Positions 1 to 64,000 of a stretch of 64,000 nt of DNA are shown here, in pieces. The stretch's first letter is position 1; each line of letters opens with the position of its first letter. A model generated the notes under the pieces. That model saw nothing but the letters and a program-made list of their open reading frames with translations. It did no database searches and was not told the DNA's origin. Made by a program: the position numbers and the translations under genes. Source of the stretch: Flavihumibacter soli (lineage in GTDB: Bacteria; Bacteroidota; Bacteroidia; Sphingobacteriales; Sphingobacteriaceae); the NCBI RefSeq assembly GCF_010692725.1, contig NZ_JAAFZB010000095.1, positions 248,001-312,000 on the forward strand, given 5' to 3'.

Positions 1-18
1 ACAGGAAAAGGAAGGTAC

Positions 19-327
19 ATGAACGCTATCTCCACCAATATGGTTATGCTGCTTGCTGCCATCCTCTTTATCCTGGGGATAGCCGGCGTTGTCGTAAGGA
101 AGAACATCATCTTCATGCTGCTTTCCGTTGAAATTATGCTGAATGCAGCGGGGCTGGCATTTGTGGCAGCAGGGGCCAGGTGGGCTCAGGCCGATGGACA
201 GGTCATGTTCATTTTCATACTGGCGATGGCCGCTGCCGAAGTATCAGTGGGACTGGCCCTCATACTCCAGGTGTATCATCAGCATAAATCATTGGATATT
301 GACAAACTGAGAGAGATGAACGGTTGA
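19..327 (+). CDS. nuoK: NADH-quinone oxidoreductase subunit K
   Basis: Small membrane subunit of respiratory complex I, part of the antiporter-like arm that couples NADH oxidation to proton transfer. The 102-residue product has three hydrophobic segments, with the conserved family residues: Glu in the second helix ([10 protein letters not shown], about residue 37) and a second acidic site in [12 protein letters not shown] (about residue 74). Length is normal for NuoK (about 100 residues). It is followed 87 bp later by nuoL, and the window opens inside a nuo operon, so nuoJ should lie just outside. The ATG at 19 is preceded by a purine-rich stretch (AAGGAAGG), a fair ribosome binding site. Identification is secure from the motifs and the order K-L-M-N. 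Confidence 0.97.
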
Positions 328-414
328 ACCGGAGTTTACAGGTAGCGGCGGAAGTGCCAGCCTTAAACGATGAATTTAAAATATTGCTAAACGTATTATT
401 TAAAGCTAGATTCA

Positions 415-2304
415 ATGGATAACCTTTTATGGCTCATACCTGCTTTACCGCTGGTCGGCGCTATGCTGCTGATCCTCATCGGCAATCTGTTGCCGAAAAC
501 GTATGTTGCTATAATTGGCGTTGGCAGTATCACCATTTCTGCCATCGTAGTACTTCTGACAGGCTATAGCTTTCTATCAAGTCCTCCAGAAGGAGGACAG
601 CTAACACAAACTCTTTGGGTGTGGTTTGAAGTTGCGAACTTTAAACCTGAAATAACACTCTACCTGGATTCCTTATCACTGGTATTCATTTTTGTGATAA
701 CCTTCATAGGAGCTTTGATCCACATTTATTCTGCGGGATTTATGGCGGAAGACAAAGATTACTCCCGATTTTTCGCCTGCATGAACCTCTTTGTGTTCTC
801 CATGCTGATTCTGGTACTGGCTGACAATCTGTTACTCTTATACCTGGGTTGGGAAGGGGTCGGTTTATGCAGCTATCTTCTCATCGGCTTTTGGCATGAA
901 AGTCACGCTAATGGATATGCCGCCCGAAAAGCGTTTATCATTACGCGGATCGGAGACACTGCAATGGCCATTGGGCTGTTCATTCTTTTTTACCAGTTCG
1001 GCACTCTTTCCATAAACGGGATCCTGCAGTCTGCACCCAATTTATGGCCGGTTGGATCTGCCATAGCTACTGCAACTGCTTTGCTCCTTTTAGCTGGCGG
1101 AGCAGGTAAGTCAGCGCAGTTGCCCTTGCAAACCTGGCTACCCGACGCAATGGCAGGCCCTTCGCCGGTAAGCGCACTTATCCATGCAGCTACCATGGTA
1201 ACGGCAGGTGTTTACCTCATAGCCCGAATGCATGTTATCTTTGAACTTTCGCCTGCCGCTCAAATGACTGTGGCCGTAATCGGGGCAGCCACATTATTTA
1301 TTGCCGGCTTCAGTGCGCTAACCCAGCATGATATTAAACGTGTACTGGCCTATTCAACCATCAGTCAGATCGGCTATATGTTCCTTGCACTCGGCGTCGG
1401 CGCTTACAGTGCAGCGATCTTTCATTTTATGATCCATGCTTTCTTTAAAGCACTCCTGTTCCTGGCAGCCGGGGCGGTCATCGAAGCCCTGCATCATGAG
1501 CATAGTATGTTTAGGATGGGTGGGCTCAAGGATAAACTGCCCGTTGTGTTCTGGACATTTTTGATTGGCTGTGCCTCACTGGCAGCTCTGCCCCTCATTA
1601 GTTCGGGCTTTTACAGCAAGGATCAGATCCTGTGGTATTCATGGGCTGCTGAGGGTGGGGATGCCATCCTGTGGGTACTGGCATTATCCGGGGCATTTAT
1701 AACCGCTGCCTATACAACCCGAATGATGATCTTAACATTCTGGGGTGAAAGTAAAACAGAGATCGGGCACAAGCCTGGCAAGCTGATGACAATCCCGCTT
1801 GTCGTACTTGCTTTCTTTGCCCTCTTTGCAGGCTTCATCGAATTGCCGCACAACTTCGGGCACTTCACCCTGTTCAGTGATCTGCTGCATCCGGTATTAC
1901 CTGAAACCCGGCTGGGTGAAAGCGAAACTAATGAATGGATCTTCCAGCTGGTTGCCGCTACTGTCACGCTCGGCGGCATTTCACTCGCGTACTACTTTTA
2001 CTATAAGCAACCTCAACGTCTCAGCAACCTAAGATCTTCCGGCGCATTTAACCGAATCTATGATTTCTGGTTGTCCGGCTGGGGATTTGATAAAATATAT
2101 GACACCCTTATTGTGAAACCCGTAGTGTACTTAGCAAATATTAACAGAAGGGATATCATCGACCAGATCTATAACGCGATAACATCCGGTACTACTGCTT
2201 TATACCGCTTACTTTCATTTACTCAGTCAGGATCGTTACGATGGTATGTAATGGGACTGATCGTCGGAGCGATCCTGATATTAACGATACAAATTATGTT
2301 ATGA
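415..2304 (+). CDS. nuoL: NADH-quinone oxidoreductase subunit L
   Basis: Largest antiporter-like membrane subunit of complex I, at the far end of the membrane arm, with the long lateral helix at its C terminus. The 629 residues carry the proton-channel family motifs: LLLYLGWEGVGLCSYLLIGF near residue 145, LPDAMAGPSPVSALIHAATM near 250 with the conserved Lys/His network, and TQHDIKRVLAYSTISQIGYM near 305. Many membrane segments (about 15) are evident, and length is typical (610-650). The stop codon overlaps the nuoM start as ATGA (2301-2304), which indicates translational coupling. Nothing is abnormal in the gene. Confidence 0.98.
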   Translation: MDNLLWLIPALPLVGAMLLILIGNLLPKTYVAIIGVGSITISAIVVLLTGYSFLSSPPEGGQLTQTLWVWFEVANFKPEITLYLDSLSLVFIFVITFIGALIHIYSAGFMAEDKDYSRFFACMNLFVFSMLILVLADNLLLLYLGWEGVGLCSYLLIGFWHESHANGYAARKAFIITRIGDTAMAIGLFILFYQFGTLSINGILQSAPNLWPVGSAIATATALLLLAGGAGKSAQLPLQTWLPDAMAGPSPVSALIHAATMVTAGVYLIARMHVIFELSPAAQMTVAVIGAATLFIAGFSALTQHDIKRVLAYSTISQIGYMFLALGVGAYSAAIFHFMIHAFFKALLFLAAGAVIEALHHEHSMFRMGGLKDKLPVVFWTFLIGCASLAALPLISSGFYSKDQILWYSWAAEGGDAILWVLALSGAFITAAYTTRMMILTFWGESKTEIGHKPGKLMTIPLVVLAFFALFAGFIELPHNFGHFTLFSDLLHPVLPETRLGESETNEWIFQLVAATVTLGGISLAYYFYYKQPQRLSNLRSSGAFNRIYDFWLSGWGFDKIYDTLIVKPVVYLANINRRDIIDQIYNAITSGTTALYRLLSFTQSGSLRWYVMGLIVGAILILTIQIML

Positions 2305-3854
2305 TCCTTGTTTGGCTGATCCTCATATTAATGGGCGGGGGACTTCTCGCTTTCATGCTCGGGCAGTGGAACAAATCACTGCCTCGCTGGATTGCGCTTT
2401 TTACCCTCTTCGCAGGGTTTCTGGGACTGCTGTCGCTTTGGATAGAACAGTATCGGTTCACGAATACATGGCTGGTTAATTACAAAACGGAATGGATCCC
2501 ATCATTTGGCATTACCTTTCACCTGGCTATCGACGGTCTGAGTTTAATATTGCTTACCCTGACATTCTTCATCGGAATTCTATCGATCCTGAGTTCATGG
2601 AGCGATATCAGGGATCGGGTTGGCTTTTATCATTTTAACCTCCTGTGGATACTGGCTGGAATATCTGGCGTGTTCATGGCTATGGATCTTTTCCTTTTTT
2701 ATTTCTTCTGGGAAGTGATGCTCATCCCTATGTATTTCCTGATCGGGATCTGGGGAAGCGAAAACCGGGTATATGCGGCTTACAAGTTCTTCATCTTTAC
2801 ACAGGCAAGCGGACTGCTCATGCTCCTCGCCATCCTCGGACTATATTTTATCCATGGAAATAACACCGGCACGTTTACATATAACTATTTCGAACTGCTG
2901 GGCACTGTTATTCCCGAGGGCACTGCTAACTGGCTGATCGCAGGCTTCTTAATTGCATTCATTGTAAAACTGCCCTTAATACCTTTCCATTCCTGGCTGC
3001 CGGATGCTCACAGTGAAGCGCCTACTGCGGGAAGCCTCATACTGGCCGCTCTCCTGCTAAAAACGGGAGCTTATGGAATAATGCGCTTTGCGCTCCCGCT
3101 GTTCCCCCAGGCAGCAATTAATTTTGCCCCGTGGCTTATGCTGCTTGGAGTTTTAGGAATAATCTACGGAGCTATCCTTGCATATGCACAGACCGATCTG
3201 AAACGCCTTGTTGCTTACACCAGTGTAAGCCATATGGGATTTGTTGTTGTGGGTATCTTTGCCTTCAGCGAACTGGCATTACAAGGGGTGGTTATGCAAC
3301 TTATAACACATGCCATTAGCACCGGTGCGCTTTTCGTCATCGCCGGCATTCTGAAAGAACGATTACATACCAGGGATATCAGCGCGATGGGAGGCTTCTG
3401 GCAGCAAATGCCAAAGCTGGGCGTCTTGAGCATGGTATTTACGATGGCCTCACTCGGATTGCCCGGGCTTGGAAATTTTATCGCTGAACTCCTGATATTA
3501 TTAGGGGCATTCCGGTCAAACCTCTGGATAACTATTTTCGCCACTGCAGGACTTGTTTTCTCCGCCATCTACTCTTTAAGGATCATGCAAAAAGTTTTTT
3601 TCGGTCCGAAAGCTGGATCCGCTCCGATAAGCGATCTGAACTGGCGCGAACTCTCTATACTCACATCCCTCACCATCGTCATTATCTGGCTGGGAGTTTA
3701 CCCGCAGCCGGTGATCCATACAGCAAAGCCAATGGTTAAATACATAGAAAATATCTTTTCCGGCGATGCTTCTGCCGTGAAAAACAACAAACTATTGTAT
3801 CAGATGAAAACAGCGGAACAGCCAAATAAAAAAGAAACCTATGTCAGCAAGTGA
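2301..3854 (+). CDS. nuoM: NADH-quinone oxidoreductase subunit M
   Basis: Second antiporter-like proton-pumping subunit of complex I. The open frame extends upstream to 2241, but the ATG at 2301 is chosen because it gives the hydrophobic N terminus MILVWLILILMGG, overlaps the nuoL stop by 4 bases, and yields a 517-residue protein of normal length. Motifs include FFWEVMLIPMYFLIGIWG near residue 135, LPDAHSEAPTAGSLILA near 235 and AQTDLKRLVAYTSVSHMGF near 295. About 14 membrane segments. The C-terminal about 35 residues are hydrophilic. It overlaps nuoN by 14 bases, so the L, M and N genes form a tightly coupled block. Confidence 0.97.
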   Translation: MILVWLILILMGGGLLAFMLGQWNKSLPRWIALFTLFAGFLGLLSLWIEQYRFTNTWLVNYKTEWIPSFGITFHLAIDGLSLILLTLTFFIGILSILSSWSDIRDRVGFYHFNLLWILAGISGVFMAMDLFLFYFFWEVMLIPMYFLIGIWGSENRVYAAYKFFIFTQASGLLMLLAILGLYFIHGNNTGTFTYNYFELLGTVIPEGTANWLIAGFLIAFIVKLPLIPFHSWLPDAHSEAPTAGSLILAALLLKTGAYGIMRFALPLFPQAAINFAPWLMLLGVLGIIYGAILAYAQTDLKRLVAYTSVSHMGFVVVGIFAFSELALQGVVMQLITHAISTGALFVIAGILKERLHTRDISAMGGFWQQMPKLGVLSMVFTMASLGLPGLGNFIAELLILLGAFRSNLWITIFATAGLVFSAIYSLRIMQKVFFGPKAGSAPISDLNWRELSILTSLTIVIIWLGVYPQPVIHTAKPMVKYIENIFSGDASAVKNNKLLYQMKTAEQPNKKETYVSK

Positions 3855-5280
3855 CTTCTACGCATTAAGCCCATTACTTCTACTTGCAGGTTCATCTGTA
3901 CTGATTATGCTGCTCATCGCTGTCAGGCTAAGTCACCGGATCATTCAAATAAGCAGTCTGCTGTTATTTGCAATCTCGTTATATTCGACGGTATTCACCG
4001 CCGACATATTACCTTACCGAATACCCCCCTTGCTGATATTTGATGGATTCTCATCGTTTATCACCGCCCTGATCATCTTTTCGAGCCTGGTAGTGAACAT
4101 TCTCTCTTATGTGTATTTCGATGAAAAAGAAGAAAGTCCCAAAGAGTACTATGTGCTGCTGTTCCTCTGCACCTTAGGTTCCTGCGTACTGGCTATCAGT
4201 AACCATTTTGTTTCCCTGTTCCTGGGCCTGGAGATCCTGACAGTAGGATTATACGCGCTGATCGCCTACCTGAGAGGGAGGAATCACAGTATTGAAGCCG
4301 GGGTAAAGTACCTGGTACTGGCAGCTTTTTCTTCCGCGTTTCTTTTATTCGGAATGGCATTAATCTATCTGGAAACGGGAACAATGAACTTTTCGGAAAT
4401 CGGCGAAAGGCTGCGTACTGTTGATAACATCCCGGTCATCTTCATAACAGGACTAGGCATGATGCTGGTTGGTGTGGGCTTTAAACTGGCGATCTTCCCC
4501 TTCCATATGTGGACAGCAGATATTTACCAGGGTTCGCCCGCGCCGGTTACTGCCTTTATTGCCACTGCTTCCAAGGGTGGTATGTTCGCAGTTTTGTTTC
4601 GCTTCTTTGCTTCAATTCAAGGGTTTAATTTTCCTGAGATAATTACTATTCTGTCCGTCGTAGCGATAGCCTCGATGCTGGTCGGCAACCTGCTTGCCCT
4701 CAGGCAGAATAATGTAAAACGTATACTGGCATATTCCTCAATCGCGCACTTTGGTTATTTATTTGTCGCATTCATCCCCCGGAATGCAATCAGCCTGGAA
4801 GCTATCAGCTTCTACCTCCTATCTTATTTCATCACCACACTGACCGCCTTTGGAATCGTAACCCTATTATCAGTTAGGGAAACGGATGCGGAAGATATAG
4901 GAAGATATAAAGCGCTATTCTGGCAGCATCCAATATTAGCATGTGTGCTTACAGCATCCATGCTTTCCTTAGCCGGAATCCCCTTAACGGCCGGATTTAT
5001 TGGAAAGTTTTATGTACTGGCTGCCGGCTTACAGGGCGGGTTCTGGCTGCTAGCCATCATACTGGTATTAAGCAGTGTTATTGGCTTATATTATTACCTG
5101 CGGATCATCACCATCATGTTTTCGAAAGAAGAACATGCAGAGATAATCGAAAAGAAAGCACATCCCGGATTTTATGTCGCCAGTAGTGCGGCCCTCGTAA
5201 TCCTCACATTTGTAATTCTGTTGCTGGGTATTTATCCCGACGCAGTTATTAAACTGCTGGGGGGATTTTCAATGTCATAA
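3841..5280 (+). CDS. nuoN: NADH-quinone oxidoreductase subunit N
   Basis: Third antiporter-like proton-pumping subunit of complex I. The 479-residue protein has about 14 membrane segments and the family motifs LFLGLEILTVGLYALIAYLR near residue 130, a conserved Lys/His-containing stretch FKLAIFPFHMWTADIYQGSP near 220, and RQNNVKRILAYSSIAHFGYL near 290. The start overlaps the nuoM end by 14 bases. It is the last gene of the nuo operon: the next gene is convergent and a hairpin follows the stop within a few bases. Length and motifs are normal. Confidence 0.97.
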   Translation: MSASDFYALSPLLLLAGSSVLIMLLIAVRLSHRIIQISSLLLFAISLYSTVFTADILPYRIPPLLIFDGFSSFITALIIFSSLVVNILSYVYFDEKEESPKEYYVLLFLCTLGSCVLAISNHFVSLFLGLEILTVGLYALIAYLRGRNHSIEAGVKYLVLAAFSSAFLLFGMALIYLETGTMNFSEIGERLRTVDNIPVIFITGLGMMLVGVGFKLAIFPFHMWTADIYQGSPAPVTAFIATASKGGMFAVLFRFFASIQGFNFPEIITILSVVAIASMLVGNLLALRQNNVKRILAYSSIAHFGYLFVAFIPRNAISLEAISFYLLSYFITTLTAFGIVTLLSVRETDAEDIGRYKALFWQHPILACVLTASMLSLAGIPLTAGFIGKFYVLAAGLQGGFWLLAIILVLSSVIGLYYYLRIITIMFSKEEHAEIIEKKAHPGFYVASSAALVILTFVILLLGIYPDAVIKLLGGFSMS

Positions 5281-5283
5281 TAA

Positions 5284-5309
5284 AGGGAAGCAAACTTCTT
5301 TGCCTCCCT
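5284..5309. terminator. Hairpin between convergent nuoN and haloperoxidase-like gene
   Basis: Inverted repeat AGGGA-a-GCAAA, loop CTTC, TTTGC-c-TCCCT begins 4 bases after the nuoN stop. It lies between two convergent genes and could end transcription from both sides. There is no long T run on the plus strand, so strength is uncertain. Confidence 0.6.
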
Positions 5310-5335
5310 ACGTTTCCCTGCATGTAAACTAAATG

Positions 5336-6694
5336 TTATTTATCAACCAATTCAAGGTCGTTAATTCTTTCCCCGACTTCCCGGCCATTTTTTAAACCAG
5401 CAATAGTAGAGGGTGTATAGTGAATCCCGCCATAACGACGTGACTCCCCGCATTCTTCTGCGGCCGCATTAAAAGAACTGTAAGTCCTCGGCCCACCAAA
5501 TTTTGAGCCATAGGTATTATCTGTAAAAGAATAGCTATCGCCAAATAATCCGGTCATAACCTGCATGTAGGCACCAGTAATAAATGAGTGGGCACCCGGG
5601 TATTCAGGATGAGGAGGGGTAATAATTAATGGTGACCAGGAGGGATCAATTACTTTTTGAATATAACTTACTGGTCTGATGACATTATATGTATACTTTG
5701 ATTTCCAGCAAACTATTGTCGCATCATAAGCCGCAATCGCTGTTTTTGCATAAGCAATGGCGGCAGTTTCAAGACTGCAATTTTTTTCAACCAGGATCTG
5801 TGTTAAGATCGAAACACTGTGGCCCGGAGGCGAAAACCCGACTCCGACACCGAGATCATTCCAATACAAAGCAACATTTTTTTGATCTTCAGTCAGTTTC
5901 TTTGAGAGGTCGTAAATATCTTTAACCATTTTATAAAATTCGCAACCAGGAACTTCTCCATAACCGAAACCCAACGGGCCGGTTAGCGATTGTAAGTTTT
6001 CCTGTAAGAAGGGACGGGTGCTGCCGTAATACGGACCAGCGGCATTCCCAAAAGCAGGCGGGGTTGGAACCCAGGCTCCGGGGAATACTGGCGGAACATA
6101 GCCCGCGTTTCCAAGATTAACGTTATCCGTTTTTGACCATGCGATAATAGCATCGGCAATACTTTGTCCGTAAGCCTGCGACCTGTCAAATACAGCGGAC
6201 TCTAAGGTTAGTCCCAATTTATTATTATTGGCATTTTCAATAGAATCTAACCGGGTCTTATTCAGTGTGACAACAGCAGGCGGGTAAAAATAAGCTATCA
6301 ACTTTGCGATTGCAGAATTAGCTGATACGGCCCAGGAATATTCCTGACTATCTTCCTTCAAAGGCATGGGAGGCATTTGGTAAAGCAGCGTACTCAGACT
6401 AACAGATTTATCAATGCCTGGCCTTACCGACTCATATAAACCAATTGCAGTATATCCAAAGGAGCGAAGTATAACCAGGTTTGAGATAGATGGGTCCGAT
6501 TTGCGAAGGATGTCCAGCTGCAGTGTGTACCAGTCAGTAACTAAAGCACCGCTTTCACCACTCGTTTTCGTCGAAGGCTTAACTATCTGGTTCACCTCCA
6601 TAGGAGCTTCTTCTTTACAACACGGTAAAAAGAAGAAGACGACAATCAACAGCATCCTGGGAATGCTTGAGCTGATTATGTGATTTGCTTTCAT
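5336..6694 (-). CDS. Vanadium haloperoxidase/PAP2-type lipoprotein
   Basis: Predicted lipid-anchored, exported phosphatase-fold enzyme of the vanadium-dependent haloperoxidase/PAP2 superfamily; substrate unknown. The frame opens at 6733 but the ATG at 6694 gives a proper lipoprotein signal, a hydrophobic run then FFFLPCCKEE. All three superfamily motifs are present in the C-terminal half: KYTYNVIRP (K-x6-RP), the phosphate-binding loop PEYPGAHS (PGAH where PSGH is usual), and SRRYGGIHYTPS (SR-x5-H). The Asp that usually follows the last His by four is Ser here. Length (452 residues) suits the bacterial haloperoxidase-like group. It stands alone between nuo and a small secreted protein. True halogen oxidation versus phosphatase activity cannot be decided from sequence. 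Confidence 0.8.
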   Translation of the reverse strand: MKANHIISSSIPRMLLIVVFFFLPCCKEEAPMEVNQIVKPSTKTSGESGALVTDWYTLQLDILRKSDPSISNLVILRSFGYTAIGLYESVRPGIDKSVSLSTLLYQMPPMPLKEDSQEYSWAVSANSAIAKLIAYFYPPAVVTLNKTRLDSIENANNNKLGLTLESAVFDRSQAYGQSIADAIIAWSKTDNVNLGNAGYVPPVFPGAWVPTPPAFGNAAGPYYGSTRPFLQENLQSLTGPLGFGYGEVPGCEFYKMVKDIYDLSKKLTEDQKNVALYWNDLGVGVGFSPPGHSVSILTQILVEKNCSLETAAIAYAKTAIAAYDATIVCWKSKYTYNVIRPVSYIQKVIDPSWSPLIITPPHPEYPGAHSFITGAYMQVMTGLFGDSYSFTDNTYGSKFGGPRTYSSFNAAAEECGESRRYGGIHYTPSTIAGLKNGREVGERINDLELVDK

Positions 6695-7052
6695 AACAAG
6701 ATTGTTTAATAGATGGTATGTATGTGATAGCATTATGACTATAATAAATCCATAAACACCTCCTTTCTAATAAAATCCTTTATAAAACGCGTGGGGGATT
6801 ACAAAATTAACTGGCTAATGGCGGGATATACTGCTTCATGAAAAAGCGCCAGCATGAGGAAAGAGATTAACCTGGGATCGGATGGTTGCTGAACCTGATT
6901 CTCTGATTAAATATAACTAAAACTATTGAATTAGCACCCATTATCTTCAACCGGAAGGCTTCAAACTGAAGAAGCATGATACAGCAAAGCCTGCCGAACA
7001 GAGACAATTATGTCAGAGTTCCGCAGGCAGCTGGCTTCCTGGTGCTTAAGAA
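6695..7052. other. Intergenic region upstream of the haloperoxidase-like gene
   Basis: 358 bases without a gene. It should hold the promoter of the minus-strand lipoprotein gene and the terminator of the next minus-strand gene. A 13-mer, GGGATTACAAAAT at 6795-6807, recurs at 7817-7829 upstream of the LytTR regulator. A hairpin lies at 6989-7028. No other structure was recognised. Confidence 0.5.
6989..7028 (-). terminator. Hairpin downstream of small secreted protein gene
   Basis: Arms GCCTGC-c-GAAC (6989-6999) and GTTC-c-GCAGGC (7018-7028) enclose an 18-base loop, just beyond the end of the minus-strand gene at 7053. A clear U run is lacking, so a terminator function is likely but not certain. 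Confidence 0.5.
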
Positions 7053-7574
7053 TTATTGCTTAGCTACGCTGGAGCTACCACCAGGTGCTGTAGTGTTTTT
7101 CAGACGGCTAACTTCATTAAACTCTGTATCTTCAACGCGGGCAATCACCAGATAATCTTTGTTCTCCAAATTAACAACCCATATTTTCCTGCTGTCCTGA
7201 TTTATATTGAAAACGCGGGCAATGCTGTAGCCGGGGTATTTAGCTTGAATCTTACCCTTAACAGTTTGCGGCAGATCTTTTTCAGATCCGTAAGTAATAT
7301 GATAGATAAGGCTTCCATTCTTTCTGTATAGGGCATTATGTTCCTGATCATCCTGGATAAATTTAACAAGATAGTTCTCGTTCTCCTGGTACCAGCGGGT
7401 ATCTTGTGCATCCTTAAAAGAACTGGTGAACGCATTACGTACCTTCTCGCTTACACTGGTACCGGTAGCGGTTATTGTTACAACAGGCAGCATTTTCTCC
7501 TGGGACTGTTGAGCAGCTACATTGTTTACTGTAAACATGTATCCGATTGCTGATAGAATGATAAAAGCTTTCAT
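7053..7574 (-). CDS. Secreted PepSY-like small protein, function unknown
   Basis: 173-residue protein with a signal peptide (MKAFIILSAIGYMF, cleavage probably near VAAQQ) and a compact alpha/beta body. The pattern of the middle part (VRNAFTSSFKDAQDTRWYQE, then VKFIQDDQEHNALYRKNGSL, then LPQTVKGKIQAKYPGYSIAR) resembles the PepSY-like/DUF2874 proteins of Bacteroidota, in which a precursor strand is followed by a helix ending in YPGY and another strand. These are periplasmic proteins of unknown role. The last 15 residues are low-complexity Ser/Gly. It is a single gene, divergent from the LytTR regulator at 7905. Assignment to the family is by pattern only. Confidence 0.6.
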   Translation of the reverse strand: MKAFIILSAIGYMFTVNNVAAQQSQEKMLPVVTITATGTSVSEKVRNAFTSSFKDAQDTRWYQENENYLVKFIQDDQEHNALYRKNGSLIYHITYGSEKDLPQTVKGKIQAKYPGYSIARVFNINQDSRKIWVVNLENKDYLVIARVEDTEFNEVSRLKNTTAPGGSSSVAKQ

Positions 7575-7904
7575 GATTTAAACATTGGTTAAGTGCTTCT
7601 TCGATCTCTTTTGTGAAGCTAAGGCTAAGGTAAATCAAGTTCAGGCGCGCAATTTTCTTATTAGCCTGATGCGGCTCTGCGGGGGTTACAATCCGCTTAA
7701 AAGCAGATAAATGCCGTTCGTCGACAAAAACGGTAGTTTATACGCTGATCGGCGCTAAACGTCTATTAACGGGGATTAAGTGAATTTTTTCCGGGTGCTA
7801 TGTGTAAATTTATACAGGGATTACAAAATCGCCGTTTTACACCGTTCCTGTAAGAAGCTCTCAGAACCCTCCGCCGGCAAGATCCCTTCGTTAAATTTCA
7901 TATC
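7575..7904. other. Intergenic region between secreted protein and LytTR operon
   Basis: 330 bases shared by two divergent genes, so both promoters should lie here. Seen: the 13-mer GGGATTACAAAAT (7817-7829, also at 6795-6807) and two CCGTT direct repeats one helical turn apart (7832-7836 and 7842-7846), about 60 bases before the regulator start. No canonical TAnnTTTG promoter was located. Confidence 0.4.
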
Positions 7905-8642
7905 ATGTCTGTCAATCAGAAAATAAAATGCCTGGTAGTAGACGACGAACCGCCGGCTATTGATGTACTAGTTAAATACATTGAAGCGGTTGATGATCTT
8001 GAACTAAGCGCTACATGCTCAAATGCAATTGAAGCATTAGGGACTATAAAGCATAGCTCCATCGATCTTCTCTTTCTGGACATCCAGATGCCGCAATTAT
8101 TAGGAACAGACTTTATAAGAACGCTAAAAAACCCACCAAAGGTTATATTCACTACAGCCTATCGAAAATTTGCCATAGAGGGTTTTGAACTAGATGCCGT
8201 TGATTACCTGCTCAAACCAATCTCGTTTGAACGCTTTCTTAAAGCTGTGAATAAAGTACTTCAGACTACCTTCCAGGCAGCAGCAAACTCCCAGCAGTTC
8301 GATACGCATGGTTACACTAATGCGGACAATTTCATTTACTTCCGCACCGACCGAAAAATGGTTAAGGTCTTTCTGGATGACATCCTATATGTTGAAAGTC
8401 TGAAGGACTATATTAAAGTTATTACCACTTCAAAGCAGATCATTACCAAGCAGGGAATCACTGCCCTGGAAGAAATGTTACCACCCGACCAGTTTCTCCG
8501 CATTCATCGATCTTATTTGGTCCCTGTCAAAAAGATTGATTCCTATACCGCTGATGATATCCAGATAGGTGAAAAAGAACTACCCATTGGGCGTATGTAC
8601 CATCATGAAGTTGTAAAAACATTGAAATCGGCGGTAAAATAA
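7905..8642 (+). CDS. LytTR-family response regulator
   Basis: DNA-binding response regulator of the LytR/AlgR type. An N-terminal receiver domain (residues 5-120) has the acidic pocket (VVDDEP, D13/D14), the phosphoacceptor D59 in LLFLDIQMP, the switch Thr in FTTAY and the Lys in YLLKPI. A LytTR DNA-binding domain follows (about residues 145-245), with FIYFRTDRKMVKVFLDDILY and FLRIHRSYLVPVKKID. It precedes two kinase genes by 9 bp and shares their direction, so it should be the output of that system. Regulator-first order is less usual than kinase-first. Targets are unknown. Confidence 0.93.
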   Translation: MSVNQKIKCLVVDDEPPAIDVLVKYIEAVDDLELSATCSNAIEALGTIKHSSIDLLFLDIQMPQLLGTDFIRTLKNPPKVIFTTAYRKFAIEGFELDAVDYLLKPISFERFLKAVNKVLQTTFQAAANSQQFDTHGYTNADNFIYFRTDRKMVKVFLDDILYVESLKDYIKVITTSKQIITKQGITALEEMLPPDQFLRIHRSYLVPVKKIDSYTADDIQIGEKELPIGRMYHHEVVKTLKSAVK

Positions 8643-8651
8643 TCTACAGCC

Positions 8652-9800
8652 ATGACTGTAAATGAGTTCATATTTTCAAATAAACCGGCTCACCGCATCA
8701 CACGGCATCTATCGTTCTGGATTGTGTACAGCATTTACTTTTGGCTACAAAGTATTGTTGTGCTTGACGCGAAAGATATTCCCCAGCCTGAGCCTTATAA
8801 AAACGCCTTCATCAATCTCTATAGTTTCCTCCCATCCTGTATGCTTTCGGTCTATGTATTCATTTACATCTTTCGGCCCTTCTTATTAGAGAAAAAAAAA
8901 TATTTTCTTTTTACAGCCTGCTTTATCCTGCTCTATGCATTTGAATTATATATAAACAGCCTGTTTGCCCTGATATTCCTTCATAATGTGACCTACAATC
9001 ATGTGACAGCACTGACTTATATGGATGCACGGGGCTTAAGTACAACGAATACTTTATGGGCCTATACAATTGGAGTGCTCGCCCTGGGAATAAAACTGTC
9101 TAAGGACAGGTATCTGCAGCAAAAAGAGAATTTGCAGCTGCTCCGGAAGAAGGCGGATACTGAACTTAATTTTCAAAAGGCAAGATTTCACCCCGGGTTT
9201 CTCTCAGGGTCATTGGGTAATATTTACCATCAGATCACCAACAACCCGGGACACGCGCCCGGGCTGGTTTTGAAACTCTCCGATATTCTAAGCTACACCC
9301 TTTACGAGGGCAATGCAGAACGGGTGCCTTTGCAAAAGGAAGTAACTATCCTTGAGGATTTCATCGCATTGAACGTGTCCGATCCGGATAGTTCCGTTGA
9401 TATTCAGCTTCAAACCTGCGGAAGCCTTAAGGGCAAATACGTTGTTCCTATGCATACGGTGAAAATAGTGCAAGATGCTGTCACCAGGTTAAGGCAGGTA
9501 AGGTCGGGATACTACCAGATCCGCATTAATATAGAAGCGCAACTGAACACCATCCATATTCGGCTAATAGCTCCTGCAACAGATGATAATAGAACACGCC
9601 CGGCTAAAGGGACCGAAGTCCTGCAGGAGATTTACGATAAGTTAAGAACCAACTTTTCAGGAAATGAAATTATTTTTCAACCCGTTGAAGGCAACGGAAT
9701 TATGGAACTGGCCGTAACAATGCCCTTGTTTAATGAGGAATCAAGATCAGTCAGGCTTTCAGAAGTAAACGATACAAATCCGACATATGAGCTTAAATGA
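8652..9800 (+). CDS. Degenerate LytS/YehU-type histidine kinase (pseudokinase)
   Basis: Membrane protein with the layout of a LytS/YehU kinase: N-terminal four or so membrane segments (residues 15-150) and a cytoplasmic His_kinase/HATPase-like part (about 170-382). Compared with the next gene, every catalytic feature is lost. The phosphoacceptor motif reads RFHPGFLSGSLGNIYH, with Gly182 in place of the His of HPHFLFNTLNN. The N box reads KIVQDAVTRLRQ instead of IPFVENSFKHG. The G box reads AKGTEVLQEIYDKL instead of GASGIGLKNVRKRL. The reading frame is nonetheless intact over 382 residues, and it overlaps the next kinase by 14 bases. It is probably a non-catalytic sensor or partner, not a dead gene. 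Confidence 0.85.
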   Translation: MTVNEFIFSNKPAHRITRHLSFWIVYSIYFWLQSIVVLDAKDIPQPEPYKNAFINLYSFLPSCMLSVYVFIYIFRPFLLEKKKYFLFTACFILLYAFELYINSLFALIFLHNVTYNHVTALTYMDARGLSTTNTLWAYTIGVLALGIKLSKDRYLQQKENLQLLRKKADTELNFQKARFHPGFLSGSLGNIYHQITNNPGHAPGLVLKLSDILSYTLYEGNAERVPLQKEVTILEDFIALNVSDPDSSVDIQLQTCGSLKGKYVVPMHTVKIVQDAVTRLRQVRSGYYQIRINIEAQLNTIHIRLIAPATDDNRTRPAKGTEVLQEIYDKLRTNFSGNEIIFQPVEGNGIMELAVTMPLFNEESRSVRLSEVNDTNPTYELK

Positions 9801-10944
9801 TATCATATTTTCAAAGAGAATACCGCTTAGTTATGCCCGGCATATTATTTTCTGGGTCCTTTGGTATATTCATCCATTATTCTGGGACTTCCTGATTTTC
9901 GGTTTTCCGCATGGCGATAAAATTCACATCGGCTTAATTCACTGGCTAGTGGACCGGCTGTTTGATCTCGGCCAAAATCTTGTGTATTGCTATTTTATCG
10001 TCTATTACCTGATACCTAAATACGTCGAAAAGAAAAAATACCTTCAGTTCATCAGCGCCGTCCTCCTGTTAACTGTAGGTACATTCCTGTTTAACATGTA
10101 CCGTCTATGGTACCTGCAGGATATCCGTACCTATTTCGGACCGGAAAGGGATTCCCAGATTGTACTTTTTGTCTGGGACTCAACCAGGGCGTTCATAACC
10201 CAGGGCTCACCTGTCGTCTGCGGATTTTTTATAACCATAAAAATTTTGAAAGACTACTATGGCAAATTAGACGAGAAATCCAGCCTGATCAGGGAAACCA
10301 GCGGCGCCGAACTGCAATTACTGAAAGCCCAGGTCCATCCACACTTTTTATTCAACACTCTCAATAACATCTATTCATTTACACTTAATGATCCCCCAAA
10401 GGCTGCAGACCTGGTATTACAACTCTCTCATACGGTACAATACATGACAACTGATTGTGAAGAGGAGCTTGTCATGCTGGAGAAGGAATTGAAGATGATC
10501 GAGGATTACATCGGTCTGGAGAAAGTACGCTATGGGAAACGTCTGGATCTCCGGATAGATATAAAAGGCGATTACCAGGATAAGTATATCGCTCCCTTAC
10601 TGCTGATTCCATTCGTAGAAAACAGCTTTAAACACGGCAGCAGTAAAATGCTGGAACATCCCTGGATAAGAATAGATATCTCCGCTCAGGATATTGTCCT
10701 TCATGTAAAGATCAGCAATAGCAAACCGGCTGATACGGCGCAAATAAACGGCGCAAGCGGCATCGGCTTAAAAAACGTCAGAAAGAGACTGGAACTCTTA
10801 TACCATGATGATTACCATCTTGAAATAAAGAATGAAGTTCATTCATTTCATGTCGAATTGAGCGTGCCGCTAACGGTGATAAAACAGCCGTCAGAAAGTA
10901 ATGCGATCCCAACATTATTGAACGGAACTTATGCGACTGCATGA
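9787..10944 (+). CDS. LytS/YehU-type sensor histidine kinase
   Basis: 385-residue sensor kinase with four hydrophobic segments (about residues 15-150) and a cytoplasmic catalytic region. The phosphoacceptor H186 lies in VHPHFLFNTLNNIYSF; the N box LIPFVENSFKHG and the G box GIGLKNVRKRLELLY are complete. It is therefore the only catalytically complete kinase of this cluster and should phosphorylate the LytTR regulator at 7905. The start overlaps the preceding pseudokinase by 14 bases (ATG at 9787). A 14-base overlap also links its own end to a relic of a third copy. Confidence 0.92.
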   Translation: MSLNDIIFSKRIPLSYARHIIFWVLWYIHPLFWDFLIFGFPHGDKIHIGLIHWLVDRLFDLGQNLVYCYFIVYYLIPKYVEKKKYLQFISAVLLLTVGTFLFNMYRLWYLQDIRTYFGPERDSQIVLFVWDSTRAFITQGSPVVCGFFITIKILKDYYGKLDEKSSLIRETSGAELQLLKAQVHPHFLFNTLNNIYSFTLNDPPKAADLVLQLSHTVQYMTTDCEEELVMLEKELKMIEDYIGLEKVRYGKRLDLRIDIKGDYQDKYIAPLLLIPFVENSFKHGSSKMLEHPWIRIDISAQDIVLHVKISNSKPADTAQINGASGIGLKNVRKRLELLYHDDYHLEIKNEVHSFHVELSVPLTVIKQPSESNAIPTLLNGTYATA

Positions 10945-11095
10945 CTTCATATTCTACAATAATTTCTTAGCAATAGGCGAAACCCATAATTCATTTCTTG
11001 TCAGGTTAGAACTGCCGTTAGAGTCCTGGAAAGCTATTGCCACACCAATGAATACTCTATTGCTGAGCCTGCTGCTTGATCAGGAGGACCTCTGA
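10931..11095 (+). pseudogene. Relic of a third tandem histidine kinase (internal deletion)
   Basis: A 54-codon frame starts 14 bases before the stop of the previous kinase, the same overlap as that between the two full kinase genes. Its first residues, MRLHDFIFYNN, match the N termini MSLNDIIFSK and MTVNEFIFSN of the neighbours. It then passes directly to GETHNSFLVRLELPLES, which resembles the C-terminal end of the intact kinase (NEVHSFHVELSVPL). About 330 codons in between are missing. The end overlaps the 3' end of the convergent helicase gene by 16 bases. The interpretation is based on short similarities and could be tested with an ortholog. Confidence 0.6.
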
Positions 11096-13599
11096 TACTT
11101 CATACTCATCTTAGCTACTCGTTCTTCGAGTGATTCTGTGATCAGCTTTTCCCTGCTGAGGCCGTCTACCAGTATCGGGAAAGCAAAGGGAGTGGGCTGA
11201 TCGCTTTCCCGGATCACAACCTTCAGTTGCTGTATCCTTTGCAAGGCCGCCCGCAGCCTGTATTCTTCGAGTTGAAACTGCAGGGCCTCGTGGTAAGCCT
11301 GGCGAACCAGCACATTGTCTTTCTCATATTCGCTGAACACTTCGAACAGCAACGATGTAGATGCCTGCAGATGCCGGTTCTTCATCGCCTTCCCGGGAAA
11401 ACCTGTGAAAACCAGACCCGCGATATGAGCGATATCCCGAAAACGCCGGCGCGCCATTTCCGTTGCGTTCAGACTGTGCTGAATATCATCCAGGAGGTTG
11501 TCGATCGAAAAAAGGTCATTCTCCAGGGCCTTCTCCAGCATCACCTCGTCTTCGGTGAGCAGCTCAAAGCCGTAATCATTCATCGCGATAGAAAAGTTGG
11601 CCTTCTTTATTTTGGAGATTCGATAGGCAAAGATCGAGGCCATCCCTTCATGCACCAGCCTTCCTTCGAAGGGATAAAAGAACAGGTGGTGCCCGTCTCT
11701 CGAAGTATACTTCTCAATAAGAAATTCCGATTTACGCGGGATATGGGATAATTGCGCCTGCAGGTCAAACAGGGGCTGCAGGGCCACGATCTCTTCGTCT
11801 GTCTGCTTACCCTGGGCGACTTCATCGAGCTTGGTACGGAACGTCGCTGATAGCTGCGATGACAGTGGAATACGGCCGCCCATCCAGCTGGGAACCATAC
11901 CTTTTTTCTTAGCCGATTTCCGGACAAAGGCTGTCATATCCTTGATCTTAACAAGCTCCAAACTTCGCCCCGCGAAATAGAAGTTATCGCCGATCTTGAG
12001 CTTACTAATGAACGATTCCTCTATCGAACCCAGGTTGCCGCCACTCAGGAATTTCACCCGCATGCTCACATCCCCCACAATGGTACCCATGCTCAGGCGG
12101 TGGCGCATCGCCACGCGACGGTTGTTCACCTTGTAAAGGCCGTTCTCAATTTCAACCTTCAGGAACTCATCGTAGGCTGCCAGTGTCTTTCCTCCCTGTG
12201 TAATGAATTCAAGGATCTGCTGGTAGTCCCGCCGTTCAAGGTCGGCAAAGGCGTAGGTAGTTTTCAGTTCCTTATAGATCTGATCCGGATAGAACCCGTC
12301 TGAGACAGCCAGCGTTACGAGGTACTGCATCAAAACATCCATTGCCAGGACGATCGGATCCCGGCTTTCGAAGATCCCGTCGACGATCGCCTGTTTTAAA
12401 GCCGCTCCCTCCAGCAACTCCATCGAGTGTGTCGGAACGAACCAGGCTTTTGAGGTGGCACCGGGATGGTGACCGCTTCTGCCAGCCCGCTGCATGAAGC
12501 GGGCCACGCCTTTCGGACTGCCGATCTGTATGACCGTGTCGACCGGGCGAAAATCTACCCCAAGGTCAAGGCTGGACGTACAGACAACGATCTTCAGCAT
12601 CTCCTGGTGCAGGGCCTCTTCTACCCAACTGCGCAGTTCATTATCCAGCGAACCGTGGTGCATGGCAATAATTCCGGCATACTCCGGATACTTATCCAGG
12701 ATTGCCTGATACCATATCTCGGTCTGCGAACGGGTATTGGTGAAAATAAGAGTGGTCTTGCTGCTTTCAACAATATCGATCACCTGGGGCAAAAGCTTAA
12801 TACCCAAGTGCCCTGCCCATGAGAACTGTTCAATATTCTCCGGAATTACTGACTCGATGATGATCTTCTTACCCAGATTCGCCCGAACCATGCTGATCTG
12901 CTCTTTCTTAAAGTTGTTTCCCAATAACACCTCGCCCGCCTGCTCGAGGTTGCCTATAGTAGCAGAGATACCCCAGATGCGGAGGTTTGAGTTGGGAGTT
13001 GGGAGTGGAGAGTTTGGAGTAGGGAGTAGAGACTTCAGGGAATCAAGAGCTTTCAAAGTTTTGAGTCTCGAAAGCCCGAGTTCGAGCTGAACCCCTCTTT
13101 TAGTTCCTAAAAGCTCATGCCACTCGTCTATTACAACAGCCTGCAAAGTGGCAAACAGCTTTGGATATTCCTTCGTGGCCAGCATGATATGCAGGCTTTC
13201 CGGAGTAGTCAGCAGAATTTCCGGCTGCCGTCTCTTCAGTTCAGCTTTGTCCTTAGCCGATGTATCGCCGGTCCGGGTTGCTACCTTCCACGGTAGTCCC
13301 AGATCATCAACGACAGTTTGCATCGCTTTCCGGATATCATTGGTGAGCGCGCGCAGGGGCGTGATCCAGAGTAATTGCAAGCCGTTATTTTTGCGGGATT
13401 GGTAATCGTCAGGATGTTCATTAATATAAGCTGCGATGAACGGGAGAAACATGGCAAAGGTCTTACCGCTGCCGGTTGGAGCGTTCAGCAGACCGGAATC
13501 GCCCTTTAAAAAAGCATCCATCATCTCCTTCTGAAAAGCGAACTGCTCCCAGTTCCGGGTTACGAACCATTCAGAAATGACCTGCTGACCTTTATTCAT
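11080..13599 (-). CDS. Ligase-associated DEXH-box helicase (Lhr-like)
   Basis: ATP-dependent 3'-5' DNA helicase of the Lhr-core type found with an ATP-dependent ligase and an MBL exonuclease, presumed to act in DNA repair. Visible are the Walker A motif NAPTGSGKTFAMF (K46), the DEXH box VIDEWHELLGTKRG, motif III GISATIGN, and in the second RecA domain VCTSSLDLGVDF and FMQRAGRSGHHPGATSKAW. The C-terminal third is the Lhr-type winged-helix/core extension. The length (839) is at the upper end because a segment of about 20 residues is inserted between motifs II and III (roughly 187-208). It is rich in PTPNS repeats and encoded by a 7-bp tandem repeat. The gene lies 51 bp downstream of the ligase. 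Confidence 0.93.
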   Translation of the reverse strand: MNKGQQVISEWFVTRNWEQFAFQKEMMDAFLKGDSGLLNAPTGSGKTFAMFLPFIAAYINEHPDDYQSRKNNGLQLLWITPLRALTNDIRKAMQTVVDDLGLPWKVATRTGDTSAKDKAELKRRQPEILLTTPESLHIMLATKEYPKLFATLQAVVIDEWHELLGTKRGVQLELGLSRLKTLKALDSLKSLLPTPNSPLPTPNSNLRIWGISATIGNLEQAGEVLLGNNFKKEQISMVRANLGKKIIIESVIPENIEQFSWAGHLGIKLLPQVIDIVESSKTTLIFTNTRSQTEIWYQAILDKYPEYAGIIAMHHGSLDNELRSWVEEALHQEMLKIVVCTSSLDLGVDFRPVDTVIQIGSPKGVARFMQRAGRSGHHPGATSKAWFVPTHSMELLEGAALKQAIVDGIFESRDPIVLAMDVLMQYLVTLAVSDGFYPDQIYKELKTTYAFADLERRDYQQILEFITQGGKTLAAYDEFLKVEIENGLYKVNNRRVAMRHRLSMGTIVGDVSMRVKFLSGGNLGSIEESFISKLKIGDNFYFAGRSLELVKIKDMTAFVRKSAKKKGMVPSWMGGRIPLSSQLSATFRTKLDEVAQGKQTDEEIVALQPLFDLQAQLSHIPRKSEFLIEKYTSRDGHHLFFYPFEGRLVHEGMASIFAYRISKIKKANFSIAMNDYGFELLTEDEVMLEKALENDLFSIDNLLDDIQHSLNATEMARRRFRDIAHIAGLVFTGFPGKAMKNRHLQASTSLLFEVFSEYEKDNVLVRQAYHEALQFQLEEYRLRAALQRIQQLKVVIRESDQPTPFAFPILVDGLSREKLITESLEERVAKMSMKYQRSS
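12984..13032. repeat. Heptad array inside the helicase gene
   Basis: Seven consecutive 7-bp units (GGTTTGA, GTTGGGA twice, GTGGAGA, GTTTGGA, GTAGGGA, GTAGAGA). They lie in frame in the helicase gene and encode about residues 190-206, including the repeat LPTPNS. Two units, read as AGTTTGG and AGTnGGG, recur in the array at 57106. Confidence 0.85.
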
Positions 13600-13650
13600 T
13601 AAACTGATATTATTGTCAAAAATGCGCTTTATGGGCAGCTACCAGGGCAT

Positions 13651-15261
13651 CTAAAGAAACTCTTTTAGCGTTTCCAGGGTATCCGCTTCTTCAATCTTCT
13701 TGTCCTGCCGCCATCTTAAAATCCTGGGGAATCTTAAAGCCACACCAGACTTGTGCCTTGTCGATCTGTTAATCCCTTCGAAGCCGATCTCGAAAACCAG
13801 TTCGGGCTTTACTGTCCTGACCGGCCCGAACTTCTCAAGTGTATTGCGCTTCACAAAATAGTCAACCTGGTTGATCTCTTTATCAGTTAGTCCGGAATAG
13901 GCCTTAGCAAAAGGAACAAGTTTATCCTGGTCCCATACAGCGAAAGTATAGTCGGTATACAGATCTGCCCTGCGGCCATGCCCCTTCTGTGCATAGATCA
14001 TTACGGCATCGATAGACAATGGGTCTACCTTCCATTTCCACCAGTCGCCGCGTTTACGACCGACAAGATAAGGGGAATCCAATTTTTTAAGCATAAAACC
14101 TTCCGCGTTTTCATCCCGGGATCTAAGCCTGAGTTCATACAACTCCTCCCAGGAATTAACATCAACAACCGGGGAAAGCCTGAAAACATTCTGATGCCGG
14201 CTTGCCCGGTGCAGTTCTTCCAGGATAGCTCTTCGTTCTGACAACGGCAGTTCCCGGATATCGCGGCCTTCGTGTTCAAGACAATCATAAGCAATAAAGG
14301 CCATAGGACTTTCTTCCAGGATCTTCTTCGTGAGGTTCTTCCGCCCGATCCGGGTTTGAAGGACATTGAAAGGGAGCGGACAATTATCAGCAAAGCAGAT
14401 AGCTTCTCCATCCAGAACAGTGCCGTCCGGGAGTTCCAGCAGGAAGGGATGTAATTCAGGAAATTTATCGGTGGACAGGTCTTCCCCGCGGCTCCAGATA
14501 AAGATCTCGCCCTGACGCTGAATGGCCTGCGCCCTGATCCCGTCCCATTTCCATTCAGCCTGCCAGTTCGAAACATCTCCTAACGCCATACTGATCTCTT
14601 CCGCACTCTTCGACTTATCCGAGGTTTCCTGAATAGCATAGGCCAGATAAAAAGGGTACGGGCGGGAAATATCCTCCGAACCATCAACTGCCTGCATCAG
14701 CTGGCTGTAGCTGAAGGTAGCCGGGTCCCAGTTACCCATTATCCGGTGCGTCAGAACCTGCGTCTCCAACCCTGAAATGTCTGCAAGGGCTTTAATGATC
14801 AGGCTTTGAGAAACTCCTACCCTGAAGCTGCCGGTCAGGATCTTATTGAAAACAAAGCGCTCCTGCTGGTCCATAGACGACCAGGAGGAGATCAGCCAGT
14901 CTTTCTTCTCGTCCTCCGTCAGGGCATTCAGGGAGTTGATCTCCGCAATCCATTCTGACAGGGATTTATTTTGAGTAGCCTCTGACTTGGGCAGAAGCAG
15001 AGAAATAGTTTCGCCAAGATCGCCAACTACATGATAACTTTCTTCAAACAACCATACCGGGATATTCGCCATCTCCATGGCCCAGGTCTTCACCAGCGTC
15101 GCATTGATCTGCCGCTTCGGTTTACGGCCGGTAAAAAGCGCCAGGGTCTGGATCTTGTCTTCATCCGGAACCTTCAGGAAATATTCCTTCAATACCCGGA
15201 TCTTCTCATTGGTTTTATTCGTCTCGTCAAGCGAACTGAAAAGCTGTGCAAATGACCTCAT
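13651..15261 (-). CDS. ATP-dependent DNA ligase of the ligase-associated repair cluster
   Basis: Seals nicks in DNA using ATP through a lysine-AMP intermediate. The adenylation motif is EWKWDGIRAQ with nucleophile K238; further nucleotidyltransferase motifs are GTVLDGEAICF, FIAYDCLEHEG, AEGFMLKKLDSPYLVGRK and DWWKWKVDP. The N-terminal about 200 residues form the DNA-binding domain and the last about 100 the OB fold. Length (536) fits the bacterial LigB/LigC-like group that accompanies Lhr-like helicases. Its start overlaps the stop of the exonuclease gene (ATGA, 15258-15261), so the two are co-translated. Confidence 0.94.
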   Translation of the reverse strand: MRSFAQLFSSLDETNKTNEKIRVLKEYFLKVPDEDKIQTLALFTGRKPKRQINATLVKTWAMEMANIPVWLFEESYHVVGDLGETISLLLPKSEATQNKSLSEWIAEINSLNALTEDEKKDWLISSWSSMDQQERFVFNKILTGSFRVGVSQSLIIKALADISGLETQVLTHRIMGNWDPATFSYSQLMQAVDGSEDISRPYPFYLAYAIQETSDKSKSAEEISMALGDVSNWQAEWKWDGIRAQAIQRQGEIFIWSRGEDLSTDKFPELHPFLLELPDGTVLDGEAICFADNCPLPFNVLQTRIGRKNLTKKILEESPMAFIAYDCLEHEGRDIRELPLSERRAILEELHRASRHQNVFRLSPVVDVNSWEELYELRLRSRDENAEGFMLKKLDSPYLVGRKRGDWWKWKVDPLSIDAVMIYAQKGHGRRADLYTDYTFAVWDQDKLVPFAKAYSGLTDKEINQVDYFVKRNTLEKFGPVRTVKPELVFEIGFEGINRSTRHKSGVALRFPRILRWRQDKKIEEADTLETLKEFL

Positions 15262-16436
15262 AGGGCTCCTCCTGCTTTTTTAGCTTTTTTCAGTGCGGCA
15301 GACTTCTCCGAATCCGTCAAAGGCTGTTTCAACGGAGTTGCGGAATCTACGGCAAGCGCCTCCATACTATCGATGTTCTCTTCTGCACCAATCACCTCAC
15401 CTTCCTCATTCACCAGTTTAACCGGATCCTGATCCAGTTCACTGGCTTCATCACCACCGTAAATTGTATGGGCTTCATGCGCATCGTAACCGGTCTCGGA
15501 AAGATAGCGCGAGAAGGGGGCCGTATAGCCGTGAGTTAAATAAACGGTTTCGCAGCCGGTTGCCTGGATGGCACTGATCAATCCATTCCAATCGGCATGG
15601 TCCGAAAGTACAAATCCCCGGTCGGCTGCACGCCGGCGCTTTGCCCCCCGCAGGGCCATCCAGCCGGAGCAATATCCGAAACTGTATGGGTAGAATTTCC
15701 GCATCCAGGGCGTGCCTACCGAGGAAGGCGGACACAGGATAAGTCCCCGGCGCATCTCGTCTTTGTTCGTATCCGGAGTCACGCGGGTAGTCTCACTTAA
15801 TTGCACCCCATTTCTTCGCAGAGCCTCGTTGGTATTTTCGATCACTCCATGCGTATAAACTCTCCCGATAGACAGATCGAGTCCCTGCAGGATCCGCTGC
15901 GCCTTCCCGAGGGAGTAACCGACGAGTACCGTGGTCCTGCCTTCCTCAATATTCTGCCGCCACCAGTTATTCATGCTGTCAAAGATCTCCTGCTGGGGTC
16001 GCCACGAATAAACCGGCAGACCAAAAGTGCATTCAGAAATAAAAGAATGACATTTTACGGGCTCGAAAGGCTGGCATACCTGATCGTCCTCCAGTTTATA
16101 ATCGCCCGAAACTACCCATACCTCCCCTTTGTACTCCACTCTTACCTGGGCAGAACCAAGAATGTGGCCGGCAGGAAAGAAAGAGATCGTGACGCCATTC
16201 TTGACCACGGTCTTGCCGTAGTCCATCGTCTCCAGGCTGATTTCTCCCAGCCGGTATAGCAACACTTCCCGCGAGAGCGAATGCGCCAGGTAATTATCGT
16301 GCCCCCATTTGGCATGGTCGGAGTGGGCATGAGTTATCACTGCCGATTTCACGGGCCGCCAGGGATCGATATAAAAGTCGCCGGCAGCGCAGTAGATCCC
16401 GCAATCATTAAATTCAAGGAGTGGTTTTGCTGGCAT
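15258..16436 (-). CDS. Ligase-associated MBL-fold exonuclease
   Basis: Metallo-beta-lactamase fold nuclease of the family that accompanies ATP-dependent ligase and Lhr-like helicase, expected to trim DNA ends. Metal ligands are in THAHSDHAKWG (HxHxDH, near residue 36), FPAGHILGSAQVRVE (near 110) and VVSGDYKLEDDQ (near 133). Further on, FVLSDHADWNGLI and YLTHGYTAPFSRYL give the beta-CASP-like part. The last about 55 residues are an acidic and lysine-rich tail. The gene is first in the exonuclease-ligase-helicase series. The fourth member often seen with it, the metallophosphoesterase PdeM, is not adjacent. Confidence 0.92.
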   Translation of the reverse strand: MPAKPLLEFNDCGIYCAAGDFYIDPWRPVKSAVITHAHSDHAKWGHDNYLAHSLSREVLLYRLGEISLETMDYGKTVVKNGVTISFFPAGHILGSAQVRVEYKGEVWVVSGDYKLEDDQVCQPFEPVKCHSFISECTFGLPVYSWRPQQEIFDSMNNWWRQNIEEGRTTVLVGYSLGKAQRILQGLDLSIGRVYTHGVIENTNEALRRNGVQLSETTRVTPDTNKDEMRRGLILCPPSSVGTPWMRKFYPYSFGYCSGWMALRGAKRRRAADRGFVLSDHADWNGLISAIQATGCETVYLTHGYTAPFSRYLSETGYDAHEAHTIYGGDEASELDQDPVKLVNEEGEVIGAEENIDSMEALAVDSATPLKQPLTDSEKSAALKKAKKAGGAL

Positions 16437-16530
16437 AATAGGAGAACCTCAATTCAGCAATTTGGTTTAGGCAAACGATTATGCGCATAAGAATCCACCG
16501 TTTTTCAGGACTAGCAAAGAGGAACATTGC

Positions 16531-16606
16531 TTAGGTTTTGTCTAGACCATCTAGTGGTTAGTCCGCTAATTTGGTGGACTAACCTTAACATGACCTAAAC
16601 AAGTCC
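16531..16606. repeat. Palindromic interspersed repeat, copy 1
   Basis: Core inverted repeat GGTTAGTCC (16556-16564) and GGACTAACC (16576-16584), with outer arms TTAGGT (16531) and ACCTAA (16593). Read on the minus strand it begins TTTAGGTCATGTTAAGGT, nearly identical to TTTAGGTCATGTTAGGGT at 48822, where the same nested-palindrome plan occurs. Confidence 0.7.
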
Positions 16607-16751
16607 TATACCAAGTGCCGGCCGAACCAGTGTCTGAATATTGGTTTTTCAGTCACAGGCCGGGGGCCGGGGAGAGTAAAAATTATGATTAAGAAAGGGT
16701 TTGCCAGCTTCACTATCTGGTGTGGCGTGAAAAGCCAAATTCGCCTGTAAG

Positions 16752-16784
16752 AAAAAAGGCCGTCTCCGATCTGGAGACAGCCTT
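16752..16784 (-). terminator. Intrinsic terminator of the protease gene
   Basis: Arms AAGGC-c-GTCTCC and GGAGAC-a-GCCTT around GATCT form a strong GC-rich stem. On the minus strand it is followed by a T run (GGCCTTTTTTCTT), and it begins 6 bases after the stop of the protease gene. Confidence 0.9.
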
Positions 16785-16789
16785 CTGTT

Positions 16790-18931
16790 TTATTTTTGAA
16801 GCTGAATGAGATCAGCCATGATCTGGAGACTTTCGTCGCGGATGAAATCAACTTCATCTTTCGGACGGGCTTCACCTTTTTTCAATGGTTCCAGCCCATG
16901 TGCCTTTCTTACTGCGTTATCACGTGCGAGATTTCGGGCTTCCTGCTCATCGCGCTCTTTCTTCAGCTGTGCTTCATTCAGCGTGACAGAGGTTTCAGCA
17001 TCGCGTTTCCGGAACTGGGTGATATCTTCAAGCAAGTTCTTATACTCTATGGAGGTTTTCATCCGCTCTTCATGCTTCGTTATCAGTTGGCGGTTAACCG
17101 GTCCTAAGTTAGTCAATGGGGCATATTTGCTGGGCTCAATGGTATCCCAGGGCAGCGCAGTAGGCTCAGAACTCTCACCGTACTTATCTGCAGGGAATAC
17201 CATTGGAAATTGTATATCCGGCATAACACCCTTGTGCTGGGTGCTGCTTCCGTTAACCCGATAGAACTTCGCCATAGTCAGGTTTATCTGTCCGAACCTC
17301 GGCGTGTTATTGCCGGCTACGGCCACACCTTTTCCGTCCTTGCCTTTGTTACCAGCCAACAGCATGAGCTTATCAACTTCCGGGATCACCCGTGCCATAT
17401 CGATACCCTGCTGCACGGTTCCTTTACCATAGGTCTGAGTTCCCATAATCACCCCGCGACCATAATCCTGGATCGCACCGGCAAATATTTCGGATGCGGA
17501 AGCACTGAAGCGATCAACTAGCACGCCCAGAGGGCCTGACCATGTAACAGACGGATCCTCGTCCTCATCAACTTCGATCTGGTTACGGGCATCCCTCACC
17601 TGAACAACCGGACCGGTTTTAATAAAAAGACCGGTGAGAGAGATCGCTTCGGGCAAAGAACCACCACCATTACTACGAAGGTCGATAACAACGGCATCCA
17701 CTTTCTGTTGCTTTAGCGTATCCAATAACAACTTCACATCGCGGGTGGTACTCTTATAGTTACGATCTCCGGCTTGCATGGCTTTGAAGTCTGCATAGAA
17801 TGCGGGGATAGTAATGATGCCGACCTTATAAGTGCCCCCATTGGAAGTAATCGTCTTAATGGTTTTTTTGGCTGACTGTTCTTCCAGAATCACTTTATCC
17901 CGAACAAGTTCAACGATCTTCGGCTTTGCCGACAGTTCTTGTCCGGCCGGGATAACCTTTAACCGTACGATTGTTCCTTTCGGACCTTTGATCTTAGTAA
18001 CGGTTATTTCGATCCGCCAGCCTACAACATCCACAAATTCACCATCCTTACCTTGTGCAACTGCGATGATCTTATCATTAACGTTAAGTGTCTTTGCCTT
18101 AAATGCCGGACCACCCGGGATGATCTCAGCAACCTTCACCACTTCATTCTCCACCTGTAAGCGGGCTCCGATACCTTCAAAAGTACGGGCCAGATCTTCA
18201 TTGAATTCCTGCGCCCTGGTAGGTACGAAATAATTTGTGTGGGGATCTACAGACTCAGTGAAAGCGTTCATGATCGTCTGAAACACGTCCTGGTTGTTGA
18301 ACTTTGCTGACTGAGAGATCAGGCTTTTATACCTGTCCTTTAGTGTCTTCTTATTTTTCTCTATGTCGGGAGAACTGACCTTCAGGTTCAGAAGCTCATA
18401 CTTGATCCTTTTTGACCAAAGGTCATCAGCTTCAGCCGTATTTGCCAACCACGGCATGTCTTCACGATCATAGGTGTATTTATCATTGCCACTGAAGTCA
18501 TACTTCGATTCTATCTGGGCTAAAGCATAGTTAACACGGTCTGTATAGCGCTTTTGATAGACATTAAAAATATAGAATGGCGCACTCAGATCACCTTCCC
18601 TAAGATCATCGTCCAGCGTGTTGCGGAATTTTTCGAACTCTTTAATATCACTTTGTAAGAAATAACTCTTACCGGCATCCAGGGCTTTCAGATAACGGTC
18701 GAAAACAGCTGAGGAAAATGCATCATCAACTTTTACTTTTTTATAATGGAATTTCTCAATAAGACCCACTAATTCTTTCGCCTCCACGGACTGCTGGGCA
18801 TCAGGCTGCAAATTTGATGAGCCTTCTACTTCAGCCTGAACACGCGGATCCGCCTGGCAAGCGAGTGCCGCAAATAAAAATATGGCCAGATATAATCTCT
18901 TTAACATTTCCTTCACTGATTTTAAATTCAT
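16790..18931 (-). CDS. prc: Carboxy-terminal processing protease (Prc/Tsp, S41), lipoprotein
   Basis: Periplasmic tail-specific serine protease that trims or degrades envelope proteins from the C terminus. The order is a lipoprotein signal (LFAALACQAD, Cys25), an N-terminal helical region (residues 40-230), a PDZ domain (about 240-330), the S41 catalytic domain with FSASASE (residues 475-481) and QTYGKGTVQ carrying the Ser/Lys dyad, and a C-terminal DUF3340-type region ending in a charged helical tail. Its 713 residues match the long Prc form. An ATG at 18907 would also leave a full signal; 18931 is taken as the longer option. Monocistronic, with its own terminator. Confidence 0.94.
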   Translation of the reverse strand: MNLKSVKEMLKRLYLAIFLFAALACQADPRVQAEVEGSSNLQPDAQQSVEAKELVGLIEKFHYKKVKVDDAFSSAVFDRYLKALDAGKSYFLQSDIKEFEKFRNTLDDDLREGDLSAPFYIFNVYQKRYTDRVNYALAQIESKYDFSGNDKYTYDREDMPWLANTAEADDLWSKRIKYELLNLKVSSPDIEKNKKTLKDRYKSLISQSAKFNNQDVFQTIMNAFTESVDPHTNYFVPTRAQEFNEDLARTFEGIGARLQVENEVVKVAEIIPGGPAFKAKTLNVNDKIIAVAQGKDGEFVDVVGWRIEITVTKIKGPKGTIVRLKVIPAGQELSAKPKIVELVRDKVILEEQSAKKTIKTITSNGGTYKVGIITIPAFYADFKAMQAGDRNYKSTTRDVKLLLDTLKQQKVDAVVIDLRSNGGGSLPEAISLTGLFIKTGPVVQVRDARNQIEVDEDEDPSVTWSGPLGVLVDRFSASASEIFAGAIQDYGRGVIMGTQTYGKGTVQQGIDMARVIPEVDKLMLLAGNKGKDGKGVAVAGNNTPRFGQINLTMAKFYRVNGSSTQHKGVMPDIQFPMVFPADKYGESSEPTALPWDTIEPSKYAPLTNLGPVNRQLITKHEERMKTSIEYKNLLEDITQFRKRDAETSVTLNEAQLKKERDEQEARNLARDNAVRKAHGLEPLKKGEARPKDEVDFIRDESLQIMADLIQLQK

Positions 18932-19248
18932 TGTAAATAACGGTTATCTAATTTGATACCAGAACTTTAAAACTAAACAAATAAGAGCCTCCTTTTGTGT
19001 AGCCCGGATGTAACAAGTTTATGCTAAATTTATTATTAAAACGCTATTAACTTACAATCCATGTTTAGAAAAATACAGTTCCCTATAGTCTTAGGGTTGT
19101 ATTCTAGCCCCTGGGATAACTAACGACTATCAGTATCGATTAACCTGTCTTTCAGCGCGATGCTCATAAAATTGACGATTGAATTATATTACTTTTACCT
19201 TAAAACGCCTGCCTAATTGTCTACATTCGGATGTAATTACGATATAAA
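18932..19248. other. Divergent promoter region, protease and DUF6265 gene
   Basis: 317 AT-rich bases between divergent genes. A TTGAC at about 19172 followed by TATTACTTTTACC could be a weak promoter for the plus-strand gene, but it departs from the Bacteroidota consensus. No other structure was recognised. Confidence 0.4.
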
Positions 19249-19737
19249 ATGAAAAATAAAATATCCTTCATACTATTAGTGGTTGCGCTTACCACCTTCA
19301 ATTCAGCTTTTGCTCAGCAGGTAAATGAACTGCTCAGGCCTCTAAAACCGCTCCTTGGGAGTTGGGAAATGAATTCTCCAGACGGAAGGATCATTGAAGT
19401 GTGGAAGTATTCGTCACCGGAAAAGTTTTCCGGAAAAAGCTATAGAGTGGGCACGAACAAAGACTCAACCCTCCTCGAAGAAGTAGATATCGTCGAAAGA
19501 GAGGGTCAGTTGTACTATATTCCCACAGTTAGTGGTCAGAACTCGGGTATGCCGGTGGAGTTTATATTAAAGAGCCAATCCGGAGGCATCTATGTTTTCG
19601 AAAATAAAACACATGATTTCCCGCAGCGCGTATGCTATCATCTTCAATCATCGAATGAGTTGCTCGCCTGGATTGAAGGGGAGAAAAACGGGAAAACCCG
19701 TAAGTCAGAATTTCGGTATCGCCGAGCCGTCAACTGA
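19249..19737 (+). CDS. Secreted DUF6265-like protein
   Basis: 162-residue exported protein of unknown function. The signal peptide is clear (MKNKISFILLVVALTTF, then NSAFAQQ). The mature part resembles the DUF6265 lipocalin-like small beta-barrel: LKPLLGSWEM near the start, an Ile/Val-rich middle, then the typical VFENKTHDFPQRVCYH (about residues 122-137) and RKSEFRYRR at the end. Such proteins bind no known ligand. It is a single gene, divergent from the protease and convergent with the OmpA lipoprotein, sharing a terminator with it. Confidence 0.75.
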   Translation: MKNKISFILLVVALTTFNSAFAQQVNELLRPLKPLLGSWEMNSPDGRIIEVWKYSSPEKFSGKSYRVGTNKDSTLLEEVDIVEREGQLYYIPTVSGQNSGMPVEFILKSQSGGIYVFENKTHDFPQRVCYHLQSSNELLAWIEGEKNGKTRKSEFRYRRAVN

Positions 19738-19785
19738 TCCCTCATGTTGATGTTCTGAGATGTGGACGGCAATACCTATAAAAGA

Positions 19786-19814
19786 AAATGCCGCCCTGGT
19801 TGAAGGCGGCATTT
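19786..19814. terminator. Bidirectional terminator
   Basis: Perfect 10-bp arms AAATGCCGCC and GGCGGCATTT around the loop CTGGTTGAA, between the convergent DUF6265 and OmpA genes. The A/T flanks allow it to work in both directions. Confidence 0.85.
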
Positions 19815-19841
19815 CCAAATTGTGATAGGGTTAAAAGATCT

Positions 19842-20522
19842 TTATTGTGCAGCTTGCTTAGCTTCTGCTTTTAATTTATCGTTAGCCACAATAACAACTT
19901 CAACACGACGATTCTGAGCTTTACCCTCTTCAGTTGTGTTATCAGCGATCGGTTCAGTTTCGCCACGTCCTTCGGTCGTTAGTCTTGCGCTGCTGATACC
20001 GTTAGCAATCGCGTAAGATTTAACAGCATCGGCACGACGATCAGACAAACGCAGGTTATAGGCATCTGCCCCGGTAGCATCCGTATGACCGATGATCAGG
20101 ATATCGGTCTCTGGATTATTTTGCAAACTTGTTGCCAATTTTGCAATATTTTCTTTTGCATTCGGCTTCAAAGTAGCTTTATCGAAATCGAACAAGATCC
20201 CTGAATCGAACTTTACAATAATACCTTCACCCTCACGTATAACTTCCGCATTAGGAATAGTTTGTTCGATCTCAGCTGCCTGCTTGTCCATACGACGACC
20301 GATGTAACCGCCGGCTGTACCGCCAATAGCACCACCAATGATAGCACCAACTGCAGTGTTACCGGCTTTTTTACCAATGATAGCACCGATACCAGCACCA
20401 GCGGCTGCACCGATACCAACGCCTTTTTGTGTTTTAGTCAATGAATTACAGCCTGTGAATAACATGGCTGAGGTTGCTACGGCTATAGAAAATGCAGCTA
20501 TTTTGTCTTGAAGTGTTTTCAT
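19842..20522 (-). CDS. OmpA-family outer-membrane lipoprotein with glycine zipper
   Basis: Peptidoglycan-binding lipoprotein of the YiaD type. The signal peptide ends in the lipobox LFTGCNS (Cys25). Residues about 33-75 form a glycine-zipper segment (GVGIGAAAGAGIGAIIG and GAIIGGAIGGTAGGYIG), likely membrane-inserted. The OmpA domain (about 105-220) has the usual signature: ILFDFDKATLKPNA, IIGHTDATGADAYNLRLS and RVEVVIV. The C-terminal tail is Lys/Ala-rich. Length (226) is standard. It probably anchors the outer membrane to the cell wall and may respond to envelope stress. It is divergent from the SDR gene at 20612. Confidence 0.93.
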   Translation of the reverse strand: MKTLQDKIAAFSIAVATSAMLFTGCNSLTKTQKGVGIGAAAGAGIGAIIGKKAGNTAVGAIIGGAIGGTAGGYIGRRMDKQAAEIEQTIPNAEVIREGEGIIVKFDSGILFDFDKATLKPNAKENIAKLATSLQNNPETDILIIGHTDATGADAYNLRLSDRRADAVKSYAIANGISSARLTTEGRGETEPIADNTTEEGKAQNRRVEVVIVANDKLKAEAKQAAQ

Positions 20523-20562
20523 AATTATCTAATTTCTATAGTTGACTATTCAATGTTGATGC

Positions 20563-20570
20563 CAAATATA
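20563..20570 (-). promoter_or_regulatory. Candidate -7 element of the OmpA lipoprotein gene
   Basis: TATATTTG on the minus strand fits the Bacteroidota -7 consensus TAnnTTTG and lies about 40 bases before the start codon. TTG triplets lie upstream at non-ideal spacing, so only the -7 element is supported. Confidence 0.5.
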
Positions 20571-20611
20571 AAAACAATTGCAAACAACGTATTTTTACCA
20601 AATTCCAAACT

Positions 20612-21445
20612 ATGAAGCAACAATTGAATATCAGTGTACTGGGTTGCGGATGGCTCGGACTACCGCTCGCCGAGGCGCTGGTACTCAGCGGCTGTAAGGT
20701 TCAAGGCAGCACTACCTCACCTGAAAAGCTGGAGATCCTAAGAAATAAGGGTATTGACCCGTATTTAGTACATTTCAGTAAAGAGTCTGCCCCTGACCTT
20801 AATGGCTTGCTAATTTGTGACGTCCTTATTGTCGCGGTTCCGCCATCAGGCAGAACACCGCAGGGAGAGCAAAATTATCGTCAAATGGCAGATCACCTTT
20901 CAGATAAGATCCCCGGAACACAGCTTGAGAAAATAATATTCATCAGTTCGACATCAGTTTATCCTGAAAGCAACTCCGTAATAACTGAATCCGAAATAGC
21001 CCAGCCGGAGACTTCGGGCGGCAGGCTATTGAAGGAGGTGGAGGATCAGTTTCTGTCTGTACCTGGCAAAAGCGTTATTGTGCTGCGGCTGGCCGGCCTG
21101 GTAGGTCCGGAACGACATCCGGGGAGATTTTTTAAAGGCAAAAAGGGTATTCCCAACGGGCTTGCTCCCGTCAACCTGATTCACCGTGACGATGTGATCG
21201 GTATCATCGAAAGGATCATCCAAGATGACAGTACAGCGGGTGTCTATAATGCCTGCAGTCCCTCGCACCCCTCTAAAAGTGATTTCTACAGGTTGGCAGC
21301 GGCAACATTAGGAGAACCAGTGCCGGAGTTCATCCCGGAAAAAGGAAACTGGAAGATCATATCCGGCAAGCGGGTTAATGATGAGTTGAACTACCGGTTC
21401 ATTTATCCTGACATTGAGAGATGGCTTAAAGAAATGGCTGTTTAA
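20612..21445 (+). CDS. NAD(P)-binding SDR-type epimerase/oxidoreductase (YeeZ-like)
   Basis: 277-residue protein of the extended short-chain dehydrogenase group resembling E. coli YeeZ. The N-terminal Rossmann motif is VLGCGWLGLPLAEAL (GxGxxG, residues 10-24). FISSTSVYPESN (about 112) supplies the Ser/Thr and Tyr region typical of the family, and NLIHRDDVIGIIERII matches the substrate-domain region of sugar-nucleotide epimerases. Substrate is unknown. The N-terminal position of the glycine motif and the intact length argue for a working enzyme. It stands 105 bp before a LytS/LytTR pair, with no obvious functional link. Confidence 0.82.
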   Translation: MKQQLNISVLGCGWLGLPLAEALVLSGCKVQGSTTSPEKLEILRNKGIDPYLVHFSKESAPDLNGLLICDVLIVAVPPSGRTPQGEQNYRQMADHLSDKIPGTQLEKIIFISSTSVYPESNSVITESEIAQPETSGGRLLKEVEDQFLSVPGKSVIVLRLAGLVGPERHPGRFFKGKKGIPNGLAPVNLIHRDDVIGIIERIIQDDSTAGVYNACSPSHPSKSDFYRLAAATLGEPVPEFIPEKGNWKIISGKRVNDELNYRFIYPDIERWLKEMAV

Positions 21446-21550
21446 CATGTCACCTATCCCGCCGTTCATCAACTGATATATACCATTCATCAGTTAAATG
21501 AATATTAAAACTTTAACTTTTGATAATTTCGGTCTGCAAATAAGGCTACA

Positions 21551-22615
21551 ATGTTCATTTCAAGCAAGCTCCTTCCGAACAGGTGGATCAGATTAAACGC
21601 TGACGGCCTGATCCTCGGCCTGATCGTGGGTACATTGATCATATTCTTTTCACTGATACTGACTGACCTGGATTGGGAATGGGACGACATATTCGGCAAT
21701 ATGATGTTCAGTGTGCTGATCTCATTATCAATTTCCAATGCGATTTGCCTTAGCGAGACCTTACTCAGGAAGAATTTCAGGCATCAGTGGGCCCTGATCA
21801 CCGCATATTATGGCGGCTGTTTACTGGGGATGTTCGCGGGAACGGAACTTTCTTACCTGATGCTGCGGGTGATCTTTGGAATTCCCTACAAGTTTATGGG
21901 ACATCCGACCCAGTTAGCCTTTAATCTGACGATCTCTGTAGTGGTCTGCACTATCCTGTATATCTATGAGCTTCAAAAAGGACGTTTCGGCTCCCGCATT
22001 CAGCAACAGGAACTTGAGCTTTTAAAGCTAAAACAACTTAAAACACAGGCTGAACTGCAGACCCTGCAGTCGAAGATAAACCCCCACTTCCTGTATAATT
22101 CGCTTAACTCGATCGCAGGGCTCATCCACGAAGATGCGGATAAGGCGGAGGATATGACATTGAAGCTTTCCAAACTCTTCCGGTACAGCATCAATTCGCA
22201 GCACGAAAACTTTGCCACCGTCAGGGAGGAAGTCGAAACAGTCAATACCTATATGGCCATAGAGAATATCCGTTTCGGCGATCGCATTAACTTCAATATA
22301 TGCGCGGGTGAAGATGTGCTTGACAAGGCGATGCCCCGATTTCTGATTCAGCCGCTGGTTGAGAATGCTTTAAAGCACGGTCTTTCCAATAAAATAGCTG
22401 ACGGCAAACTTGAAGTAATCATCTCATCGAAAGATTCTCAGTTAACGCTGAGTGTCGCCGATAATGGCGAGGCCTTTCCTGATGAACTCAGTGCGGGCTA
22501 TGGCCTGCAGAGTACCTATGACAAGCTGCAACTGCTATATCCTGATAACTACGAGATCCAGATCTTAAATTCGCCGGAAAAGAAGATAACGATAAACTTT
22601 CCCTCAGCCCCGTAA
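21551..22615 (+). CDS. LytS/YehU-type sensor histidine kinase
   Basis: 354-residue membrane sensor kinase. Four hydrophobic segments occupy residues about 22-145, followed by a coiled-coil linker (QQQELELLKLKQLKTQAEL). The His_kinase domain carries H179 in KINPHFLYNSLNSIAGL, the N box FLIQPLVENALKHGL and the G box GYGLQSTYDKLQLLY, so it is catalytically complete. The cognate LytTR regulator follows 4 bases after the stop and is surely co-transcribed. It lacks a separate sensory domain; signals are presumably read by the membrane part. Confidence 0.93.
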   Translation: MFISSKLLPNRWIRLNADGLILGLIVGTLIIFFSLILTDLDWEWDDIFGNMMFSVLISLSISNAICLSETLLRKNFRHQWALITAYYGGCLLGMFAGTELSYLMLRVIFGIPYKFMGHPTQLAFNLTISVVVCTILYIYELQKGRFGSRIQQQELELLKLKQLKTQAELQTLQSKINPHFLYNSLNSIAGLIHEDADKAEDMTLKLSKLFRYSINSQHENFATVREEVETVNTYMAIENIRFGDRINFNICAGEDVLDKAMPRFLIQPLVENALKHGLSNKIADGKLEVIISSKDSQLTLSVADNGEAFPDELSAGYGLQSTYDKLQLLYPDNYEIQILNSPEKKITINFPSAP

Positions 22616-22619
22616 ACCC

Positions 22620-23372
22620 ATGAAAGCGATCAGTTGCCTTATCATCGATGATGAAGTTCTGGCCCGGCAGCGATTGAAGCGCCTGCTGAAGACTTATGAA
22701 ATGTTTGAGATCACGGGTGAGGCAGCTAATGGCCGGGAGGGTCTGGAGCAGATCGAACGACTGCAACCGGATCTGATTTTCCTGGATATCGAAATGCCTG
22801 TGCTGAATGGTTTTGAGATGCTCAGCCTTCTGAAAAAGCAGCCGAAAGTGGTATTCACTACTGCTTACGATCAATATGCCATAAAAGCCTTTGAGGAAAA
22901 CTCGGTCGACTACCTGCTTAAGCCGATAGAAAAAGAACGGCTTGAGAAAACGGTCATAAAGATCAAAAACAATGCAGGGAGCGGGAACAGCGCTCTGCCA
23001 ATACAGCAGCTTATTGAGCAGCTTAAGCCCAAACAGCAATTAAAAACTCTCACTGTTAAAATTGGCGACAAGATCCTTCTGATCAGGCTGGAAGATATTT
23101 ACCATATCGAAGCAGAGGAAAAGTACGTGTTCCTGCGCACCCTGGGCGGGGTCAGTCATTTAACCGATTTTACCCTGGCGTCGCTCGAAGAAAGACTTCC
23201 AGAAAACTTTGTCAGGATCCACCGCAGCTCCATTATCAACGCTGACCGGATCAGGGAGATCCGGAAAAGCTTCAACGGCTCCCTGGTATTTGTCATGGAT
23301 GATCAGGCAAACAGCCGGATCAGTTCAAGCAGAGGTTACAGTGATGAACTGCGGGAACGTTTTGAGATATGA
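22620..23372 (+). CDS. LytTR-family response regulator
   Basis: 250-residue response regulator paired with the kinase at 21551. The receiver has IIDDEVLARQRL (D10/D11), phosphoacceptor D56 in LIFLDIEMPVLNG, FTTAYDQYA and YLLKPIEKE. A short linker leads to a LytTR DNA-binding domain (about 145-250), with ILLIRLEDIYHIEAEEKYVF and NFVRIHRSSIINADRIREI. The pair is independent of the regulator-first cluster at 7.9 kb. DNA targets are not evident in the window. Confidence 0.94.
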   Translation: MKAISCLIIDDEVLARQRLKRLLKTYEMFEITGEAANGREGLEQIERLQPDLIFLDIEMPVLNGFEMLSLLKKQPKVVFTTAYDQYAIKAFEENSVDYLLKPIEKERLEKTVIKIKNNAGSGNSALPIQQLIEQLKPKQQLKTLTVKIGDKILLIRLEDIYHIEAEEKYVFLRTLGGVSHLTDFTLASLEERLPENFVRIHRSSIINADRIREIRKSFNGSLVFVMDDQANSRISSSRGYSDELRERFEI

Positions 23373-23454
23373 GACCCTGGTTTGAAAGGCACTTGCCAAA
23401 ATTTAAATTACGTATTTTTAAAGCTCCGATGTCTCGGGGAATTTATTCTGAAAC

Positions 23455-23913
23455 ATGAACGAACAAACTCTTGAAATACAGGCCAGGCTGCAAATATCAA
23501 AACCGGCAAGCGAAGTATTTGAAGCCATTGTTGATCCTGCTAAAATGTCGAATTATTTCATTTCGGAAAGTACCGGGCGAATGGAAAGCGGTAATGCGCT
23601 GACCTGGCAGTTCCCTGAATTTGATATGAAGGTCCCGGTACGGGTAGGCAAAATTGAAAAGGATCAGTATGTCTCCTATTACTGGGATGATGCAGAGCAG
23701 GAGCTTTTGGTTGAGATGACACTTACTCCCGTTGCTGACAATGCCACGCTTGTAACCATCACGGAGAAAGGAAAGAAGAATAATGAAGCAGGAATTGAAT
23801 GGCTGAAAAGGAATACGGAAGGGTGGGCCAACTTTCTTGCATGCCTCAAGGCATACCTGGAATATGGCATCAATCTGAGAAAAGCGGCTTTTGACTTTAT
23901 GAGGAGTAAATAA
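23455..23913 (+). CDS. SRPBCC/AHSA1-domain protein
   Basis: 152-residue cytosolic protein of the START-like SRPBCC superfamily, of the AHSA1 group. The typical opening ISKPASEVFEAIVDPAKMSN (residues 15-34) is followed by strands of the helix-grip fold and the C-terminal helix GWANFLACLKAYLEYG. The fold binds hydrophobic ligands or acts as a co-chaperone in other members; here neither is shown. It lies alone downstream of the LytS/LytTR pair and convergent with the SDR gene at 23942. Fold is confident, role unknown. Confidence 0.85.
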   Translation: MNEQTLEIQARLQISKPASEVFEAIVDPAKMSNYFISESTGRMESGNALTWQFPEFDMKVPVRVGKIEKDQYVSYYWDDAEQELLVEMTLTPVADNATLVTITEKGKKNNEAGIEWLKRNTEGWANFLACLKAYLEYGINLRKAAFDFMRSK

Positions 23914-23941
23914 TCATTAAGTCGGGCTCATAATTTCCAGG

Positions 23942-24727
23942 CTACAGGGTAGGTGTTTTGCCCCCGTCAACCGGCAGATTGATTCCGTTGATATAGCCTG
24001 CAGCCGGGCTCGCGAGAAAAGCAATAGCGGCCGCTATGTCTTCAGCAGCACCAATTCGTCTTGCCGGAATGCCTTCTATCATTTGCTGCTTCACCTCCTC
24101 ATAAGATAAACCTCCCTTTTCTACGCGGCTGTTTATGAGTGATTCCAGCCGTGCCGTCATGGTAAAGCCCGGAAGAACGTTATTGACTGTAATTCCGTAC
24201 GGTCCAAGTTCCAGCGACAGTGTCTTTGCCCAGCTCGCAACTGCACCGCGAATGGTATTGGAAACTCCCAGTCCTGCGAGCGGAGTTTTTACGGATGTAG
24301 AGATAATGTTAATGATCCGCCCGAAGCCTTCCTTCTTCATGGCCGGGGTGATGGCCTGTACAAGGATCTGATTGCAGATGAGGTGACTATTAAACGCCTG
24401 TATGAACTCGTCCGGATCAGCGTCAATAGCCTGCCCTCCGGGAGGTCCCCCGGTGTTATTCACTAAGATATCAATGGTGTGATCTTTCAGATAGACATCA
24501 AGGGCCGCTTTCAATTGATCGGGGTGAGCGAAGTCAGCAACCAGGTAATGATGGGACTCGGTGTCATCAGCCGGTATATGATCAATCACTTCCTTTAATT
24601 TTTCCCCGTTCCTGGCTACTAACGTAACGCTGGCACCCATCAGGGCCAGTTGCATTGCTGCCGCCTTGCCTATTCCCTGGCTGCTGCCGCAGATAAGCGC
24701 TCTTTTACCTGTCAGATCCAAATCCAT
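23942..24727 (-). CDS. SDR-family oxidoreductase lacking the YxxxK pair
   Basis: 261-residue classical SDR of the FabG-like group. The cofactor site is well kept: ALICGSSQGIGKAAA (GxxxGxG, residues 10-24) and ILVNNTGGPPGG (NNxG). The Ser-containing strand RIINIISTSVKTP is present. Where YxxxK is expected the sequence reads GLGVSNTIRGAVASWAKTL, so both catalytic Tyr and Lys are missing. A group of FabG-like paralogs with a VxSN-type replacement is known to me, so this is a natural subfamily, not damage. Substrate unknown. It ends 15 bp from the convergent SRPBCC gene and follows an ABC operon. Confidence 0.85.
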   Translation of the reverse strand: MDLDLTGKRALICGSSQGIGKAAAMQLALMGASVTLVARNGEKLKEVIDHIPADDTESHHYLVADFAHPDQLKAALDVYLKDHTIDILVNNTGGPPGGQAIDADPDEFIQAFNSHLICNQILVQAITPAMKKEGFGRIINIISTSVKTPLAGLGVSNTIRGAVASWAKTLSLELGPYGITVNNVLPGFTMTARLESLINSRVEKGGLSYEEVKQQMIEGIPARRIGAAEDIAAAIAFLASPAAGYINGINLPVDGGKTPTL

Positions 24728-24748
24728 AATGATACTATTAAATCAAGT

Positions 24749-25450
24749 TTATTGTAAAACGGAAAAATAGTCTTCCAGTTCTTCCAAAGTATTTGGGTTG
24801 GTCTCCATATCCTTGATAATCTTCCCTTTCTCCATTAAAAGGATACGTTGACAAACATCCGTTACATGATTCAGGTCGTGACTGGATATAATGGTCGTAA
24901 TATGCTTTTCGCGATTAATGTTCCTCACTATATTTTTCAGCCTGATCTGGGTGCTGGGGTCAATGTTCGCAAAAGGCTCATCCAGCATCAGTATCTCAGG
25001 ATTCTGAATGAGACAAGAAACCACTCCTACTTTGCACTGGTTACCCTTCGACAGGTCACGAATGTATTTTTTGCGGTTTAATATCTCGCCGTTGAAAAAA
25101 TCAGTAAAGTTTGACACTTCAGCGTCTATTTCAGCCTTACTGGTATCGTTCAGGCTGCCAATAAAATAGAAATACTCCTCCGGAGTCAAATAATCGATAA
25201 GGAAGCCTTCATCAAGAAACGCAGCAGTATAGTGCTTCCAGCCATCCTTGCTGACGACGTTCTTCCCCTTCGACAGAACTTCTCCCGAGTCGCATCTGAT
25301 CAGATCCAGCATGATTCGAAACAGGGTAGTTTTACCCGCTCCGTTGTTTCCAACAAGCCCGATTGTTTCGCCTTTATGTATCGTTAAAGCAGGAATATCA
25401 ACAACGGTAACGCCGTTATATACTTTTTTTAAATTAGTTATTTCGATCAT
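24749..25450 (-). CDS. ABC transporter ATP-binding protein
   Basis: 233-residue nucleotide-binding subunit, probably of an exporter with the DUF5687 permease next to it (2 bp gap). Walker A LVGNNGAGKTTLFRIML (residues 32-48), Q loop region TAAFLDEGFLIDYLTPEEYF, signature IRDLSKGNQCKVGVVS, Walker B ILMLDEPFANIDPST and switch His in TIISSHDLNH are complete. It belongs to the CcmA/NatA-like class of small ATP-binding subunits. Substrate unknown. Confidence 0.93.
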   Translation of the reverse strand: MIEITNLKKVYNGVTVVDIPALTIHKGETIGLVGNNGAGKTTLFRIMLDLIRCDSGEVLSKGKNVVSKDGWKHYTAAFLDEGFLIDYLTPEEYFYFIGSLNDTSKAEIDAEVSNFTDFFNGEILNRKKYIRDLSKGNQCKVGVVSCLIQNPEILMLDEPFANIDPSTQIRLKNIVRNINREKHITTIISSHDLNHVTDVCQRILLMEKGKIIKDMETNPNTLEELEDYFSVLQ

Positions 25451-25452
25451 GA

Positions 25453-26931
25453 TTAGTCGTTTCTAAAACCCTCTGCAATGGTGTAGCGTTTCTGATTAAA
25501 TATTTCTACCAGCTTATTAACCCAGAATTGTCTTGTTATGATAAATACCAGACCGGTTAATCCGATCACGGTAAGGCCCGCCTCCGGATAACCCAGCCAT
25601 TGCAGCGGATAGAAAATAATAAAAGGGGTGATTAACAAAGGAATTGACAATATCCACTGACTGGCACCTACTCCCTCCCAGTTGAAGGATGCACTTTTAG
25701 AGAGGTCGATACGCCGGTAATTACGATTGGCAAAATATAGAACCATGAGGCTATTCACCCCCAGGTTCCAGAGGTACATAATACAGTGGATCATTATGAT
25801 CTTCCAGCCGAAATAAGCGTATGGGATAGTCAGGATCAGGTTTATCGTTGAGAAAATGGTGAACAGTAAGAATTTGGACTTAAAGAAATCTTCAATATTT
25901 ATCCGGCTGGTCAATATTCCATCGAAGTGACTGCTTTGCCAGCTAAACATAAACTGCCCGTAATTGATAATGAATATACCAGTCATGAACATCCCGCAAA
26001 AGATGGCAGCGCCATAGCCTGCTCCGAGCTTAGGATTGTTATAAAATAGCAATCCGTAAAACAGGAAGAAGAAACTCATCATAATTGCTGACTTGGGCCT
26101 CTTATTCCTTAATATTAATTTCAGCTCATTAGCCACCAGATCACCCAACTTCCCGAACCGGTTCAGGAAAGGAAAGTCGGAAACCGATTTACCGGACACA
26201 GAAGCCGAGTGCAATTCATCCAGGTAGAGATTGCTTTTCAGGAAGAAGTAATTTATGAAATACATCCCCACGGCAAGAAGCAAGGGCATGATTGCCAGGA
26301 CAGGTTGTGCGATAATTGCGGCAAATATGAGAGTAGAGATCGCTGAAAAAGAGATAGCATGCAGGTAAAAATCCAGAAAGATCAGCAGGCCAATGACCCC
26401 GAGAAAAGCAAGCATCCACCATGCGTTGAGATTAACTTTCCGCTTTAGCCACAAGCTAAAAAAGTGATTGAAGAGCGTGCAGCCCAGAATGGCTACCAGC
26501 AGACCGCAAAATACAGCAATACCATGCTGTGGCAGTACAATCTTTATAAGAAACGGCAGCGTGAGGATAAACGGAGCCAGGTTAAAGCCTGATGATAATG
26601 ATATAAAAGAGAGGTAATTGATGATCTGCCTTCTTTTGATATCCAGGTTAAGATAGGGCTTAACACTGAGGGTAGGAAGTTCCTGCATTTGAAACCTTGT
26701 AAGCGTATCCAACAGGAAGTAGTACAGCAAACAGGAAGTAAAGGCAGAAACTACATCGACATTGGGAAATACGCTTAATAAGATCTTATCAAGAAAAAAA
26801 GAAACGAGCAGCAGGTTAGCAAATAGATAAAGGATCAGCAATGCCATTATCACCCGGATAGTAATGCTTTTTCCTGAATTCTTAGATCGCCAGAACGCTT
26901 TCCACTGGTGATGAATAAGAGTTAATGTCAT
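25453..26931 (-). CDS. DUF5687 ABC-type permease
   Basis: Integral membrane partner of the adjacent ATPase, 492 residues with about 12 hydrophobic segments and no catalytic motif. The ATG at 26931 is preferred to the upstream one at 26955 because it gives the family opening MTLTLIHHQWKAFWRSKNSG, which I associate with DUF5687 of Bacteroidota. The role is presumably export, with substrate unknown. The 2-bp gap to the ATPase gene implies translational coupling. The pair lies upstream of the SDR gene on the same strand. Confidence 0.85.
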   Translation of the reverse strand: MTLTLIHHQWKAFWRSKNSGKSITIRVIMALLILYLFANLLLVSFFLDKILLSVFPNVDVVSAFTSCLLYYFLLDTLTRFQMQELPTLSVKPYLNLDIKRRQIINYLSFISLSSGFNLAPFILTLPFLIKIVLPQHGIAVFCGLLVAILGCTLFNHFFSLWLKRKVNLNAWWMLAFLGVIGLLIFLDFYLHAISFSAISTLIFAAIIAQPVLAIMPLLLAVGMYFINYFFLKSNLYLDELHSASVSGKSVSDFPFLNRFGKLGDLVANELKLILRNKRPKSAIMMSFFFLFYGLLFYNNPKLGAGYGAAIFCGMFMTGIFIINYGQFMFSWQSSHFDGILTSRINIEDFFKSKFLLFTIFSTINLILTIPYAYFGWKIIMIHCIMYLWNLGVNSLMVLYFANRNYRRIDLSKSASFNWEGVGASQWILSIPLLITPFIIFYPLQWLGYPEAGLTVIGLTGLVFIITRQFWVNKLVEIFNQKRYTIAEGFRND

Positions 26932-26980
26932 GCCTTGAAAGTAAGAAAAAATCAATTAAGAATAGTTACCGCAATTCCTG

Positions 26981-28261
26981 TCAATACTTATAGCGGTTTT
27001 TCCAAAGGGAACGCAGACGTTCTCTCAGCTTCTCCTCTGCTGAATTCTTGCCAGGGTCGTAAAGAACTGTCCCGCTTAGCTTATCCGGAAAAAACTCCTG
27101 GTCTGAGAAATTGCCTTCGTAGCCATGTGAATACTGGTATTCCTTACCATAACCGATATTCTTCATCAATTTTGTGGGCGCATTACGGAGATGCAGCGGT
27201 ACAGACTGGTCGCCTGTGCGGTCAACAAGCTCCTGCGCCTTATTTATTGCTTCATAACTGGCATTACTCTTTGGAGATGAGGCCAGGTAGGTAACAGTCT
27301 GAGACAATATAATGCGTGATTCCGGCCAGCCAATAACATTCACCGCCTGGAAGCAATTGTTTGCTAGCAGCAAAGCATTGGGATTGGCGTTACCAATATC
27401 CTCCGACGCCAGGATCAGCAATCGGCGGGCGATGAATGATGGATCCTCGCCCCCGGCAATCATCCGGGCCAGCCAGTAGACTGCCGCATTGGGATCGCTC
27501 CCGCGAATTGACTTGATGAAAGCAGAAATTATATCGTAATGCTGTTCGCCGGCTTTGTCATAAAGTGCCATGTTCTGCTGTACGTTCTTGAGCACGACTT
27601 CATTAGTGATTATAACATCGGTCTTGTTAACGGCATTTACCACCAGTTCTAAAACGTTCAGCAACTTCCGCGCATCACCACCGGAAAGGCGAAGCAACGC
27701 TTCATATTCTTTGATCTGAACTTTCCTCTTGCTGAGATATTGATCTTCCTTTAACGCCTTGCTAAGTAAGGAGTGAAGGTCCCCTTCTTCAAGATTTTTG
27801 AGAATATATACCTGGGAACGGGAGAGTAAAGCTGAGATAACTTCAAAGGACGGGTTTTCTGTAGTTGCACCGATCAGCGTAACAAGGCCCCGTTCTACAG
27901 CACCAAGCAATGAGTCCTGCTGTGACTTTGAAAATCGGTGTATCTCGTCAATAAAAAGAATGGGAAGATTTTCGTTTTCGGCCTTCAGTTTTGAAGCTTT
28001 GTCTATTACCTCCCGGATATCCTTTACCCCGGAGTTAATGGCACTCAAACTGAAAAAAGGCCTGTCAAGCTGATTGGCGATAATGAAGGCAAGTGTGGTT
28101 TTGCCTACACCGGGAGGTCCCCATAGCAGTAATGATGGCAGATTACCACTCTCTATAGCCCTTCGGAGTATGGCATCGCTTCCAACCAGGTGCTGCTGAC
28201 CAACATAGTCGTCCAGCGTCGTGGGGCGCATACGTTCAGCTAAAGGTGGAATAGTAGCCAT
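26981..28261 (-). CDS. rarA: Replication-associated recombination protein A (RarA/MgsA)
   Basis: AAA+ ATPase acting at stalled replication forks, related to clamp-loader subunits. The ATG at 28261 is chosen over 28309 because it gives the conserved start MATIPPLAERMRPTTLDDYV. Walker A LLWGPPGVGKTTLAFI, Walker B ILFIDEIHRFSKSQQD, sensor ATTENPSFEVISALLSRSQV and the arginine-bearing GGDARKLLNVLEL are visible. The C-terminal tetramerisation region ends with GYGKEYQYSHGYEG and FPDKL, both typical. Length about 426 is normal. It is convergent with nothing; the cyanophycin synthetase lies upstream on the same strand, 84 bp away. Confidence 0.96.
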   Translation of the reverse strand: MATIPPLAERMRPTTLDDYVGQQHLVGSDAILRRAIESGNLPSLLLWGPPGVGKTTLAFIIANQLDRPFFSLSAINSGVKDIREVIDKASKLKAENENLPILFIDEIHRFSKSQQDSLLGAVERGLVTLIGATTENPSFEVISALLSRSQVYILKNLEEGDLHSLLSKALKEDQYLSKRKVQIKEYEALLRLSGGDARKLLNVLELVVNAVNKTDVIITNEVVLKNVQQNMALYDKAGEQHYDIISAFIKSIRGSDPNAAVYWLARMIAGGEDPSFIARRLLILASEDIGNANPNALLLANNCFQAVNVIGWPESRIILSQTVTYLASSPKSNASYEAINKAQELVDRTGDQSVPLHLRNAPTKLMKNIGYGKEYQYSHGYEGNFSDQEFFPDKLSGTVLYDPGKNSAEEKLRERLRSLWKNRYKY

Positions 28262-28344
28262 AGCAATTGATTTTTCCGGGAGATTGTAAAAATAGGTTTC
28301 AGCTATCATTATTCCAGCTGAAACCTATTCCCTCTAATATAGAT

Positions 28345-30966
28345 TTATTCCCTGATGCCCGCTTCCCTATCCTGATAAGCCTGAACGGCTTCAAGTGCGT
28401 GGCTCACAGAGTCGCCAATGATCGTAATGAATGATCCCTGGCGTGCATTATCGATAGAGAAAGCTAAAGCCTTATCCCCTTCATTGATCACCTCAACCGG
28501 CAATTCGGGATTCACCTCTCTGATGCCTTCCAGTAAGAGATCTACCATGTTTTCACGTGTTCGCCCACGAAGATATTTCTCCTGACAGATTATGATATCA
28601 TTAAACATCCGCGCGGAAATACGACCCACTTCCCGGAGATCATCATCCCGCCGGTCGCCGGTGCCGGAAATGATGCCGGTGTGATGCTCCACATCCAGAG
28701 TGGCCAGAAAATCTTTGATTCCGTTTAAACCCGCCGGGTTATGGGCAAAGTCTACCATCAGCCGGAAATCCTTGAAATTGAAGATGTTCATCCGGCCCGG
28801 CGTGTGGGCAGCGGACGGAACAAAAGTCTCCAGTGACAGCCGGATATCTTCGATCTTGAAGCCCCAGACGAATGTCGCAAGACTTGCAGCCAGCGCATTC
28901 TGGGTCATGAAACTCACGGTACCATTGAACGTGATCGGCACGTGCGTAACCTTCTCTATACGGATTTTCCAATCGCCCTTTTTTATGGTAATAAACCCAT
29001 TTTCATAGACCGCAGCAATTCCACCTTTACGGCAGTGTTCCACAACTACAGGGTTCTTTTCATCAAGAGTAAAAAAGGCGACATTACAGCGGGCTTCTCT
29101 GCCAATCTTAACGCAATGCTTATCATCGGCGTTCAATATAGCCCAGCCATCTCTTTTTACGGCGCCCACCACGACGCCTTTTACACGCGCCAGATCTTCT
29201 AAGGTATGTATTTCGGAAATACCGAGGTGATCTTCCTGGATGTTCGTTATCACCGCAATATCGCAGTTTGAGAAGCCGAGACCGGAACGAAGAATTCCTC
29301 CCCGGGCTGTTTCCAGGACAGCAAACTCAACTGTAGGATCCTTCAACACAAATTCGGCACTTACAGGTCCTGTAGTGTCGCCCTTCAACATCATTGAATT
29401 CTGGATGTAAACACCATCAGAAGTCGTATATCCGACACGATAACCGTTATTTTTAACAATATGAGCGATAAGCCTCGTAGTAGTGGTTTTGCCGTTTGTT
29501 CCGGTTACTGCTATGATAGGAATGCCCGCAGATTTTCCCGGCGGGTAAAGCATATCGATCACCGGCGCAGCTACATTTCGCGGTAAGCCCTCACTAGGCG
29601 CCAGGTGCATCCTGAATCCGGGCGCGGCATTTACCTCCAGCACTACACCTCCGTTATCCGTTAAAGGCTCTGTCAGGTTTTCGGCCATAATATCGATCCC
29701 GCATATGTCGAGGCCCACAACGCGCGCTATACGCTCGCAGATAAAAACATTTTGTGGGTGAACCATATCCGTGACATCAATTGAAGTTCCACCGGTACTA
29801 AGATTAGCCGTTGACTTAAGGTATACTATCTCACCCTTTTCCGGAACAGTGTCTAATTTGTACCCTCTTTTGGCGAGCAAATCCATCGAATCCCTGTCAA
29901 CGGTGATCTCTGTTAACACGTTTTCATGCCCATATCCACGACGCGGATCTTTGTTCTCTGCATCAATCAGCTCCTGAATGGTTCGAGCCCCGTCGGCAAC
30001 CACATTGGCCGGCACACGCTGAGCGGCCGCAACCATGGTGTTATCAATTACCAGGACGCGAAAATCGTGACCAGTAATAAAGCTTTCAACGATAACGCGG
30101 TGAGAATATTTCTGGGCATATGCAAATGCTTCGACGGCTTCAGCCTCCGTCTTAACGTTGATAGTAGCACCTTTACCATGATTTCCGTTTAATGGTTTGA
30201 ACACCAAAGGAAAACCAATTTTCTTAATCGCCTCCTGCAGGCCTTCCGCATTTGAAATAGTCAGTCCCTTGGCAACGGGAATGGCCTGTTCCTTCAGGAT
30301 ACGTTTGGTTTCGTCTTTATTTCCAGCAATGTCAACTGCAATACTGCTGGTTTTGTCAGTCATAGTGGCTCGGAACCGTACCTGGTTCTTGCCATAACCA
30401 AGCTGAACCAGTGAACTGCTGTTCAGCCGGATAAATGGAATCCTTCGTGCTACTGCTTCATCCACAATGGAGGCCGTACTTGGACCAAAACGCTCACGCT
30501 CACGCATCTTCTTCATAGTGAGAATATCCTTCTCGAGGTCATAATCCTGACCGTCGATCAGTGCCCGGGCAATATTGACCGCAGCTTCGGCGGCGTAAAC
30601 CCCGACAGATTCTTCGATATAGCTGAACACGACATGATATGTCCCGCTTTTGCGGGTTTCGCGGGTCCGGCCAAATCCGGTTTCCATTCCCGCGATGCTT
30701 TGAATTTCAAGTGCAATATGTTCGATCACGTGGCCCATCCACGTTCCTTTATCTATCCGTTCAAACAGGCCGCCTGGCTTTCCGGGCGAGCAGCGATGAG
30801 TTATCAGGCTTGGTATCAGTGCCTCGATCCGTTCCCGGAAACCAGGAATTTTATTAGTTGGAAACTGCTCCAGTTCTTCCAGATCAAGACGCATCTGGAT
30901 CAGCTTTCTCCGGCGAATTGACCAAATATTAGGACCCTTTAAAGCTTGTATACCAAGTATTTTCAT
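28345..30966 (-). CDS. cphA: Cyanophycin synthetase
   Basis: Makes cyanophycin, a polymer with a poly-aspartate backbone and arginine on each side chain, from Asp, Arg and ATP. The 873 residues match CphA1. The N-terminal domain (1-160) leads to an ATP-grasp domain (about 220-480; GFPLVFKPLNGNHGKGATIN, VLEVNAAPGFRMH) that adds Asp. A Mur-ligase-like domain from about 485 has the P loop VTGTNGKTTTTRLIAHI (K493) and adds Arg; MVDFAHNPAGLNGI is the usual late motif. No break or missing motif is seen. It is divergent from cyanophycinase, and the arginine operon lies about 2 kb beyond the cyanophycin genes. Confidence 0.95.
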   Translation of the reverse strand: MKILGIQALKGPNIWSIRRRKLIQMRLDLEELEQFPTNKIPGFRERIEALIPSLITHRCSPGKPGGLFERIDKGTWMGHVIEHIALEIQSIAGMETGFGRTRETRKSGTYHVVFSYIEESVGVYAAEAAVNIARALIDGQDYDLEKDILTMKKMRERERFGPSTASIVDEAVARRIPFIRLNSSSLVQLGYGKNQVRFRATMTDKTSSIAVDIAGNKDETKRILKEQAIPVAKGLTISNAEGLQEAIKKIGFPLVFKPLNGNHGKGATINVKTEAEAVEAFAYAQKYSHRVIVESFITGHDFRVLVIDNTMVAAAQRVPANVVADGARTIQELIDAENKDPRRGYGHENVLTEITVDRDSMDLLAKRGYKLDTVPEKGEIVYLKSTANLSTGGTSIDVTDMVHPQNVFICERIARVVGLDICGIDIMAENLTEPLTDNGGVVLEVNAAPGFRMHLAPSEGLPRNVAAPVIDMLYPPGKSAGIPIIAVTGTNGKTTTTRLIAHIVKNNGYRVGYTTSDGVYIQNSMMLKGDTTGPVSAEFVLKDPTVEFAVLETARGGILRSGLGFSNCDIAVITNIQEDHLGISEIHTLEDLARVKGVVVGAVKRDGWAILNADDKHCVKIGREARCNVAFFTLDEKNPVVVEHCRKGGIAAVYENGFITIKKGDWKIRIEKVTHVPITFNGTVSFMTQNALAASLATFVWGFKIEDIRLSLETFVPSAAHTPGRMNIFNFKDFRLMVDFAHNPAGLNGIKDFLATLDVEHHTGIISGTGDRRDDDLREVGRISARMFNDIIICQEKYLRGRTRENMVDLLLEGIREVNPELPVEVINEGDKALAFSIDNARQGSFITIIGDSVSHALEAVQAYQDREAGIRE

Positions 30967-31168
30967 TTTTATAAACTATATTTTGGTGAAATTTCGCTCA
31001 AATCACTCCTACCCTTCCTTTCTGGCACTCCTGCACGGACCTAAGCGGTTATGAATGTATGAAAAGGAATGATTATTGGGACAAAAATCAGTACATAAAC
31101 CAGTAATAATATATAAAGTTTTGTGGATAAGTTTGAAAACTAATGTTTAAACTTCTTTACATGAGTTA

Positions 31169-31176
31169 TATATTTG
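31169..31176 (+). promoter_or_regulatory. Candidate -7 element of the cyanophycinase operon
   Basis: TATATTTG fits TAnnTTTG and lies 27 bases before the cyanophycinase ATG. At the expected distance upstream there is only a TTT-rich stretch, so the -33 element is weak. Confidence 0.5.
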
Positions 31177-31202
31177 GCATTGTTGCATAACATCATTCAA
31201 TT

Positions 31203-32105
31203 ATGGTTCCAAAAGGTAAGCTCGTTATTATTGGCGGCGCAGTAGATCTGGGAAGCTCATTAAATTTTAACGAGAATATCAGCCACCCACATTATATCAA
31301 ATTTTTCGAAAGAGGGATTCTAAAACGCGTTATCACCGAATCTTCCAAAGCAGAAAACTCCGTTGTAGAGGTAATTACCACCGCCTCCCAGATCCCGGAT
31401 ATCGTTGGGGTCGAGTACATTAAGTCATTTAATCAACTCCAGGTTTATAACATCAACGTCCTCCATATCAAAAGCCGGGAGGACGCAAACAGGGAAGACT
31501 ATATCGAGCGCCTTCAAAAAGCCGACGTGCTGATGTTCACAGGCGGCGACCAGCTTCGTCTGAGTTCCATCTTTGGCGGAACCCGCTTCCTGCAGCTGAT
31601 GAAGAAGAAGTATATGGAGGAGGATTTTCTGATCGCTGGCACTTCTGCAGGAGCCGCAGCTGCTTCTACCAATATGATCTACAGGGGCAGTAGCAGCGAA
31701 GCTTTGGTTAAAGGTGAAGTTCAGATCACTGCCGGACTGGGATTAATTGATTCCGTTATTATCGATACCCATTTTGTACAGCGCGGCAGGATCGGCCGCT
31801 TGTTTTATGCGGTGGCCAGCAATCCCGGCATGCTCGGTATTGGCCTTGGGGAAGACGCCGGACTCTTAATTACGAACGGCGATACCATGGAAGCCATCGG
31901 ATCAGGTCTTACGATTCTGGTTGATGGCCGTTACATCAGCGAAACCAATATCTATGACGTTGACATGGGAGCACCGGTTTCTATCGACAATCTGCGTGTT
32001 CATGTGATGTCGATCTTCGATAAATATGATCTTCATAAACATAACCTGACGATCAATCAGGCGGTAAAGGTTCAGGAAGGCGTTTTTATAAAGGTGAAAC
32101 AATAA
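31203..32105 (+). CDS. cphB: Cyanophycinase
   Basis: Serine peptidase of family S51 that cuts cyanophycin to beta-Asp-Arg dipeptides. The nucleophile S148 is in IAGTSAGAAAAS, the glycine motif FTGGDQLRLSSIFGGT lies near residue 110, and the conserved His/Arg block IDTHFVQRGRIGRLFYAV is near 180. The 300-residue length is normal and there is no export signal, so it works in the cytosol on the storage granule. It is divergent from cyanophycin synthetase (236 bp between) and is followed 4 bp later by an isoaspartyl peptidase, giving a complete degradation route. Confidence 0.95.
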   Translation: MVPKGKLVIIGGAVDLGSSLNFNENISHPHYIKFFERGILKRVITESSKAENSVVEVITTASQIPDIVGVEYIKSFNQLQVYNINVLHIKSREDANREDYIERLQKADVLMFTGGDQLRLSSIFGGTRFLQLMKKKYMEEDFLIAGTSAGAAAASTNMIYRGSSSEALVKGEVQITAGLGLIDSVIIDTHFVQRGRIGRLFYAVASNPGMLGIGLGEDAGLLITNGDTMEAIGSGLTILVDGRYISETNIYDVDMGAPVSIDNLRVHVMSIFDKYDLHKHNLTINQAVKVQEGVFIKVKQ

Positions 32106-32109
32106 GAGT

Positions 32110-32955
32110 ATGAAGCCGAAGCTGATCATTCACGGAGGGTTTTTTAGCGAATCGCTGACCAACCAGGAAATTAAACAGGCCAAGCAGGAAGCTCTGGGTG
32201 AAATTGCGCGCAAATCTGCCGAGTATTTAAAAACTCACTCCGCTTTAAAGACGGTTGTTTATACAGTCTCGCTCTTAGAAGACTGCGAGCTATTCAATGC
32301 AGGCCTAGGCTCTCAGATTCAAAGTGACGGAAAGATAAGGCTCAGCGCTTCTTTAATGGACGGGCAAACCAAGAAATTCTCAGGGGTCATTAATGTTCAA
32401 AATGTTCAAAACCCCATTCAGGTTGCTGAAAAGCTTTTGAAATGTGAAGACAGCGTTTTAAGCTGTGATGGGGCACTGGACTTTGCCCGAAATAACGGTT
32501 TCCCTTTCTTCGACCCGCAGACTGCCCAGCGGCGCGAGGAATATCTTAAAAAATTAAACGGCTCACGGATCGGAACTGTCGGTTGTGTAGCACTCGACGC
32601 AGAGGGCAAACTGGCCGTGGCAACATCTACGGGCGGAAAAGGATTTGAAATTCCCTGCAGAGTAAGCGATTCGGCTACCGTAGCCGGTAATTATGCCAAT
32701 GGCGTCGCAGCCATTTCATGTACAGGCGTCGGCGAAGATATCGTCAGCGCTGCACTGGCCGCCAAAATAGTTACCCGGGTAACCGATGGGTTTACCCTGA
32801 AAGCTGCAGCTGATAAATCTTTTACAGAATTAAAGGAGTTCGATGGTTTCGCAGGTATTATCGGGATCACGGCCGCTGGTGAGATTTATCACTGTGATTC
32901 CCATCCTTATATGGTATGGGCATCCTTCGATGAAGATCTCGAAGTTTTTGACTAA
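32110..32955 (+). CDS. iaaA: Isoaspartyl peptidase/L-asparaginase (Ntn hydrolase)
   Basis: Plant-type asparaginase/isoaspartyl dipeptidase, expected to split the beta-Asp-Arg dipeptides released by cyanophycinase. Self-cleavage should expose T156 in SRIGTVGCVALD. Other family elements are FNAGLGSQIQSDGKI, VATSTGGKGFEIP, RVSDSATVAGNYAN and ISCTGVGEDIVS. The N terminus reads IIHGGFFSE where GGAG is usual, a modest departure. Length 281 is normal. Position 4 bp after cyanophycinase supports the role in cyanophycin use, and frees Asp and Arg for growth. Confidence 0.92.
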   Translation: MKPKLIIHGGFFSESLTNQEIKQAKQEALGEIARKSAEYLKTHSALKTVVYTVSLLEDCELFNAGLGSQIQSDGKIRLSASLMDGQTKKFSGVINVQNVQNPIQVAEKLLKCEDSVLSCDGALDFARNNGFPFFDPQTAQRREEYLKKLNGSRIGTVGCVALDAEGKLAVATSTGGKGFEIPCRVSDSATVAGNYANGVAAISCTGVGEDIVSAALAAKIVTRVTDGFTLKAAADKSFTELKEFDGFAGIIGITAAGEIYHCDSHPYMVWASFDEDLEVFD

Positions 32956-32978
32956 TCCCTGTTATCCGAACCTCGGAA

Positions 32979-33686
32979 CTATTTAAAGAGCAGGTAGATC
33001 ACCGGTTTTTTATGCAGATCAGGAACCTGTTTTTTCCAGTCGGCGATTGTTTTAGTGACTACCATTTCATCTTCACCCGTCAGATTACAGGCGATACAAA
33101 GCCTCGTCTGCGATTGACAGCTTCGCAATATTTCTTCCAGCATAGCATTATTACGAAATGGCGTTTCAATAAAAAGCTGGGTCTGATGATATTTGGCAGA
33201 AAGATTCTCCAGTTCCCTCAACTTACTTGCCCGCTGAAGTTTATCGATAGGTAAATAGCCGTGAAATGTAAAACTCTGCCCGCTAAAACCGGAAGCCATC
33301 AACGCCAGGAGAATAGAACTCGGGCCTACCAAAGGTACTACCTTAATACCTTTCTGATGTGCATAAGCCACTATATCAGCGCCCGGATCTGCGATCCCCG
33401 GACAACCTGCCTCACTCATCAGGCCAACATCTTTTCCATTGAGTATACCCTGAAAAAATTCCTGCAAGTCGCCCTCGCGATTATGCTTTCCGTAATCATG
33501 GATCACAAGTTCATTCTGGGGGATTCTTAAACCAGCTTCCTTCAGAAAACGCCGGGCAGTTTTACCGTTCTCAACAATGTATTCGCTGATGGAATTGATC
33601 GTATCAACCAGGTAAGGGGTAAATGACTTTGCGGACGCGTTTTCAGCGAGCGGTACCGGTATAAGGTATAATGTTCCTGATTTCAA
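32979..33686 (-). CDS. SAM-dependent methyltransferase of the RsmI/YraL family
   Basis: 235-residue tetrapyrrole-methylase-fold protein close to RsmI, which 2'-O-methylates C1402 of 16S rRNA. Family motifs are GLMSEAGCPGIADPGADIVA (residues about 87-106), VVPLVGPSSILLALMASGF, FTFHGYLP and FIETPFRNNAMLEEIL. The N-terminal GTLYLIPVPL is a variant of the RsmI opening, so a paralog with another target is possible. The start codon is TTG at 33686, with AGGAAG about 10 bases before it; no in-frame ATG occurs before the first conserved motif. Confidence 0.85.
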   Translation of the reverse strand: MKSGTLYLIPVPLAENASAKSFTPYLVDTINSISEYIVENGKTARRFLKEAGLRIPQNELVIHDYGKHNREGDLQEFFQGILNGKDVGLMSEAGCPGIADPGADIVAYAHQKGIKVVPLVGPSSILLALMASGFSGQSFTFHGYLPIDKLQRASKLRELENLSAKYHQTQLFIETPFRNNAMLEEILRSCQSQTRLCIACNLTGEDEMVVTKTIADWKKQVPDLHKKPVIYLLFK

Positions 33687-33753
33687 AAAAGATCTTCCTA
33701 ACTATCTGATGTATATAAAACTCTCAGGCTCAAAACCCAACCTGCTATTACTG

Positions 33754-35010
33754 TTAATGAAGTTTCTCCAATGCGGCCTTCACATTGGGAACCATGGCCT
33801 GTATGTCAGCCAGCGAACAGCCTCCTACGGAAGCCCGGAACCAGTTCATGTCGCTTCCGCTACCAAAGGCAGAGAATGGAACAAAAGCAACCTTGGCCTC
33901 TTTGATAAGGTAGAAATTAACGTCGGCACTTGTTTTCAATAAGTCTCCATCCGCAGTCGTCTTTCCCGTATAATCTACTTTCACCGTTAAATAGATAGCC
34001 CCCATTGGCTCGATAGAGTCAACCATGAAACCCTCGGATTTCAATTGCATAATACCCTGGTACAGCGCATCAAGGCTCCGTTGCAGCTGATTCTTGAAGG
34101 AATGCAGGTAAGTATTGAGTTCAACTGTCTGAGTGAGAAACTTTGCCGTAGCAACCTGTTCAGCCTTCGGTGACCATGCACCCACATGACCTAAAATTGA
34201 TCGCATTTTTCCAATGATCTCTTGCGGACCAAAAGCCCAGCCTACTCTCACACCGGTAGCAGCGAAGCACTTAGAAATCCCATCAATAAAGATCACGTAA
34301 TCTTTGATCTCAGGGCGAAGGTTGACCGGTTCAAAATGCTGATGATCACCAAAGGTCAGAAGGGAATAGATCTGGTCATATAACAGGTACAATGGCTTTT
34401 CACCAGGCTTTCGGTTCTTATTCTCCTCGATCACAAGATCACATATCTCTTCTAAACCACCTTTTGTGAACATCGTTCCCGTTGGGTTTAACGGCGAACA
34501 CAAGGCCAGTAATGTTGCCCCCGCTAAATGCGGACGCAGATCATCTGCAGTAGGCATAAAATTGTTTTCCGCAGAGGTAGGGACCGGGATTCCATTTGCA
34601 CCGGAAAGATGGCAATAGTGATTGTTATTCCATGACGGCGTCGGGTAAACCACCTTATCGCCTGGATCTACCAGGGCAAGATAGGTGGCATATATCAAAG
34701 GGCGGGAACCTCCCGCAACCAAGATCTGGTTGATGTCATAATCCAGGTGGTATCGCTCCTTAAGAAATACAGAAATATTTTCGCGGAGAACAGTTACTCC
34801 GTCTGCAGGCGGGTAATTAGTATGATTTGCGTGATAAGCATCAATAATACCATGTTTTAATCCCGTCGGAATTGGAAAAATAGCAGGGTCAAAATCACCG
34901 ATTGTCAGGTTGGCAATTTTCTCACCCCGCTTCTTCAGCTCATTGATCTCACCGCCGATTTTAATTATCTCTGACCCTTTTAAAGTCTGTGCTAAAGCTG
35001 ATACACTCAT
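33754..35010 (-). CDS. PLP-dependent class I aminotransferase (aspartate-aminotransferase-like)
   Basis: Fold-type I aminotransferase of 418 residues, about the length of AspC/AraT types. The PLP lysine lies in IDGISKCFAATGVRVGW (near 250); other signatures are NYPPADGVTVLRE, ALCSPLNPTGTMF (Asn, near 170), LYDQIYSLL (Asp/Tyr) and FRASVGGCS (substrate Arg). Substrate cannot be fixed; aspartate or aromatic acids are likely. It sits immediately downstream (57 bp) of argH in the same direction and may be co-transcribed with the arginine genes. Asp formation would also suit cyanophycin synthesis, but that is inference. Confidence 0.88.
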   Translation of the reverse strand: MSVSALAQTLKGSEIIKIGGEINELKKRGEKIANLTIGDFDPAIFPIPTGLKHGIIDAYHANHTNYPPADGVTVLRENISVFLKERYHLDYDINQILVAGGSRPLIYATYLALVDPGDKVVYPTPSWNNNHYCHLSGANGIPVPTSAENNFMPTADDLRPHLAGATLLALCSPLNPTGTMFTKGGLEEICDLVIEENKNRKPGEKPLYLLYDQIYSLLTFGDHQHFEPVNLRPEIKDYVIFIDGISKCFAATGVRVGWAFGPQEIIGKMRSILGHVGAWSPKAEQVATAKFLTQTVELNTYLHSFKNQLQRSLDALYQGIMQLKSEGFMVDSIEPMGAIYLTVKVDYTGKTTADGDLLKTSADVNFYLIKEAKVAFVPFSAFGSGSDMNWFRASVGGCSLADIQAMVPNVKAALEKLH

Positions 35011-35067
35011 CCCGATTATTTTTATTTTTAGTTAAACAGCGTCCCGAGGGACTATAAGTTAGTAAAA

Positions 35068-36408
35068 TTATGCTTCTCCCGCAAGCAGGGCTGAAATTGC
35101 CGCATCTACTTTTCCAAAAGTGAACTGCTGAAGCGTATGGCTGAACTGGCTGCTTATCTGCTCGTTGCACAGATTTCCGATACTGCCTTCATGCGTGTGA
35201 CTTACCTTTTCAGGAGCAGAAAACTCACCTTTTTCAATCTTTGCGCCGACCATCTTATAGGCTTCCCTGAACGGAACCCCTTTCAGCACTTCTGCATTTA
35301 CTGCGTCCACACTGAACAGGTACGCATATTTTTCATCCCGCAGAATATCTTCATTGATCTTAATATTTTGCAACATAAAGGCACACATTTCAAGGCATTC
35401 ATTCAGGGATTGAATTGCGGGAAACAAATTTTCCTTCAACAACTGAAGGTCCCTGTGATAGCCTGAAGGTAGATTCGTTGTCATCAAAGCTATCTCATTG
35501 GGCAGGGCCTGGATCTTATTACAGCGGGAACGGATCAATTCAAAAACGTCCGGATTCTTTTTATGGGGCATGATGCTGGAACCGGTTGTTAGTTCATCAG
35601 GGAAGCTGATAAAAGCAAAATTCTGGTTGATGAAAAGACAGACGTCCATTGCCATTTTTGCAAGAGTGGCCGCAACAGAAGATATCGCCTGGGCAAGGAT
35701 CCTTTCCGTTTTTCCTCTTCCCATCTGGGCATATACCACATTGTAGTTAAGTGAGTCAAAACCCAACAATGTGGTTGTCAACGTGCGGTTTAGCGGAAAC
35801 GATGACCCGTATCCGGCAGCAGAGCCCAGGGGATTCTTATTGCAGATCTTCCAGGCAGCCAGCATTACCTCCAGGTCATCTGCCAGGCTTTCGGCGTATG
35901 CGCCAAACCATAAACCAAAAGAGGAAGGCATCGCGATCTGAAGATGAGTATAGCCCGGAAGTAATTTATTCTTATGTTCTTCACTTTGGGAGATCAGCTG
36001 ATCAAACAGTAAATGAGTATTACTAACTATAGCATGAATCTGGTGACGAAAAAACAGTTTAAGGTCGACAAGCACCTGGTCATTCCTGGAGCGGCCGCTA
36101 TGAATCTTCTTCCCTGCTTCGCCAATGCGCTCGGTTAAAAGCAGCTCTACCTGGGAGTGCACGTCTTCCACATGATCGTCAATTTTGAAATCTCCGTCAC
36201 TGATCTCTTTAAAGATCTTTTTCAATCCTGCCTGCACCTGTTTCAAATCCTCATCATTCAGCAAACCGATCTCATTAAGCATTCGGGTATGAGCCAGTGA
36301 TCCAAGTACATCAAAGGGTGCCAGTTGCAGATCCAGTTCACGGTCGTTCCCTACAGTAAATTTCTCAACTGACTTTTCTACTTCTTTATCTTTTTGCCAG
36401 AGCTTCAT
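35068..36408 (-). CDS. argH: Argininosuccinate lyase
   Basis: Last step of arginine synthesis: argininosuccinate to arginine and fumarate. Family motifs include HSGRSRNDQV (residues about 103-112), LPGYTHLQIAMPSSFG and the signature loop GSSIMPHKKNPDVFE with the catalytic Ser. The C terminus is a little shorter than the usual 460-470 residues, but the fold elements are present. It is the last arg gene of the cluster, placed after a DUF433/DUF5615 pair that separates it from argE. Confidence 0.96.
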   Translation of the reverse strand: MKLWQKDKEVEKSVEKFTVGNDRELDLQLAPFDVLGSLAHTRMLNEIGLLNDEDLKQVQAGLKKIFKEISDGDFKIDDHVEDVHSQVELLLTERIGEAGKKIHSGRSRNDQVLVDLKLFFRHQIHAIVSNTHLLFDQLISQSEEHKNKLLPGYTHLQIAMPSSFGLWFGAYAESLADDLEVMLAAWKICNKNPLGSAAGYGSSFPLNRTLTTTLLGFDSLNYNVVYAQMGRGKTERILAQAISSVAATLAKMAMDVCLFINQNFAFISFPDELTTGSSIMPHKKNPDVFELIRSRCNKIQALPNEIALMTTNLPSGYHRDLQLLKENLFPAIQSLNECLEMCAFMLQNIKINEDILRDEKYAYLFSVDAVNAEVLKGVPFREAYKMVGAKIEKGEFSAPEKVSHTHEGSIGNLCNEQISSQFSHTLQQFTFGKVDAAISALLAGEA

Positions 36409-36423
36409 GGAATGTATGTTTAA

Positions 36424-36756
36424 CTAGTATATCTCCAGACAGGAAATACTCTCGTCGTTTAAAAATGATTTTATTATTTCTTTGTTTAGAAGAAGGATAT
36501 CCGAAATATTCGAGGTTTTTGTGTTGCCTGTTCGTAACCAGATTATTTTAGGCGGCTGTCCGTATAAATTCGAAAAGTCATAAAAGTCTGCATCGAAAGT
36601 GACGATGATAAAGTTATTGTCTCTGGCAAAAGCCCAAATTTGCAAATCTGTAGCATCTTCGAGTGCAAGTGTCCGAACCTGCGCAGACCCGGGAAAATGA
36701 TCCTCCAGAATCTTAACTATACGAAAGGAAATATTCTGATCGAAAAGCAATTTCAC
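36424..36756 (-). CDS. DUF5615 PIN-like protein (putative toxin)
   Basis: 110-residue PIN-like protein of the DUF5615/Mut7-C-like group. The family opening KLLFDQNISFRIVKIL provides Asp6, and VTFDADFYDFSNLYGQPPKI the second acidic cluster. Partners of this type are usually paired with a DUF433 gene, as here, and are thought to form toxin-antitoxin modules. It uses a GTG start (36756) that overlaps the DUF433 stop by one base. It is inserted between argE-GNAT and argH. Confidence 0.85.
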   Translation of the reverse strand: MKLLFDQNISFRIVKILEDHFPGSAQVRTLALEDATDLQIWAFARDNNFIIVTFDADFYDFSNLYGQPPKIIWLRTGNTKTSNISDILLLNKEIIKSFLNDESISCLEIY

Positions 36757-36977
36757 TATACAACTCTGATTCTGTGTTCCTTATCAGCTGCGTATGCTAA
36801 GCAGGCATTGATCTGATCTTCATTTAACTCAGGATACTCCGCGACAATCTCCTCTGATTTCATACCGTTAGCCAGCCAGCCAAGAACATCGTACACTGAA
36901 ATCCTTGTGCCCTTGATACAGGGTTTACCAAAACGAACGTTTGGATTAATTTCAATAAAACTTTTATAATCAGGCAT
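36756..36977 (-). CDS. DUF433 protein (putative antitoxin)
   Basis: 73-residue DUF433 protein with a compact HTH-like fold: INPNVRFGKPCIKGTRISVY, then VLGWLANGMKSEEIVAEYPE and INACLAYAADKE. The ATG at 36977 gives the usual start (MPDYKSFIEI); the frame extends upstream to 37043 but those residues are atypical. It is the antitoxin partner in the DUF433/DUF5615 pair and probably represses its own gene. It lies 31 bp after the GNAT gene. Confidence 0.85.
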   Translation of the reverse strand: MPDYKSFIEINPNVRFGKPCIKGTRISVYDVLGWLANGMKSEEIVAEYPELNEDQINACLAYAADKEHRIRVV

Positions 36978-37008
36978 ATTCAGTTTCAAAGATACAAAAA
37001 TGGAATTC

Positions 37009-37593
37009 TTAGTATTGCTGGAAGAATTTGGTTCTAATCTCATCCCATTCCGATCTCAAAATACTGTAGAAAACAGAATTGCGAAGATAACCATCATGGA
37101 TCTTCATATGTTGTCTTAAAATCCCTTCTTCTGTGGCGCCAATTCTCTTAATCGCTTCGCGTGAGCGTATGTTCCTTTCATCGGCTTTTAACTCGATCCT
37201 GTTCAGCATAAGTTCTTCAAACCCGTATTGCAGGATCAGGAATTTCATAGCTTTATTGAGTCCGCTGCCCTGGTATTCCTTTCCAATCCAGGTCCAGCCG
37301 ATCTGACCCCGCTCATCTTTCCAGCTAATCTCAGCTAGCCGCGTACAACCCGCCACCGAATTAGTTTGTTTGTCAATAATTGTCCAGACAGCGCAAGTTC
37401 CTTCTTCCCGGGCTTCTATAGCCTTTCGGACATAATGATTCAATTCGCCGGGCTGACTAAGGTCTGTGAGACCGTAGGTCCAAAGCTCCCTGTCGTTCGC
37501 TAAAACCTGCAATTCAGCTTCGTCAGACATCGCGAGAGGTCGGAGAAGAACCCGGTTGTTCTCTAAAACGACATTCAGTTTATCATCCCTCAT
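37009..37593 (-). CDS. GNAT N-acetyltransferase (RimJ/RimL-like)
   Basis: 194-residue acetyltransferase of the RimJ/RimL type, which acetylate protein N termini or small amines. The acetyl-CoA binding motif is WIGKEYQGSGLNKAMKFL (Q/RxxGxG/A, residues about 103-120), with ELKADERNIRSREAIKRIGA and EGILRQHMKIHDGYLRNSVF following, all typical. The start overlaps the argE stop (ATGA), so it is translated with the arginine genes. An arginine-pathway role is possible but not shown, because RimJ-type enzymes are unrelated to ArgA in substrate. Confidence 0.85.
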   Translation of the reverse strand: MRDDKLNVVLENNRVLLRPLAMSDEAELQVLANDRELWTYGLTDLSQPGELNHYVRKAIEAREEGTCAVWTIIDKQTNSVAGCTRLAEISWKDERGQIGWTWIGKEYQGSGLNKAMKFLILQYGFEELMLNRIELKADERNIRSREAIKRIGATEEGILRQHMKIHDGYLRNSVFYSILRSEWDEIRTKFFQQY

Positions 37594-38651
37594 ATTAAGA
37601 TCTTTTCAAGCATCTGAATATACAGCTCAACGCCCTCCCTGATCTCATCCAGGTAGATATATTCATCGGCCATGTGTGATCGGGCAGAGTCGCCAGGTCC
37701 TATTTTTAAGGAGGGAATGTCGAGCAGAGCCTGGTCGCTTGTTGTAGGCGATCCATAAGTCTTACGTCCCATCGCAATTCCTGCCTGTACCAGCGGGTGA
37801 TCAACACTTATTGAAGATGGTTTAAGCCTTACAGAACGGGGTGTTACTTTACAACTCACATTGTTTCGTATGATCTTGAGTACTTCCTCATTCCGGTATG
37901 CATCGGTGACCCGCACATCGACAGTGAATTTGCAGGTGGCCGGAACTACGTTATGCTGCGTACCTGCTTCGATAACGGTAACGCTCATTTTTACAGGGCC
38001 AAACAACGCAGATTCCTTCGCAAAACGATAATCGCGAAACCACTCTATATCCTTCAGTGCTTTGTAAATGGCATTATCACCCTCCTCGCGGGCGGCATGT
38101 CCCGCCTTACCTTCGGCAAGGCAGTCAAGAACCAGGAGGCCCCGCTCAGCGATTGCCAGATCCATCAGGGTGGGCTCGCCAACTACCGCAAACTCCAGTT
38201 CACCCAGTTCGGGCAGGATCAGTTCCAGTCCATTTTTTCCCGAAATTTCTTCTTCTGAACTTGCAGCCAGGCATAGGTTGTATTTCAGGTCATTCCGACT
38301 ATAGAAATGCAGGAATACAGCAATCAGGGATACCAGGCAGCCGCCGGCATCATTACTCCCTAAGCCGAAAAGTCTCCCATCCTCCATATGCGGTGAGAAG
38401 GGATCACGTGTATAAGCTGCATTTGGCTTAACAGTATCATGATGCGAGTTAAGCAAAATCGTAGGTTTTGCCGCATCAAAGAATTCATTATAGCACCAAA
38501 CATTATTTACCTTGCGGTGGGTTCTGACACCCTGCTCCTGCAGGTAGTTTTCAATTAATGTTGCTGTCTGATCTTCCTCCCTGCTGAATGATGCTGTGCT
38601 GATCAGTTTCTTTAAAAGTTCAATACTGTTAGTGGTCAGAATTTCAAGCAT
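37590..38651 (-). CDS. argE: M20 deacylase of arginine synthesis (ArgE-like)
   Basis: Zinc amidohydrolase that removes the acyl group from acyl-ornithine (or acyl-citrulline in Bacteroidota using the succinyl route). M20 motifs are ILLNSHHDTVKPN, LFGLGSNDAGGCLVSL and AASSEEEISGKNG; VIEAGTQHNVVPATCKFTVDV marks the dimerisation domain. Length 353 is short but typical of the Bacteroidota homologs. The start is 3 bp beyond the proC stop, and the gene ends overlapping the GNAT gene. With an acyl-specific transcarbamylase in the same operon, the substrate is probably acyl-citrulline. Confidence 0.9.
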   Translation of the reverse strand: MLEILTTNSIELLKKLISTASFSREEDQTATLIENYLQEQGVRTHRKVNNVWCYNEFFDAAKPTILLNSHHDTVKPNAAYTRDPFSPHMEDGRLFGLGSNDAGGCLVSLIAVFLHFYSRNDLKYNLCLAASSEEEISGKNGLELILPELGELEFAVVGEPTLMDLAIAERGLLVLDCLAEGKAGHAAREEGDNAIYKALKDIEWFRDYRFAKESALFGPVKMSVTVIEAGTQHNVVPATCKFTVDVRVTDAYRNEEVLKIIRNNVSCKVTPRSVRLKPSSISVDHPLVQAGIAMGRKTYGSPTTSDQALLDIPSLKIGPGDSARSHMADEYIYLDEIREGVELYIQMLEKILI

Positions 38652-38654
38652 TAT

Positions 38655-39473
38655 CTATCCTTTGGTATATAAGCCGCCCGCTTTCTCAGCGGATAATTTA
38701 ATCCCTTTAATCAGCGAGGAACTGAAACCATTATGTTCCATTTCATTTAACCCGGCGATGGTACATCCCTTGGGGGAGGTCACTTTGTCAATTTCATGCT
38801 CCGGATGACTCTGCATTTGCAGCAACAGATCAGCAGCGCCCTTGGCGGTTTGCACAGCCATCTTTAATGCTTCATCCGCATGAAATCCGATCTCTACGCC
38901 GCCCTGTGATGCCGCCCGGATGGCTCTTAAAAAGAATGCAACGCCGCAAGCACATAATGCCGTGGCAGAGGTCATCAACTCTTCATTTATCTTCACTACC
39001 GAGCCAACGGTTTCAAACATGGAGGTTACCATTTCAAGATTTTCAGCCGCGGCGTTATCCGACGCGATACAGGTCATTGACTGACCTATAGCAATTGCGG
39101 TATTAGGCATGGCCCGGATCACCTGAACGGGTTTCCCGAGCTCAGCGCGAATATTTTCGCAGCTCACGCCTGATACAACCGAGATGATCAGGTGCTTATC
39201 AGGATCGACCGCAGAACTGATCTCTTTTATTACCTGATTCAACTGCTGCGGCAAAACAGCTAAGATAACAACCGCTGCGTCAGAAACAGCCTGCAGGTTC
39301 TGATCGGTAACCTGATAGCCAGCCTCCGCCTGTGCAGACAGGTGCTGCAGATTTCGTCTAGTCAGGATGATCTGCCCGGGCAGGCTATAAGCCGACTTTA
39401 CTAAGCCTTTAGCGAGCGATAAACCAATGTTCCCACTTCCGATTATTGCAATATTCTTCGTTGCATCTTGCAT
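38655..39473 (-). CDS. proC: Pyrroline-5-carboxylate reductase
   Basis: Reduces pyrroline-5-carboxylate to proline with NAD(P)H. The Rossmann motif is IAIIGSGNIGLSLAKGLV, followed by VVILAVLPQQLNQVI and VIRAMPNTAIAIGQSMT. The C-terminal signature is VQTAKGAADLLLQM followed by KVTSPKGCTIAGL, all typical. The chosen start is ATG at 39473 (MQDATKNIAIIG); two codons upstream is a TTG. The gap to argB is 2 bases. Presence of proC inside an arg operon links ornithine/proline and arginine metabolism and is known from other Bacteroidota. Confidence 0.94.
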   Translation of the reverse strand: MQDATKNIAIIGSGNIGLSLAKGLVKSAYSLPGQIILTRRNLQHLSAQAEAGYQVTDQNLQAVSDAAVVILAVLPQQLNQVIKEISSAVDPDKHLIISVVSGVSCENIRAELGKPVQVIRAMPNTAIAIGQSMTCIASDNAAAENLEMVTSMFETVGSVVKINEELMTSATALCACGVAFFLRAIRAASQGGVEIGFHADEALKMAVQTAKGAADLLLQMQSHPEHEIDKVTSPKGCTIAGLNEMEHNGFSSSLIKGIKLSAEKAGGLYTKG

Positions 39474-39475
39474 AT

Positions 39476-40285
39476 TCAATGAGTTAAACGGGTTCCGAAA
39501 GTTTGTTTATTTAAGCAGGCAAGTTCATCAGACCTTCCTATGTAGACATCACTTACGCCTGCTTCAATTGCCTGGAATGCGTTATCCATTTTAGGGATCA
39601 TGCCCTCGTAAATGATTCCCCCTTCTTTAAGCTTATTGTAAGTTCCGGGGTTGATCTCACGTACTACAGAATCTTCATCCGATATGTCTGTTAGAACGCC
39701 CTTCTTTTCGAAGCAGTAGACCAGGCTTACCTCGTACATCTTTGCCATCGCAACGGCGATAACAGAGGCGATGGTATCGGCGTTCGTATTTAACAGATGC
39801 CCCTGGCCATCATGAGTGATCGCTGAAAAAACCGGGGAAAATCCGGCATCCAGCAATTTTGTCATCTGGTCACTATTCACGGAATCATCGTTAAGGTCCC
39901 CGACGAAGCCGTAATCGATCATTCCCTGTCCCGAAGGATGCGCCTTCAAGGGTCTTTTAGTGGCTGTTATTAAATTAGCATCTGCCCCGCTTAAACCTAT
40001 AGCGTTACAGCCCAAAGGCTGCAGACGAGCGACAATATCCTTATTGATCAGACCTGCATAGACCATCGTTACAACCCGCAGGCTTTCCTCGTCAGTAACC
40101 CGCCGTCCTTCGACAAGCTGTGCTTCAATTCCGAGGTCGGCAGCCAATTTAGTAGCTATCTTGCCACCCCCATGAACAAGGATCTTCAAACCTTCAAGAG
40201 CGGCGAAATCCTTAAGAAAAGCATCCAGGCTTACCGGGTTATCGATCACGTTCCCGCCTATTTTAATAACAGTTAAGCGGTTCAT
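39476..40285 (-). CDS. argB: Acetylglutamate kinase
   Basis: Phosphorylates the gamma-carboxyl of N-acyl-glutamate in arginine synthesis. Amino-acid kinase motifs: TVIKIGGNVIDNP (K), ILVHGGGKIATKLAADLG, GLSGADANLI and VFSAITHDGQGHLLNTNADT. Length about 269 is normal. The ATG at 40285 is taken because it overlaps the argF stop as ATGA and starts directly at MNRLTVIKIGG; the longer frame to 40333 reads through argF coding sequence. Coupled translation with argF is likely. Confidence 0.95.
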   Translation of the reverse strand: MNRLTVIKIGGNVIDNPVSLDAFLKDFAALEGLKILVHGGGKIATKLAADLGIEAQLVEGRRVTDEESLRVVTMVYAGLINKDIVARLQPLGCNAIGLSGADANLITATKRPLKAHPSGQGMIDYGFVGDLNDDSVNSDQMTKLLDAGFSPVFSAITHDGQGHLLNTNADTIASVIAVAMAKMYEVSLVYCFEKKGVLTDISDEDSVVREINPGTYNKLKEGGIIYEGMIPKMDNAFQAIEAGVSDVYIGRSDELACLNKQTFGTRLTH

Positions 40286-41280
40286 GAAGGCAATTTTTCG
40301 AGCATCCGTTTTAGTACAGTCTGCGCAGCCCAAAGGCGGTTTCCTGCTTCTTCTATAACGAGTGAGTGCGATCCATCCAGAATTTCGGATGAAAGCTCAA
40401 GGTCCCGGCGTACCGGCAGGCAATGCATCACCTTTGCTGCATTCGTGAACTTAAGTTTTTCCTGGGTCAACATCCAATCCTGGCCATCACCTAATATCTT
40501 CCCATAATCGCTGTAACTCGACCAGTTTTTGACATAGATAAAATCAGCATCAGCCAGGGCTTCATCCTGCTTATAGATGATGCTAGCCCCCTTTGTAAAT
40601 TCCTCAGCCAGCTCATAGCCTTCCGGATAGGTGATCACAAAATCAACTAATCCTTCTGCCTGAGCCCTGCACATCCATTCTGAAAAAGAATTTGGAACCG
40701 CCTGCGGCAGAGGCTTCACATGCGGAGCCCAGGTCAGAACTACTTTAGGCTTCGCCTTTACATGACCTTCACCAGAGAAATAAGGAGAGTTATTGGCATT
40801 CTCCATAATGGTGATCAGATCGGCAAAACTCTGCAAAGGATGACGGGTAGCGCTCTCTAAACTGACTACCGGCACATTACAAAACTTAACGAATTTATTA
40901 AAAAGGTCCTCGCTGTAATCTTCGTCCCGATCCTGAAGTTTCGGAAAAGAACGGAAACCCAGTATATCACAATACTGCCCCATTACCGCTGCTGCTTCCC
41001 GGATGTGCTCCACGGTTGTTCCGTTCATTACCACACCATCCTGTGTTTCCAGCGCCCAGCCTTCCTTATCCAAATTCATCACCATCACATTCATTCCCAG
41101 GTTCAATGCAGCCTTCTGTGTGCTTAAACGGGTACGAAGGCTTGGATTAAGGAATACAAGTCCTAAAGTCTTGTTCTTCCCAAGCTGCTTATGCTGGTAA
41201 GGCGATTCTTTTAGTGAAAGTGCCTCCTGTACAATATCCTGTAAATTTTCTACGTCGTTTACTGAAAAGAATAGTTTCAT
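40282..41280 (-). CDS. argF': N-acyl-ornithine carbamoyltransferase, probably succinyl type
   Basis: Transfers the carbamoyl group to acylated ornithine, giving acyl-citrulline. The carbamoyl-phosphate motif is FLNPSLRTRLSTQ (STR-like) and the later LESATRHPLQSFADL; the extended VVMNGTTVEHIREAAAVMGQ is typical of the acyl-ornithine enzymes. At position 90 the residue is Val, whereas acetyl-type enzymes have Glu and the Bacteroides succinyl enzyme Pro there. That favours succinylornithine. The annotated symbol is used for the Bacteroidota family. The stop overlaps the start of argB. 332 residues, complete. Confidence 0.9.
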   Translation of the reverse strand: MKLFFSVNDVENLQDIVQEALSLKESPYQHKQLGKNKTLGLVFLNPSLRTRLSTQKAALNLGMNVMVMNLDKEGWALETQDGVVMNGTTVEHIREAAAVMGQYCDILGFRSFPKLQDRDEDYSEDLFNKFVKFCNVPVVSLESATRHPLQSFADLITIMENANNSPYFSGEGHVKAKPKVVLTWAPHVKPLPQAVPNSFSEWMCRAQAEGLVDFVITYPEGYELAEEFTKGASIIYKQDEALADADFIYVKNWSSYSDYGKILGDGQDWMLTQEKLKFTNAAKVMHCLPVRRDLELSSEILDGSHSLVIEEAGNRLWAAQTVLKRMLEKLPS

Positions 41281-41288
41281 GCTTTTTG

Positions 41289-41344
41289 AGCTAAAAGGTG
41301 AAAGGGTAAAGGATAAAGCTAAAAGGTTAAAGCTGAAAGCTATT
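41289..41344. repeat. Heptad array, left side of first S23 gene
   Basis: Eight successive 7-bp units of the type AGnnnAA (AGCTAAA, AGGTGAA, AGGGTAA, AGGATAA, AGCTAAA, AGGTTAA, AGCTGAA, AGCTATT) in strict phase. The last unit provides the stop codon of the S23 gene (41340-41342). Reverse-complement units TTATCCT and TTCAGCT recur in the array at 41765-41873, so the two arrays are inverted. Confidence 0.85.
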
Positions 41345-41696
41345 TCCTGATTGCTTTTATAAATCCAATGATCATGGCTTTTACTTCACTGATCTTTTGA
41401 TAGATTTCTATGTAAATATCTTCATTAAAATAATTTAATTCTTTAGCCAAAAGGCATGCATATTCCAGTTCATGAACTGATCCCAGAGAATTATCAAGAA
41501 AATGAGCAAAGTCTTTATCTGTATATCTTCCTGCCCCTTCAGCAATATTTAACGGAACTGAATACGCCGCCCTTTTAATTTGAGAATACAAATCATACTT
41601 TTCGTGAGATGGTAAATTGGGTAAAATGTGCTGGTACACATGCAGCACCATTAAGTGTGCCTTTTCCCAAACCTCAAGTTTTGTATAGTCTCTCAT
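41340..41696 (-). CDS. Four-helix-bundle protein of the 23S rRNA intervening-sequence family (S23)
   Basis: 118-residue all-helical protein of the S23/IVP family, related to Avd of diversity-generating retroelements. The family opening YTKLEVWEKAHLMVL, the middle IKRAAYSVPLNIAEGAGRYT and FAHFLDNSLGSVHELEYACL are all present. No function is established for the solitary bacterial members. It is inserted between argF and argD in operon direction, flanked on both sides by 7-bp tandem repeats in inverted orientation, with its stop codon lying in the left array. Confidence 0.9.
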   Translation of the reverse strand: MRDYTKLEVWEKAHLMVLHVYQHILPNLPSHEKYDLYSQIKRAAYSVPLNIAEGAGRYTDKDFAHFLDNSLGSVHELEYACLLAKELNYFNEDIYIEIYQKISEVKAMIIGFIKAIRK

Positions 41697-41764
41697 AAAA
41701 CCATATTCTGTTTTTATTCGCTCTTATATTGCTACGGTTATTTGATTCTCATTTGCGCCCTTAC

Positions 41765-41873
41765 CTTTATCTTTTCTGCTTTAAGCTTTATCCTTTCTGC
41801 TTTACGCTTTCAGCTCTGCTTTATCCTTTCTGCTTTAAGCTTTCTGCTTTAAGCTCTCAGCTTCCGCTTTAAG
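41765..41873. repeat. Heptad array, right side of first S23 gene, running into argD
   Basis: About sixteen 7-bp units of the type CTTTnnn (CTTTATC, CTTTAAG, CTTTCTG recurring) from 41765 to 41873, interrupted by one 5-base and one 6-base unit. The array contains the argD stop at 41835-41837, so the last dozen argD codons are repeat units. It is the inverted counterpart of the array at 41289. Confidence 0.85.
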
Positions 41874-42995
41874 TACTTTCCCAAATGCTTCCAGGAACAA
41901 GTCAGCATCTGCTTTGGAAAGGTTCAAAGCCGGCAATAAGCGAATAATATTCGGCTTAGCTTCACCTGTAAAAATATGATGCTTAAACAGCAGGTCCTTC
42001 TTTACGTGCGATAGATCTTCAGGGAGTTCTATCCCGATCATCAGACCCATACCCCGAACTTCCTTCACCTGTTCAAATTTTTCCAGCTCACTCATTAAAT
42101 AACCGCCCACCGCTGCTGCGTTCTCCATCAGGTTTCCCTGCTCTATCACTTCCAGAACCGCCAATGCTGCTGCACAGGCCAGGTGATTCCCTCCGAAGGT
42201 GGTTCCAAGCATGCCGTGCCAGGGTTTAAACTTCGGTGCAATAGCTACGCCGCCAATCGGGAAACCATTGCCCATACCCTTGGCCATCGTATAAATATCA
42301 GCATTTACGCCTGCATAGTCATGCGAATAGAATTTCCCACTCCTGCCGTATCCGGACTGAACGCTGTCTGCTATATACACAGCATTATACTCATCGCAAA
42401 GCGACCTTATTTTTTGAAGAAAGCTATCCGAAGCAAGGCGAATACCACCTACACCCTGAATGCCTTCAATTATGACAGAGGAAATTTCATTTCCGTAATC
42501 AGCGAATGCCTGCTCCAGGGCAGCCTCATCATTATGCGGGAGGAAAGTAACATTGTCCGTTTCATTCGCAGGGGCAACGATTTTCGGATTATCAGTTGCT
42601 GCGACTGCCAGTGAAGTTCTTCCATGGAAAGCTCCGGAAAAAGCGATGATCTTTTTGCGATTGTTATAGAAAGACGCCAGCTTTAAAGCGTTCTCATTCG
42701 CTTCCGCGCCGGAATTACACAGGAACAATTGATAATCTTCCTTACCCGATACTTTCCCTAATTTCTCGGCAAGCTCCACCTGTAAAGGGATCTTAACAGA
42801 GTTGGAATAGAAGCCAACCTTGTTCAGCTGGTCTGTGATCCGCTTTACATAATGCGGATGTGTGTGCCCTATTGAAATAACGGCATGTCCGCCGTACATA
42901 TCCAGGTACTGGATATTATTCTCATCCCAAACGGAGCTACCGCTTGCCTTAACAATTTCAATATTATTGATCGGATAAACGTCAAATAATTCCAT
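41835..42995 (-). CDS. argD: Acetylornithine (acyl-ornithine) aminotransferase
   Basis: PLP enzyme forming acyl-ornithine from acyl-glutamate semialdehyde. Class III aminotransferase motifs: FCNSGAEANENALKLA (with LFLCNSG), IAFSGAFHGRTSLAV, YIADSVQSGYGRSG and the PLP lysine in YTMAKGMGNGFPIGGVAIA. The substrate-loop LGTTFGGNHLACAAALAVLE is present. Length is 386. The C-terminal residues KAEAESLKQKA are encoded by the heptad array at 41765-41873, so the native tail has probably been replaced or extended by repeat sequence. It follows argC and precedes argF in the operon. Confidence 0.95.
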   Translation of the reverse strand: MELFDVYPINNIEIVKASGSSVWDENNIQYLDMYGGHAVISIGHTHPHYVKRITDQLNKVGFYSNSVKIPLQVELAEKLGKVSGKEDYQLFLCNSGAEANENALKLASFYNNRKKIIAFSGAFHGRTSLAVAATDNPKIVAPANETDNVTFLPHNDEAALEQAFADYGNEISSVIIEGIQGVGGIRLASDSFLQKIRSLCDEYNAVYIADSVQSGYGRSGKFYSHDYAGVNADIYTMAKGMGNGFPIGGVAIAPKFKPWHGMLGTTFGGNHLACAAALAVLEVIEQGNLMENAAAVGGYLMSELEKFEQVKEVRGMGLMIGIELPEDLSHVKKDLLFKHHIFTGEAKPNIIRLLPALNLSKADADLFLEAFGKVLKAEAESLKQKA

Positions 42996-43000
42996 CAGTT

Positions 43001-43035
43001 AGTTATAAGTAATACGTAATAAGTCATAAGTAAAA
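43001..43035. repeat. Heptad array, left side of second S23 gene
   Basis: Five 7-bp units: AGTTATA, AGTAATA, CGTAATA, AGTCATA, AGTAAAA, immediately after the argD start region (argD starts at 42995). The reverse complement of the array at 43406-43447 has the same pattern, ataagta/tacgta. Confidence 0.8.
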
Positions 43036-43038
43036 ATA

Positions 43039-43401
43039 TCAAGTTTTGACAGTTCGTACTTTGTTGATCAACGAAATGAGCATCGCTTTTATCTCGTTAA
43101 TAGCTTCATTTATTTTCACATGTTCCGCATCGGCGAGATATCCGAGGTCTTTGGAAAGCAAAAGAAAATATTCTGTTTCGTTCGCTGATCCCAAAGCTAT
43201 ATTAAGAAAGTTGGCCAAGTCAGACCGGGAGTTCTTTCCGCACCCTTCTGCAATATTCGCTGGAATTGAAGATGCAGCCCTTCTTAGCTGGCTCGTCAGA
43301 CTATACATTTCGTCTTTAGGGTAACCTTTACTGACCTGATAAACAAATAATGTGAGCTGATGTGCCTTAGCCCAAACTTTTAACTCTTTATAGTTTTGCA
43401 T
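43039..43401 (-). CDS. Second four-helix-bundle S23 protein
   Basis: 120-residue S23-family protein. Shared family parts are YKELKVWAKAHQLTLFVYQ, LRRAASSIPANIAEGCGKNS and LANFLNIALGSANETEYFLL. It is divergent from the first copy (about 40% similar by eye), so it is not a recent duplicate. It lies between argC and argD, in operon direction, and is flanked by inverted 7-bp arrays of a different unit from those around the first copy. Function unknown. Confidence 0.88.
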   Translation of the reverse strand: MQNYKELKVWAKAHQLTLFVYQVSKGYPKDEMYSLTSQLRRAASSIPANIAEGCGKNSRSDLANFLNIALGSANETEYFLLLSKDLGYLADAEHVKINEAINEIKAMLISLINKVRTVKT

Positions 43402-43405
43402 CGAT

Positions 43406-43447
43406 CACGTATAACTTATTACTTACTACGTACAACTTACAACTCAA
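43406..43447. repeat. Heptad array, right side of second S23 gene
   Basis: Six 7-bp units: CACGTAT, AACTTAT, TACTTAC, TACGTAC, AACTTAC, AACTCAA. Inverted relative to the array at 43001. Further degenerate units (GCAGAAG, CCTTCAG, CCTTCCC) continue to about 43471, up to the argC stop. Confidence 0.8.
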
Positions 43448-43472
43448 AATGCAGAAGCCTTCAGCCTTCCCC

Positions 43473-44468
43473 CTAAAAAGCTGCTGCCTTCAGCTTCAGC
43501 CCCCTTGTCTCTTCCAATCCAAACATCAGATTCATATTCTGTACTGCTTGCCCGCTGGCACCTTTTAACAGGTTATCGGTTATGCTCACAATGAATAATT
43601 TATCTCCATGCTTTTCCAGGTGGATCAGGCATTTATTCGTATTTACTACCTGTTTCAGGTCGATATTCTTTTTACTGATATGTGTAAACGGATGCCCTTT
43701 ATAAAAGCTTTCATAAAGGTTATAGGCATCCTCAAGCGACAGATTACTTTCGGTGTAGATCGCTGCAAAAATGCCTCTTGCGAAGTCGCCGCGCTGGGGT
43801 ATGAAATTAATTGAAGTGTTTTGTGAAAATCCCTCTTGCAGTTGGCTTAAGCTCTCTCCAATTTCATGCAGATGCTGGTGGTCAAAGGCTTTGTATGCTG
43901 ATAAGTTATTGTTCCTCCAGCTGAAGTGCGAAGTCGTAGAAAGGCCCTGCCCAGCACCGGTAGAACCGGTAGTCGCGTTTATGTGAACCTCACTCTGTAA
44001 TAGACCCGCTTTGGCAAGGGGCAATAGAGCTAATTGTATACAGGTTGCAAAGCAACCGGGATTGGCAATATTTTGGGAGGCAGCGATCTTATCCCGATTT
44101 AATTCCGGGAGACCGTAAATAAAGCTCTTGCTGTTAAGTCCTGAATTTCCGGCCAGTCGAAAGTCCTGCGAAAGGTCGATGATCCTGATGCGGTCATCTA
44201 TTGCGTTTGAGCTGAGAAATTTCTTCGAGTCGCCATGCCCAAGGCACAAAAATAAAACGTCAATGTCTGATGAAAGCTGATCAGTAAATTTCAGATCGGT
44301 ATCTCCAAAGAGATCTGCATGTACGTCATATAGATGATTACCGGCATTGCTGCTGCTATGCACAAAGGCGATTTCTACATCAGGATGATTAATTAATATC
44401 CGTAATAGTTCTCCACCGGTATAACCTGCACCACCCGCAATTCCTGCCCTGATCTTTTTGTCGCTCAT
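43473..44468 (-). CDS. argC: N-acetyl-gamma-glutamyl-phosphate reductase
   Basis: Reduces acyl-glutamyl phosphate to the semialdehyde, with an NADPH-binding N terminus (IAGGAGYTGGELLRIL, residues 11-26) and a catalytic Cys in IANPGCFATCIQLALLPL. STTSHFSWRNNNLSAYKAF and FIPQRGDFARGIFAAIYTE are further family elements. Length 331 is normal. It lies between argG and the second S23 gene. The last residues and stop are next to a degenerate heptad stretch (43451-43478). Confidence 0.95.
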   Translation of the reverse strand: MSDKKIRAGIAGGAGYTGGELLRILINHPDVEIAFVHSSSNAGNHLYDVHADLFGDTDLKFTDQLSSDIDVLFLCLGHGDSKKFLSSNAIDDRIRIIDLSQDFRLAGNSGLNSKSFIYGLPELNRDKIAASQNIANPGCFATCIQLALLPLAKAGLLQSEVHINATTGSTGAGQGLSTTSHFSWRNNNLSAYKAFDHQHLHEIGESLSQLQEGFSQNTSINFIPQRGDFARGIFAAIYTESNLSLEDAYNLYESFYKGHPFTHISKKNIDLKQVVNTNKCLIHLEKHGDKLFIVSITDNLLKGASGQAVQNMNLMFGLEETRGLKLKAAAF

Positions 44469-44492
44469 GCTTCAAGTCCTCTACTTATCTAA

Positions 44493-44557
44493 TCCTTAAC
44501 CTTCAACCCTCCATTCCTTCTGCCTTCAACCTTCCCACCTTCAACCTTCTACCTTCT
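44493..44557. repeat. Heptad array between argC and argG
   Basis: A mixture of mostly 7-bp (some 6- or 8-bp) units of the type CCTTCAA/CCTTCTA fills the gap between argC and argG, ending 2 bases before the argG stop. No gene lies within it, so it could be a solo array left by an element of the same kind. Confidence 0.7.
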
Positions 44558-44558
44558 T

Positions 44559-45749
44559 TTACTTTCCCTCATTAACCTTGTTCCAGATCATCACCTGGTT
44601 ACCAAATATTTTCGAAAAGCCTTTCACATCTTCGCCGCTCCAGGTGTTATTCATCTCGCCGTAGCTGCCGAACTTATTCGACATCAGGTCATGCTCTGAT
44701 TCAATACCGATCACCTGGAAACGATAGGGATGTAAACGGACAAACACTTTACCGGAAACCATTGCCTGGGTATCTGCCAGGAAAGCTTCGATATTGCGCA
44801 TGATAGGATCATGAAACTGACCTTCGTGAAGCCAGTTACCATAAAATGAGCCCAGCTGATCTTTCCAGCTTAACTGCCACTTGGTTAAGGTATGCTTCTC
44901 TAAAGTATGATGTGCTTTGATGATAATGATCGGTGCCGCCGCCTCGAAGCCCACACGGCCTTTGATCCCAATGATCGTATCACCTACATGGATATCGCGG
45001 CCGATGCCATAGGGCTGAGCAATGGCCTGTAATTTCTGGATCGCGTCTACAGGATTGTAACTATGTCCGTTTATTCCAACCAACTCACCTTTTTCGAACA
45101 GGAGTTCAATATCGCGGCTTCCGGTCTCGGTTACCTGTGTTGGCCATGCCTCTTCAGGAAGGGTTTGATTCGAGGTGAGGGTTTCCTTACCGCCGACAGA
45201 TGTACCCCAAATACCTTTATTGATTGAATATCTTGCTTTTTCCGCACTGTATTCCACGCCGTGTTTCTGCAGATACTCTATCTCCGCTTCGCGGCTCAAT
45301 TTCAAATCCCGGATCGGCGTAATGATCTCCACTCCGGGAATTAGTATATTAAATATCATGTCAAAACGCACCTGGTCGTTACCGGCCCCGGTGCTGCCAT
45401 GAGCTACATAATCCGCTCCTATCTTCTTTACATAATTGGCAATGGCAGTTGCCTGGCTTACACGCTCTGCACTTACTGATAGCGGGTAGGTCGCGTTCTT
45501 CAGAACATTTCCGAATACCAGGAATTTGATGCAGGACTGGTAATAGTTTTGTGTTTCGTCAATCACCGCATGTGAAGCAACGCCCAAGGCATAAGCCCTT
45601 TCTTCGATCTGCTTCAGTTCTTCCGCTGAGAATCCGCCGGTGTTCACGAGCACCGAATGCACTTCCAGATCCCGGTCCTGTGACAGGTAGATCGAACAAA
45701 ATGAGGTATCAAGGCCGCCGCTAAAGGCTAAAACTACTTTCTTCTTCAT
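44559..45749 (-). CDS. argG: Argininosuccinate synthase
   Basis: Joins citrulline and aspartate with ATP to argininosuccinate. The N-terminal PP-loop is VLAFSGGLDTSFCSIYL, and YVAHGSTGAGNDQVRFDM, the later ARYSINKGIWGTSVGGKE and WTGEDVKGF-like C-terminal part follow. The ATG at 45749 is chosen (MKKKVVLAFSGG); a longer frame opens at 45764. Length is about 396, normal. In an Arg-limited cell it may be the controlled step, as it lies second in the operon, 26 bp after the GNAT gene. Confidence 0.96.
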   Translation of the reverse strand: MKKKVVLAFSGGLDTSFCSIYLSQDRDLEVHSVLVNTGGFSAEELKQIEERAYALGVASHAVIDETQNYYQSCIKFLVFGNVLKNATYPLSVSAERVSQATAIANYVKKIGADYVAHGSTGAGNDQVRFDMIFNILIPGVEIITPIRDLKLSREAEIEYLQKHGVEYSAEKARYSINKGIWGTSVGGKETLTSNQTLPEEAWPTQVTETGSRDIELLFEKGELVGINGHSYNPVDAIQKLQAIAQPYGIGRDIHVGDTIIGIKGRVGFEAAAPIIIIKAHHTLEKHTLTKWQLSWKDQLGSFYGNWLHEGQFHDPIMRNIEAFLADTQAMVSGKVFVRLHPYRFQVIGIESEHDLMSNKFGSYGEMNNTWSGEDVKGFSKIFGNQVMIWNKVNEGK

Positions 45750-45775
45750 AATATTAAACAGCAATTATTAAGGGT

Positions 45776-46429
45776 TTAGAAAAACGGGACGATAGTCTTC
45801 ACCGATTTCTTAATTTTTTCTTCAATACGCTCCAACAAGGTGGCTTTGTGGGAGATCTTTTTCATCTTCTCTTCAAATTCCTTTGCTTTCTCTTCGGGAT
45901 CCCAGAGCATAGCAGTACACATGCAATTCTTGCGGTCTTTGCTCTTCAGGATATCGTAATTGACACAGCTCTGGCAGCCTTTCCAGAATTCTTCATCCTG
46001 GGTGAGTTCCGAATAGGTTACAGGTTCATAACCCAGCTCCGAGTTGATTTTCATCACTGCCAGACCGGTTGTTAGTCCAAATATCTTTGCTTCAGGATAT
46101 TTCTGGCGGGAAAGTTCGAATACTCGGTATTTGATCGCTTTCGCCAAACCGCAGTTACGGAATACAGGACTCACGATCAAACCGGAGTTGGCCACAAACT
46201 GTCCGTGGCCCCAGGTTTCGATATAACAGAACCCGGCCCACCTGCCATCATTGTGCAGCGCTATCACGGCTTTACCTTCCAGCATCTTGCCGGCTACATA
46301 TTCCGGTGAACGGCGGGCAATACCAGTACCTCTGGCTTTTGCAGATTCAGCCATCTCATCACAGATCGTATCTGCAAAATGAATGTGCTCTTTTGTTGCG
46401 GGGATGACAACAAATTCGTTTTCTTTCAT
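45776..46429 (-). CDS. GNAT acyltransferase, probable N-acyl-glutamate synthase
   Basis: 217-residue GNAT protein that opens the arginine operon, the position at which Bacteroidota place their N-acyl-glutamate synthase in lieu of ArgA. The CoA motif region is VSPVFRNCGLAKAIKYRVFE, preceded by GRWAGFCYIETWGHGQFVANS. A Cys-rich insert, CQSCVNYDILKSKD followed by NCMC, gives C-x2-C-x13-C-x-C near residue 155, which could bind zinc. A charged helical tail follows. The specificity (acetyl or succinyl) is not fixed by sequence; the succinyl-type transcarbamylase in the operon suggests succinyl. Regulated by the structured leader upstream. Confidence 0.75.
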   Translation of the reverse strand: MKENEFVVIPATKEHIHFADTICDEMAESAKARGTGIARRSPEYVAGKMLEGKAVIALHNDGRWAGFCYIETWGHGQFVANSGLIVSPVFRNCGLAKAIKYRVFELSRQKYPEAKIFGLTTGLAVMKINSELGYEPVTYSELTQDEEFWKGCQSCVNYDILKSKDRKNCMCTAMLWDPEEKAKEFEEKMKKISHKATLLERIEEKIKKSVKTIVPFF

Positions 46430-46465
46430 GTGTTCTAAAGAAAAAACCCGGTTTTGAAGCGGAAA

Positions 46466-46487
46466 AAAGACTACGTTTTTAGTCTTT
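46466..46487 (-). terminator. Terminator/attenuator hairpin in the arginine operon leader
   Basis: Perfect 8-bp arms AAAGACTA and TAGTCTTT around a 6-base loop, followed on the minus strand by TTTTTTCC. It lies between the likely promoter and the first gene of the operon, so it would stop transcription of the arg genes unless prevented from forming. Confidence 0.75.
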
Positions 46488-46522
46488 AATTGGTTAAAAA
46501 AAATGTTTCTGATCTAATTTTC

Positions 46523-46635
46523 GGATGGATTATCCGTGGAGAGGTTATGCCCGGCTCAAGCCCTTGGCATATAGGGTCGTCGGACCTTCAAAACAAGCTT
46601 GGAAGAATTAAAATTTCCATACAACTTACCCATCC
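46523..46635 (-). promoter_or_regulatory. Structured 5' leader RNA, candidate riboswitch-like element
   Basis: On the minus strand GGATGG (46635-46630) can pair with CCATCC (46528-46523), enclosing three hairpins: TGGAA/TTCCA (46600-46619), GGTC/GACC (46575-46586) and TATGCC...GGCATA with inner GGC/GCC (46546-46571). The closing strand can instead form a local hairpin CGGAT/ATCCG (46522-46536), which would exclude the outer stem. This layout, followed by a terminator, is what a regulated leader looks like. No known riboswitch class was recognised. Confidence 0.45.
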
Positions 46636-46791
46636 ACACCGCGAAGGCAGGACTTTGAGTATTTATATTTTGCGAGGAAATGTTCATTTCTATTTAAAAA
46701 CAGCTTTGCTTTTTTTTTGCAAATATCAAATAATATTTGACCAATGCAATAAATGAAATAAAAAATTACAATTCTCGTAAAATAGCAGGGA

Positions 46792-47526
46792 TTACCCTGC
46801 GATCTTACGAAGTTTAATAATCCCTAGCAAATGCAGCAGGCGCATGAACGGGTAAACCGGATCAAACTCGAACCAGCGTTTCGCAAAGTTCGGGCTGTTA
46901 GGGTATTTATGATGATTATTCTGAAACAGCTCGCCAAGCATTAAAAAGTCGATCGGAGTCGTGTTTTTAGATTTGTCTTTATTATCAAAGTTGGAATAAC
47001 CGTATTTATGACCACACCAGTTAACAATAGCACCGTGGATTGGACCCATTAAAAAATGAATAGGTAACAGCAGGAACATCCACCACTGGGTAGCAAAAAA
47101 TACATAGAACACTGTGTAAAGCAGGCCGAATCCGACACGTGATACGGTTGTGTTACCGAAGAAATCCATGAATTTCCATTCCGGGTAGTTACCCGTAAAC
47201 CTTCTTTCAGGCAGGTGCTTATACTTCAGCACATCCTGGAAGATATTTTTCGTGTGGAAGGTCATTCTGAAAATATCCTTAAAGAAATGCGGAGAATGCG
47301 GATCCTGCTCTGTATCGCTATAGGCATGATGCATCCGATGCAGGATGGCATAAGCGCGAGGATTTAAAAATGAAGATCCCTGGAACAGATAGGTTAACGT
47401 ATAAAATACCTTCTCCCATCCTTTACTGAAGGTGAACATCTTATGCGATGCGTACCTGTGAAGAAAAAAGGTTTGAAAAAACAGGGAAAGAAACCAGTGG
47501 GCGAAAAAGAAGATTAATATTACCAA
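46792..47526 (-). CDS. Fatty acid desaturase (delta-9 acyl-CoA type)
   Basis: Membrane di-iron desaturase that adds a double bond to fatty acids. Four His clusters are present: HRYASH (residues 23-28), HRMHH (63-67), NWCGHKYGY and NNHHKYP, as in the acyl-CoA desaturase family. Four membrane segments are seen. The length (244) is short but typical of Bacteroidota members. The start is TTG at 47526; in-frame upstream there is a stop, and the next ATG lies beyond the first His box. It is a single gene, 234 bp downstream from the stop of an unknown membrane-protein gene. Confidence 0.93.
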   Translation of the reverse strand: MVILIFFFAHWFLSLFFQTFFLHRYASHKMFTFSKGWEKVFYTLTYLFQGSSFLNPRAYAILHRMHHAYSDTEQDPHSPHFFKDIFRMTFHTKNIFQDVLKYKHLPERRFTGNYPEWKFMDFFGNTTVSRVGFGLLYTVFYVFFATQWWMFLLLPIHFLMGPIHGAIVNWCGHKYGYSNFDNKDKSKNTTPIDFLMLGELFQNNHHKYPNSPNFAKRWFEFDPVYPFMRLLHLLGIIKLRKIAG

Positions 47527-47760
47527 AGTTTAAATATACGGGTGGGCTAAAAAATTAACATTCTGAAATTACTTGTCACGATTACCTTTTACCCGTTAAA
47601 AAATAGCCTGTGTATTTAAAGATCAGTCTCAATCAATCGTTAATGAACGACAGATTAATAACGCAAATATCAGATAAAATTATTTGCAAAGACTTATACA
47701 CGTGTTAATATTATACTTAAATGATTTAACCCGGGCGTTAACACTCTTGTGTAATGGTAT

Positions 47761-48369
47761 TCAGGGTTTCCCATCACGAAACATGATCGCTTTGCGGAGA
47801 ACCACCGGCTTACTCAGGCTGATCTTCTTCGCCTGTTCATCGATACGGATCCCGAATAGGTCGAAGTCTTTGGATGTATTTTTATTCAGGTTGATCACTT
47901 TGTAGCCATCCTCAGTGTTAAAAAAGCAAAGCGCAGCAGGGATCACACTGGAATTTGGTTCCTTACGAAGGTAGATATTACTCGAAAAGTCACCCGTTGA
48001 GGCGAAATGTGTTTTCCGGTTATCAATGAATAGTTTGGTTTTCTCAGGAAGCCTGCCCGTTACCTGTCCTTCAATGGTCCAGTACTCATACTGCGACTTG
48101 AGCTGTTCGTTCTCGGTTTTCAAGGCAACATTCTGGCTATCCAGTTTATCGATCCGCTTGATGTTACTGTCGGTGATCAGTTTGAGACTAAAAGCAAAAG
48201 CGATCAGCACCAGCAGAAAGTAACCGCCAAAAGCGCCCGACAGGTTGATCTTCAATCCCTGGAACGGACCGCTCACGGAAGTTTCCGCGGGAAGCGTCTT
48301 ATACAATATGTAAGCAGGGATCAGCGGGACCAAAAATCCCATCAGCAGGTAAATAAAGCTAACATCCAT
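47761..48369 (-). CDS. Membrane protein with coiled coil, function unknown
   Basis: 202 residues that I do not recognise as a named family. Two hydrophobic segments (about 4-25 and 42-65) are followed by a predicted coiled coil (LDSQNVALKTENEQLKSQYE, residues 80-99) and a hydrophilic beta-rich C-terminal domain of about 100 residues. It lies alone between the desaturase region and the repeats at 48.4 kb. The coiled coil suggests a homo-oligomer or a scaffold. No catalytic motif was seen. Confidence 0.7.
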   Translation of the reverse strand: MDVSFIYLLMGFLVPLIPAYILYKTLPAETSVSGPFQGLKINLSGAFGGYFLLVLIAFAFSLKLITDSNIKRIDKLDSQNVALKTENEQLKSQYEYWTIEGQVTGRLPEKTKLFIDNRKTHFASTGDFSSNIYLRKEPNSSVIPAALCFFNTEDGYKVINLNKNTSKDFDLFGIRIDEQAKKISLSKPVVLRKAIMFRDGKP

Positions 48370-48458
48370 CCTCTTTATTTTTATATAAGATAGCAGGATT
48401 TTAAGGGATTAGCAAATGCGGGCTTTGTCAGTAGCTGCTCAGGACACTGCCTCATTGT

Positions 48459-48648
48459 AACGATGCCGAAGGTATCGAAGGTTTATAGAAAGAAATTGGT
48501 TTAATCGGCCGACCCCGAAGGTGGTCGCACATTACGACGCAGACCAAAATAAGAAGGACATGCATCAATTGTTCGACCCTGTCAGGGTCGTGGGTGTAAT
48601 GCTCCAGCTGTTTCTATAGACCTGTGATCCCTTCGGGATCATAGTACC
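48459..48648. repeat. Palindrome-rich intergenic repeat, copy 1
   Basis: Begins AACGATGCCGAAGGTATCG and contains the palindromes CGACCCTG-t-CAGGGTCG and GATCCC-ttc-GGGATC, plus CGACC...GGTCG. The same order recurs in copy 2 at 48714. Confidence 0.8.
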
Positions 48649-48713
48649 ACCTTATTAACTAAGTTCGAAGACTGTGTCCTGCCTTCATACTACAATTAAT
48701 TCTGCTTTGATGG

Positions 48714-48975
48714 AACGATGCCGAAGGTATCGAAGGTTTGTAGAAATCACCTATATCCAGTTCTTCCGACCCGGAACGTGGTCGCACATTAGGACCTTGA
48801 GCGTGTTATCCATTGTTCTGCTTTAGGTCATGTTAGGGTCATGTCCATAAAATCATGGACTTGACCTTAACTTGTCCCTTGCATGACCTGTTACTTGTAT
48901 GGCGATGCCTCATCCCGTCAAGGTCGTGATCATAGTACGTAGGACTCTCTATTGACCTGTGATCCTTTCGGGATC
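48714..48975. repeat. Palindrome-rich intergenic repeat, copy 2
   Basis: Shares the opening, GTGGTCGCACATTA, GATCCTTTCGGGATC and other segments with copy 1. It is longer by about 70-100 bases, because a second repeat type (48822-48889) is inserted between ATTGTTC and CCCGTCAAGGTCGTG. Confidence 0.75.
48822..48889. repeat. Palindromic interspersed repeat, copy 2 (nested)
   Basis: Arms GGTCA-t-GTCCAT (48837-48848) and ATGGAC-t-TGACC (48855-48866), enclosed by AGGTCATG (48825) and CATGACCT (48882). It shares TTTAGGTCATGTTA and the nested-arm plan with the element at 16531-16606 (minus strand). Confidence 0.75.
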
Positions 48976-48990
48976 TGCTGTGGCCTCATG

Positions 48991-49197
48991 TTATACTTCA
49001 GCATACTCTAACAAATCCCCCGGCTGGCAATCCAGCGCTTTGCAAATAGCTTCCAGGGTACTAAACCGGACTGCTTTTGCTTTTCCCGTTTTGAGTATCG
49101 AGAGATTCGCCAGTGTTAAATCAACTTTTTCGGAAAGCTCATTCAAAGACATTTTTCTTTTGGCCATCATCACATCCAGATTCACGATAATTGCCAT
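48991..49197 (-). CDS. Small HTH regulator (XRE-like, DUF2975 partner)
   Basis: 68-residue helix-turn-helix protein of the YozG type. The HTH is at residues 12-55 (KRKMSLNELSEKVDLTLANL, then STLEAICKALDCQPGDLLEY). It is preceded by a DUF2975 gene 3 bp upstream; this pair is common in many bacteria, with the HTH protein thought to regulate the membrane partner. Function otherwise unknown. Confidence 0.88.
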   Translation of the reverse strand: MAIIVNLDVMMAKRKMSLNELSEKVDLTLANLSILKTGKAKAVRFSTLEAICKALDCQPGDLLEYAEV

Positions 49198-49200
49198 GGC

Positions 49201-49737
49201 TTATATAGTTAGATCGTTTTCAGACTGGATTTCCACACCGCGCCGGAATACCTTTGAAATAATAAATATCAACCCGACCATAAAGATGAATTCTCCGGAA
49301 AGCCAGTTTCCATGAAGTTCGCCGGTCACCTTCATCAGCCAGCCTGTATATGCGTTGCTCAGCATGGTCACAATCCAGACTGCAAACGCTGCATAACTGA
49401 TCTTCTCAAGTTTGCCTGCTACTTCCGCTGTAAAAGGATTCTGCAGGCTGAACTTCGACAGGATCCTGATAACCAGGAAGGAGACCCCGGCTTTCATGAT
49501 TGACAAGGCCACCAAAAAGGAAATGGCCAGACTGTAGTACCAAAAGTCGAACTGTCGCAGATTGTACAGATTGAGCCCTCTGTAGAGATCCTTTGAAGCC
49601 TCCGGGTTCACAAGGCTTATGCCATAAGAAACGAGGATAGCCCCGGCTTCGATCATATAACCAATGAATACGACCCATGCCAATATCAGCATTACAGTGA
49701 GTACCTGCTGAGTTTTTGTTTGTGCTTTAAATTCCAT
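49201..49737 (-). CDS. DUF2975 membrane protein
   Basis: 178-residue protein with four hydrophobic segments (about 15-38, 62-85, 105-125, 140-160) of the DUF2975 family. Between segments FSLQNPFTAEVAGKLEKISY is the typical conserved stretch. Its role is not known; the adjacent HTH gene (3 bp) argues for a shared regulatory or sensory unit. The AT-rich upstream region (49738 onward) probably holds the promoter, but no clear -33/-7 pair was fixed. Confidence 0.88.
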   Translation of the reverse strand: MEFKAQTKTQQVLTVMLILAWVVFIGYMIEAGAILVSYGISLVNPEASKDLYRGLNLYNLRQFDFWYYSLAISFLVALSIMKAGVSFLVIRILSKFSLQNPFTAEVAGKLEKISYAAFAVWIVTMLSNAYTGWLMKVTGELHGNWLSGEFIFMVGLIFIISKVFRRGVEIQSENDLTI

Positions 49738-49952
49738 GTCAGTTAATGTTTAATTTCAAATCAAATATCAACAATAATTTATTGAAAAACAATAAATATT
49801 AAATGAATTTAAATAAATAATTCAGGATCGTTAATGACGGCCTAAAAAGCATTTAAAAGATGGATTAAGATGAATCTATACAAGCGGTGCTTGCAGAAGG
49901 CAACAGGGTTTATAATGCCATCGAGAGTAGAAAACATGACCCGGAAGGGCTA

Positions 49953-50588
49953 TCATGCCGGCAAATCATTTAGCAACTTGCGGGATTCCTGGTCGGTAAG
50001 CAACTTGTTACGGTCAAGTTCTTCATCCAGAATGATTCTTAAACCTGTCCTGCTTTGACTGTCAATTCTGCTTTGGAGGATAGATTCCCTTTCCTTCGTT
50101 ATAAAGAAGGACCTTTTGAAATTGATCGGCAGTTTCTTATTTCCGATCCATACATGCATGGATAATTTATAGCTACCTTCTTTGAAAAGCAACATTGGCT
50201 TGTAGCCCGTGAACCACATAAACCATGCGACCTTGCTAACGGATGACTTACCGCCTATAGCAAATGAATGCGCTTCGCTGTCATAGGTCCAGCCATCATC
50301 CCCCTTCTTTGCAAATTCCCGCCAAAGGATGAAATGTCTTTGCTGGGGTGTGTCATTCCGAAAAACGGATATCGCACATTTGATGATCACCCCCATATTG
50401 GGTGAGAAGTTTGCAAAGGTTACCGGGACATACAGGCCTGTGGAAATGTCAGGATAGTCGGCATGATAGATCTGTATTTCAGGTCCGATGATGACATTGA
50501 TCTTCGCCGGCCTCAGCTGCGTCAGGTATAAAGTAATAAGTGTCAGCGACAGGCTGACTAGAGAAATGGTGATGGGTATCCAGCTCAT
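49953..50588 (-). CDS. Membrane-anchored protein, function unknown
   Basis: 211 residues from the ATG at 50588, which places a single hydrophobic anchor (PITISLVSLSLTLITLYL) at the N terminus; a longer frame starts at 50621. The rest is a soluble beta-rich domain (residues 40-175) without recognised motif, followed by a charged helical tail (ERESILQSRIDSQSR). I do not recognise the family. It is convergent with nothing and stands 42 bp downstream of the creatininase-like gene on the same strand, so could be co-transcribed. Confidence 0.65.
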   Translation of the reverse strand: MSWIPITISLVSLSLTLITLYLTQLRPAKINVIIGPEIQIYHADYPDISTGLYVPVTFANFSPNMGVIIKCAISVFRNDTPQQRHFILWREFAKKGDDGWTYDSEAHSFAIGGKSSVSKVAWFMWFTGYKPMLLFKEGSYKLSMHVWIGNKKLPINFKRSFFITKERESILQSRIDSQSRTGLRIILDEELDRNKLLTDQESRKLLNDLPA

Positions 50589-50663
50589 GATTATTGCATT
50601 TAGAGACCGGTTCAACCACATTAAATATAAGATTCCCCGGGCTTATTCCAGATCAGGCAATTG

Positions 50664-51524
50664 CTATTTGATCACCTTTTCCACCCTATCATAATACTCA
50701 TTCTGGAGTTCGAGAGCTTTAGTGTCGGCCTTAACTGCTTTTAAGACCTTCGAGAACGAACTGATCTCGTGTTCTGCGATCAACTTCCCCAGTTCCGTTG
50801 TAGCTTTCCCTCCTTCGCCAGCATAATGGTTCGGGAAACCCGCGTACCACCAGATCGGGGTATACACTCCCGGAATCTTCAAACGGTCCCGGTTCGAACC
50901 ATCTTCTTTTTCAGCCTGGCCCATCCGCATCAGTTCAGGTGTAAGGAAAAGCATAGTGGATGTTTCGCGCTCGCCTGCATGCATATCCCCGGCAGGATCT
51001 GACTTACTCAGCTTTTTATATTTCGCTGAATATTCCGGATCCTGTTCAGGATCGTATAAATAAACAACATAATTCTTGCGTTTATTGAGCTGCGATTGCA
51101 TGAAGAAGTGGAGAAACTCCGGGTTGCCGCCATGACCATTCAGGATAACGATCTTGTCGAAACCGTTCCGGGCGATCTCCTCACAGGTAGCCTCCAGCAG
51201 CTCGTAGATAAGACGACTAGGCAGGGCAAATGTTCCCGGCTGCTGCCTGGCCTCGTTGATCTGGCCATAAAAATAATCGGGAAATACGACCGCATATTCA
51301 TTTTTAACTACCCGGGCTGCCACTTCCCTTACATGGATCAGGTCGGTGCCCAAGGGCGAGTGCGGGCCATGTTTCTCCAGGATCCCGATCGGAAGGATAC
51401 AGGTCTTTGATGATTTATCCAGCGCCTTGCTCCAGTCCGGAGCGGTAAGTTCATCCCAGCGGGCAGGTAACTCCTGGGCGAAAGAAAAGCTTGTGATGCA
51501 CACAAGAAAGATGAAAATTCTCAT
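50664..51524 (-). CDS. Exported creatininase-family amidohydrolase
   Basis: 286 residues, with a signal peptide (MRIFIFLVCITSFSFAQ). The creatininase fold metal ligands are visible: LPIGILEKHGPHSPLGTD (E, H), NGHGGN (near 128) and DMHAGERETSTMLF (H, E). Members hydrolyse cyclic amides (creatinine, FAPy) or do peptide/cofactor maturation; which applies here is unknown. The presence of a signal peptide, implying a periplasmic enzyme, is noteworthy. It is divergent from the sigma factor gene. Confidence 0.87.
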   Translation of the reverse strand: MRIFIFLVCITSFSFAQELPARWDELTAPDWSKALDKSSKTCILPIGILEKHGPHSPLGTDLIHVREVAARVVKNEYAVVFPDYFYGQINEARQQPGTFALPSRLIYELLEATCEEIARNGFDKIVILNGHGGNPEFLHFFMQSQLNKRKNYVVYLYDPEQDPEYSAKYKKLSKSDPAGDMHAGERETSTMLFLTPELMRMGQAEKEDGSNRDRLKIPGVYTPIWWYAGFPNHYAGEGGKATTELGKLIAEHEISSFSKVLKAVKADTKALELQNEYYDRVEKVIK

Positions 51525-51853
51525 ACTTTATCGTTTAATGGAACACGGGCTAATAAACCGCAGTTCTAATATAGTCTAAAAAAGAAAGACTCTGAATTCG
51601 AGCATCTTTCAAACTAGTTTATTCTGCGTTAAGCAGTCTGCAATAAAACCCGCTTTGGAACTTTATACAAGCTCTGGGTGCAGGTGCAGCCCAGCATTGC
51701 CGCCAGACCGACCTTTCGTTGGAAAATAACCTGGCGATGCCAACTTCCGCGGTGATCTACCACCGGGTGTTCACAATTACTCCCTGACTGTAACATTCGC
51801 CATATGCCCGTATCAAACGCCGCAAAAGAATCCCATTGAACAGACTTGTCTTC
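51525..51853. other. Intergenic region between creatininase and ECF sigma genes
   Basis: 329 bases for two divergent promoters. A hairpin CTGGG/CCCAG (51674-51694, with inner TGCA/TGCA) lies in the middle. No TAnnTTTG pair was assigned. A minus-strand open frame here (51629-51895) has no family resemblance and overlaps the sigma gene. Confidence 0.5.
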
Positions 51854-52333
51854 ATGACAGATTTTGAATCTATATATAAGCGCTATGCACCTCAAATTTT
51901 CAGGGTGTGCCTCGGATATACTAATGATGCCGACCAGGCCAAGGACATGGTGCAGGATACCTTTATATCAGTGTGGGAAAATCTGTCAAACTTCCGCAAC
52001 CAATCGCAGATCAGTACCTGGATTTTCCGGATAGCGACCAACAGATGCCTGCGCGCGTTAGAGGTGGCTAAACGAATGCCTTCTGCCGAACTCCCTCTTC
52101 AACTGGCTGATATGACGGAGGAGTCTCCGGAAGAAAAATTGCATTTTTTATATCAGTCTATAGCAGAACTCCCGGAAACCGAGCGAATCATCATTTCGCT
52201 GGAGCTGGAAGGTTTACCGCAAGCTGAAATTGCTGCTATTGTCGGATTAAGCAACGGAAATATCCGGGTAAAGATTCACCGGATCAAGGAAAAGCTGGCT
52301 CAAAAATTTAAAGCATATGGACAATTTAGCTGA
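51854..52333 (+). CDS. ECF-type RNA polymerase sigma factor
   Basis: 159-residue ECF sigma factor. Region 2 (DFESIYKRYAPQIFRVCLGY and AKDMVQDTFISVWENL, STWIFRIATNRC) and region 4 (LPETERIIISLELEGLPQAE, IVGLSNGNIRVKIHRIKEKL) are complete. The ATG at 51854 is preferred (MTDFESIYKRYA) to 51836. The stop overlaps the next gene by 17 bases. In Bacteroidota such a sigma is usually followed by an anti-sigma; here the partner is a membrane protein of the size expected. Confidence 0.93.
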   Translation: MTDFESIYKRYAPQIFRVCLGYTNDADQAKDMVQDTFISVWENLSNFRNQSQISTWIFRIATNRCLRALEVAKRMPSAELPLQLADMTEESPEEKLHFLYQSIAELPETERIIISLELEGLPQAEIAAIVGLSNGNIRVKIHRIKEKLAQKFKAYGQFS

Positions 52334-52901
52334 TTTAAAGGCCATCTGGCACACTGCGAAAACAGAAAGCCTGCCTTCCCCGGATGAAATGCTGGGTATG
52401 ATTAAAAAATTCCGTCGTCAAAAGCTGAGAAGCAAATGGCTTGTTATCCTGACATCCTGCATGCTTACCTGTTTAATCATAGCAGTGTTGTTAATCGTTC
52501 CCTTTAAATTTTGGACGACGTATATGGGAGGGGGTTTAATGGCTGCTTCCGGTGTTCTGCTCGCGGTAACTAACATACGGTCCCTGAAACGATTTTATCA
52601 GCTTAACGACTCTAACAATCTGGAGTTCCTCGCTTTCATAGAACAAACACGCCAGAACCAGATTGCCTACTATAAAAAAATGCAGGTCCTTATCATGTCA
52701 CTCACATCGATCGGCTTATTATTTTATCTCTATGAACCATCAGTTGAAAAGCCCTTATGGTTTATCGGGATCTATACACTGGCAATAGCTTATTTGCTGA
52801 TCATGTGGTTTTGGGCCAGGCCCCGGTACTTTAAAAAACACAGCGCAAAATTAAATGCGACCATTCAAAGACTCGAAAATTTATCAAATCAACTTAAATA
52901 A
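52317..52901 (+). CDS. Membrane protein, candidate anti-sigma partner
   Basis: 194 residues with an N-terminal cytosolic part of about 40 residues, then hydrophobic segments at about 42-62, 68-85, 125-143 and 148-168, and a C-terminal coiled-coil-like helix (LNATIQRLENLSNQLK). The 17-base overlap with the sigma gene implies coupled translation, as for an anti-sigma factor. No known anti-sigma motif (for example the zinc HxxxCxxC) is present, so function is inferred only from the context. Start at ATG 52317. Confidence 0.7.
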   Translation: MDNLADLKAIWHTAKTESLPSPDEMLGMIKKFRRQKLRSKWLVILTSCMLTCLIIAVLLIVPFKFWTTYMGGGLMAASGVLLAVTNIRSLKRFYQLNDSNNLEFLAFIEQTRQNQIAYYKKMQVLIMSLTSIGLLFYLYEPSVEKPLWFIGIYTLAIAYLLIMWFWARPRYFKKHSAKLNATIQRLENLSNQLK

Positions 52902-52902
52902 T

Positions 52903-53118
52903 ATGAAACGCAACAACTTTCCCAAATCAGTTTTATTGTTGCTGGTCGCAGGCCTGCTGATGACCAGCCTTCCGCCAATCGTCGACCGTCATTTTCCCTT
53001 ACCTGACTTGCTTCGGGGTTTTTTGGGCGGGCTGGGTCTGACCTTAGAAGTTATCGCACTGGTAAAAATGCAGCGTCTTAGAAAAAACGCGAAATGCACA
53101 GAGATTAAACCAGTATAG
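52903..53118 (+). CDS. Small membrane protein of the sigma cassette
   Basis: 71 residues from the ATG at 52903, directly after the stop of the preceding gene. Two hydrophobic segments (SVLLLLVAGLLMTSL and FLGGLGLTLEVIALV) with a basic C terminus. I do not recognise it. Its position, with no gap in the sigma-membrane protein series, suggests co-expression. Confidence 0.6.
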   Translation: MKRNNFPKSVLLLLVAGLLMTSLPPIVDRHFPLPDLLRGFLGGLGLTLEVIALVKMQRLRKNAKCTEIKPV

Positions 53119-53161
53119 CCATAACCGTTGAGCATTCCGCAACAATTTCTCTCTCAACCGC

Positions 53162-53191
53162 TTGACAATTAAACTATTTCCTCTATCTTTG
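53162..53191 (+). promoter_or_regulatory. Promoter of the rplM operon
   Basis: TTGACA at 53162 and TATCTTTG at 53184, with exactly 19 bases between TTG and TA. This matches the Bacteroidota consensus TTG(N19)TAnnTTTG. Transcription should start near 53198. Confidence 0.85.
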
Positions 53192-53195
53192 CAGT

Positions 53196-53209
53196 CCCTA
53201 ATTTTAGGG
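53196..53209 (+). promoter_or_regulatory. Hairpin at the 5' end of the rplM transcript
   Basis: CCCTAA-TT-TTAGGG, a perfect 6-bp stem at the presumed start of the transcript, 36 bases before the rplM start codon. It could be a stabilising 5' hairpin or part of a ribosomal-protein leader. Confidence 0.5.
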
Positions 53210-53245
53210 TTAATAGAAATCGTTAAATAATTTAAATTCAAGCAA

Positions 53246-53689
53246 GTGAATACGTTAAGTTACAAAACTGTCTCTGCCAACAAACAGACCGTTAACAAAG
53301 AATGGGTAGTTGTTGACGCTCAAGGCGAGATTTTGGGGCGCTTGTCTTCTAAGATCGCGATGATGATCAGAGGAAAACACAAGCCATCGTTCACCCCACA
53401 CGTAGACTGCGGCGATAATGTAATTGTTATCAATGCAGACAAGATTAAACTGACCGGAAACAAATTCGAAGAAAAAGAATATGTTTCTTACACCGGTTAC
53501 CCAGGTGGTCAGAAGTTCATTTCTCCGAAGGAGTTAATGGCTAAACACCCAACTCGTGTAGTTGAAAAAGCTGTACGTGGTATGTTGCCTAAGAACCGTT
53601 TAGGTAAAGCATTATACAAAAATCTATTTGTATATGCAGGTTCTGAGCATCCGCATGCTGCGCAATCACCTAAAGCCGTTAAACCGTAA
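53246..53689 (+). CDS. rplM: 50S ribosomal protein L13
   Basis: Early-assembly protein of the large subunit. The 147 residues contain the family signature WVVVDAQGEILGRLSSKIA, a basic loop and VEKAVRGMLPKNRLGKALYK. The start is GTG at 53246, unusual for a highly expressed gene; no in-frame ATG is available before the conserved sequence (MNTLSYKTVSANKQ). It leads the rplM-rpsI-rpsB-tsf operon, the standard order in Bacteroidota, from the promoter at 53162. Low codon diversity and higher GC balance fit strong expression. Confidence 0.96.
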   Translation: MNTLSYKTVSANKQTVNKEWVVVDAQGEILGRLSSKIAMMIRGKHKPSFTPHVDCGDNVIVINADKIKLTGNKFEEKEYVSYTGYPGGQKFISPKELMAKHPTRVVEKAVRGMLPKNRLGKALYKNLFVYAGSEHPHAAQSPKAVKP

Positions 53690-53705
53690 TTAAAAGAGAA
53701 AGAAA

Positions 53706-54092
53706 ATGTCAACTACAAACACTTCAGGAAGAAGAAAAACAGCAGTTGCCCGCATTTATTTAACTGAGGGAAACGGCAACATTACCGTAAATGGTAAAGA
53801 TTACAAAGAGTATTTTCCAACATTGCCTTTGCAGTACGTGGTAACACAATCATTGGAAGTTTCTGGTTCTGCCGGAAAATTCGATGTGAATGTGAACGTA
53901 GCGGGTGGTGGCGTAAACGGACAAGCAGGTGCTGTTCGTTTGGCTATCGCTAAAGCAATCGTAGAACTGGATCCAGAGACGAAATCTTCTTTGAGCGCGA
54001 AAGGACTGATGACACGTGATAACCGTATGGTTGAACGTAAGAAACCAGGCCGCAAGAAAGCCCGTAAGAAATTTCAATTTAGTAAACGTTAA
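53706..54092 (+). CDS. rpsI: 30S ribosomal protein S9
   Basis: 128-residue small-subunit protein, whose C-terminal tail reaches the P-site tRNA. The start motif is SGRRKTAVARIYL, with GGGVNGQAGAVRLAIAKAIV in the middle and the basic end RKKPGRKKARKKFQFSKR. Length is normal. It follows rplM by 16 bp and precedes rpsB by 18 bp, with an AGGAGG-like stretch (CTCAGGAGGATC) just before rpsB. Confidence 0.97.
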   Translation: MSTTNTSGRRKTAVARIYLTEGNGNITVNGKDYKEYFPTLPLQYVVTQSLEVSGSAGKFDVNVNVAGGGVNGQAGAVRLAIAKAIVELDPETKSSLSAKGLMTRDNRMVERKKPGRKKARKKFQFSKR

Positions 54093-54110
54093 TCTCAGGA
54101 GGATCAGACA

Positions 54111-54950
54111 ATGGCAAGAACAACATATCAGGATTTATTGGATGCAGGTGTACACTTTGGTCACCTTACCCGCAAATGGGATCCGAAAATGGCTCCGTAC
54201 ATTTTCATGGAACGCAATGGCATCCACATTATAGATTTAAATAAAACATTAACCAAACTGGAAGAAGCTGCTGCTGCGATCAAACAGATCGTAAAATCAG
54301 GCCGCAAAGTTTTGTTCGTTTCTACCAAGAAACAGGCGAAAGACATTGTAGCTGAGCAGGCTCGTTCAGTAAACATGCCTTACGTAACCGAGCGTTGGTT
54401 AGGTGGTATGTTAACCAACTTCGCAACCGTACGTAAGTCGATCAAAAAGATGTCTAACATCGATAAGATGACTAAAGACGGAACGTATGATGTTTTATCG
54501 AAAAAAGAAAAGCTGATGATCCAGCGTGAGCGTATTAAGTTAGAGTCTCTTTTAGGAGGTATCGCTGACTTAAACCGTCTTCCTGCTGCATTATTCATCA
54601 TTGACGTTAAGAAAGAGCACATCTCTGTTGCTGAAGCGATGAAATTAAACATCCCTACGTTTGCAATGGTTGATACCAACTCTGACCCGTCAAACATCGA
54701 TTTCCCTATCCCGGCGAATGATGATGCGACCAAATCAATCACTTTGATCATGGACATCATTATGAAAGCTATTCACGAAGGTTTGGAAGAACGCAAACGT
54801 GAAAAAGACGAGGAGAATGATAAAGAAGCTGCTGCTGCGAAAGCAAAAGTTGATACTGAAGGTGAAGAAGCTCCGGCTAAACGTACCCGCAAGGTAACTG
54901 CTGAAGCTGGTGCTGATGAGTCAGAAGCATCCGCTAAGTCAGAAGAGTAA
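54111..54950 (+). CDS. rpsB: 30S ribosomal protein S2
   Basis: 279-residue small-subunit protein with GVHFGHLTRKWDPKM near the start, KKQAKDIVAEQARS and TERWLGGMLTNFATVRKS. After the conserved core (about 235 residues) there is an acidic, Ala/Glu-rich tail of about 45 residues (EEDNEKEAAA-like composition, AKRTRKV inside), a common Bacteroidota extension of uncertain role. A good Shine-Dalgarno-like GGAGGA stands 9 bases before the ATG, which is rare in this phylum. Confidence 0.97.
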   Translation: MARTTYQDLLDAGVHFGHLTRKWDPKMAPYIFMERNGIHIIDLNKTLTKLEEAAAAIKQIVKSGRKVLFVSTKKQAKDIVAEQARSVNMPYVTERWLGGMLTNFATVRKSIKKMSNIDKMTKDGTYDVLSKKEKLMIQRERIKLESLLGGIADLNRLPAALFIIDVKKEHISVAEAMKLNIPTFAMVDTNSDPSNIDFPIPANDDATKSITLIMDIIMKAIHEGLEERKREKDEENDKEAAAAKAKVDTEGEEAPAKRTRKVTAEAGADESEASAKSEE

Positions 54951-55050
54951 AAATTAATGTGGGTTGCAGGTTGCGCGTTGAGGGAAATTCCTGAGGCCGG
55001 CAGCATGCAGCCCATAATTATATAAGAACCATTTAAAAATTCAAGAAAAC

Positions 55051-55890
55051 ATGTCTACAGTACAAATTACTGCCGCAGATGTAAATAAATTACGCCAGCA
55101 AACAGGCGCTGGTATGATGGATTGCAAAAAAGCATTAACCGAAGCTAACGGTGATTTTGAAGCAGCCATCGATTACCTGCGTAAAAAAGGCGCTAAAGTT
55201 GCTGCAAGCCGTTCTGATCGCGATTCTAACGAAGGTGTTGTTATTGCGAAAACTTCAGCTGACGGTAAACAAGGCTTTATCGTTGAAGTGAACTGCGAAA
55301 CTGACTTCGTGGCTAAGAATGCTGATTTTATCGCTTTCGCAAACAGCATTGCTGACCTTGCTGTTGAGAAAAACCCTTCTTCACTGGAAGAATTAACTTC
55401 TTATGACCTGAACGGAACGAAAGTTTCTGATCAGATCTTAGATCAGACTGGAAAGATTGGTGAGAAGATCGGTGTATCCAAATATGAGACAGTTTCAGGT
55501 GATAAAGTTATCGCTTACATCCACGGTAACTACCGTTTAGGTGTATTGGTTGCTTTGAGCGCTGATGCTGCCGGTGCTGATGAAGCAGGAAAAGACGTAG
55601 CTATGCAAATTGCAGCTATGAACCCTGTTGCTATTGACAAAGACGGCGTTGATTCAAAAACTATCGAGCGTGAGCTTGAGATCGCAAAAGATCAGATCCG
55701 TGCAGAAGGTAAACCTGAAGAAATGGTTGAAAAGATCGCTGCAGGTAAACTGAATAAATTCTACAAAGATTCTACCTTATTAAACCAGGAGTTCGTTAAA
55801 GATTCGTCTAAAACGATCGCCCAGTTTTTGAATGGTGTTGAAAAAGGTCTTACTGTTACTGCTTTCAAGCGGGTTCAGTTAGGAGCTTAA
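55051..55890 (+). CDS. tsf: Elongation factor Ts
   Basis: Nucleotide exchange factor for EF-Tu. The N-terminal UBA-like region carries VNKLRQQTGAGMMDCKKALT, and EVNCETDFVAKNADF is the conserved core contact motif. Length 279 is normal, with the two-domain core extended by HGNYRLGVLVAL. It is the last gene of the rplM operon and is followed by a strong terminator at 55903. Confidence 0.97.
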   Translation: MSTVQITAADVNKLRQQTGAGMMDCKKALTEANGDFEAAIDYLRKKGAKVAASRSDRDSNEGVVIAKTSADGKQGFIVEVNCETDFVAKNADFIAFANSIADLAVEKNPSSLEELTSYDLNGTKVSDQILDQTGKIGEKIGVSKYETVSGDKVIAYIHGNYRLGVLVALSADAAGADEAGKDVAMQIAAMNPVAIDKDGVDSKTIERELEIAKDQIRAEGKPEEMVEKIAAGKLNKFYKDSTLLNQEFVKDSSKTIAQFLNGVEKGLTVTAFKRVQLGA

Positions 55891-55902
55891 TATTATTTTA
55901 GA

Positions 55903-55933
55903 AAATCCCGATGGAAACATCGGGATTTTTTTT
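55903..55933 (+). terminator. Intrinsic terminator of the rplM-tsf operon
   Basis: AAATCCCGATG - GAAA tetraloop - CATCGGGATTT, 11-bp perfect arms, followed by a run of T (TTTTTTTTG). Very strong; starts 12 bases after the tsf stop. Confidence 0.95.
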
Positions 55934-55961
55934 GCGCTCATTTTTTTGTAAACCAGATAAC

Positions 55962-57074
55962 ATGCTGACAGCTCTCATAAACGCAACAATTTTTTCAGGC
56001 GACACAAAGTCCGAAGGAAGATCGGTTTTAATTGAGAACGGATTAATCCTCGCGGTAACAGGCCCGGATGACGTCCCGGCTGATGCGCAGATCATTGACT
56101 TGGGTGGTCATTCTATTGCCCCCGGCCTGATCGATCTGCAGATCTATGGCAGCGGAGGTGAATTATTCGGCGGAAAGCCAACGGTTGAAGCATTAGCTCA
56201 GATGGAGTCGGACCTGTTTAAGCAGGGCACTACCGGTTTCCTGGCTACTGTCGCCACCAATTCTCCTGAAATTGTCGAGCAGGCTATATCGGCCGCTAAA
56301 GCTTTCCGGAGCAATTCAAAAGGAAACTTTCTTGGCTTACATCTTGAGGGCCCTTACCTGAACTCTAAACGTAAAGGAGCACATCCTGAAAAATTCATCA
56401 AAAAAGCCACTGTATCGGAACTGAAACGATGGGTAGACGCTGCTGAAGGTGAGATAAGGATAATGACCATTGCCCCTGAATTACAGGATCAGGAAGTACT
56501 CGACTACCTTGCAGCGGAGAACATCGTTATCTCGGCGGGTCATAGCAATGCGAGTTACCAGGAGGGCCTGTCATTCTTCGGCGATAAGGTTACTGCAGCT
56601 ACCCACCTTTTTAATGCCATGCCGCCCCTGCATCACAGGGAGCCGGGATTGGTCGCCGCCATCTTCAGGCAGAAACCGTTTACAAGCATTATAGCTGATG
56701 GTATTCATGTAAGCTACCCGATGATAGAAATAGCGAAGCGCCAATTGGCCGACAAGCTGTTCCTGATCACAGACGCCGTTACGGCGACCAGCGAGGGCAT
56801 CTATCCGCATATCCTGAACGGCGACCGCTACGTGATGCCTGACGGTACGCTGTCGGGTTCAAATTTGAGTATGTGGCAGGCAGTAAAGAATTGTGTCTCC
56901 TTTGCGGGAATTGAACTTGAAGAAGCGATCAGGATGGCCTCGGCTTATCCGGCAGCTGCAATTAGCAGGCAGCATGAACTGGGTTATATCAAACCGGGTT
57001 ATAAAGCAAATCTGATCATCTTTGATGAACAACTGAATTTAAAAACAAGCCTCATGGAAGGTTTAACAAGCTGA
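55962..57074 (+). CDS. nagA: N-acetylglucosamine-6-phosphate deacetylase
   Basis: Amidohydrolase that releases acetate from GlcNAc-6-P in amino-sugar recycling. The metal-binding and substrate elements are SIAPGLIDLQIYGSGG, HLEGPYLNSKRKGAHP (Glu ligand), VISAGHSNASY, AATHLFNAMPPLHHREPG and ITDAVTAT (catalytic Asp). The ATG at 55962 is used (MLTALINATIFSGD); the frame opens at 55911, inside the upstream terminator. Length 370 is normal. No other nag gene is adjacent. Confidence 0.95.
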   Translation: MLTALINATIFSGDTKSEGRSVLIENGLILAVTGPDDVPADAQIIDLGGHSIAPGLIDLQIYGSGGELFGGKPTVEALAQMESDLFKQGTTGFLATVATNSPEIVEQAISAAKAFRSNSKGNFLGLHLEGPYLNSKRKGAHPEKFIKKATVSELKRWVDAAEGEIRIMTIAPELQDQEVLDYLAAENIVISAGHSNASYQEGLSFFGDKVTAATHLFNAMPPLHHREPGLVAAIFRQKPFTSIIADGIHVSYPMIEIAKRQLADKLFLITDAVTATSEGIYPHILNGDRYVMPDGTLSGSNLSMWQAVKNCVSFAGIELEEAIRMASAYPAAAISRQHELGYIKPGYKANLIIFDEQLNLKTSLMEGLTS

Positions 57075-57105
57075 GCGCATATTTTTTAATACTTTTGAGG
57101 GAAGT

Positions 57106-57133
57106 AGTTTGGAGTCGGGAGTAATTAGACTGG
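57106..57133. repeat. Heptad array upstream of pyrH, part 1
   Basis: Four 7-bp units AGTTTGG, AGTCGGG, AGTAATT, AGACTGG. The first two match units of the array in the helicase gene (12984-13032). Confidence 0.7.
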
Positions 57134-57164
57134 CACTGCTCTCCGATACGCATCTTCCACTTAT

Positions 57165-57192
57165 ATCTCAAATCTAATATCTCATATCTCTA
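57165..57192. repeat. Heptad array upstream of pyrH, part 2
   Basis: Four units ATCTCAA, ATCTAAT, ATCTCAT, ATCTCTA, ending 3 bases before the pyrH start codon. Confidence 0.75.
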
Positions 57193-57195
57193 CTA

Positions 57196-57903
57196 ATGAA
57201 ATACAAACGGATACTTCTAAAACTGAGCGGTGAATCCCTGATGGGTGAGAAACAATACGGCATTGATATTGACCGGGTGGCTCAGTACGCAAAGGATATT
57301 AAAGCTGTTCATGACCAGGGAATTGAAATCGCTATCGTTATAGGCGGCGGAAATATCTATCGCGGCTTAAGCGCCGAAAAGTCAGGAATGGATCGCGTGC
57401 AGGCGGATTACATGGGTATGCTGGCAACAGTTATAAACAGTATGGCCCTGCAGGATGCCCTGGAGAAGACCGGCGTCAAGACACGTTTGTTGACCGCCAT
57501 TAAGATGGAGCAGATCTGCGAACCATTTATCCGTCGCAGGGCTGTGCGTCACCTGGAGAAAGGCCGTATCGTTATTTTCGGTGCCGGAACAGGGAATCCT
57601 TATTTCACCACCGATACAGCGGCTTCTTTAAGAGCAGTAGAGATAAACGCCGATGCTGTATTAAAAGGAACGCGTGTTGACGGTATTTACACATCTGATC
57701 CTGAGAAAAACGCAGATGCGGTTCGTTACGACGAGATCACCTTCTCTGAAGTATATGAAAAAAATCTGAATGTAATGGATATGACTGCCATCACGCTTTG
57801 CCAGGAGAATAATCTGCCGATCATTGTTTTCGACATGAATAAGCCGGGCAACTTTATGCGGATCACTAACGGAGACCCGATCGGAACTTTAGTTAAAGGA
57901 TAA
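57196..57903 (+). CDS. pyrH: UMP kinase
   Basis: Phosphorylates UMP to UDP. Amino-acid-kinase-fold motifs are [50 protein letters not shown] (typical) and [15 protein letters not shown]. Length 235 is normal and the start follows a heptad array by 3 bases. The pairing with frr (80 bp later) is the standard order. As in other bacteria it works as a hexamer with UTP/GTP control, which the sequence does not show directly. Confidence 0.97.
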
Positions 57904-57983
57904 TTTATATTCAGGTGTCATTAACTCATTAAAGGACTTCATACAAATTTTTATATTTTTGAAAGGAAATTTTTTCAGACATT

Positions 57984-58547
57984 ATGAACGAGCTTATTAA
58001 GAAACAATTGACGGATGCCAGAGTCAATATGGAGAAAGCCATAGACTTTTGCGATAGTGAACTAACGAAGATACGAGCTGGCAAAGCGATGCCATCCATG
58101 CTGGACGGTATAACTGTAGATTACTATGGCACACAAACACCGTTGGCCCAGGTTGCTTCCGTTAACACGCCTGATGCCCGTACCCTGGTTGTTCAGCCCT
58201 GGGAAAAATCATTAATAGTTCCTATAGAGAAGGCTATTAAGGATGCGAACATTGGCCTGAATCCTCAGAATGACGGAATTGTTATACGCTTGAATGTTCC
58301 GCCATTAACAGAAGAGCGCCGCCGGGAACTTGTTAAGAAAGTTAAGGAAGAAGCAGAAAGAGGCCGTATCGCTGTCCGTAATATCCGTAAGGACGCCAAC
58401 GAAAAGATTAAGAAGCTTAAGCCGGAAGGCATTTCTGATGATGAGATCAAAGTGGGCGAAGGTGAAGTTCAGAAACTGACTGACTCGAATATTGTCAGTA
58501 TTGATCGCCTGGCGGAAACAAAAGAAAAAGACATCATGACCGTTTAA
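57984..58547 (+). CDS. frr: Ribosome recycling factor
   Basis: Releases the ribosome from mRNA after termination, with EF-G. The 187 residues have the three-helix bundle and the conserved segments LTKIRAGKAMPSMLDGITVD, YGTQTPLAQVASVNTPDART, VQPWEKSLI and IRLNVPPLTEERRRELVKKV. Length is normal. It follows pyrH in the usual order and has its own terminator at 58571. Confidence 0.97.
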   Translation: MNELIKKQLTDARVNMEKAIDFCDSELTKIRAGKAMPSMLDGITVDYYGTQTPLAQVASVNTPDARTLVVQPWEKSLIVPIEKAIKDANIGLNPQNDGIVIRLNVPPLTEERRRELVKKVKEEAERGRIAVRNIRKDANEKIKKLKPEGISDDEIKVGEGEVQKLTDSNIVSIDRLAETKEKDIMTV

Positions 58548-58570
58548 ATGGTAGTGATTTTGTAAATTAT

Positions 58571-58604
58571 AAGGGAATGTGGCAAATGCAGCATTCCCTT
58601 TTTT
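58571..58604 (+). terminator. Intrinsic terminator after frr
   Basis: AAGGGAATG ... CATTCCCTT, 9-bp arms with an inner GC/GC step around AAAT, followed by TTTT. Located 23 bases after the frr stop. Confidence 0.9.
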
Positions 58605-58630
58605 AATTTTGGTAAAAAGTAGCTTGACCG

Positions 58631-58693
58631 GATTAACCACCTATCCACCTTATCTAACTACTAACTACTAACTACTAAATACTAAGTACTTTA
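58631..58693. repeat. Heptad array abutting the ABC exporter start
   Basis: Nine 7-bp units in unbroken phase: GATTAAC, CACCTAT, CCACCTT, ATCTAAC, TACTAAC twice, TACTAAA, TACTAAG, TACTTTA. The array ends 2 bases before the ATG at 58696. Confidence 0.85.
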
Positions 58694-58695
58694 GA

Positions 58696-60450
58696 ATGAA
58701 AATCCTCTTTCAATACCTGAAAAACTACAAGGGATTAATCCTGCTTGCACTCGTCCTGGCTGCAGTGAATCAGATATTTTCATTACTTGATCCCTGGATC
58801 TTTCGCAAGATCATTGATACGTATGTAACCAATTATAAGCACTATACCACGGATGAATTCTTTAAGGGTGCCGGGCTACTGATCCTTGCGGCAATGGGCG
58901 TTGCGATGGTATCACGGATCGCAAAGAACTTCCAGGACTATTATGTTAATGTAATTACCCAGCGTCTGGGCGCAAAGATCTATTCAGACGGCCTGGCACA
59001 TTCACTTGAACTTCCGTATTCCGTATTTGAGGATCAGCGAAGCGGTGAGACATTAGGCATCCTGCAGAAGGTACGCACCGATACGGAGAAGCTGATAACT
59101 GCTTTTATCAATATTGTTTTCACCTCTATTGTGGGTGTGACCTTCGTCTTTATCTATGCGATCAATATACACTGGTCGATTGCGGTGGTGTATGTTTCCG
59201 TTATTCCGATCCTTGGTTTTATCAGCTCGGTTCTCAGTAAAAAGATCAAGATAGTACAGAAAACCATTGTTAAAGAAACTACCGCACTTGCCGGATCAAC
59301 CACGGAATCCCTCCGTAATATCGAGCTTGTAAAAAGCCTTGGGCTATCTTCGCAGGAGATTAAAAGGCTTAATAGTACAACAGATAAGATCTTAAAGCTG
59401 GAACTGCGTAAGGTGAAGTATGTGCGGAGCCTGAGCTTTGTGCAGGGCACCCTGGTGAACCTTCTGCGCAACGGAATCCTTTTACTGATGCTTTACCTGA
59501 TCTACGCGGGCAGAATAAGCGTCGGCGAATTCTTCTCCCTGTTTATCTATTCATTCTTCATTTTCGGCCCCTTACAGGAGCTTGGTAACATCATCAACAT
59601 CTACCGGGAGACGGAAGTATCGCTTGATAATTTCAGCGGAATCTTGAATGTGCCTAAAGAATCAAAACCTCAAAACCCGGTTCGACTTGACCGGATTACC
59701 ACGCTTGATTTCAACAATGTTAGCTTCAAACACCAGTCTGCCCATAACAACGCCTTGAACCATATTTTCTTCAGCACGAATAATGGTCAGACCATTGCGT
59801 TTGTAGGGCCGTCCGGGTCAGGCAAAACGACTTTGGTGAAGTTGCTGGTAGGCTTATACCCGCCGAAGGAAGGTGAGATCCTTTACAACAATGTTTCACG
59901 CAATGATATTGACCTCGATCAGTTGCGGGAAAAGATCGGCTTTGTAACCCAGGATACCCAGCTTTTCTCGGGAACCATACGGGAGAACCTGCTGTTTGTT
60001 CGTCCGGATGCCACCGATGAAGATTGCCTGCGTGTACTCGAGAGGGCTGCCTGTCAGAACCTGCTGGCGCGGGCGGACAAGGGTTTAGATACTGTGATCG
60101 GCGAAGGAGGGGTGAAAGTATCCGGAGGGGAAAAACAGCGGTTATCTATCGCGAGAGCTTTACTGCGCCAGCCTGATATCCTTGTATTTGATGAAGCGAC
60201 CTCCTCACTTGATTCCATCACGGAAGAAGAGATCACGGAAACGATACGGGATGTTTCTGTTATTAAGGATCATATCACGATTCTGATCGCCCACCGTTTG
60301 TCGACTATTATGCACGCAGATAGGATCATGGTACTGGAAAAAGGAAACATCATTGAATCAGGCAGACATGAAGATCTCCTGAATGAAAAAGGTCTTTACT
60401 ATGCTATGTGGCGTCAACAGATTGGCGAAAAGCAAGAGGTAGATATTTAA
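58696..60450 (+). CDS. ABC exporter, fused membrane and ATPase domains
   Basis: 584-residue half-transporter of the ABCB/MsbA type. Six hydrophobic segments lie in residues 15-300 (ABC_membrane domain), followed by the ATPase domain: Walker A IAFVGPSGSGKTTLVKLL, signature VKVSGGEKQRLSIARALL, Walker B ILVFDEATSSLDSITEE, and the switch LIAHRLSTI. It forms a homodimer or pairs with another half; substrate unknown. The start codon follows a nine-unit heptad array, so promoter and ribosome binding signals must lie in or before the array. Confidence 0.93.
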   Translation: MKILFQYLKNYKGLILLALVLAAVNQIFSLLDPWIFRKIIDTYVTNYKHYTTDEFFKGAGLLILAAMGVAMVSRIAKNFQDYYVNVITQRLGAKIYSDGLAHSLELPYSVFEDQRSGETLGILQKVRTDTEKLITAFINIVFTSIVGVTFVFIYAINIHWSIAVVYVSVIPILGFISSVLSKKIKIVQKTIVKETTALAGSTTESLRNIELVKSLGLSSQEIKRLNSTTDKILKLELRKVKYVRSLSFVQGTLVNLLRNGILLLMLYLIYAGRISVGEFFSLFIYSFFIFGPLQELGNIINIYRETEVSLDNFSGILNVPKESKPQNPVRLDRITTLDFNNVSFKHQSAHNNALNHIFFSTNNGQTIAFVGPSGSGKTTLVKLLVGLYPPKEGEILYNNVSRNDIDLDQLREKIGFVTQDTQLFSGTIRENLLFVRPDATDEDCLRVLERAACQNLLARADKGLDTVIGEGGVKVSGGEKQRLSIARALLRQPDILVFDEATSSLDSITEEEITETIRDVSVIKDHITILIAHRLSTIMHADRIMVLEKGNIIESGRHEDLLNEKGLYYAMWRQQIGEKQEVDI

Positions 60451-60481
60451 GATTTTTCGTACATTTAAGAAAACCTCAAAA

Positions 60482-60712
60482 ATGAATGGGCTGCTTTTTC
60501 TGAACGTTGATGCGCCAGAGATCATACTGCTGCTATTCATCGTTTCTTTCCCATTAATACTGACTATTTATTGCCTGCTGGACATAACCCGTTCCTCTTT
60601 TCAGGATCCGACAAATAAGATCATCTGGGCCATCATTATATTGCTCGCACCTGTGATCGGTGCGCTCGCGTATCTGATCTGGGGACGACAACAAAAATCA
60701 ACTGCCTCATGA
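60482..60712 (+). CDS. PLDc_N-domain small membrane protein
   Basis: 76-residue peptide with two membrane segments of the phospholipase D N-terminal (PLDc_N) type, seen in the stretch LLFIVSFPLILTIYCLLDIT and IIWAIIILLAPVIGALAYLIWG. Such small proteins lack the catalytic HKD part and their function is unknown. Its stop overlaps the next gene's start (ATGA), a second PLDc_N peptide. It follows the ABC exporter by 31 bp. Confidence 0.8.
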   Translation: MNGLLFLNVDAPEIILLLFIVSFPLILTIYCLLDITRSSFQDPTNKIIWAIIILLAPVIGALAYLIWGRQQKSTAS

Positions 60713-60921
60713 TAACCTTGACCATTTTGCTTTTTTTTGGCGGTTTCTTCCGCTTTATATTCGGTGTGATCTGGGTGATACTTATCGTCGTTACCCTGCT
60801 TGACCTGTTTAAAAGTGTACTGCCAACCAATACAAAACTACTGTGGCTCATAATCATACTTGTGGCACCTATCTTCGGCTCACTTATTTACCTGTACTGG
60901 GGTAAGTATCAGAAGATCTGA
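60709..60921 (+). CDS. Second PLDc_N-domain small membrane protein
   Basis: 70-residue peptide resembling the preceding gene: LLWLIIILVAPIFGSLIYLYWG at the C terminus matches its neighbour's, with a preceding hydrophobic segment. The pair is probably a tandem duplication and co-translated through an ATGA overlap. Function unknown. Confidence 0.78.
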   Translation: MITLTILLFFGGFFRFIFGVIWVILIVVTLLDLFKSVLPTNTKLLWLIIILVAPIFGSLIYLYWGKYQKI

Positions 60922-60993
60922 TGCCTATTCTGCTCCATCCTTCCCGTTCTATTTTTTAAGAGGGCCATAGTTTTCACTAAAACATCAAGGTTC

Positions 60994-61011
60994 CTATTTT
61001 AATTAAAATAG
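60994..61011. promoter_or_regulatory. AT-rich palindrome upstream of the PAS kinase
   Basis: CTATTTTAATTAAAATAG, an 18-base perfect palindrome 32 bases before the start of the kinase gene. An operator or a weak terminator for the preceding peptides are both possible. Confidence 0.45.
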
Positions 61012-61043
61012 AGCCTTCTTAGTTTCTTAACTTTTTGACACAG

Positions 61044-64000
61044 ATGCAGGAAAAGGATAAAGATCAGCCTCCCTGGAGCTTAGTTATGGAGAACACTTCT
61101 GAAAGCTTTATAGTCCTGGATAAAGATTTAAGAATTGTAGAATTTAACAAAGTTGCCCAACAGCGTGCGCTGGATATCGGTATTCCGCTAAACAAAGGAG
61201 ATTTCATTATCGACCAAGCCATGGCTGATCGTCGGGAAGGCTTGAAAGCAATGTATGATGAAATTCTTGCCGGCTCCCCGAAGCAATATTACTACGAAGG
61301 CATTAATCGGGATCAGCAACCGGTTATTTACTATCTCGAATACATTCCATTGAAAACTAACGGTGAAGTTACAGGAATTATGGTAAATAGCAGAGATGTC
61401 ACCGTTGAGCAGCAGGCTCTGAAAGAGATCCGCCTGGCCGAGAAAAAGTTCCGTTCCCTTATCCAGGAAGGCGACGATATGATTACCATTATCGATCACA
61501 AAAAGGAGATCGCATTCACGAGTCCAAACCTGACAAGGCTGTCAGGCTATGAAAGTGATATCTTTCTGGGGCGGCACGTGGAAGATCTAATATATAACTA
61601 TGTACACCCCGAAGACCAGGCCCTTCTGCTCGCGGAATTCGACAGAATAGAGCACCTTAGTAAACTTCATCTGGTCCCTTTCCGATTTAAAACTGCAGAA
61701 GGCAAGTGGGAATGCCTTGAGGGTACCCTGACTAACCTTAGGAACGATGAGGCAGTATCTGGAATTGTAGTGAACTCACGATTTATCACCGACCGGATTG
61801 AAGCAGAAGAAACCTTAAAACAAGCATATCAACAAATTACAAAGATCTTTGAATCTTCCCTCGATATTATCTGCACAATCGACCGTGAAGGTAGGTTCGT
61901 TCAGCTTAGTACTGCTACAGAATCACTGTTGGGATACCGGGTTGAAGACCTAAGAGGGAAATACCTGATCGATTACGTACACCCGGAGGATCGTAAAGAA
62001 ACTCTGGATATTTTGACCCCCCTGGTTCGTGGCCGTCAAATTAAGGATCTTGAGAACCGGATCATCCGTTCGGATAAAACCTTTGTACCGATGATGTGGT
62101 CAGCCAGCATCAATGAAGCTGACGGTCTCACCTACTGTGTCGGGCGTGATATGACTGAGAAAAAGCTGACAGAAAAACGCAATAGCGATACTGCCTCTTT
62201 ATTGAAATCTGTTGTGCAAACCATGGATGAATCCATCCTGGTAGTAAATACGCAGGCTGAACTGATCTTTGCGAATAATTCCTTCTTCCGGGTAACGGGC
62301 GAATTGCCGGGTAATGACTATGAAACCTGGAGTGAGGCTTACCCATTATTTGACAAGAATACCCGGCAGAAAATTGCGAAGGAGGATCAACCTGTGATCC
62401 AGGCATTGAATGGTAAGAACACAGTGGGAGAGGAATTTCTGGTAATAAATCCGAATAACAGCGAATTTCCGATCGTAGTGAATGCGTCAGCCCTCCGGAG
62501 CGCCGGCGGAAAGCTGATCGGTGCCATGGCAATCAAGCGAAATGTCACGGTACAACAAACGACTGAATCACAATTAAGGAAAAAGGAAGAACAGATAAGC
62601 AAAATATTCAATACCGTAAGTGATGTGTTATTTATGCTCAAGGTAGAAGGCATAGGTAAGTACAGGTTTCTAGCCGCAAATCAACCCTTTTTTAACGCCA
62701 CTGGCCTCACAGAGGATCGTGTGATTAATAAGTTCGTAGATGACGTAATACCTGAACCTTCTTTAACCCTTGTGCTTCAACAGTATGCAGAAGCTATCCG
62801 CTTACACCAGCAACTTAGCTGGGAAGAAGTTACCGAGTATCCGTCAGGGAAAAAAACCGGTATTGTAACTGTAACGCCGATCTTGGACGGGCGGGGTGTT
62901 TGTATTGAACTAATAGGTTCCGTTAACGATATAACAAGCACAAAAGAGGCTGCGGAAATCGTTTATAAAAGCAATGAACGTTTTGAATATGTAACCAAGG
63001 CAACATCTGAAGCTATCTGGGATTGGGACTTAATAAGCGATGAATTTTACCGGGGAGAAGGTTTTAGTACTTTATTTGGTGTAGACCTCGAAAAGACAAC
63101 GACCGATGTGAAGTTCTGGCAGGCTTATATCCATCCTGAAGATAAGGTTCGTATTCTGGACAGTCTTGAGGACGCTTTGGCCAGCGATGCTCAAACCTGG
63201 TCAGGCCAGTACCGTTATTTAAAAGCCGATGGGGAATTCGCTATTGTCGCCGATAGAAGTGTCATTATCAGGTCGGAAGATGGCAAAGCGCTTCGCATGA
63301 TTGGCGCTATGCAGGATATAACTGATCGGATCTCTGCAGAAAACCTCCTGAAATATCAAAACGAAGAATTAGTAAAGATCAACCAGGAACTTGACAGTTT
63401 TGTTTACAGCGCATCACATGAATTGCGATCCCCGCTTACGGCCATTATGGGACTAATAACTTTATCCAGGGCTGCGAAGGAAAAGACAGATCGGGATCAC
63501 TATCATAATTTAATGGAGAAAAGTGTTCAAAACCTCGACCAGGTTATTAAAGACATTATCAGTTATTCGAAAAATGCCCGGCTTGAGGTGGTGAATGAAT
63601 TGATTAACCTTGAAGAACTGATAAAGGAATCAATCAGCCTGTTTAATTATATGGAAGGCGGCGACCAGGTGATCTTTAATATTGACATAAATGAAACCCA
63701 TCCATTTTATTCCGATAAAAATCGCATCAGCACGCTTTTTAATAATATAATTTCAAATGCTATTAAATACAGGAACCCCGAAGCAGAACAGTCTAAGGTT
63801 GATATAAAGATTAATCAGAGAGTAAATTCAGTTGAGCTTAGTATCGCTGATAACGGTCTTGGGATTCCAGAAGAAAAACTGCCAGATGTATTTAAGATGT
63901 TTGTCCGGTTAACCTCAAATATGCCCGGCAGTGGATTAGGACTGTTTATTGTAAAAGAGATCCTTAATAAGTTAGGGGGTACTGTACACCTGAGCTCGGT
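61044..64000 (+). CDS. Multi-PAS sensor histidine kinase (3' end beyond window)
   Basis: Cytosolic hybrid-free sensor kinase, at least 985 residues, running past the window end. Six PAS-type domains are spaced about 110-130 residues apart, starting at ENTSESFIVLDKDLRI, EGDDMITIIDHKKEI, SSLDIICTIDREGRF, TMDESILVVNTQAEL, NTVSDVLFMLKVEGI and KATSEAIWDWDLISDEF. HisKA follows with YSASHELRSPLTAIMGL (phosphoacceptor His) and HATPase with FNNIISNAIKYRNP (N box), IADNGLGIPEEKLPD (G1) and GSGLGLFIVKEIL (G2). The ATG at 61044 begins MQEKDKDQPPWSLVM. No membrane segment is seen, so signals are probably cytoplasmic. Confidence 0.93.
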   Translation, partial: MQEKDKDQPPWSLVMENTSESFIVLDKDLRIVEFNKVAQQRALDIGIPLNKGDFIIDQAMADRREGLKAMYDEILAGSPKQYYYEGINRDQQPVIYYLEYIPLKTNGEVTGIMVNSRDVTVEQQALKEIRLAEKKFRSLIQEGDDMITIIDHKKEIAFTSPNLTRLSGYESDIFLGRHVEDLIYNYVHPEDQALLLAEFDRIEHLSKLHLVPFRFKTAEGKWECLEGTLTNLRNDEAVSGIVVNSRFITDRIEAEETLKQAYQQITKIFESSLDIICTIDREGRFVQLSTATESLLGYRVEDLRGKYLIDYVHPEDRKETLDILTPLVRGRQIKDLENRIIRSDKTFVPMMWSASINEADGLTYCVGRDMTEKKLTEKRNSDTASLLKSVVQTMDESILVVNTQAELIFANNSFFRVTGELPGNDYETWSEAYPLFDKNTRQKIAKEDQPVIQALNGKNTVGEEFLVINPNNSEFPIVVNASALRSAGGKLIGAMAIKRNVTVQQTTESQLRKKEEQISKIFNTVSDVLFMLKVEGIGKYRFLAANQPFFNATGLTEDRVINKFVDDVIPEPSLTLVLQQYAEAIRLHQQLSWEEVTEYPSGKKTGIVTVTPILDGRGVCIELIGSVNDITSTKEAAEIVYKSNERFEYVTKATSEAIWDWDLISDEFYRGEGFSTLFGVDLEKTTTDVKFWQAYIHPEDKVRILDSLEDALASDAQTWSGQYRYLKADGEFAIVADRSVIIRSEDGKALRMIGAMQDITDRISAENLLKYQNEELVKINQELDSFVYSASHELRSPLTAIMGLITLSRAAKEKTDRDHYHNLMEKSVQNLDQVIKDIISYSKNARLEVVNELINLEELIKESISLFNYMEGGDQVIFNIDINETHPFYSDKNRISTLFNNIISNAIKYRNPEAEQSKVDIKINQRVNSVELSIADNGLGIPEEKLPDVFKMFVRLTSNMPGSGLGLFIVKEILNKLGGTVHLSS

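What the first reader, a model, noticed from the sequence alone, without database searches (positions are those of the whole stretch)
41289..41873. S23 four-helix-bundle gene flanked by inverted 7-bp tandem arrays inside the arg operon
The S23 gene at 41340-41696 is bracketed by two arrays of a 7-bp unit in strict phase. The left array reads AGnnnAA, the right one CTTTnnn, and the reverse complement of the left shares exact units with the right (TTATCCT, TTCAGCT). The S23 stop codon lies in the left array and the argD stop in the right one. This is the layout of an insertion unit with terminal inverted arrays, inserted exactly between argF and argD without breaking either. S23 proteins have no known function outside rRNA intervening sequences, and I know of no description of such an element.
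Basis: partly seen in the sequence, partly recalled or inferred. Interest (0 to 1): 0.78.

Follow-up and report, generated by a model that had tools for sequence, protein, structure and literature searches.

The report
Gene-and-repeat elements of seven-base units
A small bacterial protein gene of unknown function is framed by mirror-image runs of seven-base repeats here and in many other bacteria, and the two appear to form one mobile or selfish element that may explain scattered seven-base repeats that had no known partner.

Summary
Both S23 (PF05635) genes in the window and 7 of 8 in the genome have strict 7-bp arrays on both flanks; of 161 loci from many phyla 62 have them on both sides and 67 on one (lag-8 control: 8 and 9). 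The arms match as inverted repeats in 50 of 55 loci. Heptad type follows S23 type for close proteins, also between phyla. At argC-argD of two relatives with ~95% identical flanks, gene and both arms are swapped together, with borders at the argC stop and just before the argD start. Empty and decayed junctions exist. Solo arrays of the same types are scattered in S23-bearing genomes and nearly absent without S23 (31 against 2 in 400 kb each).

Best reading: an S23 intervening-sequence-type selfish element between protein genes, whose S23 protein acts on its own heptads in cis and in trans, analogous to REP/RAYT. Co-inheritance is shown; trans action rests on correlation; movement and biochemistry are inferred. 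Phage Avd relatives lack the S23 invariant residues (one keeps one), and the host has no detectable reverse transcriptase. Nine library searches found no general description of this pairing; one single case (Coxiella) is in print.

The parts
41340..41696 (-). S23a: four-helix-bundle protein gene (PF05635 23S_rRNA_IVP), 118 aa, MRDY type
   Evidence: all nine conserved S23 residues checked are present
41289..41342 (+). 3' arm of the S23a element (heptads AAAGNNN on the + strand, i.e. reverse complement in S23 sense); touches the S23a stop codon
41765..41863 (-). 5' arm of the S23a element (AAAGCNN in S23 sense); contains the last codons and the stop of argD
43039..43401 (-). S23b: second S23 gene, 120 aa, MQNY type, between argD and argC
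43001..43036 (+). 3' arm of the S23b element (AGTAATA-type heptads)
43404..43474 (-). 5' arm of the S23b element (GTTATAAG type, outer part GAAGGCT type), next to the argC stop
41835..42995 (-). argD-like gene between the two elements
40282..41280 (-). argF-like gene downstream of the S23a element
43473..44468 (-). argC-like gene upstream of the S23b element
   Evidence: gene name from recall
44490..44557 (-). solo heptad array (GGTTGAA/GAAGG type) upstream of the argC-like gene, no S23
12982..13032 (+). solo heptad array (GAGTTGG/GAGTAGG type), by eye the type of the arms of S23 gene L006
57160..57190 (-). solo heptad array (GAGATAT/GAGATTT type), by eye the type of the arms of S23 gene L003
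58654..58690 (-). solo heptad array (TAGTTAG/AGTATTT type)

Best explanation
S23a with its two inverted heptad arms is one complete copy of an S23-heptad element, a small selfish or mobile element of the intervening-sequence type that sits between protein genes instead of inside rRNA. Shown by comparison: the S23 gene and both arms form one inherited cassette; close S23 types share their heptad type; cassettes often run from the stop codon of one gene to just before the start of the next, usually in sense; they can be absent, decayed or replaced whole; and sampled genomes with S23 carry solo arrays and empty inverted pairs, while sampled genomes without S23 have almost none. Inferred: the S23 protein, a pentamer of four-helix bundles in its solved relatives, recognises its own heptad arms and promotes their spread and upkeep in cis and in trans, so that solo arrays are non-autonomous copies and relics. 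Placement at a stop codon, with the array often supplying a new stop, and read-through expression make insertions tolerable. The chemistry of movement is not known; it probably uses host replication or repair functions, since only S23 lies between the arms and this host has no detectable reverse transcriptase.
For: Flank periodicity: pooled match peaks at lags 7, 14 and 21 within 120 bp of S23 genes, no lag-7 peak at 400-1000 bp or in the ORF (161 of 163 loci; 25 of 29 Gammaproteobacteria and 23 of 29 cyanobacteria loci). Per locus: 62 both sides, 67 one side, 32 none of 161; lag 8: 8, 9, 144. One representative for each of 103 clusters with unrelated neighbours: 52 both, 31 one, 20 none. Arm coherence: inverted similarity 0.80 against 0.42 direct and 0.395 between loci; inverted higher in 50 of 55. 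Type coupling among 105 loci, pairs with related neighbours left out: protein identity 0.6 or more, n=43, similarity 0.681 against null 0.428, 0 of 2000 permutations; cross-phylum at 0.55 or more, n=60, 0.558 against 0.429, 0 of 2000. Cassette swap with borders at the argC stop and just before the argD start. Empty and decayed sites. Dependence: 2 arrays in 400 kb of 6 genomes without S23 against 31 in 400 kb of 6 with S23, lag-8 control 1 and 8; same genus 0 in 180 kb (0 S23), 6 in 160 kb (1 S23), 17 in 60 kb (11 S23). Type-specific: 5 of 5 genomes with an S23 at least 69% identical to L002 have AGGTATC-array matches, 4 of 56 others do, p 2e-5. Placement: array start within 10 nt of the upstream stop in 73 of 114. 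Clusters in sense to both neighbours 68, antisense to both 14, p 1e-9. Q38 R41 S45 N49 E52 E75 are 99-100% conserved in 163 non-redundant S23 proteins; three phage Avd proteins lack all six and a fourth phage relative keeps only E52.
Against: No new insertion, excision or target duplication was seen; many S23 loci are positional orthologues. 32 of 161 loci show no array at the threshold, and whole S23 types (L070/L074, L088/L090) and the own-genome copy L008 seem array-less. Presence of S23 and of arrays is a correlation in a small, hand-picked set of genomes; some of the 31 arrays are A/T-rich low-complexity runs, and several of the 17 in G021 are near-identical copies. The five L002-type genomes lie in two genera. 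The match of solo arrays to the own genome's S23 arms (0.830 against 0.731, sd 0.053, highest 0.838 of 200 random sets) is only suggestive. Over all cross-phylum pairs the linear correlation was weak (r 0.063; 117 of 2000 permutations reached it), and at identity 0.5 or more 25 of 2000 reached the observed value: coupling holds for close protein types only. Phylum labels are mine, from record titles of partly metagenomic bins. The swap at argC-argD could have come by homologous recombination through the flanking genes. Conservation of R, S, N and E is partly ascertained by the peptide patterns and the expression used.
Confidence: 0.62

Rival explanations
1. RNA-level element: the transcribed arms fold into a long hairpin that is cut by RNase III, as in rRNA intervening sequences; S23 binds that RNA. 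The arms are kept because the RNA structure lets the element be cut out of the host message.
For: S23 is related to Avd of DGRs (phrog_3206); the Coxiella 23S rRNA intervening sequence is cut by RNase III and has heptameric repeats just upstream of S23 (PMC4990558, abstract and sections 3 and 16); sense orientation in 68 clusters against 14.
Against: Arm-to-arm differences show no excess of G-U compatible changes: 53 against 85 of the A-C type over 51 loci (the arms were aligned by identity), so base-paired RNA is not visibly selected. Many arrays have no partner arm.
Confidence: 0.25
2. REP-like host function: heptad hairpins serve as transcript ends or stabilisers at gene 3' ends and S23 is a tamed regulator that binds them.
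For: On C95 63 of 69 arrays are intergenic by crude gene calling; convergent gaps hold 18 in 12.1 kb, divergent gaps 4 in 18.9 kb. A similar placement is reported for GGGAATC arrays of Xanthomonas (PMC4692102 Discussion).
Against: Patchy presence, decay and whole replacement at the same junction and genomes that do without both speak against a needed host function. Avoidance of divergent gaps also follows from harm at promoters.
Confidence: 0.12
3. Array first: heptad arrays arise on their own by replication slippage, and S23 genes insert into existing arrays.
For: Arrays far outnumber S23 genes (69 arrays and 4 S23 genes on 787 kb).
Against: Arrays are nearly absent in the sampled stretches of genomes without S23; arm type follows protein type even at one and the same junction; flanks show no peaks at other lags.
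Confidence: 0.06
4. Reverse-transcriptase-driven element: S23 works like Avd with a host reverse transcriptase that copies heptads.
For: Homology with Avd.
Against: The own genome has 0 RVT_1 matches, with 69 arrays on one contig alone; RVT_1 occurs in 17 of 40 genomes with S23 and 9 of 21 without. Phage Avd proteins lack the S23 invariant residues and their flanks stay below the array threshold.
Confidence: 0.04

Closest known systems
23S rRNA intervening sequences (IVS) with an S23 ORF (Leptospira, Coxiella and others)
   Same: Same protein family; complementary ends around one small ORF; sporadic distribution; the Coxiella IVS also has short heptameric repeats upstream of S23 (PMC4990558)
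   Different: Here the element lies between protein genes, not in rRNA; its ends are tandem heptad arrays; S23-less arrays are scattered in the genome
REP sequences with RAYT (Y1) proteins
   Same: Works alike: a gene flanked by inverted copies of an extragenic repeat, dispersed copies without the gene, repeat type coupled to protein type, avoidance of divergent promoters (REP facts recalled)
   Different: S23 is not a Y1 nuclease; the repeat is a degenerate 7-bp tandem array, not one palindrome; a Y1 gene of this genome has its own separate palindromes
Orphan heptamer arrays: cyanobacterial STRR, GGGAATC of Xanthomonas, TAACTGA of Beggiatoaceae
   Same: 7-bp tandem units, intergenic, close to gene ends, some in inverted pairs (PMC4692102 passages and Discussion; PMC4679880 passages and section 10; STRR recalled)
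   Different: In the parts I read none was linked to an S23 gene; here cyanobacterial S23 genes are flanked by 7-bp arrays. The Xanthomonas motif was not found in my sample of 274 Gammaproteobacteria, so that link is untested
Avd of diversity-generating retroelements
   Same: Related four-helix-bundle protein (phrog_3206)
   Different: Avd lies next to or one gene from a reverse transcriptase, lacks the S23 invariant residues, and its flanks stay below the array threshold
Foldback elements of eukaryotes (recalled)
   Same: Long inverted ends made of short tandem repeats, with or without a gene between them
   Different: Eukaryotic, with larger units; recalled, not compared here

Membership tests
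S23 / 23S_rRNA_IVP protein family (PF05635) | match over the curated cut-off | tested here: met
   120.7 and 133.1 bits against a cut-off of 33.8
S23 / 23S_rRNA_IVP protein family (PF05635) | sequence relation to solved five-chain structures 2gsc and 2rld | tested here: met
   profile match E 3e-32 and 1.3e-14, five chains each; no structure was predicted
rRNA intervening sequence (IVS) | inserted inside an rRNA gene | tested here: not met
   between arg genes; no Rfam match at gathering score in 38000-46000
rRNA intervening sequence (IVS) | complementary ends around the ORF | tested here: met
   inverted heptad arms
rRNA intervening sequence (IVS) | excision by RNase III | not testable with these tools
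   needs RNA work; the wobble test gave no support for selected RNA pairing
DGR with Avd | neighbouring reverse transcriptase | tested here: not met
   0 RVT_1 matches in the whole genome
DGR with Avd | Avd sequence type at the S23 invariant positions | tested here: not met
   S23a and S23b have all six; three phage Avd proteins have none, a fourth phage relative only E52 (alignment at low identity)
REP / RAYT | Y1 (HUH) nuclease as partner protein | tested here: not met
   the partner matches PF05635 only
REP / RAYT | dispersed extragenic repeats of the type that flanks the gene | tested here: met
   solo arrays, AGGTATC type coupled to L002-type S23; the general own-genome match is only suggestive
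Transposon or MITE | terminal inverted repeats | tested here: met
Transposon or MITE | target site duplication | not tested
   no close pair of filled and empty sites at hand; the swap is filled against filled
Transposon or MITE | recognised transposase or recombinase in the element | tested here: not met
   only S23 lies between the arms

The most novel reading that the evidence does not exclude
S23 proteins are the missing partners of heptameric tandem repeats scattered through bacterial genomes (the arrays of Bacteroidota, those beside cyanobacterial S23 genes, and probably other described heptamers). Together they form a separate class of repeat-spreading element that uses neither a known transposase nor a reverse transcriptase: a four-helix-bundle protein with a nearly invariant polar set (QxxRxxxSxxxNxxE ... 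SxxE), which may itself be catalytic, recognises and propagates a type-specific seven-base unit, lands at gene ends next to stop codons, and the rRNA intervening sequences with S23 are the special case of such elements that landed in rRNA.
Probability: 0.42. Interest if true: 0.95.

Novelty: new variant of a known kind. Interest (0 to 1): 0.86.

Why it matters
It would give a function-bearing context to a widespread uncharacterised small protein family (over the cut-off in 113 of 148 sampled genomes of the window's phylum; 35 of 79 cyanobacteria; 52 of 274 Gammaproteobacteria) and a cause for heptamer repeats that were described without a partner. It ties rRNA intervening sequences, Avd relatives and intergenic repeats into one story, and it makes a clear test possible: does each S23 protein bind and spread its own seven-base unit? 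Array length also changes the ends of host genes, so it bears on genome evolution and gene prediction.

Tried and rejected
RNA-hairpin selection by wobble asymmetry: not supported, 53 G-U compatible against 85 others. Reverse-transcriptase partner: no association. Y1 transposase as partner: associated with S23 (22 of 40 against 1 of 21, p 8e-5), but G021 with 11 S23 genes has none and a Y1 gene of this genome carries its own palindromes; set aside as a shared liking for permissive genomes, which I did not test. Stop codons in all frames as the reason for the period of seven: only a weak excess in 5' arms, 63 against 55.4, sd 4.4. S23 remnants in the 46 array-bearing intergenic regions of C95: none beyond the edges of S23 genes. 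Link to the Xanthomonas GGGAATC arrays: 0 of 274 sampled genomes had the pattern, so untested. Defence system: no PADLOC match for five S23 proteins. Phage carriage: no match at E 1e-5 with L001; with L009 at relaxed E 14 records, the best at 8e-7, the rest weak, several annotated Avd. Structure model: tool off. Calothrix plasmid pair: by annotation the shared region is larger than the element, so no borders gained.

Rows dropped before counting: 2 of 163 S23 loci (L023 and L180, ORF too short by script); 17 of 79 loci L296-L374 (no motif, no start codon or short flank); of the loci, 190 with both neighbours called were clustered; 198 proteins without internal stop and of 95-160 aa entered, 163 after removing near-duplicates. 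The genomes for one search were picked by me because their contig numbers were usable, with evenly spaced stretches.

Full report
WHAT IS THERE. The S23 gene at 41340-41696 (minus strand) belongs to PF05635, 23S_rRNA_IVP. It is flanked by arrays with a period of seven: left 41289-41342, right about 41765-41863. Lag-7 scores are 22 and 30; the best other lags give 8 and 7. Read in the S23 sense, both arms carry the same heptads, one inverted against the other. A second S23 gene, 43039-43401, lies in the next junction (argD-argC) with inverted arms of another heptad type. In the whole genome there are 8 S23 genes; 7 have arrays on both sides, one (L008) has none.

GENERALITY. I collected S23 loci from the family, the phylum, 80 loci from named genomes of many phyla and 18 viral contigs. 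With the 8 of the own genome these are 163, of which 161 were usable. Pooled, the 120 bp on each side show peaks at lags 7, 14 and 21; regions 400-1000 bp away and the ORF show no lag-7 peak. At a threshold of 9 within 150 bp, 62 loci have arrays on both sides, 67 on one, 32 on none; with lag 8 the numbers are 8, 9 and 144. Gammaproteobacteria (25 of 29 loci) and cyanobacteria (23 of 29) give lag-7 values of 0.41-0.43, against 0.23-0.32 at lags that are not multiples of seven. After grouping 190 loci with related neighbour genes into 103 clusters, one representative each gives 52 both, 31 one, 20 none. On contig C95, 4 of 4 S23 genes and 9 of 673 other genes have arrays on both flanks; matching inverted pairs under 600 bp apart enclose either S23 or no gene, while five wider pairs in array-dense parts enclose other genes.

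THE ARMS BELONG TOGETHER AND WITH THE GENE. In 55 loci with two good arms, the similarity of the 5' arm with the reverse complement of the 3' arm averages 0.80, against 0.42 in direct orientation and 0.395 between loci; inverted is higher in 50 of 55, and the own partner arm ranks first of all in 53%. Heptad type follows protein type for close proteins. Leaving out pairs with related neighbour genes, pairs at 60% protein identity or more have heptad similarity 0.681 against 0.428 expected (n=43, 0 of 2000 permutations); cross-phylum pairs at 55% or more have 0.558 against 0.429 (n=60, 0 of 2000); cross-phylum pairs at 50% or more reach 0.467, met by 25 of 2000. Below about 50% identity there is no coupling, and the linear correlation over all cross-phylum pairs is weak (r 0.063; 117 of 2000 permutations reached it). 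Phylum labels come from record titles, some of them metagenomic bins.

CASSETTE SWAP, EMPTY SITES AND RELICS. Of 20 genomes of the genus searched with argD, 18 (the window's own included) have a close argD, which gives 17 relatives, L039-L055. In the argC-argD junction 16 can be read (not L050): 11 carry an S23 gene of the MQN type with GTTATAA-like arms; two (L049, L053) carry an MRDY-type S23, the type of the window's S23a, with AAAGC-type arms; one (L042) keeps the end of an S23 gene and one arm; two (L040, L047) have neither. L053 and L052 are 94.6% identical in argC and 96.1% in argD, yet what lies between the argC stop codon and a few bases before the argD start differs, gene and both arms. 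In the argD-argF junction only the window's genome has an intact S23; L043, L044 and L050 have a truncated beginning of S23 with array pieces; 13 relatives have a short junction without array; L055 has a longer gap without array or recognisable S23 by eye.

SOLO ARRAYS AND DEPENDENCE ON S23. C95 (786,830 bases) holds 69 lag-7 arrays, against 1, 19, 4, 7 and 4 for lags 5, 8, 10, 11 and 13; most are far from its 4 S23 genes. 63 of 69 are intergenic; convergent gaps are favoured and divergent ones avoided. Six genomes of the phylum without S23 gave 2 arrays in 400 kb, six with S23 gave 31 in 400 kb (lag-8 control 1 and 8; a few of the 31 are A/T-rich runs; genomes chosen by hand). Within the genus: 0 in 180 kb with no S23, 6 in 160 kb with one, 17 in 60 kb with eleven, the last with several near-identical copies. 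All 5 genomes of 61 with an S23 at least 69% identical to L002 contain AGGTATC-array matches (213, 54, 3, 2, 1 match positions, up to 2 mismatches); 4 of the other 56 do, with 1 or 2 each (p 2e-5). The five lie in two genera, so they are not independent. Solo arrays on C95 match the own genome's S23 arms at 0.830 against 0.731 for sets from other genomes (sd 0.053, highest 0.838 of 200), suggestive only.

PLACEMENT. In 73 of 114 loci the 5' array starts within 10 nt of the upstream stop codon; uniform placement in the gap would put about 18% within the first 11 positions, a rough yardstick. Of 94 within 20 nt, 45 have the stop inside or overlapping the array, and TAG is the stop in 44, against 63 of 268 control ORFs in the same loci (p 4e-5). 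S23 is in sense with both neighbours in 68 clusters and antisense to both in 14 (p 1e-9), with 14 convergent and 7 divergent mixed cases.

THE PROTEIN. Six polar positions (Q38, R41, S45, N49, E52, E75 of S23b) are 99-100% conserved in 163 non-redundant proteins, while identity to S23b is 40-68% in a sample of 40 and identity to S23a falls to 21% in a more diverse set of 13. Part of the set was found with patterns that include some of these residues, so the figure is somewhat inflated. A similar motif, GxxRxxxSxxxNxxE, was noted for S23 genes in cas loci (PMC3936711, passage). Three phage Avd proteins lack all six residues, a fourth phage relative near a reverse transcriptase keeps only E52, and the flanks of all four stay below the array threshold. 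The solved relatives 2gsc and 2rld have five chains; PMC4990558 describes the Xanthomonas structure as a homopentamer.

MECHANISM. Shown: one unit, type coupling for close proteins, association at genome level, cassette replacement, placement. Inferred: S23 recognises the arms and drives spread or upkeep in trans. The arm differences show no sign of selected RNA pairing, and no reverse transcriptase is detectable in the host, so I lean towards action on DNA with host replication or repair functions, without being able to name the reaction.

LITERATURE. Nine searches of the open library found no paper that links S23 with heptad arrays in general. PMC4990558 (abstract, sections 3 and 16) reports heptameric repeats upstream of S23 in the Coxiella IVS, a single case. 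PMC4692102 (passages, Discussion) and PMC4679880 (passages, section 10) describe heptamer arrays without a partner. PMC11270868 (passages) reports S23 ORFs scattered over several rRNA insertion sites of CPR bacteria. PMC8700078 (passages) only lists four-helix-bundle genes. Most subscription journals and all preprints are outside this library, so earlier mention elsewhere cannot be excluded.

CHECK. On re-reading the calls I corrected the Avd comparison (one of four phage relatives keeps E52), the counts of relatives (17, not 18) and the wording on CPR insertions; none of this changes the odds.

Noticed in passing
window 43001-43474: A second S23 gene with its own inverted heptad arms of another type in the argD-argC junction, not listed in the finding.
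   Followed up: yes
window 12982-13032, 44490-44557, 57160-57190, 58654-58690: Solo heptad arrays without an S23 gene; the first is placed inside an 839-aa ORF by crude gene calling.
   Followed up: partly
G000 contig C95 726-786 kb (L228-L231): A stretch dense in AGGTATC/AGCTATC arrays in which several genes have arrays on both sides, with a recurring spacer like AACCGGAGGGATAAACAAGCTG beside the arrays.
   Followed up: partly
L232, about G000:C96:914354: A Y1 transposase gene with its own palindromes CTCCGCCTT..AAGGCGGAG; Y1 and S23 co-occur across the family (22 of 40 against 1 of 21 genomes).
   Followed up: partly
L274 and L275 (Calothrix brevissima plasmids): An S23 gene beside a phage-type integrase gene in the same arrangement on two plasmids of one strain; the first has arrays on both sides, and two other cyanobacterial plasmid S23 genes (L379, L380) have them upstream.
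   Followed up: partly
G058 (L257-L260), control columns: The reversed control pattern rings 83 times in G058, by its letters another heptad type (GTCCATAG); G029 of the same genus, without S23, has one such control hit.
   Followed up: no
window 41835-41863: The C-terminus of argD is encoded by the heptad array (tail AESLKQKA) and differs from relatives.
   Followed up: partly
L070, L074, L088, L090: S23 genes of the MSHFRKILVW and MSTFRDLLIW types lack heptad arrays although the protein is intact; possibly types that lost their arms.
   Followed up: no
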